Source: Pirellulales bacterium
Lineage (GTDB): Bacteria > Planctomycetota > Planctomycetia > Pirellulales > JADZDJ01
Direction: 5' to 3'
DNA: 51,273 bases
Assembly (NCBI GenBank): GCA_020851115.1
Contig: JADZDJ010000164.1
Coordinates: forward strand, 1-51,273
Shown here: piece by piece, positions 1-51,273 of the stretch
Layout of the letters: each line of letters opens with the position of its first letter
How positions within the stretch are numbered: the stretch's first letter is position 1
Notes under the pieces: model-generated
The model's input: the letters and a program-made list of their open reading frames with translations, nothing else
What the model was told of the DNA's origin: nothing
The model's database searches: none
Translations under genes and position numbers: made by a program

Positions 1-2
1 AG

Positions 3-209
3 CAGCACCGCAACTTCTTCGCCTTCCTGCTCGAATCGATTCGCGCTCAACTCCAAAACCAAACCGCCCCCAGACTGCTCCGCAGCTAAGGCCGTGAACG
101 GTTACAGAAATTTGACGCCAACGGAGACGGCCAACTCGATCGCAATGAACTCACAACCGCTCAGGCCGAGCGAAAAAAACGGCGGGAAAGCAAACTCGCC
201 AAGAAGTAA
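3..209 (+). pseudogene. Remnant of EF-hand protein, 5' end outside window
   Basis: One reading frame runs from the window edge to a TAA at 207-209 but is interrupted by an in-frame TAA at 87-89. The part after the internal stop has no start codon and encodes a textbook EF-hand loop (DANGDGQLDRNE, about 114-149) followed by a Lys/Arg-rich tail. Exported EF-hand proteins are common in planctomycetes, so this looks like the 3' end of such a gene with a nonsense mutation. A sequencing error at 87-89 would explain it equally well, and the 5' part could instead be the genuine end of an unrelated gene. The remnant ends directly against the convergent dehydrogenase stop at 211. Confidence 0.35.
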
Positions 210-210
210 A

Positions 211-1527
211 CTAGGCATTTCGAATCTTCTCGCGCTGTTCGCGCACATGCTTGGTCGCATTGCGCGTATCGATGACGAGTTGCGAGTGCTCGACGATGAA
301 ATCGTAGTCGTACGCCGAGTGATCGGTGGCAATCAGCACGCAATCTTGCGCCGCCAGATACTTCGCGGTTAGTTCCTGGCTCGACAAGTCGGGCACCTCA
401 TGGTGTCGCATTTTCGGCAGCCGCGGCACATGCGGGTCGTTGTATGTGAGCTCTGCCCCGCGTGCGAGCAATAGCTCCATCAGTGTAAATGACGGGCTTT
501 CGCGAGGGTCGTCTACGTCCTTCTTGTACGCCATACCGAGCAAGCTGATATTACTCCCCTTGATCGGCTTACCTTGCTCGTTGAGCGCCTCGGACAGTCG
601 CTGAACGACGTATTGCGGCATGAATGCGTTCACTTCACCGGCCAGTTCGATAAATCGGGTCGTCAGACCGTTTTTGCGCGCCAGCCACGTCAAATAAAAC
701 GGGTCGATCGGGATACAGTGGCCGCCCAAGCCAGGCCCGGGATAAAACGCCTGGAACCCAAACGGCTTGGTTTTCGCGGCCTCGATGACTTCCCAAATAT
801 CCAACCCCATCCGGTCAAACAGCATCTTGAGTTCGTTGACCATCGCAATGTTGACGGCTCGATAGGTGTTTTCCAAGATCTTGCACGCCTCGGCCACCTC
901 GCAACTGGAAACTGGAATCGTCTTATCGACTGCCAACGAATACAATGCGTGCGCCAATTCGAAACTTTGCGGATCGTTTCCGCCGACCACTTTTGGAATT
1001 GCATTGGCCGTAAAGTTGGGGTTGCCGGGATCTTCCCGCTCGGGACTGTAGGCCAGAAAGAAATCGCGGCCGGCCGTTAAGCCTGTTGCTTCGAGGATCG
1101 GCTTCACGACATCGCGGGTCGTGCCAGGATAAGTGGTGCTTTCCAGCACGATCAACTGATTCGGCCGCAATGTCTTCGCGATTTGCTCGGCTGTACCAGC
1201 CACGTACGAAAGGTCGGGGTCGCGGCTGTCGCTGAGCGGCGTCGGCACGCAAATCAAAATACAATCGGCCTCGCCCAGCCGCGACATTTGCGCCGTCGGC
1301 TCGAATCTGCCCGAACTCACCCAGTCGCTAATCCAACTGGCGGGAATATGCTTGATGTAGCTGTGCCCCGCCTGCAAGCACTTTATCTTTTCGGCATCCA
1401 CATCAAAGCCAAGCGTCGGGAAGCCGGCGCGGTGGAATGAGCGGATCAGGGGCAGCCCCACATAGCCTAGTCCAACCACGCCGACCTTGGCTGCTTTCTT
1501 GCTGATACGTTGATGAAGCGAATTCAT
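211..1527 (-). CDS. UDP-N-acetyl-hexosamine 6-dehydrogenase (WbpA/WecC-type)
   Basis: This is an NAD-dependent nucleotide-sugar dehydrogenase that oxidises the C6 hydroxyl of a UDP-N-acetylhexosamine to the uronate, feeding surface polysaccharide synthesis in the cytoplasm. The 438-residue product has the N-terminal Rossmann motif VGLGYVGLPL (about residues 18-27), the central helical domain, and the catalytic cysteine in GLGGHCIPID (C271). It ends with the C-terminal UDP-binding domain (GMAYKKDVDDPRESPS). An upstream in-frame extension to 1608 exists, but homology begins just after the ATG at 1527, so I chose that start. The motif set resembles the UDP-GlcNAc/ManNAc dehydrogenases more than UDP-glucose dehydrogenase; a true UDP-glucose enzyme lies at the other end of the window. 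Substrate cannot be fixed from sequence. The family is certain. Confidence 0.9.
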   Translation of the reverse strand: MNSLHQRISKKAAKVGVVGLGYVGLPLIRSFHRAGFPTLGFDVDAEKIKCLQAGHSYIKHIPASWISDWVSSGRFEPTAQMSRLGEADCILICVPTPLSDSRDPDLSYVAGTAEQIAKTLRPNQLIVLESTTYPGTTRDVVKPILEATGLTAGRDFFLAYSPEREDPGNPNFTANAIPKVVGGNDPQSFELAHALYSLAVDKTIPVSSCEVAEACKILENTYRAVNIAMVNELKMLFDRMGLDIWEVIEAAKTKPFGFQAFYPGPGLGGHCIPIDPFYLTWLARKNGLTTRFIELAGEVNAFMPQYVVQRLSEALNEQGKPIKGSNISLLGMAYKKDVDDPRESPSFTLMELLLARGAELTYNDPHVPRLPKMRHHEVPDLSSQELTAKYLAAQDCVLIATDHSAYDYDFIVEHSQLVIDTRNATKHVREQREKIRNA

Positions 1528-1879
1528 GATGATCGAGGAATGGAAGTCTGGACAAGAGTCAACGAATTGGAATAGTATATGGCACGCTGGCGTATTGCCT
1601 GCCCACATCGCGGTAGGCTGAAACTTTTATCATACCATCCACGGTTGTCGCTCGTCGAAGGCTCGTCCACGATTCCCCCCCACCGCCACGACAATCCCGG
1701 AATTTTCGGCAAAATCGTCCCTCTTGGTGAATCGCTGGGCTTTGCGTTAAGATGATGGACTTGGATTCTGGGCGGTCTTTGGACCAACCAGGCGCGGGCT
1801 GGGTAGGCCGCCGCGAGCGGATCGCGGCCGGTTGGAACAGACTGTTTTACGAGGCTTTATCTGCGGGGAGTCGGCTGCG

Positions 1880-2218
1880 GTGCAAATCAACATCACCTCC
1901 AGGCACGGACACTTGAGTGCCGCGACACGATCGAAAATCGCCGCCAAGGTGGCACGATTGGAGCGGTACTTCGAGCGCGTCACCGCCATTGAAGTGACCG
2001 TGGACTTGGAACACGAAACCACGCCCGTTGTCGATCTCCGCGTCGATGCCGAGCATAAGCACGATTTTGTCGCCACCGAGCAATCGGGCGATTTGTGGCG
2101 AAGTCTCGACGGCACGGTGCAAAAACTCGAACAACAATTGCGTAAGTATAAAGAGAAAGTGCAAGCTCGCGCGCGAAACCATGCGACCAAGCAAGAGGCC
2201 GCCGCGCGAGAAGCCTAA
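1880..2218 (+). CDS. hpf: Ribosome hibernation promoting factor, short form
   Basis: This HPF/YfiA-family protein binds the 30S subunit at the decoding site and silences ribosomes in stationary phase. The product is 112 residues with the family beta-alpha-beta-beta-beta-alpha fold. It begins QINITSRHGHLS and carries the conserved VDLRVDAEHKHDFVA and DLWRSLDGTVQKLEQQLRKY segments. No C-terminal dimerisation domain is present, so this is the short type. I place the start at GTG 1880 because GGGGAG (1865-1870) sits 9 nt upstream; a longer in-frame start at 1832 adds residues that do not look like the family. The gene precedes ptsN and ptsH, an arrangement reminiscent of rpoN-hpf-ptsN operons elsewhere, although no rpoN is in view. 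Confidence 0.9.
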   Translation: MQINITSRHGHLSAATRSKIAAKVARLERYFERVTAIEVTVDLEHETTPVVDLRVDAEHKHDFVATEQSGDLWRSLDGTVQKLEQQLRKYKEKVQARARNHATKQEAAAREA

Positions 2219-2337
2219 ACGAGGTGTCGAGGTTTGAGGGTACCAAGATCAGCCATGGAAGCGGATATTTCTCACCGCATTGACTGATCGCTGCCCCCTG
2301 AACCCCGATCCCTGCGTTCAGAAAGGACAAATCATCT

Positions 2338-2814
2338 ATGAAGTTTGCCGACTTTGTCAGTCGTGAAGCAATCCGAGCGGACCTGCATGCGGAGGATAAG
2401 GAAGGGTTAATTCGCGAAACGACGCAAGCACTGTTGGACGCCGGCAAGATTGCTTCCGGCGAATTGGACAGCATCACTCGCGCCATCATGAAACGGGAAG
2501 AGTTAGGCAGCACCGGCATCGGTCGCGGCGTAGCCGTGCCGCACACGAAACATCCCAGCGTCAGCCAATTGCTGGGAACCGTCGCCGTCAGCCAACAAGG
2601 CGTTGATTTCGACAGCCTCGATGGCGAAAAGGTGCAACTATTTTTTTTATTGATTTCGCCTCCCGATCGGCCGGGCGAACATTTGCGGGCGCTGGAAAAC
2701 ATCTCGCGCCAATTGCGGAACGACACTTTCTGCAAGTTCCTCAAGCAAGCAAAATCGGCGGACGAAATCTGGCAACTGTTGGTGGAAGCCGACAATAATC
2801 AATTTGGTAGTTAA
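2338..2814 (+). CDS. ptsN: PTS EIIA domain protein, nitrogen/fructose type
   Basis: This is a phosphoacceptor EIIA domain of the PtsN/FruA family that receives phosphate from HPr on histidine. The 158-residue protein is a single domain with the active histidine in AVPHTKHP (H69), preceded by STGIGRGVAVP and followed by VQLFFLLISPPDRPGEHL, all typical of the family. The start is supported by GAAAGGA about 11 nt upstream. No EIIB or EIIC follows, so the protein is more likely a regulator than part of a sugar permease. It lies between hpf and ptsH on the same strand. The spacer to ptsH is 94 bp and contains an inverted arm pair described separately. Confidence 0.9.
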   Translation: MKFADFVSREAIRADLHAEDKEGLIRETTQALLDAGKIASGELDSITRAIMKREELGSTGIGRGVAVPHTKHPSVSQLLGTVAVSQQGVDFDSLDGEKVQLFFLLISPPDRPGEHLRALENISRQLRNDTFCKFLKQAKSADEIWQLLVEADNNQFGS

Positions 2815-2828
2815 GCGACAGGCGTTTA

Positions 2829-2903
2829 GGTGATCTGGATGTTTTGGCGCCTGGCATCCGAACGATAGCTCCAGACGCTTCAACTCCTGGACACCCAGAC
2901 ACC
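2829..2903. repeat. Inverted arms of 8-bp-period words, ptsN-ptsH spacer
   Basis: The left arm (core 2829-2842) and right arm (2891-2903) are complementary apart from a one-base bulge and one mismatch. The right side is periodic at 8 bp: ACACCCAG (2891-2898) is followed by a nearly identical 8-mer and preceded by ACTCCTGG. It runs to within a few bases of the ptsH ATG at 2909. An inner stem GGATG/CATCC (2837-2841/2855-2859) adds structure. I treat it as one member of the family discussed in the findings. Confidence 0.55.
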
Positions 2904-2908
2904 CAAGA

Positions 2909-3214
2909 ATGAGCGACGAACAAGCCTGCTGCACCGCCGTAGTGAAGCACCCGCTGGGAATTCACTTGCGTCCGGCAAGCTTGATCGTTGGACTGGCGAA
3001 GAAATATCAGGCCAAGATTGAAATCGTACGCGACCGGCAGCGCGTCGATGGCCGGAGCATCCTCGATTTGCTCACGATGGCCATCGAACAAGGGAGCGAG
3101 GTCCGAATCGAAGCAATCGGTCCCGACGCCGAAGAGGCCGCGACCGCCTTGGCAGAATTGATCGCCAGCGACTTTGCGGACGACGAACAAGAACCGAAAC
3201 AAACCCAGGGCTAG
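2909..3214 (+). CDS. ptsH: Phosphocarrier protein HPr
   Basis: HPr shuttles phosphate from enzyme I to EIIA domains. The 101-residue protein has the active-site histidine in GIHLRPASL (H19). It also has a serine in DGRSILDLL (S50) at the place of the regulatory Ser46 of HprK-controlled HPr proteins. It carries a short acidic C-terminal tail (DFADDEQEPKQ) beyond the normal 85-90 residue fold. No Shine-Dalgarno sequence is visible before the ATG; the bases there belong to the repeat arm. It sits between ptsN and ptsI. No HprK gene is in the window, so serine phosphorylation is only a possibility. Confidence 0.93.
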   Translation: MSDEQACCTAVVKHPLGIHLRPASLIVGLAKKYQAKIEIVRDRQRVDGRSILDLLTMAIEQGSEVRIEAIGPDAEEAATALAELIASDFADDEQEPKQTQG

Positions 3215-3516
3215 CCGGCCGGCGCGATCGACGAATCGTCTTGCGCTACACCGGTCGTGCCCACTCGGCAAGGAAAGCTGGTCATGCCGGGCCAAAACGC
3301 ACGTTGACGCCGAGCCCGTAAGCGGCGAATCCAATCACCAACCCGCGCCGTCGGCGCATCGGCAAATCTTGCCGCAGAACGGATTCCCCTCCTACCACAC
3401 TCGCCGATTAACCTGCCGAATCAAGGCCCGCGGCCGTTTTCGACCGATCGCGGCAGTTGCGCGAAATCGCATCCGCCGTCCGATCGGTTGCCGTGTGACA
3501 CCGAACAACGGATCCC
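3215..3516. other. 302-bp spacer between ptsH and ptsI, no gene
   Basis: No reading frame here looks protein-like. Two compact palindromes are visible: GCCGGCCGGC directly after the ptsH stop, and GCGCCG-T-CGGCGC at 3345-3357. Neither is followed by a T-run, so they are not clear intrinsic terminators. A promoter for ptsI may lie here, but I cannot point to one. Confidence 0.4.
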
Positions 3517-5262
3517 ATGCAGCGACTTCAAGGGATTGCCGTTTCACCGGGAGTCGCCATCGGCGAAGCCTTGGTGATGGGCACCGAGGGATTCCGCATC
3601 CCGCGGCGGTTCGTTTCGCGCGATGCGGTTGACGAAGAACTGGATCGGTTTGGCAAAGCAGTCCATGCCGCGGCGGTCGAAATCCAGCATAATCGCGATG
3701 CGGTCGCCAAAGAGTTGGGTCGGCAGTATGCCATCATCTTCGACGCTCATCTGCAAATACTCACCGACCCCAAGCTGCGGTCGGAATTGGAGAGCATGAT
3801 CCGCGACCGGCATTATTCGCCGGAGTACGCAATCAGCCGAACGATGCGCCGCTATGCCAAAGTGTTCCAACAACTTCCTGGCGGCAGCCTAGCCGAACGC
3901 ACCAGCGACATCTTTGACGTGGAAAAGCGGTTATTGCGGAATCTGCTCGGCCGCCGCCGCGAAGAACTGTCGAAGCTCACTTCGCCGGTCGTGATTCTAG
4001 CGCACGATCTGACTCCCAGCGAGACCGCAAATCTCGACCGCAAATTCGTCCGCGGCTTTGTGACCGAAATCGGCGGTCCCGGCAGTCATACGGCGATCGT
4101 CGCCGAAGGGATGGAAATTCCTGCGGTAGTCGGCGTCGGACCGTTCGTCACCGACGTTTCCGGAGGCGAACTGGTGATTTTGGACGGCAACGAAGGTGTT
4201 GTCATCCTACAGCCCGACGAAGAAACCGTTGCCCGCTATCGGCACGAAGCCGAAGAACTGCGCACCTTGGCGACACGATTGGAAAGCATTCGCGACCTGC
4301 CCGCCGAAACAACCGACGGCGTGCGCGTGGAACTGCTCGGAAACATTGAATTTCCCTACGAAGTCGAGCACTGCGTGGAGCGCGGGGCCGACGGCATCGG
4401 CTTGTACCGCACCGAGTTCTTGTATCTTTCGACCGACATCGAGCCAACGGAAGAAACGCATTACGAGGCTTATTCGCAGGTCGTCCGCGCCATGGCGGGC
4501 AAACCCGTCATCATCCGCACGCTCGATCTCGGCGCCGACAAGCTTGCCCAAATGCCCAGCCCCGAGGAAGAGCGCAATCCGGTGCTGGGGCTGCGCAGCA
4601 TCCGCATGTCGCTGCGAAATTTGCCGTTGTTCCGTACGCAACTGCGCGCCATCTTGCGGGCCAGCGCGTTAGGCGACGTACGGGTCATGTTCCCGCTAAT
4701 CACCACGCTGCTGGAGCTGCGCCAAGCTCGCATGCTGCTGGTCGATGTGATGGAAGACCTGGAAGAAAACAAGGTAGCCTTCAATCGCGATCTCCCGGTC
4801 GGCATGATGGTCGAAGTGCCCTCGGCCGTATTGATGATTGACCGATTCGTCGAAGAGGTCGATTTCGTCAGCATCGGCACGAATGATCTGATTCAATATA
4901 CACTGGCCGTCGATCGCGCGAACAAGGACGTGGCGGCCCTATATAACTCAACCGACCCGGCCGTGCTGCGGCTGATCGACATGACGATTCAGGCGACGAA
5001 GCGGGCCGACGTTTCGGCAAGCCTTTGCGGCCGCATGAGCAGCAATCCGGCCTACACCCAGTTGCTGCTCGGCTTGGGATTGCGCCAATTCGGCGTGACG
5101 CCCAGCGCAATCCCGGAAATCAAGCGACTGATTCGCGCCGCGAATGTCGCTCAATGCGAAACCGTTGCGCAGCGGGCGCTCGCGATGGAAAACGCGCGCG
5201 ACATCAAAGCGATGTTGCGCGAAGAATTGAAGAAAATTGCCCCGGAATTAGATAAACGATAA
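3517..5262 (+). CDS. ptsI: PTS enzyme I (phosphoenolpyruvate-protein phosphotransferase)
   Basis: Enzyme I autophosphorylates from PEP and passes phosphate to HPr. The 581-residue length matches the family. The N-terminal HPr-binding domain leads to the phosphohistidine motif GGPGSHTAIVA (H191), and the C-terminal PEP-binding barrel has RTLDLGADK, EERNPVLGLRSIR and GTNDLIQYTLAVDR. The catalytic cysteine is present in SLCGRMSSNP, where many family members read CGEMA, so the residue two after the cysteine is Arg rather than Glu. There is no N-terminal GAF domain, so this is the sugar-type enzyme I rather than PtsP, although its only visible EIIA partner is PtsN-like. The ATG at 3517 fits the usual family start. 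Confidence 0.93.
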   Translation: MQRLQGIAVSPGVAIGEALVMGTEGFRIPRRFVSRDAVDEELDRFGKAVHAAAVEIQHNRDAVAKELGRQYAIIFDAHLQILTDPKLRSELESMIRDRHYSPEYAISRTMRRYAKVFQQLPGGSLAERTSDIFDVEKRLLRNLLGRRREELSKLTSPVVILAHDLTPSETANLDRKFVRGFVTEIGGPGSHTAIVAEGMEIPAVVGVGPFVTDVSGGELVILDGNEGVVILQPDEETVARYRHEAEELRTLATRLESIRDLPAETTDGVRVELLGNIEFPYEVEHCVERGADGIGLYRTEFLYLSTDIEPTEETHYEAYSQVVRAMAGKPVIIRTLDLGADKLAQMPSPEEERNPVLGLRSIRMSLRNLPLFRTQLRAILRASALGDVRVMFPLITTLLELRQARMLLVDVMEDLEENKVAFNRDLPVGMMVEVPSAVLMIDRFVEEVDFVSIGTNDLIQYTLAVDRANKDVAALYNSTDPAVLRLIDMTIQATKRADVSASLCGRMSSNPAYTQLLLGLGLRQFGVTPSAIPEIKRLIRAANVAQCETVAQRALAMENARDIKAMLREELKKIAPELDKR

Positions 5263-5267
5263 CCCCT

Positions 5268-5344
5268 CGGTGATCGGTCATCGATGGTCGCTGGCAACGA
5301 CCGCCGATCGATCGACACGGACCAAGAACCGCCGACCACGGACC
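5268..5344. repeat. Inverted heptad-repeat arms, ptsI-DUF2344 spacer
   Basis: The left arm (5268-5295) is four 7-bp units starting CGGTGAT, CGGTCAT and fitting roughly CGRTNNT. The right arm (5317-5344) is four 7-bp units of form NNNNACC, with ACGGACC as both first and last unit. Unit consensus on the two sides is approximately complementary. A short perfect stem GGTCG/CGACC lies between the arms. The right arm ends 6 nt before the GTG start of the next gene. Confidence 0.6.
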
Positions 5345-5350
5345 AACCTC

Positions 5351-5980
5351 GTGCCCCGCCAGCGCGTGCGAATTCGATTCAGCAAACAAGACGATCTTCG
5401 TTGGATCAGCCACCGCGATTTGATGCGATTGTGGGAGCGGCTGTTTCGTCGAGCTGGCGTTGCACTCAGCATGACCGAAGGGTTTCATCCCAAGCCTCGG
5501 CTGAATTTTCCTTCGGCCTTGGCGGTGGGCATTGCGGGGGCGGACGAGATGCTGGAAGTCGACTTGGCCGAGGATCACACGGCCGATTCGCTGCGATCGG
5601 CCCTCGCTCCGGAATTGCCGCCAGGGATGGTGATCGGCGACATTGAAGTGCTCTCGGCACCAGATCGCAAAGCGCAAGCTAAGCGTGTCACATTTGAATT
5701 TCCGATTCCTACAGATCGACGAGCAGCATTGGCCGCCAGACTCCTTGAAGTCTGGCAAAGCGAGGCATTGCCGATCGAGCGCGAAGGCCGCAAAGCGCCG
5801 CTCGATTTGCGCCCTTTGATTTCCGAGCTATCGTTGACCGACGATGGAAATCTGCATGTGCAACTGATCGTCGACCGCACAGGCAGCGCCCGCCCGCGCG
5901 AAGTGCTCGCAGCGCTCGGCGTGTCCGACCTGGAGTATGAAGGTTGTTTTTTAACACGTACAAAAGTGGAGATCGAGTGA
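5351..5980 (+). CDS. TIGR03936/DUF2344 radical-SAM-linked protein
   Basis: This 209-residue protein belongs to the DUF2344 family. It begins RQRVRIRFSKQDDLRWISHRD and contains GVALSMTEGFHPKPRLNF and FPSALAVGI, the diagnostic segments. Family members usually sit beside, or are fused to, a radical SAM protein (TIGR03960) just upstream of RNase E/G and L21. Here rne and rplU follow, but the SAM partner is not upstream, where ptsI lies instead. The biochemical function is unknown. I set the start at GTG 5351 because homology begins there; an in-frame ATG at 5270 would add a sequence that is entirely repeat arm. Confidence 0.85.
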   Translation: MPRQRVRIRFSKQDDLRWISHRDLMRLWERLFRRAGVALSMTEGFHPKPRLNFPSALAVGIAGADEMLEVDLAEDHTADSLRSALAPELPPGMVIGDIEVLSAPDRKAQAKRVTFEFPIPTDRRAALAARLLEVWQSEALPIEREGRKAPLDLRPLISELSLTDDGNLHVQLIVDRTGSARPREVLAALGVSDLEYEGCFLTRTKVEIE

Positions 5981-6045
5981 ACTGCCATTTTCAGCGCGCT
6001 CCATCCTCCGCCAAACCATCAATTCTCAGAAAGAAACCCACTCTC

Positions 6046-7761
6046 ATGAAGCAAGAAATGTTGATCAACGTCTCGCAGCCGGAAGAATGTCGGATTGCGG
6101 TCGTTGAAGATGGAATCCTCGAAGAGCTCTATATCGAACGCAGCAGTGCCGACAATTATGTCGGCAACATCTATAAAGGCAAAGTGGTAAACATCGAGCC
6201 GAGCATCCAAGCGGCATTCGTCGATTTCGGCGTCGGCCGCAACGGATTTTTGCATATCAGCGACGTCGAATCGCAATATTTTCGCCAGGGGGGTTACGAC
6301 CCCGATGCGCCGATCGAGCGCGGTGGCCGCGGCGACCGGCGCGATCGCCCCTGGCGGCACGACGAACCACAGGCCGTCGGCGAATCCGTTGCCAATGGCA
6401 ACGGCGACCTCGAAGCCGATGCCGATGACGAAGATTTCGATGAAGACGGCCCGCGCCGCAATCGACGCAGCCGACCTGGAATGCGTCCCCGCATCAAGCC
6501 GCCGATCCAAGATATTCTTCGTCGCGGTGACGAACTGCTCGTGCAAGTCATCAAGGAGGGCATTGGCACCAAAGGCCCAACGCTTTCCACGTATATCAGT
6601 ATTCCAGGCCGCTATCTGGTGTTGATGCCGGCGCTGGGCCGCGTCGGTGTGTCGCGCAAGATCGAGGACGACGTCGCTCGCCGCAAGCTCCGAGACATCA
6701 TGAACGAGCTGAATCCGCCTCGCGGCTTGGGATTTATCGTCCGCACGGCCGGCGTCGATCGCACCAAGAAAGAAATTTCGCGCGACTTGGCCTATCTGTT
6801 GCGGCTGTGGAAGGTGATCTCGCGGCGGATCAAGAAGCATCCAGCGCCGGTCACGATCTATGAAGAAAGCGACATGATCATTCGCACGATCCGCGATATG
6901 TTCACCGGCGAAGTCGACTCGATCTTCATCGACGAGCCGAGCGCTTACGAACGCGCCAAAGAATTTTTGCAAATCGTCATGCCCCGGTATGTGAGCCGAC
7001 TCCAACTCTACGAAGGCCGCGAGCCGCTATTTCACAAATACAGCATTGAAACGGAAATTACGAAAATTCAGCAGCGCAAAGTGCCACTCAAGCAGGGCGG
7101 ATCGATCGTGGTCGATCAAACGGAGGCGCTCGTGGCCATCGACGTCAATAGCGGCAACTTCCGCGCCGAAGACAGCGCTGAGGAAACCGCCTACCAAATG
7201 AATCTGCTAGCCGCGAAGGAAATCGCCCGGCAGTTGCGGTTGCGCGACTTGGGCGGCGTGATTGTGAACGACTTCATCGATATGCGCAAGGAACGACATC
7301 GCCGCAACGTGGAACGCGCCTTGCGCGAAGCCATGCGCCGCGACCGCGCCCGGACGAAAATCTTGCGGACCAGCCCCTTCGGACTGATCGAAATGACTCG
7401 CCAGCGAATCCGTCCCAGCCTGAAGCGCAGCGTGTACCGAGAATGTCCTTGCTGCACCGGCACAGGGGTCGTCAAGACGGCGGAAAGCATGGCGATTGAA
7501 GTGGTGCGGTTACTTGCCTTCGCTGCCCAACGAGAGGGGGTCGCTCGAGTGTCCGTAACCGTCGCGGAAGAGGTCGCCAACTATCTTCACAATAAAAAAC
7601 GCCGAGAAATTGCTCACTTAGAAGACCAGGGGAATATGAATATCCAGGTCTACGGCCGCGAAGGAGCGGCCCCCGAGCACCTGCTGATGGAGTGCCTCGA
7701 TGCTGGCGGCCGAGAAGTAAAACTGCCGGCGGCCGCGACCACCGTCTCGACCGCTCGGTGA
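6046..7761 (+). CDS. rne: Ribonuclease E/G family protein
   Basis: This is an endoribonuclease for RNA processing and decay. The 571-residue protein starts with MKQEMLINV and has an S1 RNA-binding domain (GNIYKGKVVNIEPSIQAAF). That domain is split by an inserted run of about 65 charged residues rich in Asp, Glu, Arg and Gly (about residues 87-150). The catalytic aspartates are in AIDVNSGNF (D366) and NDFIDM (D409). The zinc-link cysteines are in CPCCTGTG (C467, C470). The long C-terminal degradosome scaffold of E. coli RNase E is absent, so the overall form is closer to RNase G. The ATG at 6046 follows AGAAAG. It lies between the DUF2344 gene and rplU, a conserved order. Confidence 0.92.
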   Translation: MKQEMLINVSQPEECRIAVVEDGILEELYIERSSADNYVGNIYKGKVVNIEPSIQAAFVDFGVGRNGFLHISDVESQYFRQGGYDPDAPIERGGRGDRRDRPWRHDEPQAVGESVANGNGDLEADADDEDFDEDGPRRNRRSRPGMRPRIKPPIQDILRRGDELLVQVIKEGIGTKGPTLSTYISIPGRYLVLMPALGRVGVSRKIEDDVARRKLRDIMNELNPPRGLGFIVRTAGVDRTKKEISRDLAYLLRLWKVISRRIKKHPAPVTIYEESDMIIRTIRDMFTGEVDSIFIDEPSAYERAKEFLQIVMPRYVSRLQLYEGREPLFHKYSIETEITKIQQRKVPLKQGGSIVVDQTEALVAIDVNSGNFRAEDSAEETAYQMNLLAAKEIARQLRLRDLGGVIVNDFIDMRKERHRRNVERALREAMRRDRARTKILRTSPFGLIEMTRQRIRPSLKRSVYRECPCCTGTGVVKTAESMAIEVVRLLAFAAQREGVARVSVTVAEEVANYLHNKKRREIAHLEDQGNMNIQVYGREGAAPEHLLMECLDAGGREVKLPAAATTVSTAR

Positions 7762-7818
7762 GAATCGAGTAGACTGGCAGATTACCCATTTTGCTATCGT
7801 CTGCGGGAGTGAATTGCC

Positions 7819-8130
7819 ATGTATGCCATTGTGACCGACGGTTCTCGACAGCTCAAAGTCGAAGAAGGCCAAGTGCTGGATATCGACTTTCGAGATGTTC
7901 AGACCGGAGAAACGATTACCTTTGAACGCGTATTAGCCATCGGCGATTGCGACAGCCCGCAGATCGGCCAGCCCCTTGTCTCAGGCGCAAATGTGACGGC
8001 CGAAGTTCTAGGTCCAACGCAAGGCCCCAAGTTGTACGTGCAAAAGTTCCGCCGCCGCAAGAACTCGCGCCGCCGCACGGGACATCGTCAATTGCATACC
8101 CAAGTGCGGATCAGCAAGGTCACGACATAG
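7819..8130 (+). CDS. rplU: 50S ribosomal protein L21
   Basis: L21 binds 23S rRNA domain I in the large subunit. The 103-residue product begins MYAIVTDGSRQLKVEEGQ and ends with the basic KKFRRRKNSRRRTGHRQ-like region and a HTQVRISKV tail, all diagnostic. GGGAG lies about 9 nt upstream of the ATG. It follows rne by 57 bp and is likely cotranscribed with it. The usual next gene, rpmA (L27), is not here; a minus-strand CBS gene converges instead. Confidence 0.95.
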   Translation: MYAIVTDGSRQLKVEEGQVLDIDFRDVQTGETITFERVLAIGDCDSPQIGQPLVSGANVTAEVLGPTQGPKLYVQKFRRRKNSRRRTGHRQLHTQVRISKVTT

Positions 8131-8289
8131 CCTGGTGGCGACCGCTTAATTGGCATTGGCAAGCTTCCAGGAATTTCTCCTCGGCAGCTACTTCAACTCG
8201 CCAATTGCCCGCTGAAAAATTCCGCAATCCGGGGCTGGCATCTCGGCCAACTGCAAACGTAGCGCGCGGCGAACTGAGACCATTTGACG

Positions 8290-9114
8290 TTATGCGTTCA
8301 CCAGTTCTGCCATCGCTTGCAGAATGTTGTCTTCCGACAAAACTCCCAAGAGCAGGCGCGAGCGATCGACCACCGGCAACACTCGGGCGCGATGTTCGAG
8401 TAGCGTGAGCGCCGCCGTGCTTAGCGTCGATTCTGGATACAGCACCGGCAAAGACTGCAGCAACTGATGCACCGGCATTGCTTTCATCCGTTGGGCCTCT
8501 GGCTCGGAAGATTCCAAGTACAGGGCCAATCGCATGGCCGTTCGCGAGAGAATTCCAAGCGGACGATACTTCCGCACGGCCACTACATATTCTTGAGCGT
8601 GCCATTCGGCCGCTTCAAACGCACGTTCCAGCGTATCGTCCGCATCGATCGTATGGCCAGGCGAGCGCATCCGATGCCGAATGGGCTCGTTGTGTCCCGG
8701 CCAGCTTCCATAGGCAACCTTCTTGAGAAAATCGAGACCACAGATCGAGCCGGCGAGTTGACCGCGTTGCGTTACAGGAATCGAATGAAACCGATGGGCA
8801 ACCATCGCTTGTAGGGCGGCCTCATCAGAATCGGCTCCCTCAACGCTCATCACCTGCCGCGACATCACGTGAGCAACCGTCCGCTGACCGAACAATTCGC
8901 GCGATCCAGATTCGCTTTTTGCGCCCGCCTGATAGGCGGCATGGGCGAGATCGCGCCGGCTGACCAGTCCGACAATTTTCCCGTCATCATCCACCACCGG
9001 TAACTGGCGGATTTCGGTTTGTTCCAGCAACTCACGCAATTGGTCGATAGTCGTGTCCAACTTCGCGGCGATACATCCAACTCGAAGCACGCTGGTCGTG
9101 GCATTGGCAAGCAT
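8290..9114 (-). CDS. Protein with four CBS domains (two Bateman modules)
   Basis: The 274-residue protein is built almost entirely of CBS repeats. The first spans roughly residues 1-60 (QLPVVDDDGKIVGLVSRRDL). The second starts with HVMSRQVMSVEGAD, the third with RMRSPGHTIDADD, and the fourth has HRARVLPVVDRSRLLLGVLSEDNIL. CBS pairs bind adenine nucleotides and usually regulate a partner enzyme or transporter. No catalytic domain is present, so it is a stand-alone sensor whose target is unknown. GGGGAGA just upstream of the ATG at 9114 is a strong ribosome binding site. It is divergent from the E2 gene and convergent with rplU. Confidence 0.85.
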   Translation of the reverse strand: MLANATTSVLRVGCIAAKLDTTIDQLRELLEQTEIRQLPVVDDDGKIVGLVSRRDLAHAAYQAGAKSESGSRELFGQRTVAHVMSRQVMSVEGADSDEAALQAMVAHRFHSIPVTQRGQLAGSICGLDFLKKVAYGSWPGHNEPIRHRMRSPGHTIDADDTLERAFEAAEWHAQEYVVAVRKYRPLGILSRTAMRLALYLESSEPEAQRMKAMPVHQLLQSLPVLYPESTLSTAALTLLEHRARVLPVVDRSRLLLGVLSEDNILQAMAELVNA

Positions 9115-9374
9115 CGTATCTCCCCAGTAACGTCGCTGTAGAGCGGTTCAGACAAGCGTAGAATAAGGGATGGCCCTCCGAGGTTCTGATGAATTTTTCT
9201 CCAGACTTCCACCTAACCGCGGCTAATTGACCGTTTTTTTCGTTACATCGCGAAAAATCGGCCCAGCCCTTGCGAAAGCCCCGTTTGCGCGACCGCCCCG
9301 GCGCTGCAATAATAGGTTGTTTCAACAATCGGCTACGGACAAACTTCCATTCCCAGACCTTTCGAAATTTCTTC

Positions 9375-10784
9375 ATGCCTGACTTCAAACTGCCCGACTT
9401 GGGCGAAAATATCGATTCTGGCGACGTCGTCTCTGTCATGGTCGCCGAGGGCGACTTCATTAAAACCAATCAAGACGTGCTGGAACTTGAAACCGAGAAA
9501 GCCGTCATCGCGGTACCGTCCGACACAGCCGGCAAAGTCACTAAGATTCACGTGGCCAAGGGACAAACCGTCAAGCCCGGACAGGTGATCTTGTCGGTTG
9601 CCCCTGCGCCAGTAGCCGCGCCAACCACTGTGAAGGCACCAGCGCCGAAATCCACTGCACCGGCCGCAAAACCTGTACCTGCGAAACCTGCGGCGACCGC
9701 CACTAGTAAGCCAATACCACAAGTGCCGGCAGCAAAGGCGGCCGAGCCCGTCGCCGCCACGACTCGAACGCCCCATGAACCGCCGCCACGACTCCAGCCG
9801 CGCGAAGAGAATGGTCACAGCTCTTCGCCAGCGTCGAAGCCACGGCCCGGCGAAACCGACGAAGGTTCGACCATCGCAGCACTTGCCGCCCCCGCCGGCC
9901 CTGCCGTCCGGCGCTTGGCTCGCGAACTTGGCGTGGATTTGAACCGGGTCCGGGGCACCAGCGCAGATGGCCGCATTACACGCGAAGACGTCATCAACGC
10001 CGTCCGCCAAGCAAATGCCGTCGCGTCCACTGCGGCAGGATTCAGCGAATTGGCCGGCGCATCCGACGTCGACGGCTATGGTCCAGTCCACCGTGAGACG
10101 ATGACCAAAATCCGTAAGACGATTGCCACGAACATGGTCCGCTCGGTTTCGACGATTCCGCATCTGACGAATTTCGACGATGCCGATATTACCGAGCTTG
10201 AAGACCTGCGAAAAGACAGCGCCGCCAGCTACACCGACTCCGGCATCAAGTTGACTTCGTTGGCCTTTGTGCTGAAGGCCGTTGCTCTGGCGCTGAAACA
10301 GCACCCGACGCTGAATGCGTCGCTCGACATGGAAGCGGGGGAGGTCATCTACAAGCATTACGTGAATCTCGGCGTCGCCGTCGATACCGACCGCGGCCTG
10401 ATCGTTCCCGTACTGCGAGGCGTCGATCGCATGTCGATCCCACAAATCGCCCAAAGCATTCAAGCGGCGGCCGAAAAAGTGCGCGCCAGCCAACAAACGC
10501 TCGACGATCTCCGTGGCGGAACGTTTACGATCAGCAACCTGGGCGCCGTTGGCGGCCGGTATTCAACGCCGATCATCAACCATCCCGAAGTGGCGATCCT
10601 GCTCGCCGGTCGCTCGCGCAAAATGGCCGTGGTCGCCAAAGACGACCAGGTTGTAGCGCGATTGATGTTGCCGTTGAGTCTGTCTTACGACCACCGTATC
10701 GTGGACGGCGCCGCCGCCGCACGTTTTCTTAACGAAGTGATCGGCTACCTCGAATCTCCGGGCCGACTGCTGTTGTCGCCCTGA
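9375..10784 (+). CDS. 2-oxoacid dehydrogenase E2 (dihydrolipoyl acyltransferase)
   Basis: This is the core acyltransferase of a pyruvate-type dehydrogenase complex. The 469 residues comprise one lipoyl domain (lysine K42 in LETEKAVIAVP), a long Ala/Pro linker (about 80-165), and a peripheral subunit-binding domain (about 177-210, VRRLARELGVDLNRVRGT). The catalytic domain ends in the active-site motif SYDHRIVDG (H440). The ATG at 9375 was chosen because the family starts at PDFKLPDLGENI; an upstream in-frame start at 9270 is unlikely. No E1 or E3 gene adjoins. The single lipoyl domain and FTISNLGAVGG motif suit a pyruvate or branched-chain E2; I cannot separate these. Confidence 0.9.
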   Translation: MPDFKLPDLGENIDSGDVVSVMVAEGDFIKTNQDVLELETEKAVIAVPSDTAGKVTKIHVAKGQTVKPGQVILSVAPAPVAAPTTVKAPAPKSTAPAAKPVPAKPAATATSKPIPQVPAAKAAEPVAATTRTPHEPPPRLQPREENGHSSSPASKPRPGETDEGSTIAALAAPAGPAVRRLARELGVDLNRVRGTSADGRITREDVINAVRQANAVASTAAGFSELAGASDVDGYGPVHRETMTKIRKTIATNMVRSVSTIPHLTNFDDADITELEDLRKDSAASYTDSGIKLTSLAFVLKAVALALKQHPTLNASLDMEAGEVIYKHYVNLGVAVDTDRGLIVPVLRGVDRMSIPQIAQSIQAAAEKVRASQQTLDDLRGGTFTISNLGAVGGRYSTPIINHPEVAILLAGRSRKMAVVAKDDQVVARLMLPLSLSYDHRIVDGAAAARFLNEVIGYLESPGRLLLSP

Positions 10785-10810
10785 GAACCTAGCTACGAAG
10801 CTGGTTCTTT
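10784..10810 (+). terminator. Hairpin terminator after the E2 gene
   Basis: The stem is AGAACC plus AGCT on the left, with one bulged T, pairing with AGCT plus GGTTCT on the right. The loop is ACGA and the stem is followed by a short TTT. It starts on the last base of the E2 stop codon. The T-run is weak, so the terminator may be only partly efficient. The convergent PiT gene ends about 135 bp further on. Confidence 0.6.
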
Positions 10811-10945
10811 GAGCCTGCGGGAATCAAAAACCCACCATCCCATGCCGCGCCCGCCAGGACGCGACGGTCACACGCTCGCCAGCGGCCGCAGTTCGGCATT
10901 GCCGCCGATGCCAACCACCACCAAATATGTTGCGGTGAGACTGGG

Positions 10946-12034
10946 CTATGCTACGCCGAAACTTTGCAGCATCCGCATGAGAAAATAGGCGATCGTGCCC
11001 GACACGGGCATCGTCAGCAACCATGCCCAGGCCATGCGTTCGACCACTGTCCACCGTAGCGCGCTGAACCGCTTGACCGCACCGACCCCCATGATCGCAG
11101 CCGAGATATTGTGTGTCGTCGATACCGGGATGCCAAAGTAGGAAGCAATCCCGATGACCACGGTCGAACTCGTTTCGGCCGCGAACCCGTTCACCGGTTG
11201 CAGTCGGACCATTTTATGCCCCAGCGTTTTAATGATCCGCCACCCGCCACCCGCCGTCCCTGCGGCCATCGTTAGGGCGCAGACGACTTTGATCCACCAG
11301 GCGATCGCCAACTTGTGTCCAGGCTCGGGCGGAGCCACTTTCAGAAACGACATCCACTGCGGCAGATCGTCGAGACGCCCGCTAGCCGTGCCGGCCGCTA
11401 AGGCCAACGCGATAATCCCCATCGTCTTTTGGGCGTCGTTCGTGCCATGCATCAGGCCCATGCCTCCCGCACTAAGCATCTGGGCCTTACCGAACAGCCC
11501 ATTGACCGACCGAGGCTTCCAGTTACGCAGTAGCCCGTAGAGCAGGCCCATGATGAGCATCCCCAGGATGAAACCAATGATTGGCGAGACGATCATCGGA
11601 ACGATCACTTTCCAGAGCAGCCCTTTGCTCGGATACCAATGGATCCTGTCCGGCTCCGACCAAATCACCACGCTCCAATCTCCTGCGGCAGCCACCGCCG
11701 ATCCCACCAGGCCGCCGACGAGCGCGTGACTCGAACTGCTCGGCAGCCCGGCACGCCAAGTGATGAGATTCCAAGTAATCGCCCCCAGCAGCGCGCAAAT
11801 CAGCGCTTCTTGCGAGGCAAACTTCGGATCCACTAGCCCGGAGGCGATCGTCGACGCAACGGCCGCACCCAACAGCGCGCCAAGCAAGTTCGTGCAAGCC
11901 GCCATCACCACGGCCTGCCGCGGCGTGAGCACCTTGGTCGCTACGACCGTGGCAATCGAGTTGGCGGTGTCGTGAAAACCATTGATGTACTCGAAGGCCA
12001 GTGCGATCAGGATCACCACAAAGATCAACGTCAT
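10946..12034 (-). CDS. pit: PiT-family inorganic phosphate permease
   Basis: This integral membrane protein imports phosphate with a coupled cation. The 362-residue protein has about ten hydrophobic segments and both inverted family signatures: NGFHDTANSIATVVATKVL near the N-terminus and GTNDAQKTMGIIALAL in the second half, plus PVSTTHNISAAIMG near the end. It is somewhat short for the family but complete. A DUF47 gene lies 36 bp upstream on the same strand; that pairing is widespread and suggests cotranscription and functional coupling. PiT proteins can also carry sulfate; phosphate is the default here because of the DUF47 partner. Confidence 0.92.
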   Translation of the reverse strand: MTLIFVVILIALAFEYINGFHDTANSIATVVATKVLTPRQAVVMAACTNLLGALLGAAVASTIASGLVDPKFASQEALICALLGAITWNLITWRAGLPSSSSHALVGGLVGSAVAAAGDWSVVIWSEPDRIHWYPSKGLLWKVIVPMIVSPIIGFILGMLIMGLLYGLLRNWKPRSVNGLFGKAQMLSAGGMGLMHGTNDAQKTMGIIALALAAGTASGRLDDLPQWMSFLKVAPPEPGHKLAIAWWIKVVCALTMAAGTAGGGWRIIKTLGHKMVRLQPVNGFAAETSSTVVIGIASYFGIPVSTTHNISAAIMGVGAVKRFSALRWTVVERMAWAWLLTMPVSGTIAYFLMRMLQSFGVA

Positions 12035-12070
12035 CGATGCTACAATTCAATTCGGAGAATCTCGGCCCGG

Positions 12071-12700
12071 TTACGAATTTTTCAGCACGATATGCGAAAT
12101 GGCGTTGCCCGCATCACGGCAGCGGTCGATCACTTTTTCCAGCAAGTCGTACAAGTCGCGGACCATCATCGACTGCAATGGTTCATATTTCCCACCGTAG
12201 ACTTCGCGCAATAAATCGAGCATTACATCGTCCGCTTCTCCCTCGATGCCCTGCAAACGGTCGTTCATTTGCTTGACCATTTCCAACGGCGGCATTTTCC
12301 GCAACAGCCGAACCATCTGCGCCAGCGTTTCAGTCGCCCGTTGCATCAACTCGATCTGGCGCGCGAAATCGACTCCCTCCATCCGCTGCGGGGCCAAATT
12401 GAACCGCTCGGCAAATTTTTCGATCGATTTGCAAATCCGGTACATCGCGTAGGACAGCGTTTCAATGTCTTCTCGCTCCAGCCCGGTGACGAAGGTATTG
12501 ACCAACTCTTCGCTAATTTTGTCGGTGATATTCTTGTCTTTTCCGCGAGCCAGGGCGAACTCGTGCAGCGGGTGAGCGTGCGTACGGTCCTTCAATAGTT
12601 CGATCAGTAGTCGCGTCAGCGCGCGCGTTTCGTCGGCACTGGCCTCCAAGAGGTCGAAAAACTTGGCATCGTGGCTGAAAAATTTTTGGATCGAGAACAT
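12071..12700 (-). CDS. DUF47 (PhoU-like) phosphate transport regulator
   Basis: This 209-residue, wholly helical cytoplasmic protein of the DUF47/PhoU-like family begins MFSIQKFFSHDAKFFDLLE and shows HEFALARGKDKNITDKI and EGEADDVMLDLL. These are the metal-binding helical repeats of the family. Such proteins are nearly always encoded next to a PiT permease and are thought to control it. Here the permease is the next gene downstream. The promoter for the pair should lie in 12701-13091. Confidence 0.88.
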   Translation of the reverse strand: MFSIQKFFSHDAKFFDLLEASADETRALTRLLIELLKDRTHAHPLHEFALARGKDKNITDKISEELVNTFVTGLEREDIETLSYAMYRICKSIEKFAERFNLAPQRMEGVDFARQIELMQRATETLAQMVRLLRKMPPLEMVKQMNDRLQGIEGEADDVMLDLLREVYGGKYEPLQSMMVRDLYDLLEKVIDRCRDAGNAISHIVLKNS

Positions 12701-13091
12701 AGCGGACGAAAAAAGCCCCCTGGATCGCGAAATTCAAGCCGCGATTGAGAAGTGCGAATCTTCCTCGAAAGTGCGACGGATGACAAGCGGGCGGCAATTT
12801 GAACCAGGGCATTTCAGTCGTGCAAGTCACTACGTTCTCGGACTTTGAAACTTGTATTCACTGGAAAGCGGCTGTATTTTTCCATGCTGTGCCCATTGGG
12901 CAGCGTGGCCGACCCAATCGCTTTCTAACGGGGGCCGCGCCGATTCAAAGCTGCGCCCGTAGCGGCCGTGCAAAGTACAAATCAAGCTGGAAGAGGGGAA
13001 TCCTTTCGAGAGATCAGCTTGAATCAAGATCGCGGCAGTCTTAAAATCGCAGGTCTCGACTGAATTTGCTGCTATTCTCAGAAAGTAAGTA
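12701..13091. other. Divergent 391-bp control region, no gene
   Basis: The stretch separates the DUF47-PiT pair (minus) from the ABC genes (plus) and should hold both promoters. The only clear structure is the palindrome TGCCCA-T-TGGGCA at 12890-12902, a possible operator. I see no LacI-type site and no convincing sigma-70 box pair. Confidence 0.4.
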
Positions 13092-14285
13092 ATGGCTCAC
13101 TGCAAGTCTTTTCTTGCTGCGCTGCTGTGCAGCTTGCCGCTGGTCAGCTTGACATGCCTTGGTTGTCATCGCGCGGCCGACAGCCAGGCGCTCGGCCACC
13201 ATGACGGACCGTTGGAAAATTTTAGGACCGGCAAAGCGGAACGCGGCACCGGCGCTGCCAGCAATTCGACTGAACCGAAGCGGTTGATTATGCTCACCAA
13301 TGGCGATGACCCATTCTGGGACGCCATGCGGGCCGGCATGGAAGATGCCGAGCAAGATTTGAAGTTGACAGACGCCGGCTTGAAGGTGGAACTGGATAAG
13401 AACGACAATACGCCTAAGGGTCAGATCGATAAGCTGACGCAATACGGCAACCAAACCGACATTGCCGCGGTTGCCATCTCTTCGACCGACGCGCGTAGCA
13501 CTCAGATCGCCGACGCCATGAGAGCGCTGCTGCAGCAAGGCATCGAAGTGGTGACCATCGACTCGGACGTCGACCGTCGCGCCGCCCGCGACGCGAGATT
13601 CGCCTACTTGGGCACCGACAACATCATCGGTGGCCGCGAGCTGGGCAAAGCCGCCCGAGCGCTGCGGCCCAACGGCGGCAACTATGCGGCGTTCGTGGGA
13701 TTGAAAAGCGCCGCCAATGCGCAAGAGCGAATCCAAGGATTTTCCGAAGGCGCTGGCGAAGCCTTACAGCAGCTCGAATATCTGGGGGACGAAATGGATC
13801 TTTCCGTCGCGGCAAAAAATGTTCGCGACGCGCTCGATCGAAATCCCAAAATCGACACCCTGGTGGGCATTTGGGCTTACAATGCTCCGGCGATTGCTTC
13901 GACGGTGAAAGAGCGCAGCATCCGCGCGAAAACCAAGGTGGTGGTGTTCGACGCGCATCCCGGCGCATTGCTGGGCATGGAGGAGGGCTTGATCGACGCG
14001 TTGGTCGTGCAAAACCCCTACGAAATGGGTTACCAGGGAGTGCGCTTGATGAAGGCGCTCGTCGAGAATGACCAAGCGACGATCGCCCATCTGTTTCCAA
14101 GCTGGAATGCCACCTCCGGTGAATTCACTCGGCCCGACGGCGATTTGCGAATCACTGGCCTAAAAGTGGTCGTTCCCGATGAGAATACGCCCTTGAAAAA
14201 GGACATGTTTGAAAGCAGCACCGAGTTTCTCAAGCTTTCGGATTTCAAACAGTGGCTCGCGAAATATAAGCTGAAAGGTTCTTGA
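13092..14285 (+). CDS. Sugar ABC transporter substrate-binding lipoprotein
   Basis: This is a periplasmic-binding-protein type I (RbsB-like) solute receptor. The 397-residue precursor has a lipoprotein signal peptide with lipobox CLGC (lipidated cysteine C25) and then a short linker. The mature fold starts at PKRLIMLTNGDDPFWDAMRAGM and includes VVTIDSDVDRRAARDARFAYLGTDN-type and QGFSEGAGEAL segments typical of ribose/galactose-type receptors. It is probably anchored to the inner membrane facing the periplasm. The stop overlaps the permease start by one base (TGATG), so the two are translationally coupled. The sugar is not predictable. Confidence 0.88.
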   Translation: MAHCKSFLAALLCSLPLVSLTCLGCHRAADSQALGHHDGPLENFRTGKAERGTGAASNSTEPKRLIMLTNGDDPFWDAMRAGMEDAEQDLKLTDAGLKVELDKNDNTPKGQIDKLTQYGNQTDIAAVAISSTDARSTQIADAMRALLQQGIEVVTIDSDVDRRAARDARFAYLGTDNIIGGRELGKAARALRPNGGNYAAFVGLKSAANAQERIQGFSEGAGEALQQLEYLGDEMDLSVAAKNVRDALDRNPKIDTLVGIWAYNAPAIASTVKERSIRAKTKVVVFDAHPGALLGMEEGLIDALVVQNPYEMGYQGVRLMKALVENDQATIAHLFPSWNATSGEFTRPDGDLRITGLKVVVPDENTPLKKDMFESSTEFLKLSDFKQWLAKYKLKGS

Positions 14286-15508
14286 TGCGGCAGTTCCGCA
14301 GCGAGTATGGACTGCTGATCGCCATCGTCGCCGTGTTGGCGGTGACCACGATCTTCAATAGCGCCTATTTGACGAAGCCGGGGCAAAACGCCGCGGAAAT
14401 CCTGCGGCAGACGTCGCTGCTGGGAATTTTCGCGCTCGGCGCCGCCATTGTGATCATTTCCGGCGGCATCGACTTGTCGTCCGGCGCCGTCATTGCCTTT
14501 AGCGGGTCGATCTGCGCGGAGATTTTTCTCGCGCTCTCGCCGCTCGACGTCCGCGGGTCGCCCGATCCATCGCAGTTGGGCGCTGGCGTCATCCTGGCGG
14601 GAATTACCGGGGCGTTGGTCGTGGGCTTTCTCATCGGCACCCTGCATGCCTGGTTGATTACGGCGATCGGGCTGCCGCCGTTCGTGGCGACCTTGGCATC
14701 GCTGGTGGGGCTGCGCAGTCTAGCCAAAGTGCTGAATCAAACCGTGACGGCGGCGCTCGGCAGTCAATCGATCAAAATCTATGTCTACGACAAAGATTTT
14801 ACGCGACTCGGCGGGCTGGGAGATTTATACGGTATCGAAGTCTTCGGCATTGAACTTGGCGCATGGCTGATTCCTTGTTCGATCTTTCTGTTGCTGTCGC
14901 TTGGCTTTTGGTTCTTGATGAACCGCACCGTCGTCGGCAGGCATTTGTACGCGATGGGGGGCAACGAACAGGCTGCGCGGCTCAGCGGTATTCGCACCGA
15001 ACGATTAAAATGGCTGGCCTATTGCATCGGAGCGATGACCGCTTCGCTGGCTGGTGTGTTGTACACGGCAGAAGTCGGTTCGGCCGATCCGTTAACCATC
15101 GGTCGCGGCTATGAGCTGAACGCCATCGCCGCCGCGGTCGTTGGTGGGTGCGGGTTGCAAGGCGGCATCGGTTTGATTCCTGGCGTGATGCTTGGGGTAT
15201 TGTTCCTACGCGTGGTGATCGATTCGGTCGCCAAGCTCGTCGGCAGCGGGGCAGACGACTACGAAGGTATCATCGTCGGATTCTTGGTCGTGCTGGCGGT
15301 GGCGTTCAACGAATTGCGGCAGACCTCGCGCGGAGGCAAGAAATTCTTTCCCGGGGCGCTCGGCTATGTGGCGATTGTCGCGCTGGCCTTGCTGGCCGGC
15401 TCCGTCGGCTTGGTCATGTCCGGTGGCGTCGCTGGCGCTGTTGCCGGGGTAGTCAGCGTGATCGTGCTTGGCGCGGTGAAATTCATTGAATCGCGACGCG
15501 GGCCGTGA
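14285..15508 (+). CDS. Sugar ABC transporter permease (RbsC-like)
   Basis: This inner-membrane permease belongs to the branched-chain-amino-acid/ribose permease superfamily. The 407 residues are dominated by hydrophobic helices and contain the family signatures IISGGIDLSSGAVIA, GLPPFVATLASL, YAMGGNEQAARLSGI and NAIAAAVVGGCGLQGG. It has extra C-terminal helices beyond the normal 320-340 residue permease (about residues 355-405). The start ATG overlaps the receptor stop. No ABC ATPase of the RbsA type is found on either side, so the transporter must borrow one encoded elsewhere. Confidence 0.88.
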   Translation: MRQFRSEYGLLIAIVAVLAVTTIFNSAYLTKPGQNAAEILRQTSLLGIFALGAAIVIISGGIDLSSGAVIAFSGSICAEIFLALSPLDVRGSPDPSQLGAGVILAGITGALVVGFLIGTLHAWLITAIGLPPFVATLASLVGLRSLAKVLNQTVTAALGSQSIKIYVYDKDFTRLGGLGDLYGIEVFGIELGAWLIPCSIFLLLSLGFWFLMNRTVVGRHLYAMGGNEQAARLSGIRTERLKWLAYCIGAMTASLAGVLYTAEVGSADPLTIGRGYELNAIAAAVVGGCGLQGGIGLIPGVMLGVLFLRVVIDSVAKLVGSGADDYEGIIVGFLVVLAVAFNELRQTSRGGKKFFPGALGYVAIVALALLAGSVGLVMSGGVAGAVAGVVSVIVLGAVKFIESRRGP

Positions 15509-15626
15509 TGTCTGTGTGTGGAATCGCGGCTCCAGCACATCGGGACTGACGGATGCCGCCACCGATGATTAGAATGCCGCTGGTGCTTGGGGCATTGTCA
15601 AGTCACTCAGCGAGCGGCCACGGCCG

Positions 15627-17410
15627 ATGCACTCGATGGATCCCTCCGAAAACAACTCGGGCAGCGGCGAAATCCAATATACGCCAACTATCGGCGAAGC
15701 GCAATTGACGGTTCGATCGGTCGTCGCCGGCTGCATCACCGGCAGTATCGTTGCCTGCACCAACATTTACATCGGGCTGAAAATCGGCTGGTCGTTCGGC
15801 GCTTCGATTATTGCCGCCGTGTTGAGCTATGCCCTGTTTGCAATTATCGGCCGACGACTATCCGTTCTGGAAACCAACATCGCCCAGACGGCCGGCGCGG
15901 CCGCCGGCGGAATGGCCGGTGCGGCAGGGCTGCTCAACGTAATTCCCGCCATGCAGCTCTTGGATCAACCGCTCGACTGGGCGACGCTTTCGCTGTGGGC
16001 GCTTTCCGTGTCGTTCCTTGGGGTGTTTTTTGCCGTGCCGTTGAGGCGTCAGTTCATCGAAATCGACAAACTGCGGTTTCCGACCGGAACCGCCACAGCA
16101 GCGACCATTCTGGCAATGAACAGCGAATCGGGGGATGCGGTCGCCAAAGCCCGGGCGCTGATTTGGTCGTGTATCGGAGCCGGCGCCTTTACGTTGGCAT
16201 ACTACTTTGTTCCGCAACTGGAAAACCCGCCGCTCGAACGGTGGCTTAAGTCAGCGGCGCTGGCGACGGCCGCGGCTTGGGGATTCAAGCTTTATTTCGG
16301 ACCCTCGCTACTGGGCGCCGGCTTTTTGATGGGTCCGAGAGTCGTTCTTTCGCTGCTCTTGGGGGCCATCTTGAGTTGGGGCGTGTTTGGGCCACTGGCC
16401 AGAGAAAATGGCTGGGCCGTCGGCCCCATTATGGACTATAAGAGCGGCGCACGCGGCTGGATCCTTTGGCCTGGAGTCGCGCTAATGGTCTGCGAGGCAT
16501 TGACGGCACTAGCGCTTTCCTGGCGTACGTTTATTCGCGCGTTAAGATTTCGCAGCTTCGGCGAAGCCAGCGACGACGGCGATCGCGAACAGATTCCTAA
16601 TAGCTGGTGGATCGGCGGGCTGGCCGCCGGATCGGTCGTGACGATTGTGATTTCGAGCACCGTGTTCGACATTTATTGGCTGCACACGTTGATTGCCATC
16701 GCGCTGTCCGCTGTGCTTGCAACGGTTGCCGCCAGATCGCTGGGAGAAACAGACATCAATCCGACCGGCGGGGTTGGGAAGGTCACGCAGCTTGTTTTCG
16801 GCGGACTTTCGCCAGGTCAGATGATTACGAATCTGATGTCGGCGGGCATCACCAACGGCGGCGCGTCGCAAGCCGGCGACATGATGCAGGATCTCAAGAC
16901 CGGCTATTTGTTGGGCGCATCGCCGCGCAAGCAGTTTGGCGCGCAATTGATCGGAGTATGCGCTGGATTGGTCCTCGTCATTCCCGTCTATCGAATTTTC
17001 ACATCAGCCTACAAATTGGGAGAAGATCAGATTCCAGCGCCGGCCGCGCAAGCGTGGAAGGCGATGGCCGAACTGCTCGTGGAAGGCTTGCAGGCGCTGC
17101 CCCCGCACGCCACGACCGCGCTGGCCATCGCGGCGGCGCTGTGCGTTGTTCTGCCGGTTCTGCGAAAAATCGACCGCATCAAACCGTATGTCCCCAGTGG
17201 CCTGGCCATTGGAATTGCCTTCATCGTCCCTGCGTTCAATTCGCTCGTGATGTTCTTCGGGCTGGTGGTCTGGCTGATCTGGAAGCGGCTATCGCCCTGT
17301 TCCGTGGAGAAGTATACGTTTGCGGTCGCTTCGGGACTGATCGCCGGCGAAGGATTGATTGGCATCGTGAACGCTGGCCTGACAATCGCGAACGTACCGC
17401 GGCTGACAAA

Positions 17411-17414
<4 letters not shown>
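15627..17414 (+). CDS. OPT family oligopeptide/metal-chelate transporter
   Basis: This polytopic inner-membrane transporter of the OPT family has 595 residues and about 14-16 hydrophobic segments. Diagnostic segments are TNIYIGLKIGWSFGASII near the N-terminus, LRFPTGTATAATILAMN, the hallmark GDMMQDLKTGYLLGASP, and IVPAFNSLVMFFGL near the end. Bacterial OPT proteins move oligopeptides or metal complexes; the substrate is open. Two in-frame ATGs (15627, 15636) are possible and neither has a good ribosome binding site. It follows the ABC permease by about 120 bp. The stop codon lies in one arm of a hairpin shared with the convergent gyrB. Confidence 0.85.
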
Positions 17415-20018
<2,604 letters not shown>

Positions 20019-20023
20019 CTAAT

Positions 20024-20118
20024 GGAGATTTGAATTTTCAGATTTCAGATGATTCGTTTCGACGGGTAGAGCCCAGGGAACTCGGATGAAATAAGATATA
20101 AAAATTGAAAAAATCTAA
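20024..20118. repeat. AT-rich imperfect inverted arms, dciA-gyrB spacer
   Basis: A left arm at about 20024-20057 with repeated CAGATTT-like words faces a right arm at about 20082-20118 that is roughly complementary (AGATTT and AATTTT blocks shared in the same order). Pairing needs gaps, so this is one of the weaker family members. It lies just upstream of gyrB in the direction of transcription. Confidence 0.35.
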
Positions 20119-20284
20119 GTTGCGAGCGAGTTAGTCGTAAATGCCTGTGGGACGATTACACCAATGCTGCTCTCAACTTCTTGATCTTATTTCGTTCACA
20201 TTCCTCGATCTTTACTGGATTCGTCCATCGTGCCAAAATGATCTGCTTGGTGATTTCGTGTCTCTCGCGGTTCGAATCGATCCG

Positions 20285-20584
20285 TTACGCGACGCTTCCC
20301 ACGCGGAATCGAAGGTTTTTGATATTCTCTTGCGGAGCGGATATTTGAAGTTTTTTGAGCACTTGGTCCTTCTGAAAGCCTAGCTCTTGAACCAGCAAAT
20401 TGTTCGCTACGACGACTTCTAAAGTACCGCGGCGAATATTGCCAGGACGGGTAAACTTGGCTATTTTTTCGCCGACGGCCGCCGCCCAAACACGTTCTAT
20501 CTCCGCCGTACTGATTTCCCGCGCATAGCCGCGACGCGCGATGAGCTGCGTCAACACGTCGCCGATTTGTCTTGGTGCAGGCAT
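20285..20584 (-). CDS. dciA: DciA (DUF721) helicase-loading factor
   Basis: This 99-residue DUF721 protein begins MPAPRQIGDVLTQLIARRGY and shows the family core VWAAAVGEKIAKFTRPGNIRRGTLEVVVANN and ELGFQKDQVLKKL. DciA proteins interact with the replicative helicase DnaB and help load it in bacteria lacking DnaC/DnaI. Its place between dnaN and gyrB supports a replication role. An in-frame TTG at 20593 is an alternative start; the ATG at 20584 has GGAAAAG just upstream. The recF gene, often found in this interval, is absent. Confidence 0.82.
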   Translation of the reverse strand: MPAPRQIGDVLTQLIARRGYAREISTAEIERVWAAAVGEKIAKFTRPGNIRRGTLEVVVANNLLVQELGFQKDQVLKKLQISAPQENIKNLRFRVGSVA

Positions 20585-20613
20585 CTTTTCCAATGGCGTC
20601 GTCCAGAAATCGT

Positions 20614-20683
20614 GGATGAACTCAGATGAAAGGACGCGACATTCGTCTCATTCTCTTTAGCCTGTCTAAATCTGAGTTCATCC
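20614..20683. repeat. Perfect 14-bp inverted repeat, dnaN-dciA spacer
   Basis: GGATGAACTCAGAT (20614-20627) is matched exactly by its reverse complement at 20670-20683, with 42 bases between. Inside the left arm GATGAA recurs at a 10-base interval. The repeat fills most of the 140-bp gap and lies in the leader of dciA. No T-run follows either arm, so a simple terminator is unlikely. Confidence 0.75.
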
Positions 20684-20724
20684 GTGTCTCTTGGACACAG
20701 CTATCGTGAGTAAAGTTAAACTCG

Positions 20725-21840
20725 TTATCGGTCTCGCGCCAGTGGCATGATGACGTAGCCATAGCCATCGTCGGTGTGGCACACCGCGGCGCTATCCGCA
20801 TCTTTCAGTTCGAGAGTCAACGTTTTTCCTGGATCGAGCACTTTCAAAAAATCATTCACGAACTTCGGGTCGAGCGCGATGGTGATTTCGGGGCCGTCGT
20901 AAGCAATGGGGATTTCGACGCGCGATTGCCCCACGTCAGCCGCGCGGCCGGTGAGGGTCAGCGTGCCCCCCCCGAAGGTGAAATCGACCCCGCGACTTTC
21001 TTCGCTGGTGGCAATCGCGGCCTGTCGCACGGCGGCGTAGGTCGGGCCGACCGCCAGTTCGACCTTCGTCGCATCGCTGCGCTGGGGAAACACATCGCGC
21101 CATTTCGGGAAGCGGCCTTCGACCAGCCGTGAGTAGACCGTAAGCCGCGGAGTGCGAACCAGTACATCGTTAGGTCGAGCCGAAATTTGCACTTCACCGT
21201 CGCTGTCGGCAATCGCCCGTTCGAGCAGCGTCATCGCTTTCGTGGGGATGATCGTGGTCTGCGGGCCGGTCTCGTGCCCGCCGATGGCTTGCGCTGGGCC
21301 TTCCATCTTCGCGAGCCGACGGCCATCGGTCCCCACGCCAATGATTTGTCCGCCACTCATTTCCAGCAGCACACCCCCCAAGGCATAGCGGCTGCTTTCG
21401 TTGTCCGTGGCAAAGATCGTGCGGCGGACAAGTTCGCGGAACAACCTCGCCGACACTTCGTGAAATTTTTCCTCTTGGAAAAGAATGACTGTCGGAAATT
21501 CATCGGGATTTTCCGTCGGCAGCTTCCACTCGCTGCGGTCGCCGCGGATGATCACGCTTTGGCCGTCGCTTTCCAGGGAGAGCTGCTCGCCCGTGGCTTC
21601 ACGCAAAATCTGACCGACCCGGGGGACCGAGAGCAGGATGCTCCCCGGAGTTTCGACCACCAGACCAGGGACGGCGATGCGAATGCCGACTTCTAAATCG
21701 GTCGCCATCAGTGTGGCTTCCTCGCCGGTGGCTTCCAGCTTGATGTTCTGCAAGATCGGCTTGGGACTGCGCGCCGGCGCGACGCTAGCGGCTGTCTGAA
21801 AGGCCGCTTGAAATTTGTCGCGTTCGATCTTGATTTTCAT
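20725..21840 (-). CDS. dnaN: DNA polymerase III beta sliding clamp
   Basis: This is the processivity clamp of the replicative polymerase. The 371-residue protein has three clamp domains in order, with MKIKIERDKFQAAFQTAASV at the start, YALGGVLLEMSGGQIIGVGTDGRRLA in the middle, and a typical C-terminal end YGYVIMPLARDR in place of the common YVIMPMRL. The length is normal. GGAG and AGGA sequences lie directly upstream of the ATG at 21840. It is the second gene of the replication block, separated from dnaA by 511 bp rather than the usual short gap. Confidence 0.95.
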   Translation of the reverse strand: MKIKIERDKFQAAFQTAASVAPARSPKPILQNIKLEATGEEATLMATDLEVGIRIAVPGLVVETPGSILLSVPRVGQILREATGEQLSLESDGQSVIIRGDRSEWKLPTENPDEFPTVILFQEEKFHEVSARLFRELVRRTIFATDNESSRYALGGVLLEMSGGQIIGVGTDGRRLAKMEGPAQAIGGHETGPQTTIIPTKAMTLLERAIADSDGEVQISARPNDVLVRTPRLTVYSRLVEGRFPKWRDVFPQRSDATKVELAVGPTYAAVRQAAIATSEESRGVDFTFGGGTLTLTGRAADVGQSRVEIPIAYDGPEITIALDPKFVNDFLKVLDPGKTLTLELKDADSAAVCHTDDGYGYVIMPLARDR

Positions 21841-22351
21841 ATTCCTACTCCGTTAGATCCTTGGAAAAGCAATGACTATTTAAAAATTATCTTATTTATT
21901 GGCCGCAGCGTCTTTGGGCGTTTAAGTGTCGGGTGGATCGGCTGAAATTGCAAGCGTTGTTGCTGCTTCGTTCTAAGAGCCGAAATCGCTGCCTTGCGGT
22001 TCTTAGTTCTTTAGTTTCTTAAACAATCAGCAGCAGTAATTAGCTGGTGCAAAAATGTTGATTACGTTGGCGGAATTGCACATCGAATCGTAATCCATCG
22101 AGGAATCGTTCATCTGCTCCGCAGTGGAAAAACTGTTTATCGCTTGTCGATCGAGCGTTGAATTAACATCAACAACTGGACGAATAAAATTCCGTGGTAG
22201 CGTACGATGTCGAGGGCTTTCAGCGTAAGCTTGGTTACAGGCTGTCAAAGAACAGCTTTTCAACAAATCATCGTTTGCGTTTGCGTGCATATGATCCGTC
22301 AAAATCGGCATCCAAGAAGGTTGAAATCTTACCAACTCCAATTGCTTTCCA
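21841..22351. other. 511-bp dnaA-dnaN spacer, possible origin region
   Basis: The spacer is more AT-rich than its surroundings, with an especially AT-rich run at 21876-21900 just upstream of dnaN. I find no exact TTATCCACA box; near matches are AGTGGAAAA around 22122 and TTTTCAACA around 22257. A reading frame of 119 codons crosses the region on the minus strand but shows no protein-like character. In many bacteria the origin lies beside dnaA, so this or the region upstream of dnaA is the first place to look. This is inference. Confidence 0.35.
21961..22035. repeat. Nested hairpin upstream of dnaN
   Basis: The outer stem TGCTGCT/AGCAGCA (21961-21967/22029-22035) is perfect. The inner stem CTAAGAGCC (21973-21981) pairs with GGTTCTTAG (21998-22006) with one mismatch. 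The element could end dnaA transcription or structure the dnaN leader, since both genes read leftward. Confidence 0.5.
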
Positions 22352-23425
22352 TTACGATTTTGTCGCCAGCGACTCTCGCAACACATTGGCAGCCGCTCGC
22401 AGTTCTGCGTCGATTTCCAGGCGGCCTTCTAACGTGCGATAGAGGTATAGCACCGTACTGTGGTCGCGGTTGCCAAAGTACTTGCCGAGCGATTCCAAGC
22501 TTTGCCCGGTCAGTTGTCGGCCGAGGTAGATCGCCATGCTGCGGGCGAGTGACACTTGGCGGCTGCGGGCAGAGCCAGTGAGTTTCGTCGGCTTCAACCC
22601 ATAAAACTGGGCGACGACTTTGATGATCGTGCCGATGTTCGGTTGCTGGCGTACGCGGCGTAACGTGAGAAAACGACGGACATCGGCCATTCGTACGACG
22701 CTACCGCCGTCGAGCGTAGCAGTCAGCTCGCGCAGTGCTCCTTGCATTACTGGGACCGTTCCGACGACGCCTTCGGCCAGCAGCACCACAGCCGTCGGCT
22801 CGAGCTCGATTTCACACTCTGCAACCAAACGGCGTAGAATCTCCGCCCGCGCTGCGTTGCCAGGAGGCGCAAGGTTAATCAACAATCCGCTAGCCAAGCG
22901 GGTTCGCAAGCCAGGCGGAAGTTCGGTGATTTCGTCTAGCGGAACCCGCGACGTCAGCGCGACGGGCACTTCACGCAGTTCCAAGGCATCAAGTAGGTTG
23001 ATCAGCTCCCGCTGAGCCGAACGTCGACCGGCCAGGTCGGTTAAATCGTCCATTACGACCAAATTGGCCGAGCGATAGTGCGTGCGGAATTCGGTGAGCG
23101 CGTTGTCGTCGATCGCCGTGGCAACTTCGCGGACAAAATCGGCTCCAGTTGTCAACAGCCCATTCTCGCGAGATTCGGCAAGACCATGCGCCAGTAGCGA
23201 CTTGCCGCTCCCCGATGGACCGTATAATACTAGCGGACTGTAGGTTTGCTGGGTTGCGTCGAACCACCACTGCACAGCAAATCGCGCTAGACGATTCTCC
23301 GGCCCGACAATGAATTCAGACGCTTTGCGTGCTCGCCAAGCCGCTTGCGGATCATCCGCCGGCGCAGTCCCACCACGGCTCGATGAGCGCGGCAGCGAAA
23401 TGGCAATCACGTCAGATCCGATCAC
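22352..23425 (-). CDS. dnaA: Short DnaA-type replication initiator
   Basis: This AAA+ initiator is reduced to domains III and IV. The 357-residue protein reaches the AAA+ core at about residue 38 (FIVGPENRLA). Walker A is YGPSGSGKS (ending at S76, where most DnaA proteins have Thr) and Walker B is VVMDDLTDL (D126, D127). Domain IV contains LARSMAIYLGRQLTGQSLESLG and the DnaA-box recognition signature GNRDHSTVLY (from about 318). The N-terminal domain I, which normally recruits the helicase or self-associates, and the linker are missing. Upstream in-frame sequence has no plausible start before a stop. The GTG at 23425 is the most upstream option; GTG 23410 is possible. An Hda-like regulator is argued against by the intact DNA-binding domain and the dnaN-gyrB context. 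Confidence 0.85.
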   Translation of the reverse strand: MIGSDVIAISLPRSSSRGGTAPADDPQAAWRARKASEFIVGPENRLARFAVQWWFDATQQTYSPLVLYGPSGSGKSLLAHGLAESRENGLLTTGADFVREVATAIDDNALTEFRTHYRSANLVVMDDLTDLAGRRSAQRELINLLDALELREVPVALTSRVPLDEITELPPGLRTRLASGLLINLAPPGNAARAEILRRLVAECEIELEPTAVVLLAEGVVGTVPVMQGALRELTATLDGGSVVRMADVRRFLTLRRVRQQPNIGTIIKVVAQFYGLKPTKLTGSARSRQVSLARSMAIYLGRQLTGQSLESLGKYFGNRDHSTVLYLYRTLEGRLEIDAELRAAANVLRESLATKS

Positions 23426-23763
23426 GGCTCCGTCCGTCAGGAAAGAGGCTGTACCACAGAACAGAATTTCACCGGTGAGTCAATCCAAAATTATAGCGGA
23501 TTTTGGCTCGCACGACGAGCCACCAAAGGCAGAATTCCGGCTGGGAAAAGGCCCGTTTTTCCGAGGAATGCGCGGCGCTGTTCGCCAGTCGATCACAGGC
23601 GAATCATGGACCGGCGTACTCCTCGCGCTCCGCCGCGAGGACCGTACCACGCCCAAACTCTCGTTCGGAAACTCCCGATAGCAGGGAAACCGACTTACAT
23701 TTCATGTCTTGCACGACGATATCTTCATGGTGGAGCGTGTATGAGGATCTCCGGAGAATGACG
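23426..23763. other. 338-bp divergent region upstream of dnaA, no gene
   Basis: The stretch lies between dnaA (minus) and the pterin dehydratase gene (plus). It holds the probable dnaA promoter and two palindromes listed separately, and the GGAG that precedes the dehydratase start. I see no consensus DnaA boxes. Confidence 0.4.
23485..23521 (-). promoter_or_regulatory. dnaA promoter with overlapping palindromes
   Basis: On the minus strand a perfect TATAAT lies at 23495-23490, about 65 bases before the dnaA start. It sits inside the interrupted palindrome CCAAAA-N10-TTTTGG (23485-23506). A second one, GGCTCG-N5-CGAGCC (23505-23521), covers the place where a -35 box would be, and the -35 sequence itself is poor. 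The layout suggests a regulated promoter with operator sites; the binding protein is unknown. Confidence 0.45.
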
Positions 23764-24123
23764 ATGCCAACGCAAACGCCCGAACAACTCGTTTCGAAGA
23801 AGTGCGCTCCCTGTGAAGGGGGCGTGCCTAAGTACGGACAGGCCGACGCCGAAGAACAACTCAAGAAACTCGACGGTTGGCGGTTAACGCACGGCGGCGA
23901 GCGAATTCGCAAGCACTGGACAATGAAAAATTTTGTCGCGGCCATCGAATGGATCGACGCCGTTGCCAAGCTGGCCGAGGAAGAACAGCACCATCCCGAT
24001 TTGCATTTGGAAGGCTACCGCAACGCTTGGATCGAAATCTACACCCACGCCATCGGTGGGCTGTCAGAGAATGATTTTATCTTAGCGGCGAAGATCGATC
24101 GATTGCCTGTGAAGGTGAAGTGA
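23764..24123 (+). CDS. Pterin-4a-carbinolamine dehydratase
   Basis: This enzyme dehydrates 4a-hydroxytetrahydrobiopterin in pterin cofactor recycling and may serve other pterin-linked steps in bacteria. The 119-residue protein has the family lead CAPCEGGVP, then LDGWRLTHGGERIRKHW, and the active-site region EEEQHHPDLHLEGYRNAWI followed by TYTHAIGG-like ETYTHAIGGLSENDF (here EIYTHAIGGLSE). The paired histidines of HHPD are intact. GGAG 7 nt before ATG 23764 decides the start over the ATG two codons upstream. It stands alone; no phenylalanine hydroxylase is nearby. Confidence 0.92.
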   Translation: MPTQTPEQLVSKKCAPCEGGVPKYGQADAEEQLKKLDGWRLTHGGERIRKHWTMKNFVAAIEWIDAVAKLAEEEQHHPDLHLEGYRNAWIEIYTHAIGGLSENDFILAAKIDRLPVKVK

Positions 24124-24248
24124 GAGCGAATACTGCTGGAACTTCGCGGTTTTGCAATTCGTTTGCCGATCGAGGTAGATTCAGCGCTGGTGTAGCCATG
24201 TCGATTCCCAGTGTCGACGCACCAATCGAGCGCTGAATGGCGTGCGAT

Positions 24249-24590
24249 TTAGTGAAACTCCTCCAACTCCGCCAGCACTTCTTCGACGTGTGCGACCAGT
24301 TGCTTGGCGCGGCTGAGGCCACCAACATCGAGGACAAAGTAGAAGGCTTTGTCGTGATCGTCGAACTTGGTACCGCTAGTATAACGATCATAGAGCGATT
24401 TGAGTTCGTCGCCGGTCGGCAATAGTTTCGGTCGCACGGCGGAGTTTTGCCCGGTTGGTTTTCCGTTTTGACCCGCGGCGATTTCAGTATTGGCGGACGA
24501 TTTTAGGCTTGGCGACGTTTTCGTCGGTCGAGCGGATGGCGGGCTATTCTTCGACGTCTTGGGGGTCCGGGCAAGCTTTTTCTTGGCCAT
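24249..24590 (-). CDS. Hypothetical protein with basic Ser/Pro-rich N-terminus
   Basis: I do not recognise this 113-residue protein. The first half (about 1-55) is a low-complexity Lys, Ser, Thr and Pro-rich stretch beginning MAKKKLARTPKTSKNSPP. The second half looks folded and acidic, with SLYDRYTSGTKFDDHDKAFYF and a C-terminal amphipathic helix AKQLVAHVEEVLAELEEF. There is no signal peptide. The organisation resembles a small nucleic-acid-associated protein with a disordered basic arm, but that is only a resemblance. No Shine-Dalgarno sequence is evident. The frame is clearly more protein-like than the overlapping alternatives. Confidence 0.55.
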   Translation of the reverse strand: MAKKKLARTPKTSKNSPPSARPTKTSPSLKSSANTEIAAGQNGKPTGQNSAVRPKLLPTGDELKSLYDRYTSGTKFDDHDKAFYFVLDVGGLSRAKQLVAHVEEVLAELEEFH

Positions 24591-24996
24591 GATGCACCAT
24601 TGGAGTTTCGCAAAAATTGGCCGGCAATTCGATTGCAGGCTCGCGCCCAGTTGGCACGCCTCGCCGCAGATTCTGGCAGTATTCTAGCGTACTCTCAAGG
24701 TGACGAGCAACGTGCCGCCCGCCACACAGCCGCATGGCAATGTCGTCGATTTCGCGAACCGAACGGAATCCGAAATGCCAAATCACCCGGCATTTTTTGC
24801 GAAATTTGGCTTGTAACGCCTGCCTTTTCGGTGCCACAAATTGATGGGCAATCGCAAAAATTGGGCCGGATTGCTTTGATTTTCCCTTCATTCGCAGTTA
24901 TTCTAAGAGGTGCGCTTTTTACCGGAGCAGAACGCGGTTTGGCGGGATCCATTCGACGAATCTGCGTTCGAGGCAACTTTTTGTGGGAGTCATGCA
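24591..24996. other. 406-bp divergent spacer, no gene
   Basis: Overlapping frames on both strands were examined and rejected as non-coding. The right part contains the promoter candidate at 24876-24904 for the Gly-rich exported protein. Confidence 0.4.
24876..24904 (+). promoter_or_regulatory. Sigma-70-like promoter of exported Gly-rich protein
   Basis: TTGATT (24876-24881) and TATTCT (24899-24904) are separated by exactly 17 bases. The downstream gene starts at 24997, giving a leader of about 85 bases. Confidence 0.5.
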
Positions 24997-25830
24997 ATGC
25001 ACCGTTATGTCATTCGAAATTTATCGATCGGGCTGGTGGTTGGGTTGGCGATCTCGGTGAGCTGGCTGGTTGCAAATGCTGCGGAAAAATTGACCGCTAC
25101 CAAGCCGGCGCCGCAGGCGATCGATCTGTTCGCTGGCATGACGAGCGGCGATCTCGATGTGAAGTTTATCGCCAAGAATGACCGCCAAGCGCAACTGATC
25201 GTCAAGAACAAGACCAAGCAGCCGCTTTCGATCCAACTGCCCAAGGCCTTTGCGGCCACTCCGGTGTTAGGGCAAGTCGGTGGAGGATTGGGAGGTATGG
25301 GGGGCGGCGGCCGGGGTAATCAAAATAGCGGCGGCAACAATAACAACCCAAATCAATCCATGGGTGGCGGGATGGGCGGCGGGATGGGTGGCGGGATGAT
25401 GGGCGGCGGCGGCTTTAATATCGCTCCCGAAGCGATCGGCAAGTTAAAAGTCGACGTCGTTTGCCTGGAGCACGGCAAGAACGATCCCAACGGCCACATT
25501 CCCTACGAAATTAAACCAATCGAAGAGTATACGTCGAATGCGCGAGTTCAAGAGTTGCTGGTGATGATGGGCGAAGGCAATTTGCCGCAGCGTGCTGCCC
25601 AGGCGGCGGCCTGGCACCTGGCGAACAACATGAGTTGGAACGAATTGGCTGCCAAGAAAATTACGCACATCGGCCAGCCTGACCAACCATACTTTTCACA
25701 ACCAGAACTGCAAGTGGCGCTGCAAATTGCTGTGCAAGCCGAGCGATTGGCCGACGCCCGCCCGCCAGCAGAGAAAAAATCGGCGACGACCGAAGAGCGT
25801 CGCTCTCGCAGCCAGTCTGACTTGCGCTAG
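24997..25830 (+). CDS. Exported Gly/Met-rich protein of unknown function
   Basis: The 277-residue protein has an N-terminal signal peptide (hydrophobic LSIGLVVGLAISVSWLVANA, cleavage likely after ANA). A beta-rich region (about 35-85) follows, then a low-complexity block of Gly, Met and Asn (about 95-145) with repeated MGGG units. After the block a folded segment (KLKVDVVCLEHGKNDPNGHIPYEI) and helical repeats (AAQAAAWHLANNMSWNELAAKK) follow, ending in a charged tail. GGGAG 7 nt upstream supports the ATG at 24997. It is probably periplasmic or surface-located. I recognise the general style of planctomycete exported proteins but not a family with known function. Confidence 0.7.
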   Translation: MHRYVIRNLSIGLVVGLAISVSWLVANAAEKLTATKPAPQAIDLFAGMTSGDLDVKFIAKNDRQAQLIVKNKTKQPLSIQLPKAFAATPVLGQVGGGLGGMGGGGRGNQNSGGNNNNPNQSMGGGMGGGMGGGMMGGGGFNIAPEAIGKLKVDVVCLEHGKNDPNGHIPYEIKPIEEYTSNARVQELLVMMGEGNLPQRAAQAAAWHLANNMSWNELAAKKITHIGQPDQPYFSQPELQVALQIAVQAERLADARPPAEKKSATTEERRSRSQSDLR

Positions 25831-25964
25831 TCGGTGCAGTTGGCTCCAGTGCAAGCTTGAAGTGCTGGAGAGCGTGCGATCGCATTGTCTTGTCGCTTCA
25901 TGCGCGCAAGAACATTGCCGATATGAGTTGTCAGCCGATGGCACGCGGCTCAAATGACATCGAT

Positions 25965-27290
25965 TCAGCTCAGTTCCGCCGCGTTGTCTTCCAGCCGACG
26001 GATGTAGGCCTGAAGTCCGCGGATTTCGGCTTCCAGTTCGCGCCGCTGGGATTCGCAATTCAGGCGATAGCTCGCCAATTCGTTCTGTGCTCGCTGCTGC
26101 TGCATTTCGCGACCGGCTAGCTGAGCCGCTTGCTCTTCAATTTGACGGTGCTGGGCGGCCATCCAGTTTTCGAATTCGCGTTGGCGGGCGGCAATTTGGC
26201 GGTGTTGCTTCGCGGCCGTGGCCGTCCGTGCGGCCAGTTCGCTACGCTGGCGCTCGACGCCTTCACTTTGCAAGCGGTAATGTTCGCTGAGCTTCGCTCG
26301 CAGCCGTGCCAGCGATTGAACGATGATTGCCGGCGGCACTTGTCCCGCAAGTTCCGCGCGAAGCTCCTGAGTTGCTAATTGCGATTCGAGCGAATCTCGT
26401 TGCGTCAACAGTAATTCGTTGTGGAGTTGCTCGATGGCCGCGGCGCGTTTTTCAAATTGGCTTTCCTGCTCGTCCAGCTCGCTGCGCCGTTGGACCAGCT
26501 CGGCTGTCTGCCTCGCGCGATCCTCGTCGAGTTGTCGCCGCTGGTGTTCAAGTCGGGCGGCATGCGCTTCGCGCTCGGCCAGAAGTTCTTGACGAGCGAA
26601 TTGCAGTTCGACTTCACTGTGGGAGATCCTTGCCTCGGCGGCTTCGAGATGTTGATGACGGATCGCAAGCTGCTTCTCGATTGCCTCGCAGTGGTGATGG
26701 CGAGCCTCCAGTTGCGCCGAGCGTTCGTGGAATTCGGATTGGCGCAGGCGAAAGTCGATTTCGTCGTCAATCGCACTCGGCGATCGTTGCATGCCAGCAG
26801 CAGAAGTCTCTTCGGAGTAAAGTGCCGCCGACCTGCCGAGCGATTGCAGTCTCAGACTTATCTCCTGCTCACGGCGCTCCCATTCTGCCTGCCGCCGCGT
26901 CAAGCGGCCGTGTTGCTCTTGAAACCAGAGCCGTGCACTGCGGGCGGCTGCTTCGTGACGCGCAAGTTGCGAGTGAAGTTCCGCCTCGCGGTGATCGAGG
27001 TCGCGTTGACGAGATTCCAAATGCCCGGCCAATTGTTGGGCCTGCGTACGGAACTGGCGCACAAGCGTCGAAGAAACGTTTTCCGCGTCCAGGATCGAGT
27101 CCGTCGTTAAAACAGCGAGCGGCAATTCAGTCGGCGCGGCAACCGGCAAAGCGGCAGCCTCCCGTAATACCGCAGCGTCCTCCTCTGCCCGAGGAATCTC
27201 GTGCGGCGGATCGAATCGGGTCGCCCGGACGGAAGGGGGGCATTCGCTCCGGACAGGCTCGGTATTGGGAGAGGTCTCAGTCGCGGGCAT
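25965..27290 (-). CDS. Long coiled-coil protein of unknown function
   Basis: About 440 residues from the ATG at 27290. After a Pro/Glu-rich N-terminal region (about 1-75) almost the entire protein, from TLVRQFRTQAQQLAGHLES onward, is Glu, Arg, Gln and Ala-rich with strong heptad character. It contains many near-repeats of the type ERREQE, LDHREAEL and LAAREREFE-like IAARQREFENW. No membrane segment, Walker motif or SMC hinge is visible. It is probably a cytoplasmic rod or scaffold. An in-frame start at 27371 would add 27 basic residues; I prefer 27290 but without a ribosome binding site to confirm it. The neighbours give no functional clue. Confidence 0.65.
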   Translation of the reverse strand: MPATETSPNTEPVRSECPPSVRATRFDPPHEIPRAEEDAAVLREAAALPVAAPTELPLAVLTTDSILDAENVSSTLVRQFRTQAQQLAGHLESRQRDLDHREAELHSQLARHEAAARSARLWFQEQHGRLTRRQAEWERREQEISLRLQSLGRSAALYSEETSAAGMQRSPSAIDDEIDFRLRQSEFHERSAQLEARHHHCEAIEKQLAIRHQHLEAAEARISHSEVELQFARQELLAEREAHAARLEHQRRQLDEDRARQTAELVQRRSELDEQESQFEKRAAAIEQLHNELLLTQRDSLESQLATQELRAELAGQVPPAIIVQSLARLRAKLSEHYRLQSEGVERQRSELAARTATAAKQHRQIAARQREFENWMAAQHRQIEEQAAQLAGREMQQQRAQNELASYRLNCESQRRELEAEIRGLQAYIRRLEDNAAELS

Positions 27291-27790
27291 GGCATATAGC
27301 TGGAAATTCGTCCTTCGCCGATCCCCCGCGCGACAGTCTTTGCGCGACCGACAAAGTTTAACCATCCTCATTCATCGGCAAACCGGCGTCGGCAGTTGAT
27401 GAAGATTTGATCGTGGCCATGATGCTAGCGATGACGGCTCACTGAAGATTCCGATAACCAGGGATGGCCGGCGAATAGAGTTTATGGGTTGAAATTTGCG
27501 TGGACAAAGCCGTCGACCGTTCGACGACCCAAGAGATTGGCGAATTCCACATCCTGGAAATTGCCGTGCCGTACTATCGGGCAGTCGATGCAAATTACCG
27601 GTTGCAGAATTGCAAGTGCTAGCACAAAATGGTTTATTCCCCATCAATGCGGGGAATCCATGAGTGACTGGCGCTGCGCATGGCGGTTGATCGTCCTTGT
27701 CGGGGGCAATACTTTTTGGGTTGCGGCCACAGGCCGTTTTTGAATCGTGATTTGCCGGTTTCGGCAAGACTCGGCAACGCGGAGGTTGAA
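27291..27790. other. Roughly 500-bp divergent spacer, no gene
   Basis: It separates the coiled-coil gene (minus) from the DegT gene (plus). Two hairpins stand out: ATTCCCC-N8-GGGGAAT near 27636-27657, and CGGCC-ACA-GGCCG followed by TTTTT at 27724-27742. The latter looks like a small intrinsic terminator on the plus strand only about 50 bases before the DegT start, so it could act as an attenuator. No convincing small gene is present. Confidence 0.4.
27724..27742 (+). terminator. Terminator-like hairpin ahead of DegT gene
   Basis: A five-pair GC stem with a three-base loop is followed immediately by five T residues. It precedes the DegT start at 27791 and no plus-strand gene ends just before it, so leader attenuation is an alternative to termination of an upstream gene. 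Confidence 0.4.
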
Positions 27791-29029
27791 ATGTGGGTTC
27801 GCAAGCGGTTCGATATCGCTTGGTCCGATCTGGCAAGCGCTTTGCGCGACTGTTTGATTCGCTGGGATCGAGCCACACTGGCTGAGAACGTGGAAGACCT
27901 CTGGTCTCCGCCGGGCGACGCTTTCGCCTGTCTTTCTGTGCGCACCGGATTTGACTTGTGGCTCAAATCGCTCAATCTACCGCAGGGGAGCGAGGTGCTC
28001 GTCTCGGCGATTACGATTCGCGACATGATACGGATTATCGAAGAACATGGTCTGACGCCGGTCCCCGTGGATTTGCACCCCGATGATTTGTCGGTCAACC
28101 TCGATAGCTTGGAGCAAGCCATCACGCCGCGCAGCCGCGTTATTTTAGTTGCGCATTTGTTTGGCACGCGTCAAGGACTTGATGCGGTCATCGAAATCGC
28201 TCGGCGTCACGATTTGCTGGTCGCCGAAGACTGCGCCCAAGCGTTTGTTGGCCGACAGTTCACCGGGCATCCACAAGCCGATTTGTCGATGTTCAGTTTC
28301 GGACCGATCAAGACGGCGACCGCTCTGGCGGGGGCATTGCTCAATGTGCGCAACCCAGCCGTGCGCGAGCGCATGCGCCGTATTCAGGCGACTTATCCCG
28401 TGCAATCGCACGGCTCTTTTGCCAAACGGGTGTTCAAATTCGGCCTGATGAAATTCATGTCGTACTGGTTTTCGTTCGGCGCCCTGGTGGCGGGCATGAA
28501 GTTCGTCGGACGCGACCCCGACCATTTCGTGGCCTCGGTCGTCCGTGGATTTCCAGGCCCCACCTTTTTCAACCTGATCCGGCGACAGCCGAGCGCGGCG
28601 CTCCTCGCGCTGCTGTTCCGGCGAATCGCGTATTTTCATAAGCGATCGATTCAGCGCCGCACCGAACACGGCAATCGGCTGCGGTCGCTGCTGCCCAGCG
28701 GGGCGCGGTACCCTGGCGCGGAGTCCGACATTCACAGCTATTGGGTTTTTCCCGTGTTGGCGGAAGAGCCGTCGCGGATGATTCGCCGCTTACTGATGGC
28801 TGGCTTCGATGCTTCGGCGGCACACAGCTTGTCGGTGGTGCAGCCCCCCGCCGATCGTCCAGAACTGCGGGCCGAACGAGCCGAATGGGTCGTGCCACGA
28901 ATCGTGCATTTGCCGTGCTATCCAGAAATGCCGGACCACGAACTGCGCCGTCTGGCCGACGAAGTGCGGGTGGCGATGCGTAAGCAGCCGGCGCTCAGGA
29001 ATGCGTCCGACTGCAGTTTGATCGGCTAG
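27791..29029 (+). CDS. DegT/DnrJ/EryC1-family PLP aminotransferase-like protein
   Basis: The 412-residue protein has the fold of sugar aminotransferases of the DegT family. It shows GSEVLVSAITIRDMIRIIEE, PVPVDLHPDDLSVNLDSLE, ITPRSRVILVAHLFG, and LLVAEDCAQAFVG, where the aspartate contacts the PLP nitrogen. The PLP lysine is in FSFGPIKTATAL (K174). The family normally makes amino sugars or amino-deoxy compounds. A stretch with two hydrophobic patches (about 215-290) is longer than usual. GGAGG five bases before ATG 27791 fixes the start. It is followed by an ANL ligase (about 55 bp) and an SDR, which suggests a small biosynthetic operon. The acceptor is unknown. Confidence 0.8.
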   Translation: MWVRKRFDIAWSDLASALRDCLIRWDRATLAENVEDLWSPPGDAFACLSVRTGFDLWLKSLNLPQGSEVLVSAITIRDMIRIIEEHGLTPVPVDLHPDDLSVNLDSLEQAITPRSRVILVAHLFGTRQGLDAVIEIARRHDLLVAEDCAQAFVGRQFTGHPQADLSMFSFGPIKTATALAGALLNVRNPAVRERMRRIQATYPVQSHGSFAKRVFKFGLMKFMSYWFSFGALVAGMKFVGRDPDHFVASVVRGFPGPTFFNLIRRQPSAALLALLFRRIAYFHKRSIQRRTEHGNRLRSLLPSGARYPGAESDIHSYWVFPVLAEEPSRMIRRLLMAGFDASAAHSLSVVQPPADRPELRAERAEWVVPRIVHLPCYPEMPDHELRRLADEVRVAMRKQPALRNASDCSLIG

Positions 29030-29084
29030 CTCATTCGAGCCAAATGATGATCGATGATGAGACGTTTATTGTGTCGATAGTAGT

Positions 29085-30431
29085 GTGATCAACTCGCTCG
29101 ATAATTTGATCGGTCGACTCTCCGACACCGCGGATCGCCCTGCGATTGCCACATCCGAGAATTGCACCACCGGCGGCGAGTTAGCGAACCTTGTCACGGC
29201 TGCTGCGACCATCTTGACGACCCTGCGAAAGCAGCGGGTTGGAGTTGTTCATCGCGGCGATGCATCAAGCTGGGCCGCGCTTGCGGCACTCGATCGGCTG
29301 GCGTCGAATGTGTTTCTGCTCGATGCTGAACTACCTGAAAGCGAACTTCAGCGGCTTGCGGCAGATTTTCGCTTAGCCGCCATTGTCGGCATCAACGGCG
29401 GAGTCGACCGCGTATCTTGGCCAATCGAGCGATTCACGCCATCTGCTGGCAGCGGCGAAAGTTCGATCACCATTCTCACCTCCGGAACCACTGGCAAGCC
29501 GAAGGCCGCCGAGCATACTTGGGCCAGTCTCGGCCGGCCCGTTCGCATTACGCCAGAAGCGGCATCGCTTTCGTGGTTGCTAACCTACCGCCCTCACCTC
29601 TATGCAGGATTGCAGGTTGGCTTGCAATGCTTCGCCAACGGCGGAACTTTGGTGGTTCCCTGCGCAAATGACGCAGTCGATCGAATCGTGAAACTCATGG
29701 TGCGCCAGCAAGTGGCTTGCGTTTCGGCGACCCCATCCTATTGGCGGCAGTTGTTGATTTTCTCTCCGCCTGGTGAACTGGCGAAAGTCCACCTTCGACA
29801 AATCACGCTGGGGGGCGAAGTGGTCGATCAGCAGGTACTCGACCTGCTCAAAGGCACATTTCCTGCGGTGCGGATCGTTCATCTCTATGCCACCACCGAG
29901 CTTGGCCGCTGTTTTTCTGTGACGGATGGTCAAGCCGGATTTCCGGCGCGGTACTTGGACGCGGTGTCTTCCGATGGCGTAGAATTGCGCGTCCACGAAA
30001 ACGAGCTGCAAGTGCGTTCCGCAAACTCCATGCGACGTTACGATTCACTGAGTGGAGCACAGAATCGATCGGACGACTGGTTCGCCACCGGCGACTTAGT
30101 GCGGCTCGAAGGCGATCGCTACTATTTCGTCGGCCGAGAGTCGGACATTATCAACGTCGGCGGCAACAAAGTCAGCCCACACGAAGTTGAACAGTGCTTG
30201 AGAGCGGTGCCCGGAGTCGCCGATGTGCGAGTTTACGGCAAAAAATCATCGATGGTCGGACAACTGGTTGCTGCCCAAATTGTGCCGCAGTGTGCCCATG
30301 ACGCGGAGGCGGTGCGTGCTGCAATCATCGAAGCCGGCCTGCGTCAACTCACCCCGCCGCAACGCCCCCGGCTGATTGAAATGGTTGAGCGGATCGAACT
30401 ATCAAACGCCGGCAAGACACGACGCAGATAA
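29085..30431 (+). CDS. ANL-superfamily adenylate-forming ligase
   Basis: This enzyme activates a carboxylate as acyl-AMP and, in most family members, transfers it to CoA or a carrier protein. The 448 residues have the P-loop ITILTSGTTGKPKAAEHT, the acyl-binding motif VHLYATTELGR, the hinge WFATGDLVRLEGDRYYFVGR, and the C-terminal catalytic lysine region NAGKTRR. It is about 60-100 residues shorter than typical acyl-CoA synthetases, mainly in the N-terminal subdomain. The start is GTG 29085. No carrier-protein gene adjoins, so the acceptor is open. The gene lies between the DegT and SDR genes, 15 bp from the latter. Confidence 0.82.
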   Translation: MINSLDNLIGRLSDTADRPAIATSENCTTGGELANLVTAAATILTTLRKQRVGVVHRGDASSWAALAALDRLASNVFLLDAELPESELQRLAADFRLAAIVGINGGVDRVSWPIERFTPSAGSGESSITILTSGTTGKPKAAEHTWASLGRPVRITPEAASLSWLLTYRPHLYAGLQVGLQCFANGGTLVVPCANDAVDRIVKLMVRQQVACVSATPSYWRQLLIFSPPGELAKVHLRQITLGGEVVDQQVLDLLKGTFPAVRIVHLYATTELGRCFSVTDGQAGFPARYLDAVSSDGVELRVHENELQVRSANSMRRYDSLSGAQNRSDDWFATGDLVRLEGDRYYFVGRESDIINVGGNKVSPHEVEQCLRAVPGVADVRVYGKKSSMVGQLVAAQIVPQCAHDAEAVRAAIIEAGLRQLTPPQRPRLIEMVERIELSNAGKTRRR

Positions 30432-30446
30432 CACCGAGACTAAACC

Positions 30447-31181
30447 ATGGAACGTGTACAGCAGCGGCATATTATCGTCAGTGGTGGAAGCCGCGGTTTA
30501 GGCCAAGCTTTGGTCGAGGGGTTGCTGGGCGCTGGTTACCCAGTGAGCACGTTTAGCCGCAGCGCTACCGATTTCACCAATTCGCAGGCGGATAATCCCC
30601 ATTTCCATTTCGCTAGCGCCGATATTGCCGACCGCGAGCAAGTGGCTGAGTTCTTAATCACCGCCGAGGAAAAATTCGGCCTGCCTTTCGGTTTGGTCAA
30701 CTGTGCTGGCATCGCGGTCGATGGTGTGTTGGCAACGCTGTCGGAAGATCAGATCGAACGCGTGGTCGACATCAACCTTGTCGGGGCGCTCGTGCTGTCT
30801 CGCCGAGTTGTTCGTCGAATGTTGCTCGGTAAGCAGGGCGGCTCGATTATCAACATTTCTTCCATCATAGGCATTCGAGGTTACAACGGATTGTCGGCCT
30901 ACGCCGCCACCAAGGGTGGCATGGATGCGATGACCAGGTCGTTGGCGCGTGAATTGGGCGACCGGCGGATTCGCGTCAATTCGATTGCGCCCGGTTACCT
31001 GGCAACGGAAATGACCCACGGCCTGAGTGATTCCCAACGACAGCAAGTCGTGCGGCGGACGCCGCTCGGCCGGCTCGGAACGCCGCAAGACGTGGTCGGA
31101 CCGGTCAAGTTTTTGCTGTCGGACGAGGCGGAATTTATCACCGGTCAGGTGCTGGTGGTGGATGGAGGAATTACGGTATGA
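30447..31181 (+). CDS. Short-chain dehydrogenase/reductase (FabG-like)
   Basis: This NAD(P)H-dependent oxidoreductase resembles 3-oxoacyl-ACP reductase. The 244-residue protein has the cofactor motif VSGGSRGLGQALVEGLL, the NCAG-type motif LVNCAGIA, the catalytic Ser-Tyr-Lys in NISSIIGIRG and AYAATKGG, and the C-terminal FITGQVLVVDGGITV. It may reduce the product made by the neighbouring ligase and aminotransferase, but general fatty-acid reduction cannot be excluded. Its stop overlaps an ATG in an ATGA arrangement; that second frame gives only 12 codons before TGA. Confidence 0.85.
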   Translation: MERVQQRHIIVSGGSRGLGQALVEGLLGAGYPVSTFSRSATDFTNSQADNPHFHFASADIADREQVAEFLITAEEKFGLPFGLVNCAGIAVDGVLATLSEDQIERVVDINLVGALVLSRRVVRRMLLGKQGGSIINISSIIGIRGYNGLSAYAATKGGMDAMTRSLARELGDRRIRVNSIAPGYLATEMTHGLSDSQRQQVVRRTPLGRLGTPQDVVGPVKFLLSDEAEFITGQVLVVDGGITV

Positions 31182-31702
31182 TCGACAAAGCCAAGCGCAA
31201 TGCAGGCGCGTTGTGACGCCTCGATTTTACATTCACGACCCGACCTAAACTTGGGCTCGATGCTCTGCTTTCGGCGGCTGCGAAATAATCCGGCTCCAAC
31301 CAGACACTCGCTCTCGAAAGGCCACGACCCGGGCGAGAGGAAATCAAAAGGAGGGCTTTTTACATTGCCGACCGAGTTTGATTGGCATGTATTACATAGG
31401 GGCGAATTTTTCATATCTATTTGTTCGCGCCCGGTGGTTTCAGAAAGCAGCAGTTTCAGCGGCTGTAATAGTTTTTCTCATCGCGTTCGCGGCGTCGATT
31501 GTCATCACCACGCCGATCCCGGCCAAGCTCAACCGCGCACCTTTCAGCTTAGCGCGTGTCGGATAAAACCATTTGTTGCTGGTTGTGCGCCGTGAAGAAG
31601 AACTGGCGAGCGGCCGCGGAATTCATCGCGATAGCGATGTGCCATATGGACTGCCGATTTCTGGAAAATTTGGCGATCCTGCCAACAATAGCCGTCGATC
31701 AT
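31182..31702. other. 521-bp spacer, mostly without genes
   Basis: A frame coupled by ATGA to the SDR stop at 31178 closes after 12 codons. A possible small membrane protein is listed separately at 31387-31566. The rest has no protein-like frame and no clear terminator. The stretch separates the convergent SDR and S16 peptidase genes. Confidence 0.35.
31387..31566 (+). CDS. Possible 59-residue single-span membrane protein
   Basis: From ATG 31387 the frame begins MYYIGANFSYLFVRARWFQ. A hydrophobic helix follows (about 22-42, AAVSAAVIVFLIAFAASIVI), then a short basic tail. The run of hydrophobic residues after two arginines fits an N-in or tail-anchored orientation. There is no ribosome binding site and I recognise no family. 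It may be chance. Confidence 0.25.
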   Translation: MYYIGANFSYLFVRARWFQKAAVSAAVIVFLIAFAASIVITTPIPAKLNRAPFSLARVG

Positions 31703-33703
31703 CTATGGCGTTTGCGCGGATTGATTGGCAATTCGTCGCAGCACCTGAGCGTGCAAATCGGCCGACCAAAATTCATAGAGCGCTTCCAGTTTTTCGCTCA
31801 GGTCGCGATGCGACTTGATTCGCGCGATCTGGTGAACTTGCACGCACGGCGTGGCGTCGATGCCGCACGATTTTAATCGCACAATATTGCGGCGCGACTG
31901 GTCCTCGGCAAACGCGAGCCAATCGTTCAAGGTGCGCTCTTTGGTCAAGCCGGATAGGTTCCCCTCGTCGTCGTAGCTCAAACCCAACGAATAATATTTT
32001 GCCAGCAGCCCGGCCGCTCGCGTGTGAACGTACAAGTTGGCCGCCAGCCAACAGTATCCACTGGCTTCGCCCTCGCCCAGGTACTGGGTGAGTTGCGGAA
32101 AGACGCTTTCGCTGGCGATGTGTAGCATGGCGTAACCCAGATCCTTCTGCATCAGTCCTTCGCGATATTGGTCAGCCGTCATCGCCTGCGATTTCGCCTG
32201 GGAATTGACAATCAGCGCATCGAATGCCGCCAGATTAGCCCTCGAGGCACGCCGCAGATAATCGCCGATGTCTCGCCAAGGCGCCTGAGCTGGAATGGGT
32301 GCGCCGCCGTAGGTGGCACCCAAATCGAGATAGTCCCTAGCCAGCCGCAAGTTCAACCAAGCAATGATTTGATGGGTTGCCGCGCCGACCACAAGTTCGG
32401 TTGCTGCTTCACTTTCTTGACCGGGCAAATTGGCTAATGTGTCACGGGCGATGTGCTGCAAGCTGAGCGCTTCCAGGAAAGCATCGCAGGCGTGGAAATA
32501 CATCGACACTTGATCGAGTGACTTGGGAGTTTCATTCCGCATCCGCGTGGCCGTCATCCGCACCTCGGTTTCCAACCAACCGTTGTCGCGCAGCCGGCGA
32601 ACCGTGCCGGGATAACCGGTGGTAGCATAGGTTTGACGGCAACGTCCGAGTTCCAGCGCCATATATCCATGCATTGCCGCCCGCACATGGTCCCAGTAGA
32701 CCGCCGCGGTTTCCCCTTCTTCCTGCATCTGCTCGGCATGCTGAATAATTTCCAACCCCCGCTTGTATAGATCGACTGCTTCTTGAGTCAGTTTGGCTTT
32801 GCCTGGCATTTTCGAATATGAATCCAGCGCGGTCGTATACATCTTGTGCCAGTGATTGCTTTTCGCCTCCACTTCTTTTTGAAATTCCAGCGGAATGTGC
32901 GGCAGGCGTGCCGCGGGTGGGCGCGGCAATTCAACTCCGGTCAGATCTTCGTAAGCCGCGTACACATCGAAGACCGGCCGCACCTCGACGCCTAACTTCC
33001 GTCCATACTCGAACAGATCGACTCTTTCACCGGTGTTTTGATTGAGTTCGTATCGCGAGCCTTCGGGAATGAGCATCAACTTCATTCCTTTGGCGGCGGC
33101 TCCCTCGATCTTGTGCGGAATGCCGCCGACCGGCCCAATGCTGCCGTCAGGATTGATGGTGCCCGTCATCGCGGCATCGGGCCGAGGAGTATCGCCGCGC
33201 ACCGCGGCCAGCACTCCCACGGTCATCAGCGCGCCGGCGCTGGGGCCGTCGACGATTCCTTCATATTCGAACGAAACGTGCATGGCGCGTGGATCGAAGT
33301 CCGTAATCATCGTGGCCGTTGCGGCAGCCGTCCAACCTGCCGATCGCCATTGGTCGCCGGTTCCTCCCACTTCAGTTTCAAAAAATCCGACGCGCACTTT
33401 GCTGCCATCGCCGCCCCCGGCTGTGACCCGCACGGGCGTACAATCGCCCGTCACGGGTGAACCACCTCGATAGGCGACCGCATTGACGACCACCGTTCTC
33501 GGCTGCTCGATCGGCGCCTGTGCAGTGGGCGCTGGCTGGGCCGGTGGCGCTGCTGGCGCTGGCGATTCCTCCACTTTCTTCTCCAGAGGCTCTGGTGGGG
33601 CGGAAGGGGGAGTGACTTGCGCCGAGGCCATCGACAAACATGCGACCATAGCACATGGGATCATGTACATGGTCCGCGACCAACAACGGGCGAGCGATTG
33701 CAT
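31703..33703 (-). CDS. Exported protein with Lon-like S16 peptidase domain
   Basis: The 666-residue precursor starts with a signal peptide (hydrophobic MYMIPCAMVACLSMASA, cleavage near ASAQ). A Pro/Ala/Glu linker to about residue 68 leads into a Lon-type proteolytic domain. The catalytic serine is in IVDGPSAGALM (S155) and the lysine in VGGIPHKIEGA (K198), matching the Ser-Lys dyad of family S16. No AAA+ domain is present. Residues from about 260 to the end are helical and of unknown function, possibly a substrate platform. Export of a Lon-type dyad to the periplasm is unusual. Start ATG 33703 follows AGGAA; the longer in-frame start at 33841 lacks a signal peptide. It is divergent from acs. 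Confidence 0.78.
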   Translation of the reverse strand: MQSLARCWSRTMYMIPCAMVACLSMASAQVTPPSAPPEPLEKKVEESPAPAAPPAQPAPTAQAPIEQPRTVVVNAVAYRGGSPVTGDCTPVRVTAGGGDGSKVRVGFFETEVGGTGDQWRSAGWTAAATATMITDFDPRAMHVSFEYEGIVDGPSAGALMTVGVLAAVRGDTPRPDAAMTGTINPDGSIGPVGGIPHKIEGAAAKGMKLMLIPEGSRYELNQNTGERVDLFEYGRKLGVEVRPVFDVYAAYEDLTGVELPRPPAARLPHIPLEFQKEVEAKSNHWHKMYTTALDSYSKMPGKAKLTQEAVDLYKRGLEIIQHAEQMQEEGETAAVYWDHVRAAMHGYMALELGRCRQTYATTGYPGTVRRLRDNGWLETEVRMTATRMRNETPKSLDQVSMYFHACDAFLEALSLQHIARDTLANLPGQESEAATELVVGAATHQIIAWLNLRLARDYLDLGATYGGAPIPAQAPWRDIGDYLRRASRANLAAFDALIVNSQAKSQAMTADQYREGLMQKDLGYAMLHIASESVFPQLTQYLGEGEASGYCWLAANLYVHTRAAGLLAKYYSLGLSYDDEGNLSGLTKERTLNDWLAFAEDQSRRNIVRLKSCGIDATPCVQVHQIARIKSHRDLSEKLEALYEFWSADLHAQVLRRIANQSAQTP

Positions 33704-34150
33704 GCGAGGATTTCCTGTTCGTTCGATTGGGTTGAAGGGTCGAAAAGAATCCGAGACGAGATCCGCCAACAAACATCTGAAACGCCGCGATCGGCCCGCC
33801 GATATTCTACTTTCCAGGACCAGACGGCCGCAAATTGACAAGTGCGCAGTGGCGATTTGCTCCGGCAGCCCTCAGGCCAATTGTGCCGACCGGTGCGTTA
33901 TCTGGAAATCGTGCGAACTGGAAAACCGACCCGGTGAGGCAGCGAAGTCGGCAGGGGCGCAGGTATCTTAGCGTTTCGCACTTCTCCCAGGCTGAAACGG
34001 CGGGCAATCAGATCCGCGCTGCTTGGAACAAGGGATTCGCCGAATCGAAGCAATTGTGCGATTTGACGGACTGCACGGATCGCGCTAAAATCGCAAATTA
34101 CTGTGATTTTTCTGTCGCCGGTGGTGATCTTTTTCGCGGAGGAGCATGTC
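33704..34150. other. 447-bp divergent control region of S16 gene and acs
   Basis: There is no gene. The right-hand part has the acs promoter and an inverted repeat described next; the left part must carry the promoter of the S16 peptidase, which I cannot locate with confidence. Confidence 0.4.
34063..34110 (+). promoter_or_regulatory. acs promoter with inverted repeat at its start site
   Basis: TTGACG (34063-34068) and TAAAAT (34086-34091) are spaced by exactly 17 bases, a near-consensus sigma-70 promoter. AAAATCGCA (34087-34095) and TGTGATTTT (34102-34110) form an inverted repeat with one mismatch that covers the -10 box and the likely start point, suggesting an operator. Confidence 0.6.
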
Positions 34151-36145
34151 ATGTCGCAGCAGTTGGCTCGGCCGGTCGGTGGGGGTGCGTCATCAGAATC
34201 GCAGGCAGGACAGGTTGATACCGTCCTACAGGAATCGCGGCTATTTCCGCCGACACCGGAGTTTGCCGCGCAAGCGCGAATCGGGTCGTTGGCTGCCTAT
34301 GAGGCGATGTGGAACGAGGCCGCTGCCGACACCGAGGCATTCTGGGGCAAGCTGGCCGGTGAGCTACATTGGTTTCAGCCTTTTACCAAGTCGCTCCAGT
34401 GGAACGAGCCGTTCGCCAATTGGTTCGTCGGCGGCAAAACGAATGCTTCGTACAATTGCCTCGATGCCCATCTCGACGGTTCGCGGCGCAACAAGGCGGC
34501 GATCATCTGGGAAGGCGAGCCTGGCGATGAGCGTACGCTCACCTATCAAGAGCTGCACCACGAAGTTTGCAAATTCGCCAACGTGCTGAAGCAGTTCGGC
34601 ATGAAGCCGGGAGATGTCGCGTCCATCTATATGCCGATGACGCCGGAGCTAGTTATCGCCATGCTCGCCTGCGCGCGGATCGGCGTGATTCACTCAGTCA
34701 TCTTCGGCGGCTTTTCGAGCGAAGCCATCGCCGATCGTAATAATGACGCCAAGGCAAAGATGGTGATTACCGCCGATGGCGGTTGGCGTCGCGGTCAGCA
34801 GTTGCCGCTCAAGGCCAATGTCGATGCGGCCTTGGAAAAATCGCCGACCGTGAAGCATTGCATTGTGCTGCGCCGGCTGGGTAACCGTGTGCATATGCAG
34901 GCGGGACGCGATCACTGGTGGCACGAACGAATGGACGAAGTCTCGGCCGAGTGCTCCGCGGAGCCGCTCGATAGCGAAGCGCCGCTATTCATTTTGTATA
35001 CGAGCGGCTCGACCGGTAAGCCGAAGGGCATCAAGCATACCACAGCGGGTTTCAATCTGTTCGTCAAGAAGACCTTCGAGTGGGTGTTCGACCATCGCGA
35101 CGAGGATGTTTTCTGGTGCACTGCCGACTGCGGCTGGGTCACGGGGCACAGCTATGTCGTATACGGACCGCTGAGTGCTGGGGCGACGGTGCTGATGTAC
35201 GAAGGCGCTCCGAACGCGCCGGATGAAGGGCGCTTCTGGCGGCTGATCGAAAAATATCGCGTCACCATCTTCTATACTGCGCCGACGGCCATTCGGTCGT
35301 TCGTCAAATGGGGCGATCATTGGGTCGATCGGTGCGACCTGTCGAGCCTGCGGCTGCTCGGCACGGTCGGCGAAGGAATCAACCCGGAAGCGTGGATGTG
35401 GTATCACCGAAAAATCGGGCGCGAACGCTGCCCGATTGTCGATACATGGTGGCAAACCGAAACCGGCGGCATCATGATGAGCCCACTGCCCGGCGCGATC
35501 GCCACCAAGCCCGGTTCTTGTACCAAGCCGCTGCCGGGCATCGTGCCAGCGATCGTCGATGCCACAGGTAAGCCCGTTCCGCGAGGTCAAGGGGGTTGGC
35601 TGGTGATGACCAAGCCGTGGCCTGGCATGCTCCGCGGCATTTGGGGAGACGATGCGCGGTACCAAGACCAATACTGGTCGAAAGTGCCGCATCACTATCT
35701 AGCAGGAGACAATGCCCGCTGCGACGACGACGGATATTACTGGATCATGGGCCGAATCGACGACGTGCTGAACGTGGCCGGCCATCGCCTCAGTACGATC
35801 GAGATCGAAAGTGCGCTGGTGAGCCATCCGGCGGTCGCCGAAGCCGCCGCCGTGGGGCGGCCGCACGAATTAAAAGGAGAAGCCGTCGCGGTCTTTGTGG
35901 TGCTCAAGTCGGCCAAGCCCGACGAGACGCTTCGCGATGAACTTAAGAAGCACGTCCGCAAAGAAATCGGCGCGTTGGCCGTTCCCGACGACGTCCGCTT
36001 CACCGCCACCCTGCCCAAAACTCGCAGCGGCAAAATCATGCGCCGCCTGCTCCGCGACATCGCCAGCGGCAAAGAAACCATCGGCGACACCACGACGCTG
36101 GAGGATTACAGCGTACTGGCGAAACTGCGGGAAAATGAGGAGTAG
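34151..36145 (+). CDS. acs: Acetyl-CoA synthetase
   Basis: This AMP-forming enzyme makes acetyl-CoA from acetate, ATP and CoA. The 664-residue protein fits the family (about 650). It has the N-terminal [15 protein letters not shown]-type acetate motif, the P-loop [39 protein letters not shown], and the C-terminal [11 protein letters not shown] whose lysine is the site of regulatory acetylation in characterised enzymes. GGAGG about 7 nt upstream fixes ATG 34151. Its strong promoter and divergent position suggest independent control. Confidence 0.95.
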
Positions 36146-36691
36146 CTTGCGCGCATATTTTAGTCGCACTTGGTCTATTCTTTGGCATCTCGATTCAGAT
36201 TCGACAAGCCGAAGCCGGCGATAACGCCGTGTAACTGCAAACCGGCACGATGAATCCACGACAGCACCGGCTCGAAGCTAACAATCTGACTCGCGGCAAG
36301 CGGGAACGATTCGCTGGCCGCGCGCGGAAGTGGTACGAATGGATCGACACACTGGCAATCGTTGTCTACATCTCCAAGCCGCCGAGTGGTACAGCTCGAT
36401 GTACTGCCTGAAACAGCGGCCGTCCGAGGCAAGAATTGGTCGGCCAGTCGGCAAGATCGGCGTGTCCGCGATCATCGCCCCTCATTTCTAATCGCAATTT
36501 CCGGCTGGGATTTCGTTTTACCGCGGAAAATGACGGCTTTTGACGTCAAACCCCGATTGTCAAAAGCCTGCCAGGCACGCTAAAATCCAAGTTTCGCCGC
36601 AGCGGGCTATCCGTAATTATAGGTTGGCGGCGGTTGCGTCCGGTCGCTCGACTCGGTCGGGCGATTGTTCGTCGTCCAATAAATTTTCGCG
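36146..36691. other. 546-bp spacer between acs and ffh, no gene
   Basis: No frame is convincing; a minus-strand 85-codon frame (36175-36432) has a moderately protein-like second half but no support. The right part holds the ffh promoter and operator-like repeats. I see no T-tailed terminator after acs. Confidence 0.4.
36535..36586 (+). promoter_or_regulatory. ffh promoter with triple TTTTGAC half-sites
   Basis: GGCTTTTGAC (36535-36544) and GTCAAAAGCC (36559-36568) form a perfect 10-bp inverted repeat. The left half also forms a perfect 12-bp palindrome TTTGACGTCAAA (36539-36550), giving three half-sites. The right half contains the -35 TTGTCA (36557-36562); the -10 TAAAAT is at 36581-36586 with 18-base spacing. 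A repressor or activator at this site would directly contact the -35 box. Confidence 0.55.
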
Positions 36692-38158
36692 ATGTTTGAA
36701 TCGATTCAACAGGGATTGAACTCCGCCCTGCGCAGCTTGCGTGGCAAAGGCAAGCTGTCGGAAGCGAACATGCGCGAAGGGCTTGAGATGGTGCGGCAAG
36801 CGCTGCTCGAGGCCGATGTCAGTTACGATGTGGTCAAAGAGTTCATCGACCGAGTGAGCGAAGAAGCGGTCGGCGAACGGGTGCTGAATTCACTCGATCC
36901 CACGCAGCAGCTCGTTGGCATCGTTCATCGTGAGCTGGTGAACTTGATAGGGCCGGTCGATCATTCGCTCCATCTGCAACCGGGTGTGACAAAGTTGATG
37001 CTCTGCGGCCTGCAGGGTTCTGGCAAGACGACTACCTGCGGCAAGCTGGGCAAGTTGATTCAACAACGCGGCCGTCGCGTGATGCTCGTGGCAGCCGACT
37101 TGCAGCGTCCGGCGGCAATCGATCAATTGCATGTCATCGGCGAACAGTTGGGCTTGGCCGTATATTCCGAACGAGGCTCGACCGATCCGGTGGCCGTTTG
37201 CCACAACGCAGTGAAGCAGGCTGAGACGGATGGTATTCCGGTCGTGATTCTCGATACTGCCGGACGGCTGCACATTGACGACGAGTTGATGGACCAACTC
37301 AAGCGCGTCGATAAGCGGGTTGAGCCGGACCAGGTTTATCTGGTTGTGGATGGCATGACGGGCCAAGATGCCGTCAACAGCGCCAAGGCGTTCAACGAGG
37401 CGCTCGAGCTAGACGGCGTCATAATGACAAAGCTCGACGGCGATGCTCGCGGGGGCGCAACGCTTTCGGTCAAGCACGTTACCGGCGTGCCGATCAAGTT
37501 CATCGGCACCGGCGAACACCTCGACGCTCTGGAAGAATTTCATCCCGATCGGATGGCGGGACGAATCCTGGGCATGGGAGACGTGCTCACGCTGGTCGAA
37601 CAAGCGCAGCAGAAGTTCGACCAGGAGGAAGTGCGAAAGCAGGAGGAGCAGCTTCGCAAGGGAGAGATCACGCTCGAAACTTTCCGCGACATGATGCGGC
37701 AGGTGAAGCGTCTCGGCCCGCTGCAAAAAGTGATGGGGCTCATTCCCGGCATGGGTGGAATGAGCCAGATGATGGACGGCTTCGACGAGGGTGAGATCAA
37801 TCGGTTTTTCGGCATCATTGACAGTATGACCCCCGACGAACGCCGCAACCCACGATTGATCGACCAGAGTCGTCGCCGACGAATTGCCGCCGGCTGCGGG
37901 GCTGAGCCGCATGTCGTGAATGAACTCGTCAAGCAGTTTGACGGCATGGCGGCGATCATGAAGAAGATGTCCGGCCTGGGTATCCGCGAGCGGATGCGTG
38001 AAATGAAGAACTTGCAACAAGGCGGATTTTTGGATCCAGGCACAAAGTTGCAAAAGCAAAAGGGAGGCACCGGCAAGCGGCTGACGCCAGACGAAAAGCG
38101 GAAATTGAAGAAGCAGCGCGAGAAAGATCTGAGAAAGAGAAAACGAGAAGCGCGATAA
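36692..38158 (+). CDS. ffh: Signal recognition particle protein Ffh
   Basis: This GTPase recognises signal sequences in nascent chains and targets ribosomes to FtsY. The 488-residue protein has the N-domain helices, then the G domain with [44 protein letters not shown] and [11 protein letters not shown]. The methionine-rich M domain follows ([21 protein letters not shown], and [10 protein letters not shown] in place of the usual RRxRIAxGSG). It ends in a very basic tail. It heads a block with rpsP, trmD, rplS and yraN. Confidence 0.95.
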
Positions 38159-38160
38159 TT

Positions 38161-38223
38161 TGCAAACAGATAGAGTCTAGAGGCTAGGATGGGAGAAATT
38201 GCTAGCCCCTGGCCTCTAGCTCA
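38161..38223. repeat. Inverted heptad-repeat arms, ffh-rpsP spacer
   Basis: CTAGAGGCTAGG (38177-38188) pairs with CCTGGCCTCTAG (38208-38219) over 12 positions including one G-U pair. Both sides are made of 7-bp words: the left reads GATAGAG, TCTAGAG and onward from 38170, and the right reads GCTAGCC, CCTGGCC and onward from 38201. It ends about 27 bases before the rpsP GTG. Confidence 0.65.
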
Positions 38224-38249
38224 TAATCCCTGAACTCACGGAGAATCTT

Positions 38250-38681
38250 GTGTCAGTCAAACTTCGCATGAAAATGATGGGGCGGAAGCACCGGGCGTAC
38301 TTCCGCATTTGCGCCACCGATACGAAAGCGCCGCGCGACGGTCGTGTGATTGAAGAGGTAGGCACCTACGATCCGTCGATTCCACTGACCGATGCCCGCT
38401 GCACGCTCGATTTGGAGCGTGTAAAATACTGGCTCGGCGTCGGCGCACAGCCATCGGACCGGGTCAAAGTGTTAATCAAGAAATACGGGCCCGACGGTTC
38501 TCACTTGAAACAGCAGGAAGCAGCCGTCGCCACGCTCAAGGCGCCCAAAGTTGTGCCTGATGCAGGCGCGCCGGCGTTCGTCCCCAAGCCAAAGCAGGAC
38601 GCTGCGGTGGAAGCGCCCCCGGCGGCGGCTTCGGAACCGGGCTTGGAAGCAGCGGCTCCGGCCGAGGCGTCGGCAGAGTAA
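38250..38681 (+). CDS. rpsP: 30S ribosomal protein S16 with long C-terminal tail
   Basis: S16 is a small-subunit assembly protein. The first 80 residues are canonical (SVKLRMKMMGRKHRAYFRI, RDGRVIEEVGTYDP, YWLGVGAQPSDRV). The 143-residue protein then has an extra 55-60 residue tail rich in Ala, Pro, Lys and Glu, ending EAAAPAEASAE, which most S16 proteins lack. CGGAG 6 nt upstream supports GTG 38250. It is followed by trmD, without the KH protein or RimM gene often found between. Confidence 0.95.
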   Translation: MSVKLRMKMMGRKHRAYFRICATDTKAPRDGRVIEEVGTYDPSIPLTDARCTLDLERVKYWLGVGAQPSDRVKVLIKKYGPDGSHLKQQEAAVATLKAPKVVPDAGAPAFVPKPKQDAAVEAPPAAASEPGLEAAAPAEASAE

Positions 38682-38688
38682 GTCGAGT

Positions 38689-38765
38689 AAAATGCAACAT
38701 GCAAAATCGTGAGGAAACCGTAATTCCGGGCGATTCGATTTTGCATTCTGCATTGGTCATGTTGC
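38689..38765. repeat. Inverted heptad-repeat arms, rpsP-trmD spacer
   Basis: ATGCAAAATCG (38699-38709) pairs perfectly with CGATTTTGCAT (38736-38746), and AATGCA/TGCATT extend the stem after a 2x2 internal loop. The left arm is three 7-bp units (AAAATGC, AACATGC, then a third). The right has four from 38738 (ATTTTGC, ATTCTGC, and two more). GCAACATG on the left can alternatively pair with CATGTTGC (38758-38765), which lies 9 bases before the trmD start. Confidence 0.7.
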
Positions 38766-38774
38766 CTTGTTACT

Positions 38775-39470
38775 ATGCGATTCGACATCCTGACCCTGTT
38801 TCCGGAAATTTTTTTCGGCTACGTCGGGCAAAGTGTGTTGAAGTTAGCGATTGATCGGGGGTTGGTGCAGGTCCATTTGCACGATATTCGCAAGTGGGCG
38901 AAGGGAAAACATCGAGTCGTTGACGATCGGCCGTACGGAGGCGGGCCGGGAATGTTGCTCAAGGTCGAGCCGGTCGTCGAGGCGGTTGAAGCGGTACAGC
39001 AGTTGGCCGAGCCGGGGCATTTAGTGATGCTCACGCCGGTGGGCAGAAAACTGACGCAGCCAGTGGTGGAAGAATTAGCCGGTCGCCGGCGGCTGGTTTT
39101 GTTGTGCGGAAGGTACGAAGGGTTCGACGATCGAGTCCGGCAGCTATTACAGCCCGACGAGATTTCCATTGGCGACTACATCACCGGAGGCGGCGAAGTG
39201 CCGGCGATGGTGTTGGTCGAAACGGTGGTTCGGCTTGTGCCGGGCGTTTTAGGGGACCTTGATAGCGCAAAGCTCGACTCCTTCTCGCACGGTAACCGAT
39301 GGTTGGAAGCAGGACATTTTACCCGGCCGAGAGAATATCGAGGCCTAACCGTTCCCGAAGTGCTGCTCAGCGGTGATCATGAAGCGATTGCCAAGTGGCG
39401 GGGAGCGGAAAGCAAGAGGATGACGGAAGAACGGAGACAGGATTTGTTGGATAAACAACGGGCTAATTGA
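38775..39470 (+). CDS. trmD: tRNA (guanine-37-N1)-methyltransferase
   Basis: TrmD methylates G37 of tRNAs reading CNN codons to prevent frameshifting. The 231-residue SPOUT-class enzyme has MRFDILTLFPEIFFGYVGQS, the DDRPYGGGPGMLLKVEP loop, LCGRYEGFDDRV, the SAM-binding knot ISIGDYITGGGEVPAM, and a C-terminal SGDHEAIAKWR. No ribosome binding site is evident, because the preceding bases belong to a repeat arm. It lies between rpsP and rplS. Confidence 0.96.
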   Translation: MRFDILTLFPEIFFGYVGQSVLKLAIDRGLVQVHLHDIRKWAKGKHRVVDDRPYGGGPGMLLKVEPVVEAVEAVQQLAEPGHLVMLTPVGRKLTQPVVEELAGRRRLVLLCGRYEGFDDRVRQLLQPDEISIGDYITGGGEVPAMVLVETVVRLVPGVLGDLDSAKLDSFSHGNRWLEAGHFTRPREYRGLTVPEVLLSGDHEAIAKWRGAESKRMTEERRQDLLDKQRAN

Positions 39471-39651
39471 ACCGCCGAAGCGCGGAGGCGCAACGTGGAA
39501 GTAATTGACGAATGAAATTCAAAACTCGAAAAGTCACATGCTCTGAAGGCATTCCATCATTGGGCCTCGGCATGTTGGAACTTCAATCGTCCGTTATTCG
39601 TATTAGCCCTATTGCAGTCCGCGCTTTGTCTCTACGTCTCCGCCGTTCAAA
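39467..39651. repeat. 185-bp imperfect palindromic element, trmD-rplS spacer
   Basis: The outer arms (39467-39494 and 39624-39651) share TTGAAC and further positions, about 18 of 28. The middle arms GACGAATGAAATTC (39507-39520) and GAACTTCAATCGTC (39578-39591) match at 12 of 14. The inner arms CATGC..GGC (39537-39550) and GCC..GCATG (39564-39574) close the structure. The arms nest in order, so the whole element can fold end to end. The outer arms show 8-bp words. Confidence 0.6.
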
Positions 39652-39696
39652 TAAACGATAATCAACCCTATACACTCACGCGAAAACAGGTAATCC

Positions 39697-40092
39697 ATGA
39701 GTCAACAAATTCTTGAAATCGTCGAACGCAGCTCGCTGAAGGCCGAACCGCCGAAGTTTGCGATCGGCGACACGGTCGACGTTCATACGCGAATTTTGGA
39801 AGGCGAAAAAGAACGCATCCAAATCTTCAACGGCGTGGTCATCGCCCGCAGCGGATCGGGCAGCCGCGAGATGTTCACGGTTCGCCGCATTGTGCAAGGG
39901 GAAGGGGTCGAGCGCAAGTTTCCGTTGCATTCGCCCAAAATCGCCAAGATCGAAGTCAAGCGCAGCGGAGTGGTGCGCCGGGCGAAACTGTACTTCCTCC
40001 GCGATCGTGTCGGTAAGGCCGTGCGATTGCGCCAGCGCCGCGGCGAAAAGGCGACGGTTGTGCCGGGCGAAGAGACCGCAACGGCGACGTAG
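39697..40092 (+). CDS. rplS: 50S ribosomal protein L19
   Basis: L19 sits at the subunit interface. The 131-residue protein has FAIGDTVDVHTRILEGEKERIQ, FNGVVIARSGSGSREMFTVRRI, GEGVERKFPLHSPKI and VVRRAKLYFLRDRVGKAVRL, all standard, with a short extra C-terminal tail. AGG about 6 nt upstream supports the ATG. It is followed by yraN, a common order. Confidence 0.97.
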   Translation: MSQQILEIVERSSLKAEPPKFAIGDTVDVHTRILEGEKERIQIFNGVVIARSGSGSREMFTVRRIVQGEGVERKFPLHSPKIAKIEVKRSGVVRRAKLYFLRDRVGKAVRLRQRRGEKATVVPGEETATAT

Positions 40093-40162
40093 CAGGCGAT
40101 ACGCGGTCGGCTGTAGGCAGAGGAATCCTGCCGCGGTCTTTTACGGAGAGGTAAGATCCGTG

Positions 40163-40573
40163 ATGCGATTGCCTAGGGCGATTTCCGCGTGGTGGGCCAG
40201 AGCGCGAAACCCCAAGCCGCTGGGATATTTGGGCGAGCGGGCGGCAGAGCGGCTGCTCAAACGTAAGGGGTACAAGATCGTCGCTCGCGGACAGCGGCTG
40301 CGCGGAGGCGAACTCGATTTGGTCGCCGTTGATGGGCGGACGGTCGTCTTTGTGGAAGTGAAAACGCGCCGAACGAGCATAGCCGGCACGCCCGCCGAAG
40401 CGGTCGATGCTCGCAAGCAGCAACGGATGACGCGTGCCGCCACGATCTTTCTCAATCGCCATTCGCTGGAGGACTACTCATCGCGCTTCGATGTGGTCGC
40501 TGTCGTCTGGCCTGAGAAGCAGCGTAAACCTAATATGGAACATATCATCCATGCGTTCGAGGCGGCGAGCTAA
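40163..40573 (+). CDS. yraN: YraN family (UPF0102) nuclease-fold protein
   Basis: The 136-residue protein has the family restriction-endonuclease-like core. It shows LGYLGERAAERLLKRKGYKIVAR, then RGGELDLVAVDGRTVVFVEVKTRR with the E/D and ExK residues, and DARKQQRMTRAA. Function is not firmly established; a Holliday-junction or DNA-processing role is often suspected from the fold. GGAGAGG lies 11 nt upstream of ATG 40163; GTG 40160 is an equal option. It is typically found after rplS and rnhB; rnhB is not present here. Confidence 0.88.
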   Translation: MRLPRAISAWWARARNPKPLGYLGERAAERLLKRKGYKIVARGQRLRGGELDLVAVDGRTVVFVEVKTRRTSIAGTPAEAVDARKQQRMTRAATIFLNRHSLEDYSSRFDVVAVVWPEKQRKPNMEHIIHAFEAAS

Positions 40574-40589
40574 ACTTTGGGAGTTCACG

Positions 40590-40733
40590 TTGGGCAAGCG
40601 AAAACAACATCCCACTGCGCGAGCGAGTGATGCGGGAAATACAAAGCGCCATCGAGAAGAAATAGCGCAGGAAGTTGAGATTGGCTGGCATACTCTCACA
40701 CGGACTGACGATGCGCTGACTGAAGTATGCTGA
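40590..40733 (+). CDS. Possible 47-residue small basic protein
   Basis: A frame from TTG 40590, with GGGAG about 6 bases before it, reads LGKRKQHPTARASDAGNTKR at the start and ends with an acidic stretch and WHTLTRTDDALTEVC. I recognise no family. It could be a short downstream cistron of yraN or chance. Confidence 0.2.
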   Translation: MGKRKQHPTARASDAGNTKRHREEIAQEVEIGWHTLTRTDDALTEVC

Positions 40734-40755
40734 TGGTTTTTAGTCCCGTTCAATC

Positions 40756-41130
40756 CTAGGGAACGTCATACGTGGTGATTTCCAGCAGAAAACCATCGGG
40801 ATCGGAAAAGTAGATGGAGTGGGCGATCTCGTGGTCTCGAAACTGAACCGCAATGCCTCGTGCCTGCAACTCCGCTTCTGCCGATCGGAAGTGAGCGTAG
40901 GAGGCAGCTCGTAATGCAAGGTGCCACGCTTGGCCGCTGGCCGATGGCGGCTCGTTTTCCTTTCGTGGAAACAACGCGATAGAGGTCGAGCCTAATTGCA
41001 GAACGATCGGACTACCGGACCACTGGTCGCGAAAGACGTGTTCGAAGCCGAGTGTGTTTACGTACCACTGTTTTGTTGCTTCCGGCGAGAAACATCGCAG
41101 GGCGATGTGATCGATCTGTTCCAGATTCAT
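40756..41130 (-). CDS. VOC superfamily (glyoxalase-like) protein
   Basis: The 124-residue single VOC domain begins MNLEQIDHIALRCFSPEATKQWYVNTLGF and ends DHEIAHSIYFSDPDGFLLEI. It keeps metal-ligand candidates His (DHIAL), His (WHLAL), and Glu (LLEITT). It may be a glyoxalase, fosfomycin-resistance-like or dioxygenase-like protein; sequence alone does not decide. It is encoded about 100 bp upstream of the gltA stop side on the same strand and does not clearly share its function. Confidence 0.8.
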   Translation of the reverse strand: MNLEQIDHIALRCFSPEATKQWYVNTLGFEHVFRDQWSGSPIVLQLGSTSIALFPRKENEPPSASGQAWHLALRAASYAHFRSAEAELQARGIAVQFRDHEIAHSIYFSDPDGFLLEITTYDVP

Positions 41131-41233
41131 CGTGGTTTATGCACGGAGGAAATCGTTGACACGCCGCACCGGCGCAAGAAAAGCATGGCGTTCGAATCGC
41201 CGTCCATCGAATCTCGCGCAGTGCAATGTCCGA

Positions 41234-42523
41234 CTATCCGCGTTGGTCCAGCGACACAAAGTCGCGTTCCAGTTCGCCGACATAGACCTGCCGCGGGCGG
41301 CAGATTTTTTTCGCGGGGTTGAGATGCATCTCCATCCAATGCGCGATCCAGCCGGGCAATCGCCCCATCGCGAATAGCACCGTGAACATGTTGATCGGAA
41401 TTCCCATCGCGCGGTAAATCACGCCGCTGTAGAAATCGACATTCGGATAGAGCTTGCGTTCGATGAAATATTCGTCGCTGAGCGCGGCGGCTTCGAGTTC
41501 TTGGGCAATATCGAAGATTGGGTCGCGAATTTTCAATTTCGCCAGCAGTTTGTCGCACGTTTGTTTGATAATGGTCGCTCGTGGGTCATAGTTCTTGTAA
41601 ACGCGATGGCCAAAACCCATCAGCCGGAATCCCGAATCTTTCTTTTTCGCCAGTTCGACATATTTTTTGACATTTCCGCCATCGGCGCGAATTGCTTCGA
41701 TCATTTCGACGCAGGCTTGGTTCGCTCCGCCGTGCAGCGGCCCCCAAAGAGCACAAATCCCGGCGGACACCGAGGCGAATAAGTTGGCGTCGCTCGAGCC
41801 GACCATCCGCACCGTGCTGGTGCTGCAATTTTGCTCGTGATCGGCGTGAACGATCAGCAGCAGGTTCAGCGCTTTGACGAAATCGGGATCGACCTCATAC
41901 GTTTCGCACGGAACGGCGAACATCAAATGCAAAAAGTTCGAACAAAAGTCGAGATCGTTCCGCGGATACATGAACGGCTGACCGGTCGATTTCTTATAGC
42001 TGTAAGCGGCGATCGTCGGCAGCTTGGCCATCAGTCGGTGGACCGAAATCTCGAGTTGCCGCGGATCGCGCGGATCGAGCGAGTCCTGATAAAACGTCGA
42101 TAGAGCGCCAACCACGCTCGACAGAATTGCCATCGGATGGGCATCACGCGGGAAGCCATCGTAAAACGACTTCATTTCCTCGTGCAACATCGTGTGCCGC
42201 TGCAGCGAATTTCGGAAGTAATCGAGCTGAGGCTTGGTCGGCAATTCGCCGTAGACCAGCAAATAGCTGGTTTCGACAAAATCGCTTTTCTGGGCAAGCT
42301 GCTCGATCGGATAGCCGCGGTAACGCAAGATGCCACGTTCGCCGTCGAGGTAGGTGATTGCACTGGCGGTCGAGCCGGTGTTGACGTACCCTTCATCCAG
42401 GGTAATCATTCCAGTCGCGGCGCGCAGCTTCGAAATATCGATCGCCGTCTCGTGCTCGCTGCCAACGACCAGCGGTAGTTCCGTCTCGCGGTTTTTGTAG
42501 ACTAATTTCGCTGCCTCGCTCAT
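41234..42523 (-). CDS. gltA: Citrate synthase
   Basis: This enzyme condenses oxaloacetate and acetyl-CoA at the entry of the TCA cycle. The 429-residue protein is of the type II hexameric size. It has TLDEGYVNTGSTASAITYLDGE, RGYPIEQLA, the active-site histidines in WGPLHGGANQA and FGHRVYKNYDPRA, and the catalytic aspartate region in the C-terminal part (PNVDFYSGVIY). The ATG at 42523 was chosen because an AGAAAGG sequence precedes it and the 72 extra residues of the longest frame are not family-like. The divergent neighbour is apgM. Confidence 0.95.
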   Translation of the reverse strand: MSEAAKLVYKNRETELPLVVGSEHETAIDISKLRAATGMITLDEGYVNTGSTASAITYLDGERGILRYRGYPIEQLAQKSDFVETSYLLVYGELPTKPQLDYFRNSLQRHTMLHEEMKSFYDGFPRDAHPMAILSSVVGALSTFYQDSLDPRDPRQLEISVHRLMAKLPTIAAYSYKKSTGQPFMYPRNDLDFCSNFLHLMFAVPCETYEVDPDFVKALNLLLIVHADHEQNCSTSTVRMVGSSDANLFASVSAGICALWGPLHGGANQACVEMIEAIRADGGNVKKYVELAKKKDSGFRLMGFGHRVYKNYDPRATIIKQTCDKLLAKLKIRDPIFDIAQELEAAALSDEYFIERKLYPNVDFYSGVIYRAMGIPINMFTVLFAMGRLPGWIAHWMEMHLNPAKKICRPRQVYVGELERDFVSLDQRG

Positions 42524-42762
42524 CGAGCGGCGCCTTTCTCTGCTGGTTTCGAAGCTGCACTCCATTCTACGCTTCGCCGTCGGATACAATCGGCCGCCTT
42601 TGCCGGCGGCGATGAAAACCATTATTTTAACGCAAGACAAGTCGCAGGACAATTCGGCGAAAGATGACGATCCCGCAACCGGACCCGATTGCTTGGAACT
42701 TTTCCAATGCCCTAAAATCGTAGAATTGACGACTTCCAATTTTCTCGTTTATTTTGCCGGCT

Positions 42763-43962
42763 TTGAAATACGCCATCATTATACCTGACGGAGCGGCCGA
42801 CGAGCCACAGGCGGCGCTGGGTGGAAAAACGCCTCTGCAAGCTGCCAACATCCCAGCGATGGACGCGGTTGCCAAGGCAGGCATCGTCGGGCGGTCGAAC
42901 AACGTACCCTCATCGTTGCCGGCCGGGTCCGATGTCGCTTGTCTGAGCTTATTGGGCTACAATCCCTTGGAACATTTCACCGGCCGAGCGCCGCTGGAGG
43001 CCGCGGCCCAGGGGATTGAGCTGGGACCGGACGATTGGGCGATTCGTTGCAATCTGGTGACGGTCCAGAACCAGACGATGCGCGATTTCACTGCCGGACA
43101 TATTTCGACCGACGAAGGAGGGCGACTGCTGGCGTCGGCGCAAGCAATACTCGGCAGCGATTGGCTGCAGTTTCATGCCGGGGTGAGCTATCGCAACTTG
43201 CTAATTCATCGCGGCGCAAAGCATCCAGCCCCCTACTCGCGCGATACTCGCACGACCCCGCCGCACGATTTGACGGACAAGACGGTTCTCGACGATTATC
43301 CGCGAGGACCGGGAAGCGCGGCGTTGACGCAATTGATGTCGGACAGCGCCGGGGTCTTCGAGAATCATCCTGTGAACGTCGCCCGCCGCGCAGCAGGCAA
43401 GTTGCCGGCTACCAATGTTTGGCTGTGGGGCCTGGGAAGCACGCCGAAGTTGACGCCGTTCGAGCAGCTCCATGGAGTCCGCGGCGCGATGATTACCGCG
43501 GTTGATCTGCTGCGCGGCCTTGCCGTGCTTCTCGGCTGGAGCAAGGTTGAAGTGCCAGGTGCAACGGGCTACACCGATACCGACTACGCGGCCAAGGGGC
43601 GGTTTGCGATCGATGCTTTGCCGACGACCGATTTGATTTGCGTTCACGTCGAAGCGACCGACGAAGCGTCGCACGAAGGCGACGTCGCCGCGAAGGTCAA
43701 TGCTCTCGAAGCGATCGACCGGCACATCGTCGCCCCGCTGTACGAGGCGCTCAAGCAACAGGGTGATTACCGGATTTTAATCTCACCCGACCATCCGACG
43801 CCGATACGCTTGAAGACGCATAACCACGGCGCAGTGCCGTTTGCGATGGCGGGGGCGGGAATTCCAGCCGATGCGGCGAAGACGTACGATGAAATCACTG
43901 CCGAGAACTCAATATCGGTTTTTGCAGAGGGCTGGCGGTTGATGGAAAATTTTTTGAGCTGA
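42763..43962 (+). CDS. apgM: Cofactor-independent phosphoglycerate mutase, archaeal type
   Basis: ApgM interconverts 3- and 2-phosphoglycerate in glycolysis using bound metals. The 399-residue protein starts KYAIIIPDGAADEP, has the catalytic serine region NNVPSSLPAGSDVACLSLLGYNP, then GRAPLEAAAQGIEL, DLICVHVEATDEASHEGD and SPDHPTPIRLKTHNHGAVPF, all of the alkaline-phosphatase-fold family. TTG at 42763 aligns with the usual M-K-Y start; TTG 42754 is an alternative and neither has a ribosome binding site. It is followed by lysC after a repeat-bearing spacer. Confidence 0.92.
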   Translation: MKYAIIIPDGAADEPQAALGGKTPLQAANIPAMDAVAKAGIVGRSNNVPSSLPAGSDVACLSLLGYNPLEHFTGRAPLEAAAQGIELGPDDWAIRCNLVTVQNQTMRDFTAGHISTDEGGRLLASAQAILGSDWLQFHAGVSYRNLLIHRGAKHPAPYSRDTRTTPPHDLTDKTVLDDYPRGPGSAALTQLMSDSAGVFENHPVNVARRAAGKLPATNVWLWGLGSTPKLTPFEQLHGVRGAMITAVDLLRGLAVLLGWSKVEVPGATGYTDTDYAAKGRFAIDALPTTDLICVHVEATDEASHEGDVAAKVNALEAIDRHIVAPLYEALKQQGDYRILISPDHPTPIRLKTHNHGAVPFAMAGAGIPADAAKTYDEITAENSISVFAEGWRLMENFLS

Positions 43963-43964
43963 AT

Positions 43965-44063
43965 GTCGATGGTCAGTTGTCCGTCGTTGGTTGCACGACG
44001 TATTAAATGCCACAATTGCCCATCGACGATTCACGAACCACGGACTACTGACCCCTGACACAT
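43965..44063. repeat. Inverted heptad-repeat arms, apgM-lysC spacer
   Basis: The 21-bp arms at 43971-43991 and 44033-44053 match at 18 positions. The left side consists of 7-bp words from 43965 (for example GTCAGTT, GTCCGTC); the right has five to six from 44022 (for example AACCACG, GACTACT). The last word runs into the lysC ATG. GTCGATGG (43965-43972) can alternatively pair with CCATCGAC (44020-44027). Confidence 0.7.
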
Positions 44064-45831
44064 GCCAATCGTCGTTCAAAAATTTGGCGGCACGAGCGTT
44101 GCCGATAGCCAGAAAATTCTCGCCGCGGCTCGCAAGGCAATCCGCACGCAGCAGGAGGGCAATCAGGTCGTGATGGTCGTCAGCGCAATGGGGCATCAGA
44201 CGGATCATTTGGTCGAACTGGCGGGACAAATCACCGATCGCCCCTCGGCCCGCGAAATGGACATGCTCCTCTCGACCGGCGAGCAAGTGAGCGTGGCGCT
44301 GATGGCGATGGCCATACAATCGCTTGGGCACAAGTCGATCAGCCTCACCGGCGCGCAAATCGGCATCCGCACCGATAGCACGCACACGAAGGCCCGCATT
44401 CATTCGATTTCGACCGAGCGGATGCGGCAACTGCTCGACGAAGGGAACATCGTCATCGCGGCAGGCTTTCAAGGAATTGATGAGAATTTTAACATCACCA
44501 CGCTCGGCCGCGGCGGCAGCGATACGACCGCCGTGGCGCTGGCCGCGGTGTTGCAGGCCGATTCGTGCGAGATTTACACCGACGTGGACGGCGTCTACAC
44601 GACCGACCCGCGGCAGTTGCCCGAAGCCCGGCGGGTCAAACGAATTAGCTACGACGAAATGCTCGAATTAGCGAGCCTGGGGGCAGGCGTGATGCACAGT
44701 CGCTCGATCGAGTTTGCTAAGAAATTTAGGGTTCCCGTACACGTACGGAGCAGTTTCTCTGACGTGCGGGGGACGATGATCGTGGCCCAACCGGAGTCGA
44801 ACAGCCAGCCGGTTTGCGGCGCAGCGCTGGCAAAGGACGAAGCCAGGATCACGATCGAAGGCGTGCCCGACCGACCCGGCGTCAGCTTTGCCATCTTCTC
44901 TAAAGTCGCGCAGCGAAATATTGCCGTCGATATGATCGTCCAGAATGTCGGAGCCGAAGATAAGGCCGATATTTCTTTCACCGTGCCGCGCAGCGACGTG
45001 CCCGCAACTTTGGAAGCGCTGCAGGAGGTGACCGTGGAAGTCGGCGCTGGAACAGTGTCGCGCGACGACGATGTAGCGAAGCTCTCGGTCGTCGGCTTGG
45101 GCATGGCTCGGCAAACGGGCGTGGCACAAAAAATGTTCCAGGCGCTCGGCGATGCTGGCGTGAACATCGAAACGATTACCACCAGCGAAATCAAGATCAG
45201 CGTATTGGTCGCACGCGAACAGGCGCTGAACGGTTTGCGAGCCGTGCATGCGGCCTTTGGATTGGACAAAGAGCCTGCCAATGGCGCTGCCAAGATGCCC
45301 AGCCAGGCAGGCACATCGTCCAGCGCCGTCGAAGTCGTCAGACGGCTGCAAGGGATGGAAGAATTGACGGTCGACGAAATCTCGCTTGACGACAGCCAGG
45401 CTCGCGTGTCGATCAATGCCGTGCCCGATCAACCAGGCACGGCGGCGTTCCTCTTCCAGCAGATTGCCGACGCCGGAATCTTCGTCGATATGATCGTTCA
45501 AAGCTACAGCCGCGGCGGGCAGGCCAATCTGACGTTTACCGTTCCAGAAATCGACCTTGCGCGGAGTACGAAATTGGCCGAGCAAGTCGCCCGGAAGTTT
45601 GGCTGTGGCAACGTGGTAAGCTCTCCCGGAATTTCCAAGCTGTCGGTGCTGGGCGTCGGAATGCGCAGCCACGCCGGCGTGGCGATTGGGCTATTCAGGT
45701 CGCTGACGGAGGCGGGTATCAATGTCGATTTGATGAGCACCAGCGAAGTGCGTGTTAATGTCCTCGTTGCAGGCTTCGCCGGCGAACGGGCCTTGGAATG
45801 CCTGCAGCGGGCATTTGCGGCCAAACGCTAG
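44062..45831 (+). CDS. lysC: Aspartate kinase with four ACT domains
   Basis: This enzyme phosphorylates aspartate, the first step to lysine, threonine and methionine. The N-terminal kinase domain (about 1-245) has VVQKFGGTSVAD, LLSTGEQVSVALMAMA, GRGGSDTTAVALAA and YTDVDGVYTTDPR. The 589-residue length reflects duplication of the regulatory ACT pair. A first pair starts near residue 265 (GVPDRPGVSFAIFSKVA) and a second near 450 (AVPDQPGTAAFLFQQIA). Each is followed by a GLGMARQTGVAQKMF- or GVGMRSHAGVAIGLF-type ACT. Most enzymes have only one pair; four ACTs are known in cyanobacteria and some other groups. Allosteric control by lysine and/or threonine is expected. Confidence 0.94.
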   Translation: MPIVVQKFGGTSVADSQKILAAARKAIRTQQEGNQVVMVVSAMGHQTDHLVELAGQITDRPSAREMDMLLSTGEQVSVALMAMAIQSLGHKSISLTGAQIGIRTDSTHTKARIHSISTERMRQLLDEGNIVIAAGFQGIDENFNITTLGRGGSDTTAVALAAVLQADSCEIYTDVDGVYTTDPRQLPEARRVKRISYDEMLELASLGAGVMHSRSIEFAKKFRVPVHVRSSFSDVRGTMIVAQPESNSQPVCGAALAKDEARITIEGVPDRPGVSFAIFSKVAQRNIAVDMIVQNVGAEDKADISFTVPRSDVPATLEALQEVTVEVGAGTVSRDDDVAKLSVVGLGMARQTGVAQKMFQALGDAGVNIETITTSEIKISVLVAREQALNGLRAVHAAFGLDKEPANGAAKMPSQAGTSSSAVEVVRRLQGMEELTVDEISLDDSQARVSINAVPDQPGTAAFLFQQIADAGIFVDMIVQSYSRGGQANLTFTVPEIDLARSTKLAEQVARKFGCGNVVSSPGISKLSVLGVGMRSHAGVAIGLFRSLTEAGINVDLMSTSEVRVNVLVAGFAGERALECLQRAFAAKR

Positions 45832-45844
45832 TAGGCCAGTGCCC

Positions 45845-45879
45845 GTCGGCGAGTTTTTTCTTGCCGCATGTGCGCCGAC
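45845..45879. terminator. Hairpin between lysC and ybjQ
   Basis: GTCGGCG (45845-45851) and CGCCGAC (45873-45879) are perfectly complementary, with a loop containing a T-run. The T-run is inside the loop rather than after the stem, so termination efficiency is doubtful. It lies 14 bases after the lysC stop. Confidence 0.35.
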
Positions 45880-45950
45880 AAGTGTTAAGCTTGATAGATT
45901 GCCGCGATTGATCGTGGCACAAACGACCATCTAACGATTCCGAGGGCACG

Positions 45951-46271
45951 ATGATTGTCACTACTGGTTTTGAGATTACGGGACACGAAATTGCTGTCTA
46001 TTTGGGCATCGTCCGTGGTATCGTCGTTCGGTCGCCGAACATTGCCCAGGGAATCATGGGCAGTTTGAAATCGATTGTCGGCGGCAATATCGAATCGTTC
46101 GCTCAGGTGTGCGAAAAAGCGCGCGAAGACGCCTATGAACGCATGGTCGCCCACGCCCAACAATTATTGGCCGATGCCGTCATCGGCATGCGCTACGATG
46201 CCGATCAATTCGCGGAAAATGCCACCGAAGTGCTGTGTTACGGCACGGCTATCAAGTTGGCGAAGCGATAA
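45951..46271 (+). CDS. YbjQ family (UPF0145) protein
   Basis: The 106-residue protein has the family signature throughout: TTGFEITGHEIAVYLGIVRGIVVRSPNI, GNIESFAQVCEKAREDAYERMV and ADAVIGMRYDADQ. Members form a pentameric barrel of unknown function and are sometimes annotated as heavy-metal-binding, which is not well supported. GAGG about 6 nt before the ATG supports the start. It is convergent with rpe with only 23 bp between the stops. Confidence 0.88.
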   Translation: MIVTTGFEITGHEIAVYLGIVRGIVVRSPNIAQGIMGSLKSIVGGNIESFAQVCEKAREDAYERMVAHAQQLLADAVIGMRYDADQFAENATEVLCYGTAIKLAKR

Positions 46272-46294
46272 GCCCAACCAACCGGTCTGGGTAC

Positions 46295-46966
46295 TCAGCC
46301 GCCGGCGGCTTTGCCCAGCGCATCGAGATTTGCTTTCACGCTCCCCCGGCTGTTGAACACTCCCGACCCTACCACAGCAATGGCCGCCCCGGCCTGTACC
46401 ACTGCCGCAAGTGTACCGGTGTGAATGCCGCCGTCTACTTCGATCGGCACCCGCTGCAATGCTCGTGCATCAAGCATCGCTCGCAGTGCGCGAATTTTAT
46501 CGAGCATTGAGGTGATAAATTTCTGTCCGCCAAAACCAGGATTTACGGTCATCACCAGCACCAGATCAACGTTCTCCAGCACCGCTTCAATGTCGACCAG
46601 TGGCGTTGCGGGATTCAATGTCACGCCGGCCTTGGCTCCCAATTCGCGAATTTGTTGCAGCGTACGATGCAAATGCGGGCAAGTTTCGACGTGCACCGTG
46701 ACTAGCTCGGCGCCCGCATTGATGAATTCCGCCAAATATCGCTCCGGCTGCTCAATCATTAGATGCGTCTCGAGCATCGCACCGGCAGTGGCGACGACCG
46801 GCTTTAGACATTTCACGACATGCGGCCCCATCGAAATGTTCGGCACAAAATGGCCGTCCATCACATCGACGTGAATCCGTTTCACGCCGCACGCCAGCGC
46901 CTCGCTCACCTGTTGACCCAAGCAAGCAAAATCGGCGGACAAAATAGAAGGGGCAATTTCGATCAT
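46295..46966 (-). CDS. rpe: Ribulose-phosphate 3-epimerase
   Basis: Rpe interconverts ribulose-5-phosphate and xylulose-5-phosphate in the pentose phosphate pathway. The 223-residue TIM barrel has IAPSILSADFACLGQQV, HVDVMDGHFVPNISMGP, HLMIEQPERYL, VLVMTVNPGFGGQKFI, and IEVDGGIHTGT with the catalytic aspartates and metal-binding histidines intact. A perfect 14-bp palindrome (AGCCGCCGGCGGCT, around 46299) lies at its extreme 3' end and may serve as a transcription end for the convergent pair. The pgi gene precedes it on the same strand. Confidence 0.95.
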   Translation of the reverse strand: MIEIAPSILSADFACLGQQVSEALACGVKRIHVDVMDGHFVPNISMGPHVVKCLKPVVATAGAMLETHLMIEQPERYLAEFINAGAELVTVHVETCPHLHRTLQQIRELGAKAGVTLNPATPLVDIEAVLENVDLVLVMTVNPGFGGQKFITSMLDKIRALRAMLDARALQRVPIEVDGGIHTGTLAAVVQAGAAIAVVGSGVFNSRGSVKANLDALGKAAGG

Positions 46967-46987
46967 TGAAAATGGCTGAGACTAGTA

Positions 46988-47104
46988 AACACAGATCATT
47001 GCGGATGAAATCAGATCAGCAAAGAGATCAGCCCAATGAACAAGCCAGTGTGCGATTTGGACAATCACTTCTCTTATTCGTTTTCGCCTGCGTCCATCGG
47101 TGTC
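46988..47104. repeat. Long imperfect inverted repeat, pgi-rpe spacer
   Basis: The arms 46988-47034 and 47058-47104 align without gaps and match at about 31 of 47 positions, so the spacer is nearly one long imperfect hairpin. CAGATCA-type words recur in the left arm with 9-11 base spacing. The left arm resembles the left arm of the dnaN-dciA element (GGATGAA followed by TCAGAT), the only pair of loci where I see word-level similarity. Confidence 0.6.
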
Positions 47105-47114
47105 CTCTAGGCAT

Positions 47115-48749
47115 TCAATTCTTAGCTCCCGTTCGATACCGAGCGATTAACGCGTTGGTCGAACTATCGTGCTGTAGTGGCGTCGCCGGCGATTCCAGCT
47201 CCGGAACAATCCGATTCGCCAGCACTTTGCCCAATTCGACGCCCCATTGGTCGAACGAGTTGATGTGCCAAATGGTTCCCTGCGTGAAAATCTTATGCTC
47301 GTACATTGCGATGATCTTGCCGAGCGATTCCGGCGTCAGTTTCTCCAGTACGATCGTATTCGTCGGATGATTTCCTTCGAACACGCGATGCGGTACTTGA
47401 TAGTCGACTACGCCGTCGGCCATCACTTCGTCGCGCGTCTTGCCCATCGCCAGCGCCTCGGTTTGCGCGAAGAAATTCGCCATCAGCAGATCGTGGTGGC
47501 GGCCGAGCGGATTGAGCGATTGCCTAAACCCTAGGAAATCGCAAGGAATCAATTTCGTCCCTTGGTGAATCAGTTGATAGTAGGCGTGCTGGCCGTTCGT
47601 GCCTGGCTGGCCCCAAATGATTGGCCCCGTCTGATAATTCACCCGCTTGCCATCCAGATCGACGCTCTTGCCGTCGCTCTCCATGTCGAGTTGCTGCAAA
47701 TAAGCCGGCAGACGGCCGAGATAATGGTCGTACGGCAAAATCGCCACCGTTTGAGCGCCGAGAAAATTATTGTACCAGATGCCGATCAATCCCAGCAGCA
47801 CCGGCAAATTGTTTGCAAACGGCGCGGTGCGAAAATGTTCGTCCATCGCGTGGAAGCCCGCGAGCATGTCCCGAAATCGCGCTGGCCCAATCGCCAGCAT
47901 CAGCGACAGTCCGATCGCCGAATCGTACGAATATCGTCCGCCGACCCAATCCCAAAACTCAAACATGTTGGCGGTATCAATGCCGAACTTCGCCACTTCC
48001 TTCGCGTTGGTGGAAACGGCGACAAAGTGCTTGGCCACCGCCGCCTCGTCGCGCAGCTTCGCCAGGCTCCAATCGCGGGCGGTCTGTGCATTGGTCATCG
48101 TCTCAAGTGTGGTGAATGTCTTCGATGAAATGATGAACAGCGTCTCCTCAGCGTCCAAATCACGAGTCGCCTCCACGAATTCCGTGCCGTCGATGTTCGA
48201 TACAAATCGAAACGTTCGGTTGCGATCGCTGTAGAACTGCAGCGCTTGATATGCCATCGCCGGCCCCAAATCGCTGCCGCCGATGCCGATGTTCACGATA
48301 TTTTTAATCGGCTTGCCCGTGTGTCCCAGCCATTGGCCGTCGCGCACGCGATCAGAAAAACTCGTCATTTTATCGAGCACCGCATGGACCTGTGGCACGA
48401 CATCCTCGCCATCAACGACGATCTTTTCCCCCCGCGGTGCGCGCAGGGCCACGTGCAGCACCGCTCGCCGCTCAGTCACATTGAACTTCTCACCGCGAAA
48501 CATGGCGTCGATCCGCTCGCGCAGGCCGCTTTCCGCGGCCAATTGCAGCAGCAGTCGCAGCGTTTCGTCGGTGACAAGGTTTTTCGAGTAGTCGAAATAG
48601 ACTCCCAGGGCTTCCGCCGTCAGCCGCTTGCCGCGCTGGGCATCGTCGGCAAACAATTTTCGCAGATGAACTCTGGCGATCTCCTTGGCGTGAGCCTCCA
48701 GCGCATTCCAAGCCGGACGCTGGGTTACAGGCAAAATTGCGGCAGGCAT
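47115..48749 (-). CDS. pgi: Glucose-6-phosphate isomerase
   Basis: Pgi interconverts glucose-6-phosphate and fructose-6-phosphate. The 544-residue protein has the standard signatures: [70 protein letters not shown] and [12 protein letters not shown]. The length fits the bacterial long form. ATG 48749 was preferred to TTG 48755 because GGGGAT lies just upstream. It is upstream of rpe on the same strand, joining glycolysis and the pentose pathway in one stretch. Confidence 0.96.
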
Positions 48750-49174
48750 TACCAATCCCCAAGATTCCGAGGCGAATATTAACTACAGGGAGCAGTGGGA
48801 ATACTGAGATACATCGCTTAGATCTCCACCGTATTCCCAGCGTCCTCCGTTGTTCGTTGAAGGATCGCCCAAGTTTAGCATTCGTTGTTCATCTTATGAA
48901 CGGCTCCTCGTAGGATGAGGGCTTATTTTTCTCCGTCAAGTACACCGATTTCACTGTCCAGGCGGGGCAAATCGTTCGCGTGTCGGGTCTGTAGGTGCGG
49001 TTCCAAGACATTGCATCAATCTGCGAAATCGGCGCAATCTGTGGGCAGGTCAGCAGCCATCAAACCGCGTTGCAAGCCCCCGGATTCTCGAAGGTTGGCG
49101 ATCGCAATTGAAAATGGTTAGGATAATTACAGCTTGCGTTCCATTTCCGTTCCGATATCAAGCGGGCAACAGAG
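48750..49174. other. 425-bp divergent spacer, no gene
   Basis: It separates pgi (minus) and the type II secretion F-like gene (plus). The hairpin at 48796-48839 is the only strong structure. No frame in it is protein-like. Confidence 0.4.
48796..48839. repeat. 9-bp perfect inverted repeat upstream of pgi
   Basis: TGGGAATAC (48796-48804) and GTATTCCCA (48831-48839) are exactly complementary around 26 bases. Imperfect pairing continues outside. The right side reads as 9-bp words (ATCTCCACC, GTATTCCCA and a third). It lies in the probable leader or promoter region of pgi. Confidence 0.55.
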
Positions 49175-50239
49175 ATGCCAGGGCCGCGATCTCCAACCAG
49201 CCAGCACGTTGCGCTCGACGACCTGATCGCCCTGGCCGACGAGATGGCCGCTCTCACGCGCGCAGGGGTGCCGCTGGAGCGTGGCCTCATGCAAGTTGCT
49301 CAAGATCTGCGCGGCCGCCCCGGCAAATTGGCCAGGGAAATCTCGCGGCGGCTCGATGCCGGTGAAAGTCTGCTCCAGATCATCGAAACTTCGCCCAAAG
49401 CTTTTCCGCCGACTTACCGCGCTGTTGTCGCGGCGGGGTTAAAATCCGGCCAATTGCCGTCGGCGCTCGAAGGCTTGGTCGCCGCTGCGCGGGCAACGGC
49501 CGAATTGCGCCGCTACACGCGATTGGCGTTGATCTATCCTGTCTGCGTTTTGCTGCTGGCGTTTGTGTTTTTCGTTGGCGGACTGATTTGTTTTCAGCCG
49601 CGCATCGGCCGTTTGTATGCATCGATGCGGCAGCCGACTTCGCAGCTCAATTCGCACTTAACCGCGCTGGGAAATTCCGCGTCTCTCTGGGCGCCGTGGA
49701 TCCCTGTCGCGATCGTCGGATCACTTGCGCTGGCTTGGTATTTATCTAGCCGCGCTACTGCCGGCGATCCACTGCTCGTTAAGATCACTCCGGCCGGGAG
49801 AATGTTGCACTACCACCGCTTCGCCGCTTTCAGCGATGTGCTGGCGCTACTGGTCGATCGTGGCGTTGCGCTCGGCGAAGCCGTCACGCTCGCGGCCGAT
49901 TCGTGTGGCGACAAGAATATTCGAACCGCAGCGCACCAGTTTGCTGACGAAGTTTCGCGGGGTGCGACGCAGCACGAATCGTTACAGCGCACTAAAGGCT
50001 TTCCGCCCTTGGTCGGCTGGTTGCTCGCCAGCGGCCGCGCCGCATCGGCATTGGGCGACTCGCTGCGTCGCACGGCCTCTGCCTACCGCCGCCGAGCGCT
50101 GCAACTCGACGACCGGCTGCGGCTATATATGCCGCTGGGCCTCACGATTGCCGTGGGTGGAACGGCCGTGGCGATCTACGGACTAAGCATGCTAGGCCCG
50201 TGGTACCAGGCGCTGATCAAGATTGCAGGACAGTCGTGA
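49175..50239 (+). CDS. Type II secretion F / PilC-like membrane protein
   Basis: The 354-residue protein has two GspF cytoplasmic domains. The first is about 10-115 (LADEMAALTRAGVPLERGL and YRAVVAAGLKSGQLPSALEGL). The second is about 208-300 (FSDVLALLVDRGVALGEAV and LASGRAASALGDSLRRTA). Membrane segments flank them (about 118-142, 168-188, 322-345). Such proteins form the inner-membrane platform of type II secretion or type IV pilus machines. No GspE ATPase or pseudopilin gene adjoins, so it is an isolated component. The ribosome binding site is weak. Confidence 0.82.
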   Translation: MPGPRSPTSQHVALDDLIALADEMAALTRAGVPLERGLMQVAQDLRGRPGKLAREISRRLDAGESLLQIIETSPKAFPPTYRAVVAAGLKSGQLPSALEGLVAAARATAELRRYTRLALIYPVCVLLLAFVFFVGGLICFQPRIGRLYASMRQPTSQLNSHLTALGNSASLWAPWIPVAIVGSLALAWYLSSRATAGDPLLVKITPAGRMLHYHRFAAFSDVLALLVDRGVALGEAVTLAADSCGDKNIRTAAHQFADEVSRGATQHESLQRTKGFPPLVGWLLASGRAASALGDSLRRTASAYRRRALQLDDRLRLYMPLGLTIAVGGTAVAIYGLSMLGPWYQALIKIAGQS

Positions 50240-50348
50240 GGGATTTCAAAATGCAAATCGCCACCTGAAAGAATAGCTTTGCCGATGCTACCTTTTCTTC
50301 GCGGCTAGGTATGCCGAAGATCGGTGTCGATGCGATGGAGCGGCAAAG

Positions 50349-51273
50349 CTATGCGGTGACTGGCATCTTGCCGATACAGTAATACGCGAATCCGTGCGCC
50401 TGCATTTGGCTTGGCTTATAGAGGTTTCGCCCGTCGAAGATCACTGGCGACTTCATCAGCGAGCGCATCTCGGCGAACTCTGGATTGCGGAATTCACCCC
50501 ATTCGGTGACGATTGCCAGTGCATCGGCCCCTTTGAGGGCGTCCATCGGCAGTTCGGCGTAATTCAGCTTGTTGCCGTAAATCGCTTTGACGTTCTCCAT
50601 CGCCTCGGGATCGTGTACCTTGATCGCCGCGCCAAGGCCCAGTAGCCGATCGATCAAGACGAGCGACGGAGCGTCGCGAATGTCGTCGGTGCGGGGCTTG
50701 AATGAAAGCCCCCAGAGGGCGATGGTCTTGCCTTGCAAATTGCCGCCGAAGTGCTGAGCGATCTTTTCGCCCAGCACGGATTTTTGACGATGGTTGACGT
50801 CATGGACGGCTTCCAAGATCTGCGGGCACATGCCGTGCTGCCTGGCCATCGAAGAGAGGGCCAGCACATCCTTGGGAAAACAACTACCGCCGTATCCGAC
50901 GCCGGGGAACAGAAAGGCAAAGCCGATGCGTTGGTCGTGGCCGATGCCGCGGCGGACATCGTCGATGTCGGCTTGCATCCGCTCGCAGAGGTTGGCCATT
51001 TCGTTGATGAAGCTGATCTTCGTGGCGAGCAGCGCGTTGGCGACGTACTTCGTCATTTCCGAACTTTCCGGCGACATGACGAGAAACGGTTTTTCGGTGC
51101 GAAGAAATGGAGCATACAACTCGCGCAAGACTTCGGCGACTTCGGAACGGCGGACGCCGACGACGACGCGATCGGGCTTTTGGAAATCGTCGAGCGCAGC
51201 GCCCTCCTTGAGAAATTCTGGGTTGCTGGCCACATCGCACTCGCGGCCAGTAAGTTCCTTGAGCCTGGCCGAG
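50349..51273 (-). CDS. ugd: UDP-glucose 6-dehydrogenase, 5' end beyond window
   Basis: This enzyme oxidises UDP-glucose to UDP-glucuronate for polysaccharide synthesis. About 307 codons are visible and the frame continues past the window edge; the N-terminal NAD-binding half is missing from view. Present are [58 protein letters not shown] with the catalytic cysteine, and the C-terminal [20 protein letters not shown]. The valine before ASNPEF is a GTG codon, but it is internal, not a start. No other polysaccharide genes are in view beside it. Confidence 0.93.

Follow-up and report, generated by a model that had tools for sequence, protein, structure and literature searches.

A degenerate heptad array between ptsI and a DUF2344 gene probably belongs to a widespread kind of intergenic repeat in Pirellulales

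The heptanucleotide repeats of Calothrix are named STRR and, to our knowledge, the excess of heptamers that has been noted among bacterial repeats has no accepted explanation. The published cases closest to the repeats reported here are, in the portions of the two articles that describe them, the GGGNATC-type heptads (PMC4692102) and the TAACTGA repeats (PMC4679880). The heptameric SSRs GGGAATC of Xanthomonas and GGGGA(C/T)T of Nostoc resemble the arrays of Pirellulales, being 7-nt tandem units, chiefly intergenic, that vary in number and sequence among relatives and form some inverted pairs, and slippage linked to the contact length of the polymerase has been cited as a hypothesis for them (PMC4692102). 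That study, in its section on these units, describes a single G-rich unit type per genome with possible G-quadruplexes (PMC4692102), whereas Pirellulales arrays have a degenerate unit per locus, their neighboring arms are often complementary, and their strand tracks the adjacent stop or start. The short tandem heptanucleotides of Calothrix, mentioned in the same article, are similar in kind but comprise three defined units and are set apart by that description (PMC4692102). In marine Beggiatoaceae, the TAACTGA direct repeats, for which a trans-acting binder was proposed, are comparable in that the heptamers lie right upstream of start codons, SD sequences are rare, and the repeats are strain-specific; they differ by a fixed single unit, found nearly always in direct orientation with one indirect repeat (PMC4679880). 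The locus-specific units of Pirellulales argue against a trans-acting binder of the type proposed for TAACTGA. REP sequences and the GTAG- and CGTC-tagged palindromes are also small extragenic palindromes (PMC3733652), but no common tag or conserved unit was seen in the Pirellulales arrays. Non-SD initiation has been suggested in Planctomycetes (PMC5397173), and our search of the open-licence literature retrieved no account of locus-specific complementary heptad arms in this phylum. In Pirellulales the unit varies by locus, yet the period of 7, the complementarity of the arms, and the stop/start orientation persist; this separates the origin of the arrays (putatively 7-nt slippage and arm copying) from any encoded content, and indicates genomes in which the distinction can be tested.

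The locus of interest lies in a window of 51,273 nt, i.e. the whole stretch of DNA that was analyzed. The spacer between ptsI and the DUF2344 gene (5263-5350, 88 nt from the ptsI stop to GTG 5351) is nearly all in a single 7-nt phase, and direct reading gives 11 in-phase heptads at 5268-5344 that fill it (Table 1). Since the middle heptads share the phase of both arms, we consider the array to be one run of 11. The preliminary description, which had reported four consecutive 7-bp units on each side with an unbroken register, a right arm whose units all end in ACC and whose first and last units are identical (ACGGACC), an arm end 6 nt ahead of the GTG, and a GTG devoid of a Shine-Dalgarno sequence, is borne out by this reading: the six nucleotides 5345-5350 between arm and start are AACCTC, and AGGA, GGAG, and GAGG are absent from the 20 nt upstream of the GTG. 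The lag-7 identity of the spacer is 40/81, compared with a mean of 22.5 (sd 4.1) in dinucleotide shuffles, none of 5000 being as high, and this identity fraction was matched at any lag from 4 to 13 by 2 of 5000 shuffles. The pattern ACCN4ACCN4ACCN4ACC occurs only once in the window, at the focal right arm, and never in 100 shuffles. By a 70-nt lag-7 score the focal array ranks second in the window, behind an intergenic heptad element around 44000. Tandem Repeats Finder misses it because its heptad copies are too diverged.

Table 1 Coordinates of the focal heptads and flanking genes, of other heptad elements in the window, and heptad arrays at the same junction in relatives.
Feature	Position	Strand	Heptads or arms	Remarks
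PTS enzyme I gene, ptsI (TIGR01417)	3517-5262	+		upstream gene; stop codon 5260-5262
Left arm	5268-5295	+	CGGTGAT CGGTCAT CGATGGT CGCTGGC	four in-phase GGT-type heptads; begins 5 nt past the ptsI stop codon
Middle	5296-5316	+	AACGACC GCCGATC GATCGAC	three heptads in the phase of both arms; in the predicted fold, the left arm preferentially pairs here
Right arm	5317-5344	+	ACGGACC AAGAACC GCCGACC ACGGACC	four C-rich heptads, xxxxACC
Gene of DUF2344 / TIGR03936 radical SAM-associated protein	5351-5980	+		downstream gene; GTG start
Start-side array	2284-2314	+	CTGATCG CTGCCCC CTGAACC CCGATCC	upstream of gene at 2338
Second element	43971-44053	+	complementary heptad arms 43971-43990 / 44034-44053	spacer before gene at 44062 (presumably aspartokinase); scored array reaches the start codon
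Third element	38687-38760	+	TGCA-type heptad arms 38687-38707 / 38734-38760	spacer before gene at 38775 (presumably trmD)
Junction in L003 (G001, same family as focal genome)			GAACCCT-type	array ends at start codon
Junction in L005 (G034)			GAATCCC-type	array ends at start
Junction in L012 (G046)			GGTCCGT-type	array begins at stop
Junction in L043 (Pirellulales MAG contig JAFGPV010000138.1)			GTCGAGA	hairpin
Junction in L047 (Pirellulales MAG contig JAUWJC010000055.1)			GAGTTGA-type	

The start of the DUF2344 gene at GTG 5351 is supported by relatives that begin at the same codon (MTRQRVR, MIRQRVR). We also considered the array as an N-terminal extension of the DUF2344 protein, translated from the in-frame GTG 5270, and rejected it, as the start codon of relatives aligns with 5351. 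A scan for sigma-70 promoters gave no match, and terminator-like matches were two, on the minus strand, vs 0.7 expected.

We then scored lag-7 segments against the control lags 8, 10, 11, 13, 16, and 17 in samples of the array's own genome (G000, 552 kb) and nine relatives. At threshold 9, intergenic lag-7 arrays numbered 19 in G000 (1-8 at the control lags), 32 in G001 (2-5), 7 in G034 (1-3), 4 in G046 (0-3), 2 in G022 (0-1), and 2 in G013 (0); G002, with runs of N left in, was equivocal (6 vs 1-4). The excess was absent at this threshold in G003 (0 vs 0-1), G007 (2 vs 0-2), and G019 (0 vs 0-3). The named contigs L032-L047 held 12 lag-7 arrays (1-5 at the control lags). Mean autocorrelation over all intergenic sequence rose only slightly at lag 7 (0.2601), so the signal resides in discrete arrays. 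That the focal array is low-complexity sequence produced by chance would be in keeping with its omission by Tandem Repeats Finder and with its ordinary fold (see below), but the shuffles and the lag-7 excess of the genome samples make this highly improbable.

The units vary by locus even inside one genome (GGGTTCA, CATCCTA, TTTGCAA, GGTGAGT, GCAGAAG, CTAGCAA, AATGACC, GAAGTAC, and others), and near-perfect units occur at some other loci, unlike at the focal one. Such differences in unit letters argue against both a mobile family and a binding protein common to the arrays. Insertion of a REP/MITE-like mobile repeat between ptsI and DUF2344 could account for dispersed, intergenic arrays whose other copies are palindromic; the focal sequence, however, matches only itself in its 5.2-Mb genome and the units change locus by locus, leaving this origin very remote. 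As in heptameric SSRs, the focal array shows a period of 7 beyond chance and an intergenic location; its units are diverged instead of near-identical, none of its heptads contains GGG or CCC (the G-quadruplex type has a run of at least 3 G per unit), and TAACTGA is not among them. The array thus works like, and probably descends from, a heptameric SSR, without being a perfect one.

The same junction was compared in 45 loci, among which ptsI is followed by DUF2344 in 41 (the pair was not seen in L015, L019, L041, and L044); 34 of these 41 junction spacers had a length that allowed scoring, and the spacer of L024 is identical to that of L040. Clear heptad arrays were found in 5 of the 34 scorable spacers (Table 1). 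L016 was left out of this count: its lag-7 score of 17 equals that of L003, but its scores at the control lags are similar. In G002, which belongs to the genus of G001 and to the family of the focal genome, the junction spacer is 8 nt long and has no array. What the preliminary description gave as grounds for refutation, a register that sister species do not keep, is what we observed: neither register nor unit is conserved, the spacer of G002 having no array and the arrays found elsewhere having other units. The junction slot is reused by arrays whose letters are not conserved, and the DUF2344 gene can do without one. Likewise, orthologous spacers that bear arrays in both G000 and G001 have different units; we make no claim for recurrence of arrays in such spacers (n = 27), for which p was 0.015 at threshold 7 and 0.14 at threshold 8.

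In the predicted minimum-energy fold, the left arm pairs with the inner heptads 5296-5318 and not with the right arm. The inner duplex, between these two partners, has −24.5 kcal/mol, a value equaled or bettered in 46 of 500 shuffles, and the outer one, between the left and right arms, has −21.5 kcal/mol (124 of 500), meaning that pairing of the outer arms is no stronger than composition predicts. The fold z-score is −0.97 for the spacer alone and +0.82 for the spacer with flanks, and Rfam covariance models returned no match up to E = 1 in 5000-5600. Given the inner-partner fold, the shuffle-level duplex of the outer arms, and the ordinary z-scores, a designed two-arm switch is unsupported, and so is the paired-arm regulatory leader for DUF2344 implied by the preliminary description, all the more as register and unit are not conserved. 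Cis-acting translational control, with a hairpin of the arms hiding the DUF2344 start until opened by a signal or by ribosomes completing ptsI, would suit a right arm that overlies the SD-less start region, a predicted left-inner stem, and the presence of heptads at the junction in some relatives; set against the outer pairing at shuffle level, the whole-region z-score, the array-free spacer in a genome of the same family, and the different units elsewhere, it appears quite improbable. A neat heptad ahead of one gene should therefore not be taken as a regulator of that gene. Instead, the seven-base rhythm of the focal spacer is real and probably represents a widespread kind of intergenic repeat, whose letters change from relative to relative, and not a DUF2344-specific switch.

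Complementarity was analyzed further for 301 arrays (threshold 7; G000, G001, G034, and the named contigs), which include 41 neighbor pairs within 150 nt. The inverted match exceeds the direct match in 30 of these pairs (p 0.004), and in 21, compared with about 2.6 expected, it is better than for 95% or more of the arrays sampled at other loci, of which as many as 30 were drawn per pair. The control lags provided 3-10 neighbor pairs each, with 0-5 passing the complementarity test, the 5 being those of lag 8, where 5 of 10 neighboring pairs are complementary. For the focal pair, the inverted match is 9.0, the direct match 3.6, and the cross mean 6.1, with 7% of other arrays equally good, i.e. 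the right direction but a weak effect. A complementarity score between half-spacers placed the focal spacer 14th of 50 array spacers. The element near 44000, which fills the spacer 43963-44061 between two genes, has more cleanly complementary arms (17.6 for 43971-44053 vs 10.4 for the focal one). When each spacer was set against 12 crosses in this test, 10 of the 50 with arrays came out ahead of all of them (3.8 expected), but so did 11 of 80 without arrays (6.2 expected); we judged it weak and relied on the array-to-array comparison of pairs instead. The whole-spacer fold z-score does not set array spacers (−1.04, n = 44) clearly apart from array-free ones (−0.70, n = 100).

For the position of arrays we turned to six genomes (G000, G001, G034, G022, G046, and G013), which were picked after their lag-7 enrichment was seen, and took 427 co-directional spacers no shorter than 40 nt; 50 of these spacers hold 62 arrays. 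Genes were called with a home-made script that may misplace starts, e.g. one G013 spacer measures 176 nt or 26 nt by different calls. Of the 62 arrays, 23 come within 10 nt of a start vs 9.7 expected (binomial p 3e-5), and 16 within 10 nt of a stop vs 9.7 expected, which is marginal (p 0.035). The preliminary description was right in its geometry when it placed the arm in the ribosome-binding region: the array fills that region of an SD-less start, and heptad arrays abutting a start recur in these genomes. A C skew is present in 19 of 21 start-side arrays, compared with 202 of 377 start sides of array-free spacers, and stop-side arrays in co-directional spacers are G-skewed in 11 of 15. Between convergent genes, 6 of 10 stop-side arrays are G-skewed and 3 C-skewed, so the strand rule is weaker there. 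The few lag-8 arrays have the same skew (3/3 and 4/4) which, together with their complementary arms, indicates that arms and skew may be general to low-complexity spacers. An SD-like motif precedes 2 of 21 genes behind start-side arrays vs 116 of 377 in array-free spacers, and accessibility from −20 to +10 is 0.58 with start-side arrays vs 0.49 (n = 21 and 382; G000, G001, and G034; p 0.0018), both effects being due in part to the low G content of these arrays. The focal start is unexceptional, with an accessibility of 0.44 in the 85-nt fold applied to the class and of 0.55 with the full spacer.

These data bear on a function independent of the unit, by which C-rich, G-poor arrays, under selection on composition and not on sequence, would offer ribosomes or S1 a landing site that lacks an SD and has little structure. 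Start proximity, C skew, the scarcity of SD motifs, and raised accessibility are all consistent with this idea, as are the leaderless/S1-type signals described in Planctomycetes with few SD genes (PMC5397173) and the TAACTGA heptads immediately upstream of Beggiatoaceae starts (PMC4679880). Complementary stop-side arms would nevertheless mask such a site, arrays are found between convergent genes too, the focal start is no more accessible than average, and S1 is described as preferring U-rich sequence (PMC5397173), so that we regard the explanation as possible but rather doubtful.

We favor, with somewhat better than even confidence, the reading that the element at 5268-5344 is one degenerate instance of a Pirellulales class of intergenic heptad arrays, which would have arisen by slippage and template switching; on this reading the array is no dedicated regulator of DUF2344. 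The traits of the class are a 7-nt period, an intergenic site, locus-specific complementarity of the arms, strand bias, start proximity, low SD content, accessible leaders, and turnover of units between relatives. Each locus has a 7-nt unit of its own, which often forms two complementary arms, G-rich past the upstream stop and C-rich ahead of the downstream start. Slippage by 7 nt in spacers would generate the arrays, template switching within the inverted repeat would make the second arm and keep the arms matched, and selection would do no more than keep G and structure scarce in the start-side arm, allowing SD-less initiation to work. The period of 7 fits the slippage cited for heptameric SSRs (PMC4692102), complementary arms with locus-specific letters fit copying between the arms of an inverted repeat, and the start-side composition fits tolerance of SD-less initiation; such sequence patterns suggest slippage and template switching. 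A bolder version seems unlikely to us: heptad hairpins in Pirellulales spacers would renew themselves, with a locus-specific unit tiled in the G-rich arm past the stop and its complement in the C-rich arm reaching the next start, and would retain period, complementarity, and strand orientation despite the turnover of their letters. Throughout the genome, and independently of sequence, they would then link termination of one gene to SD-less initiation of the next.

Several other arrays have features of their own. AATGACC/GGTCATT heptads, unlike most units, are common to several loci and genera (L160 997-1202 in G046 and, in G001, L133 7320-7398 and L184 18288-18462). Several of these arrays include a variant heptad, AAATCCC, in comparable positions, and the AATGACC/GGTCATT unit may propagate as a sequence. 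Besides its heptad array, L108 (5540-5695, G001) has a longer inverted pair, ACCACGGAGACACAGAGGCACGGAGA / CTCTGTGCCTCTGTGTCTCC, close to both spacer ends, which is of low complexity and lacks heptad periodicity. Matches to the gene at 38775 in G034, G007, G055, G035, G052, and G011 contain one in-frame stop, probably reflecting alignment ends or gaps. Finally, the Pirellulales MAG contig L047 has near-perfect inverted GTTATCA / TGATAAC heptad arms at 2829-2935 and 7356-7448.
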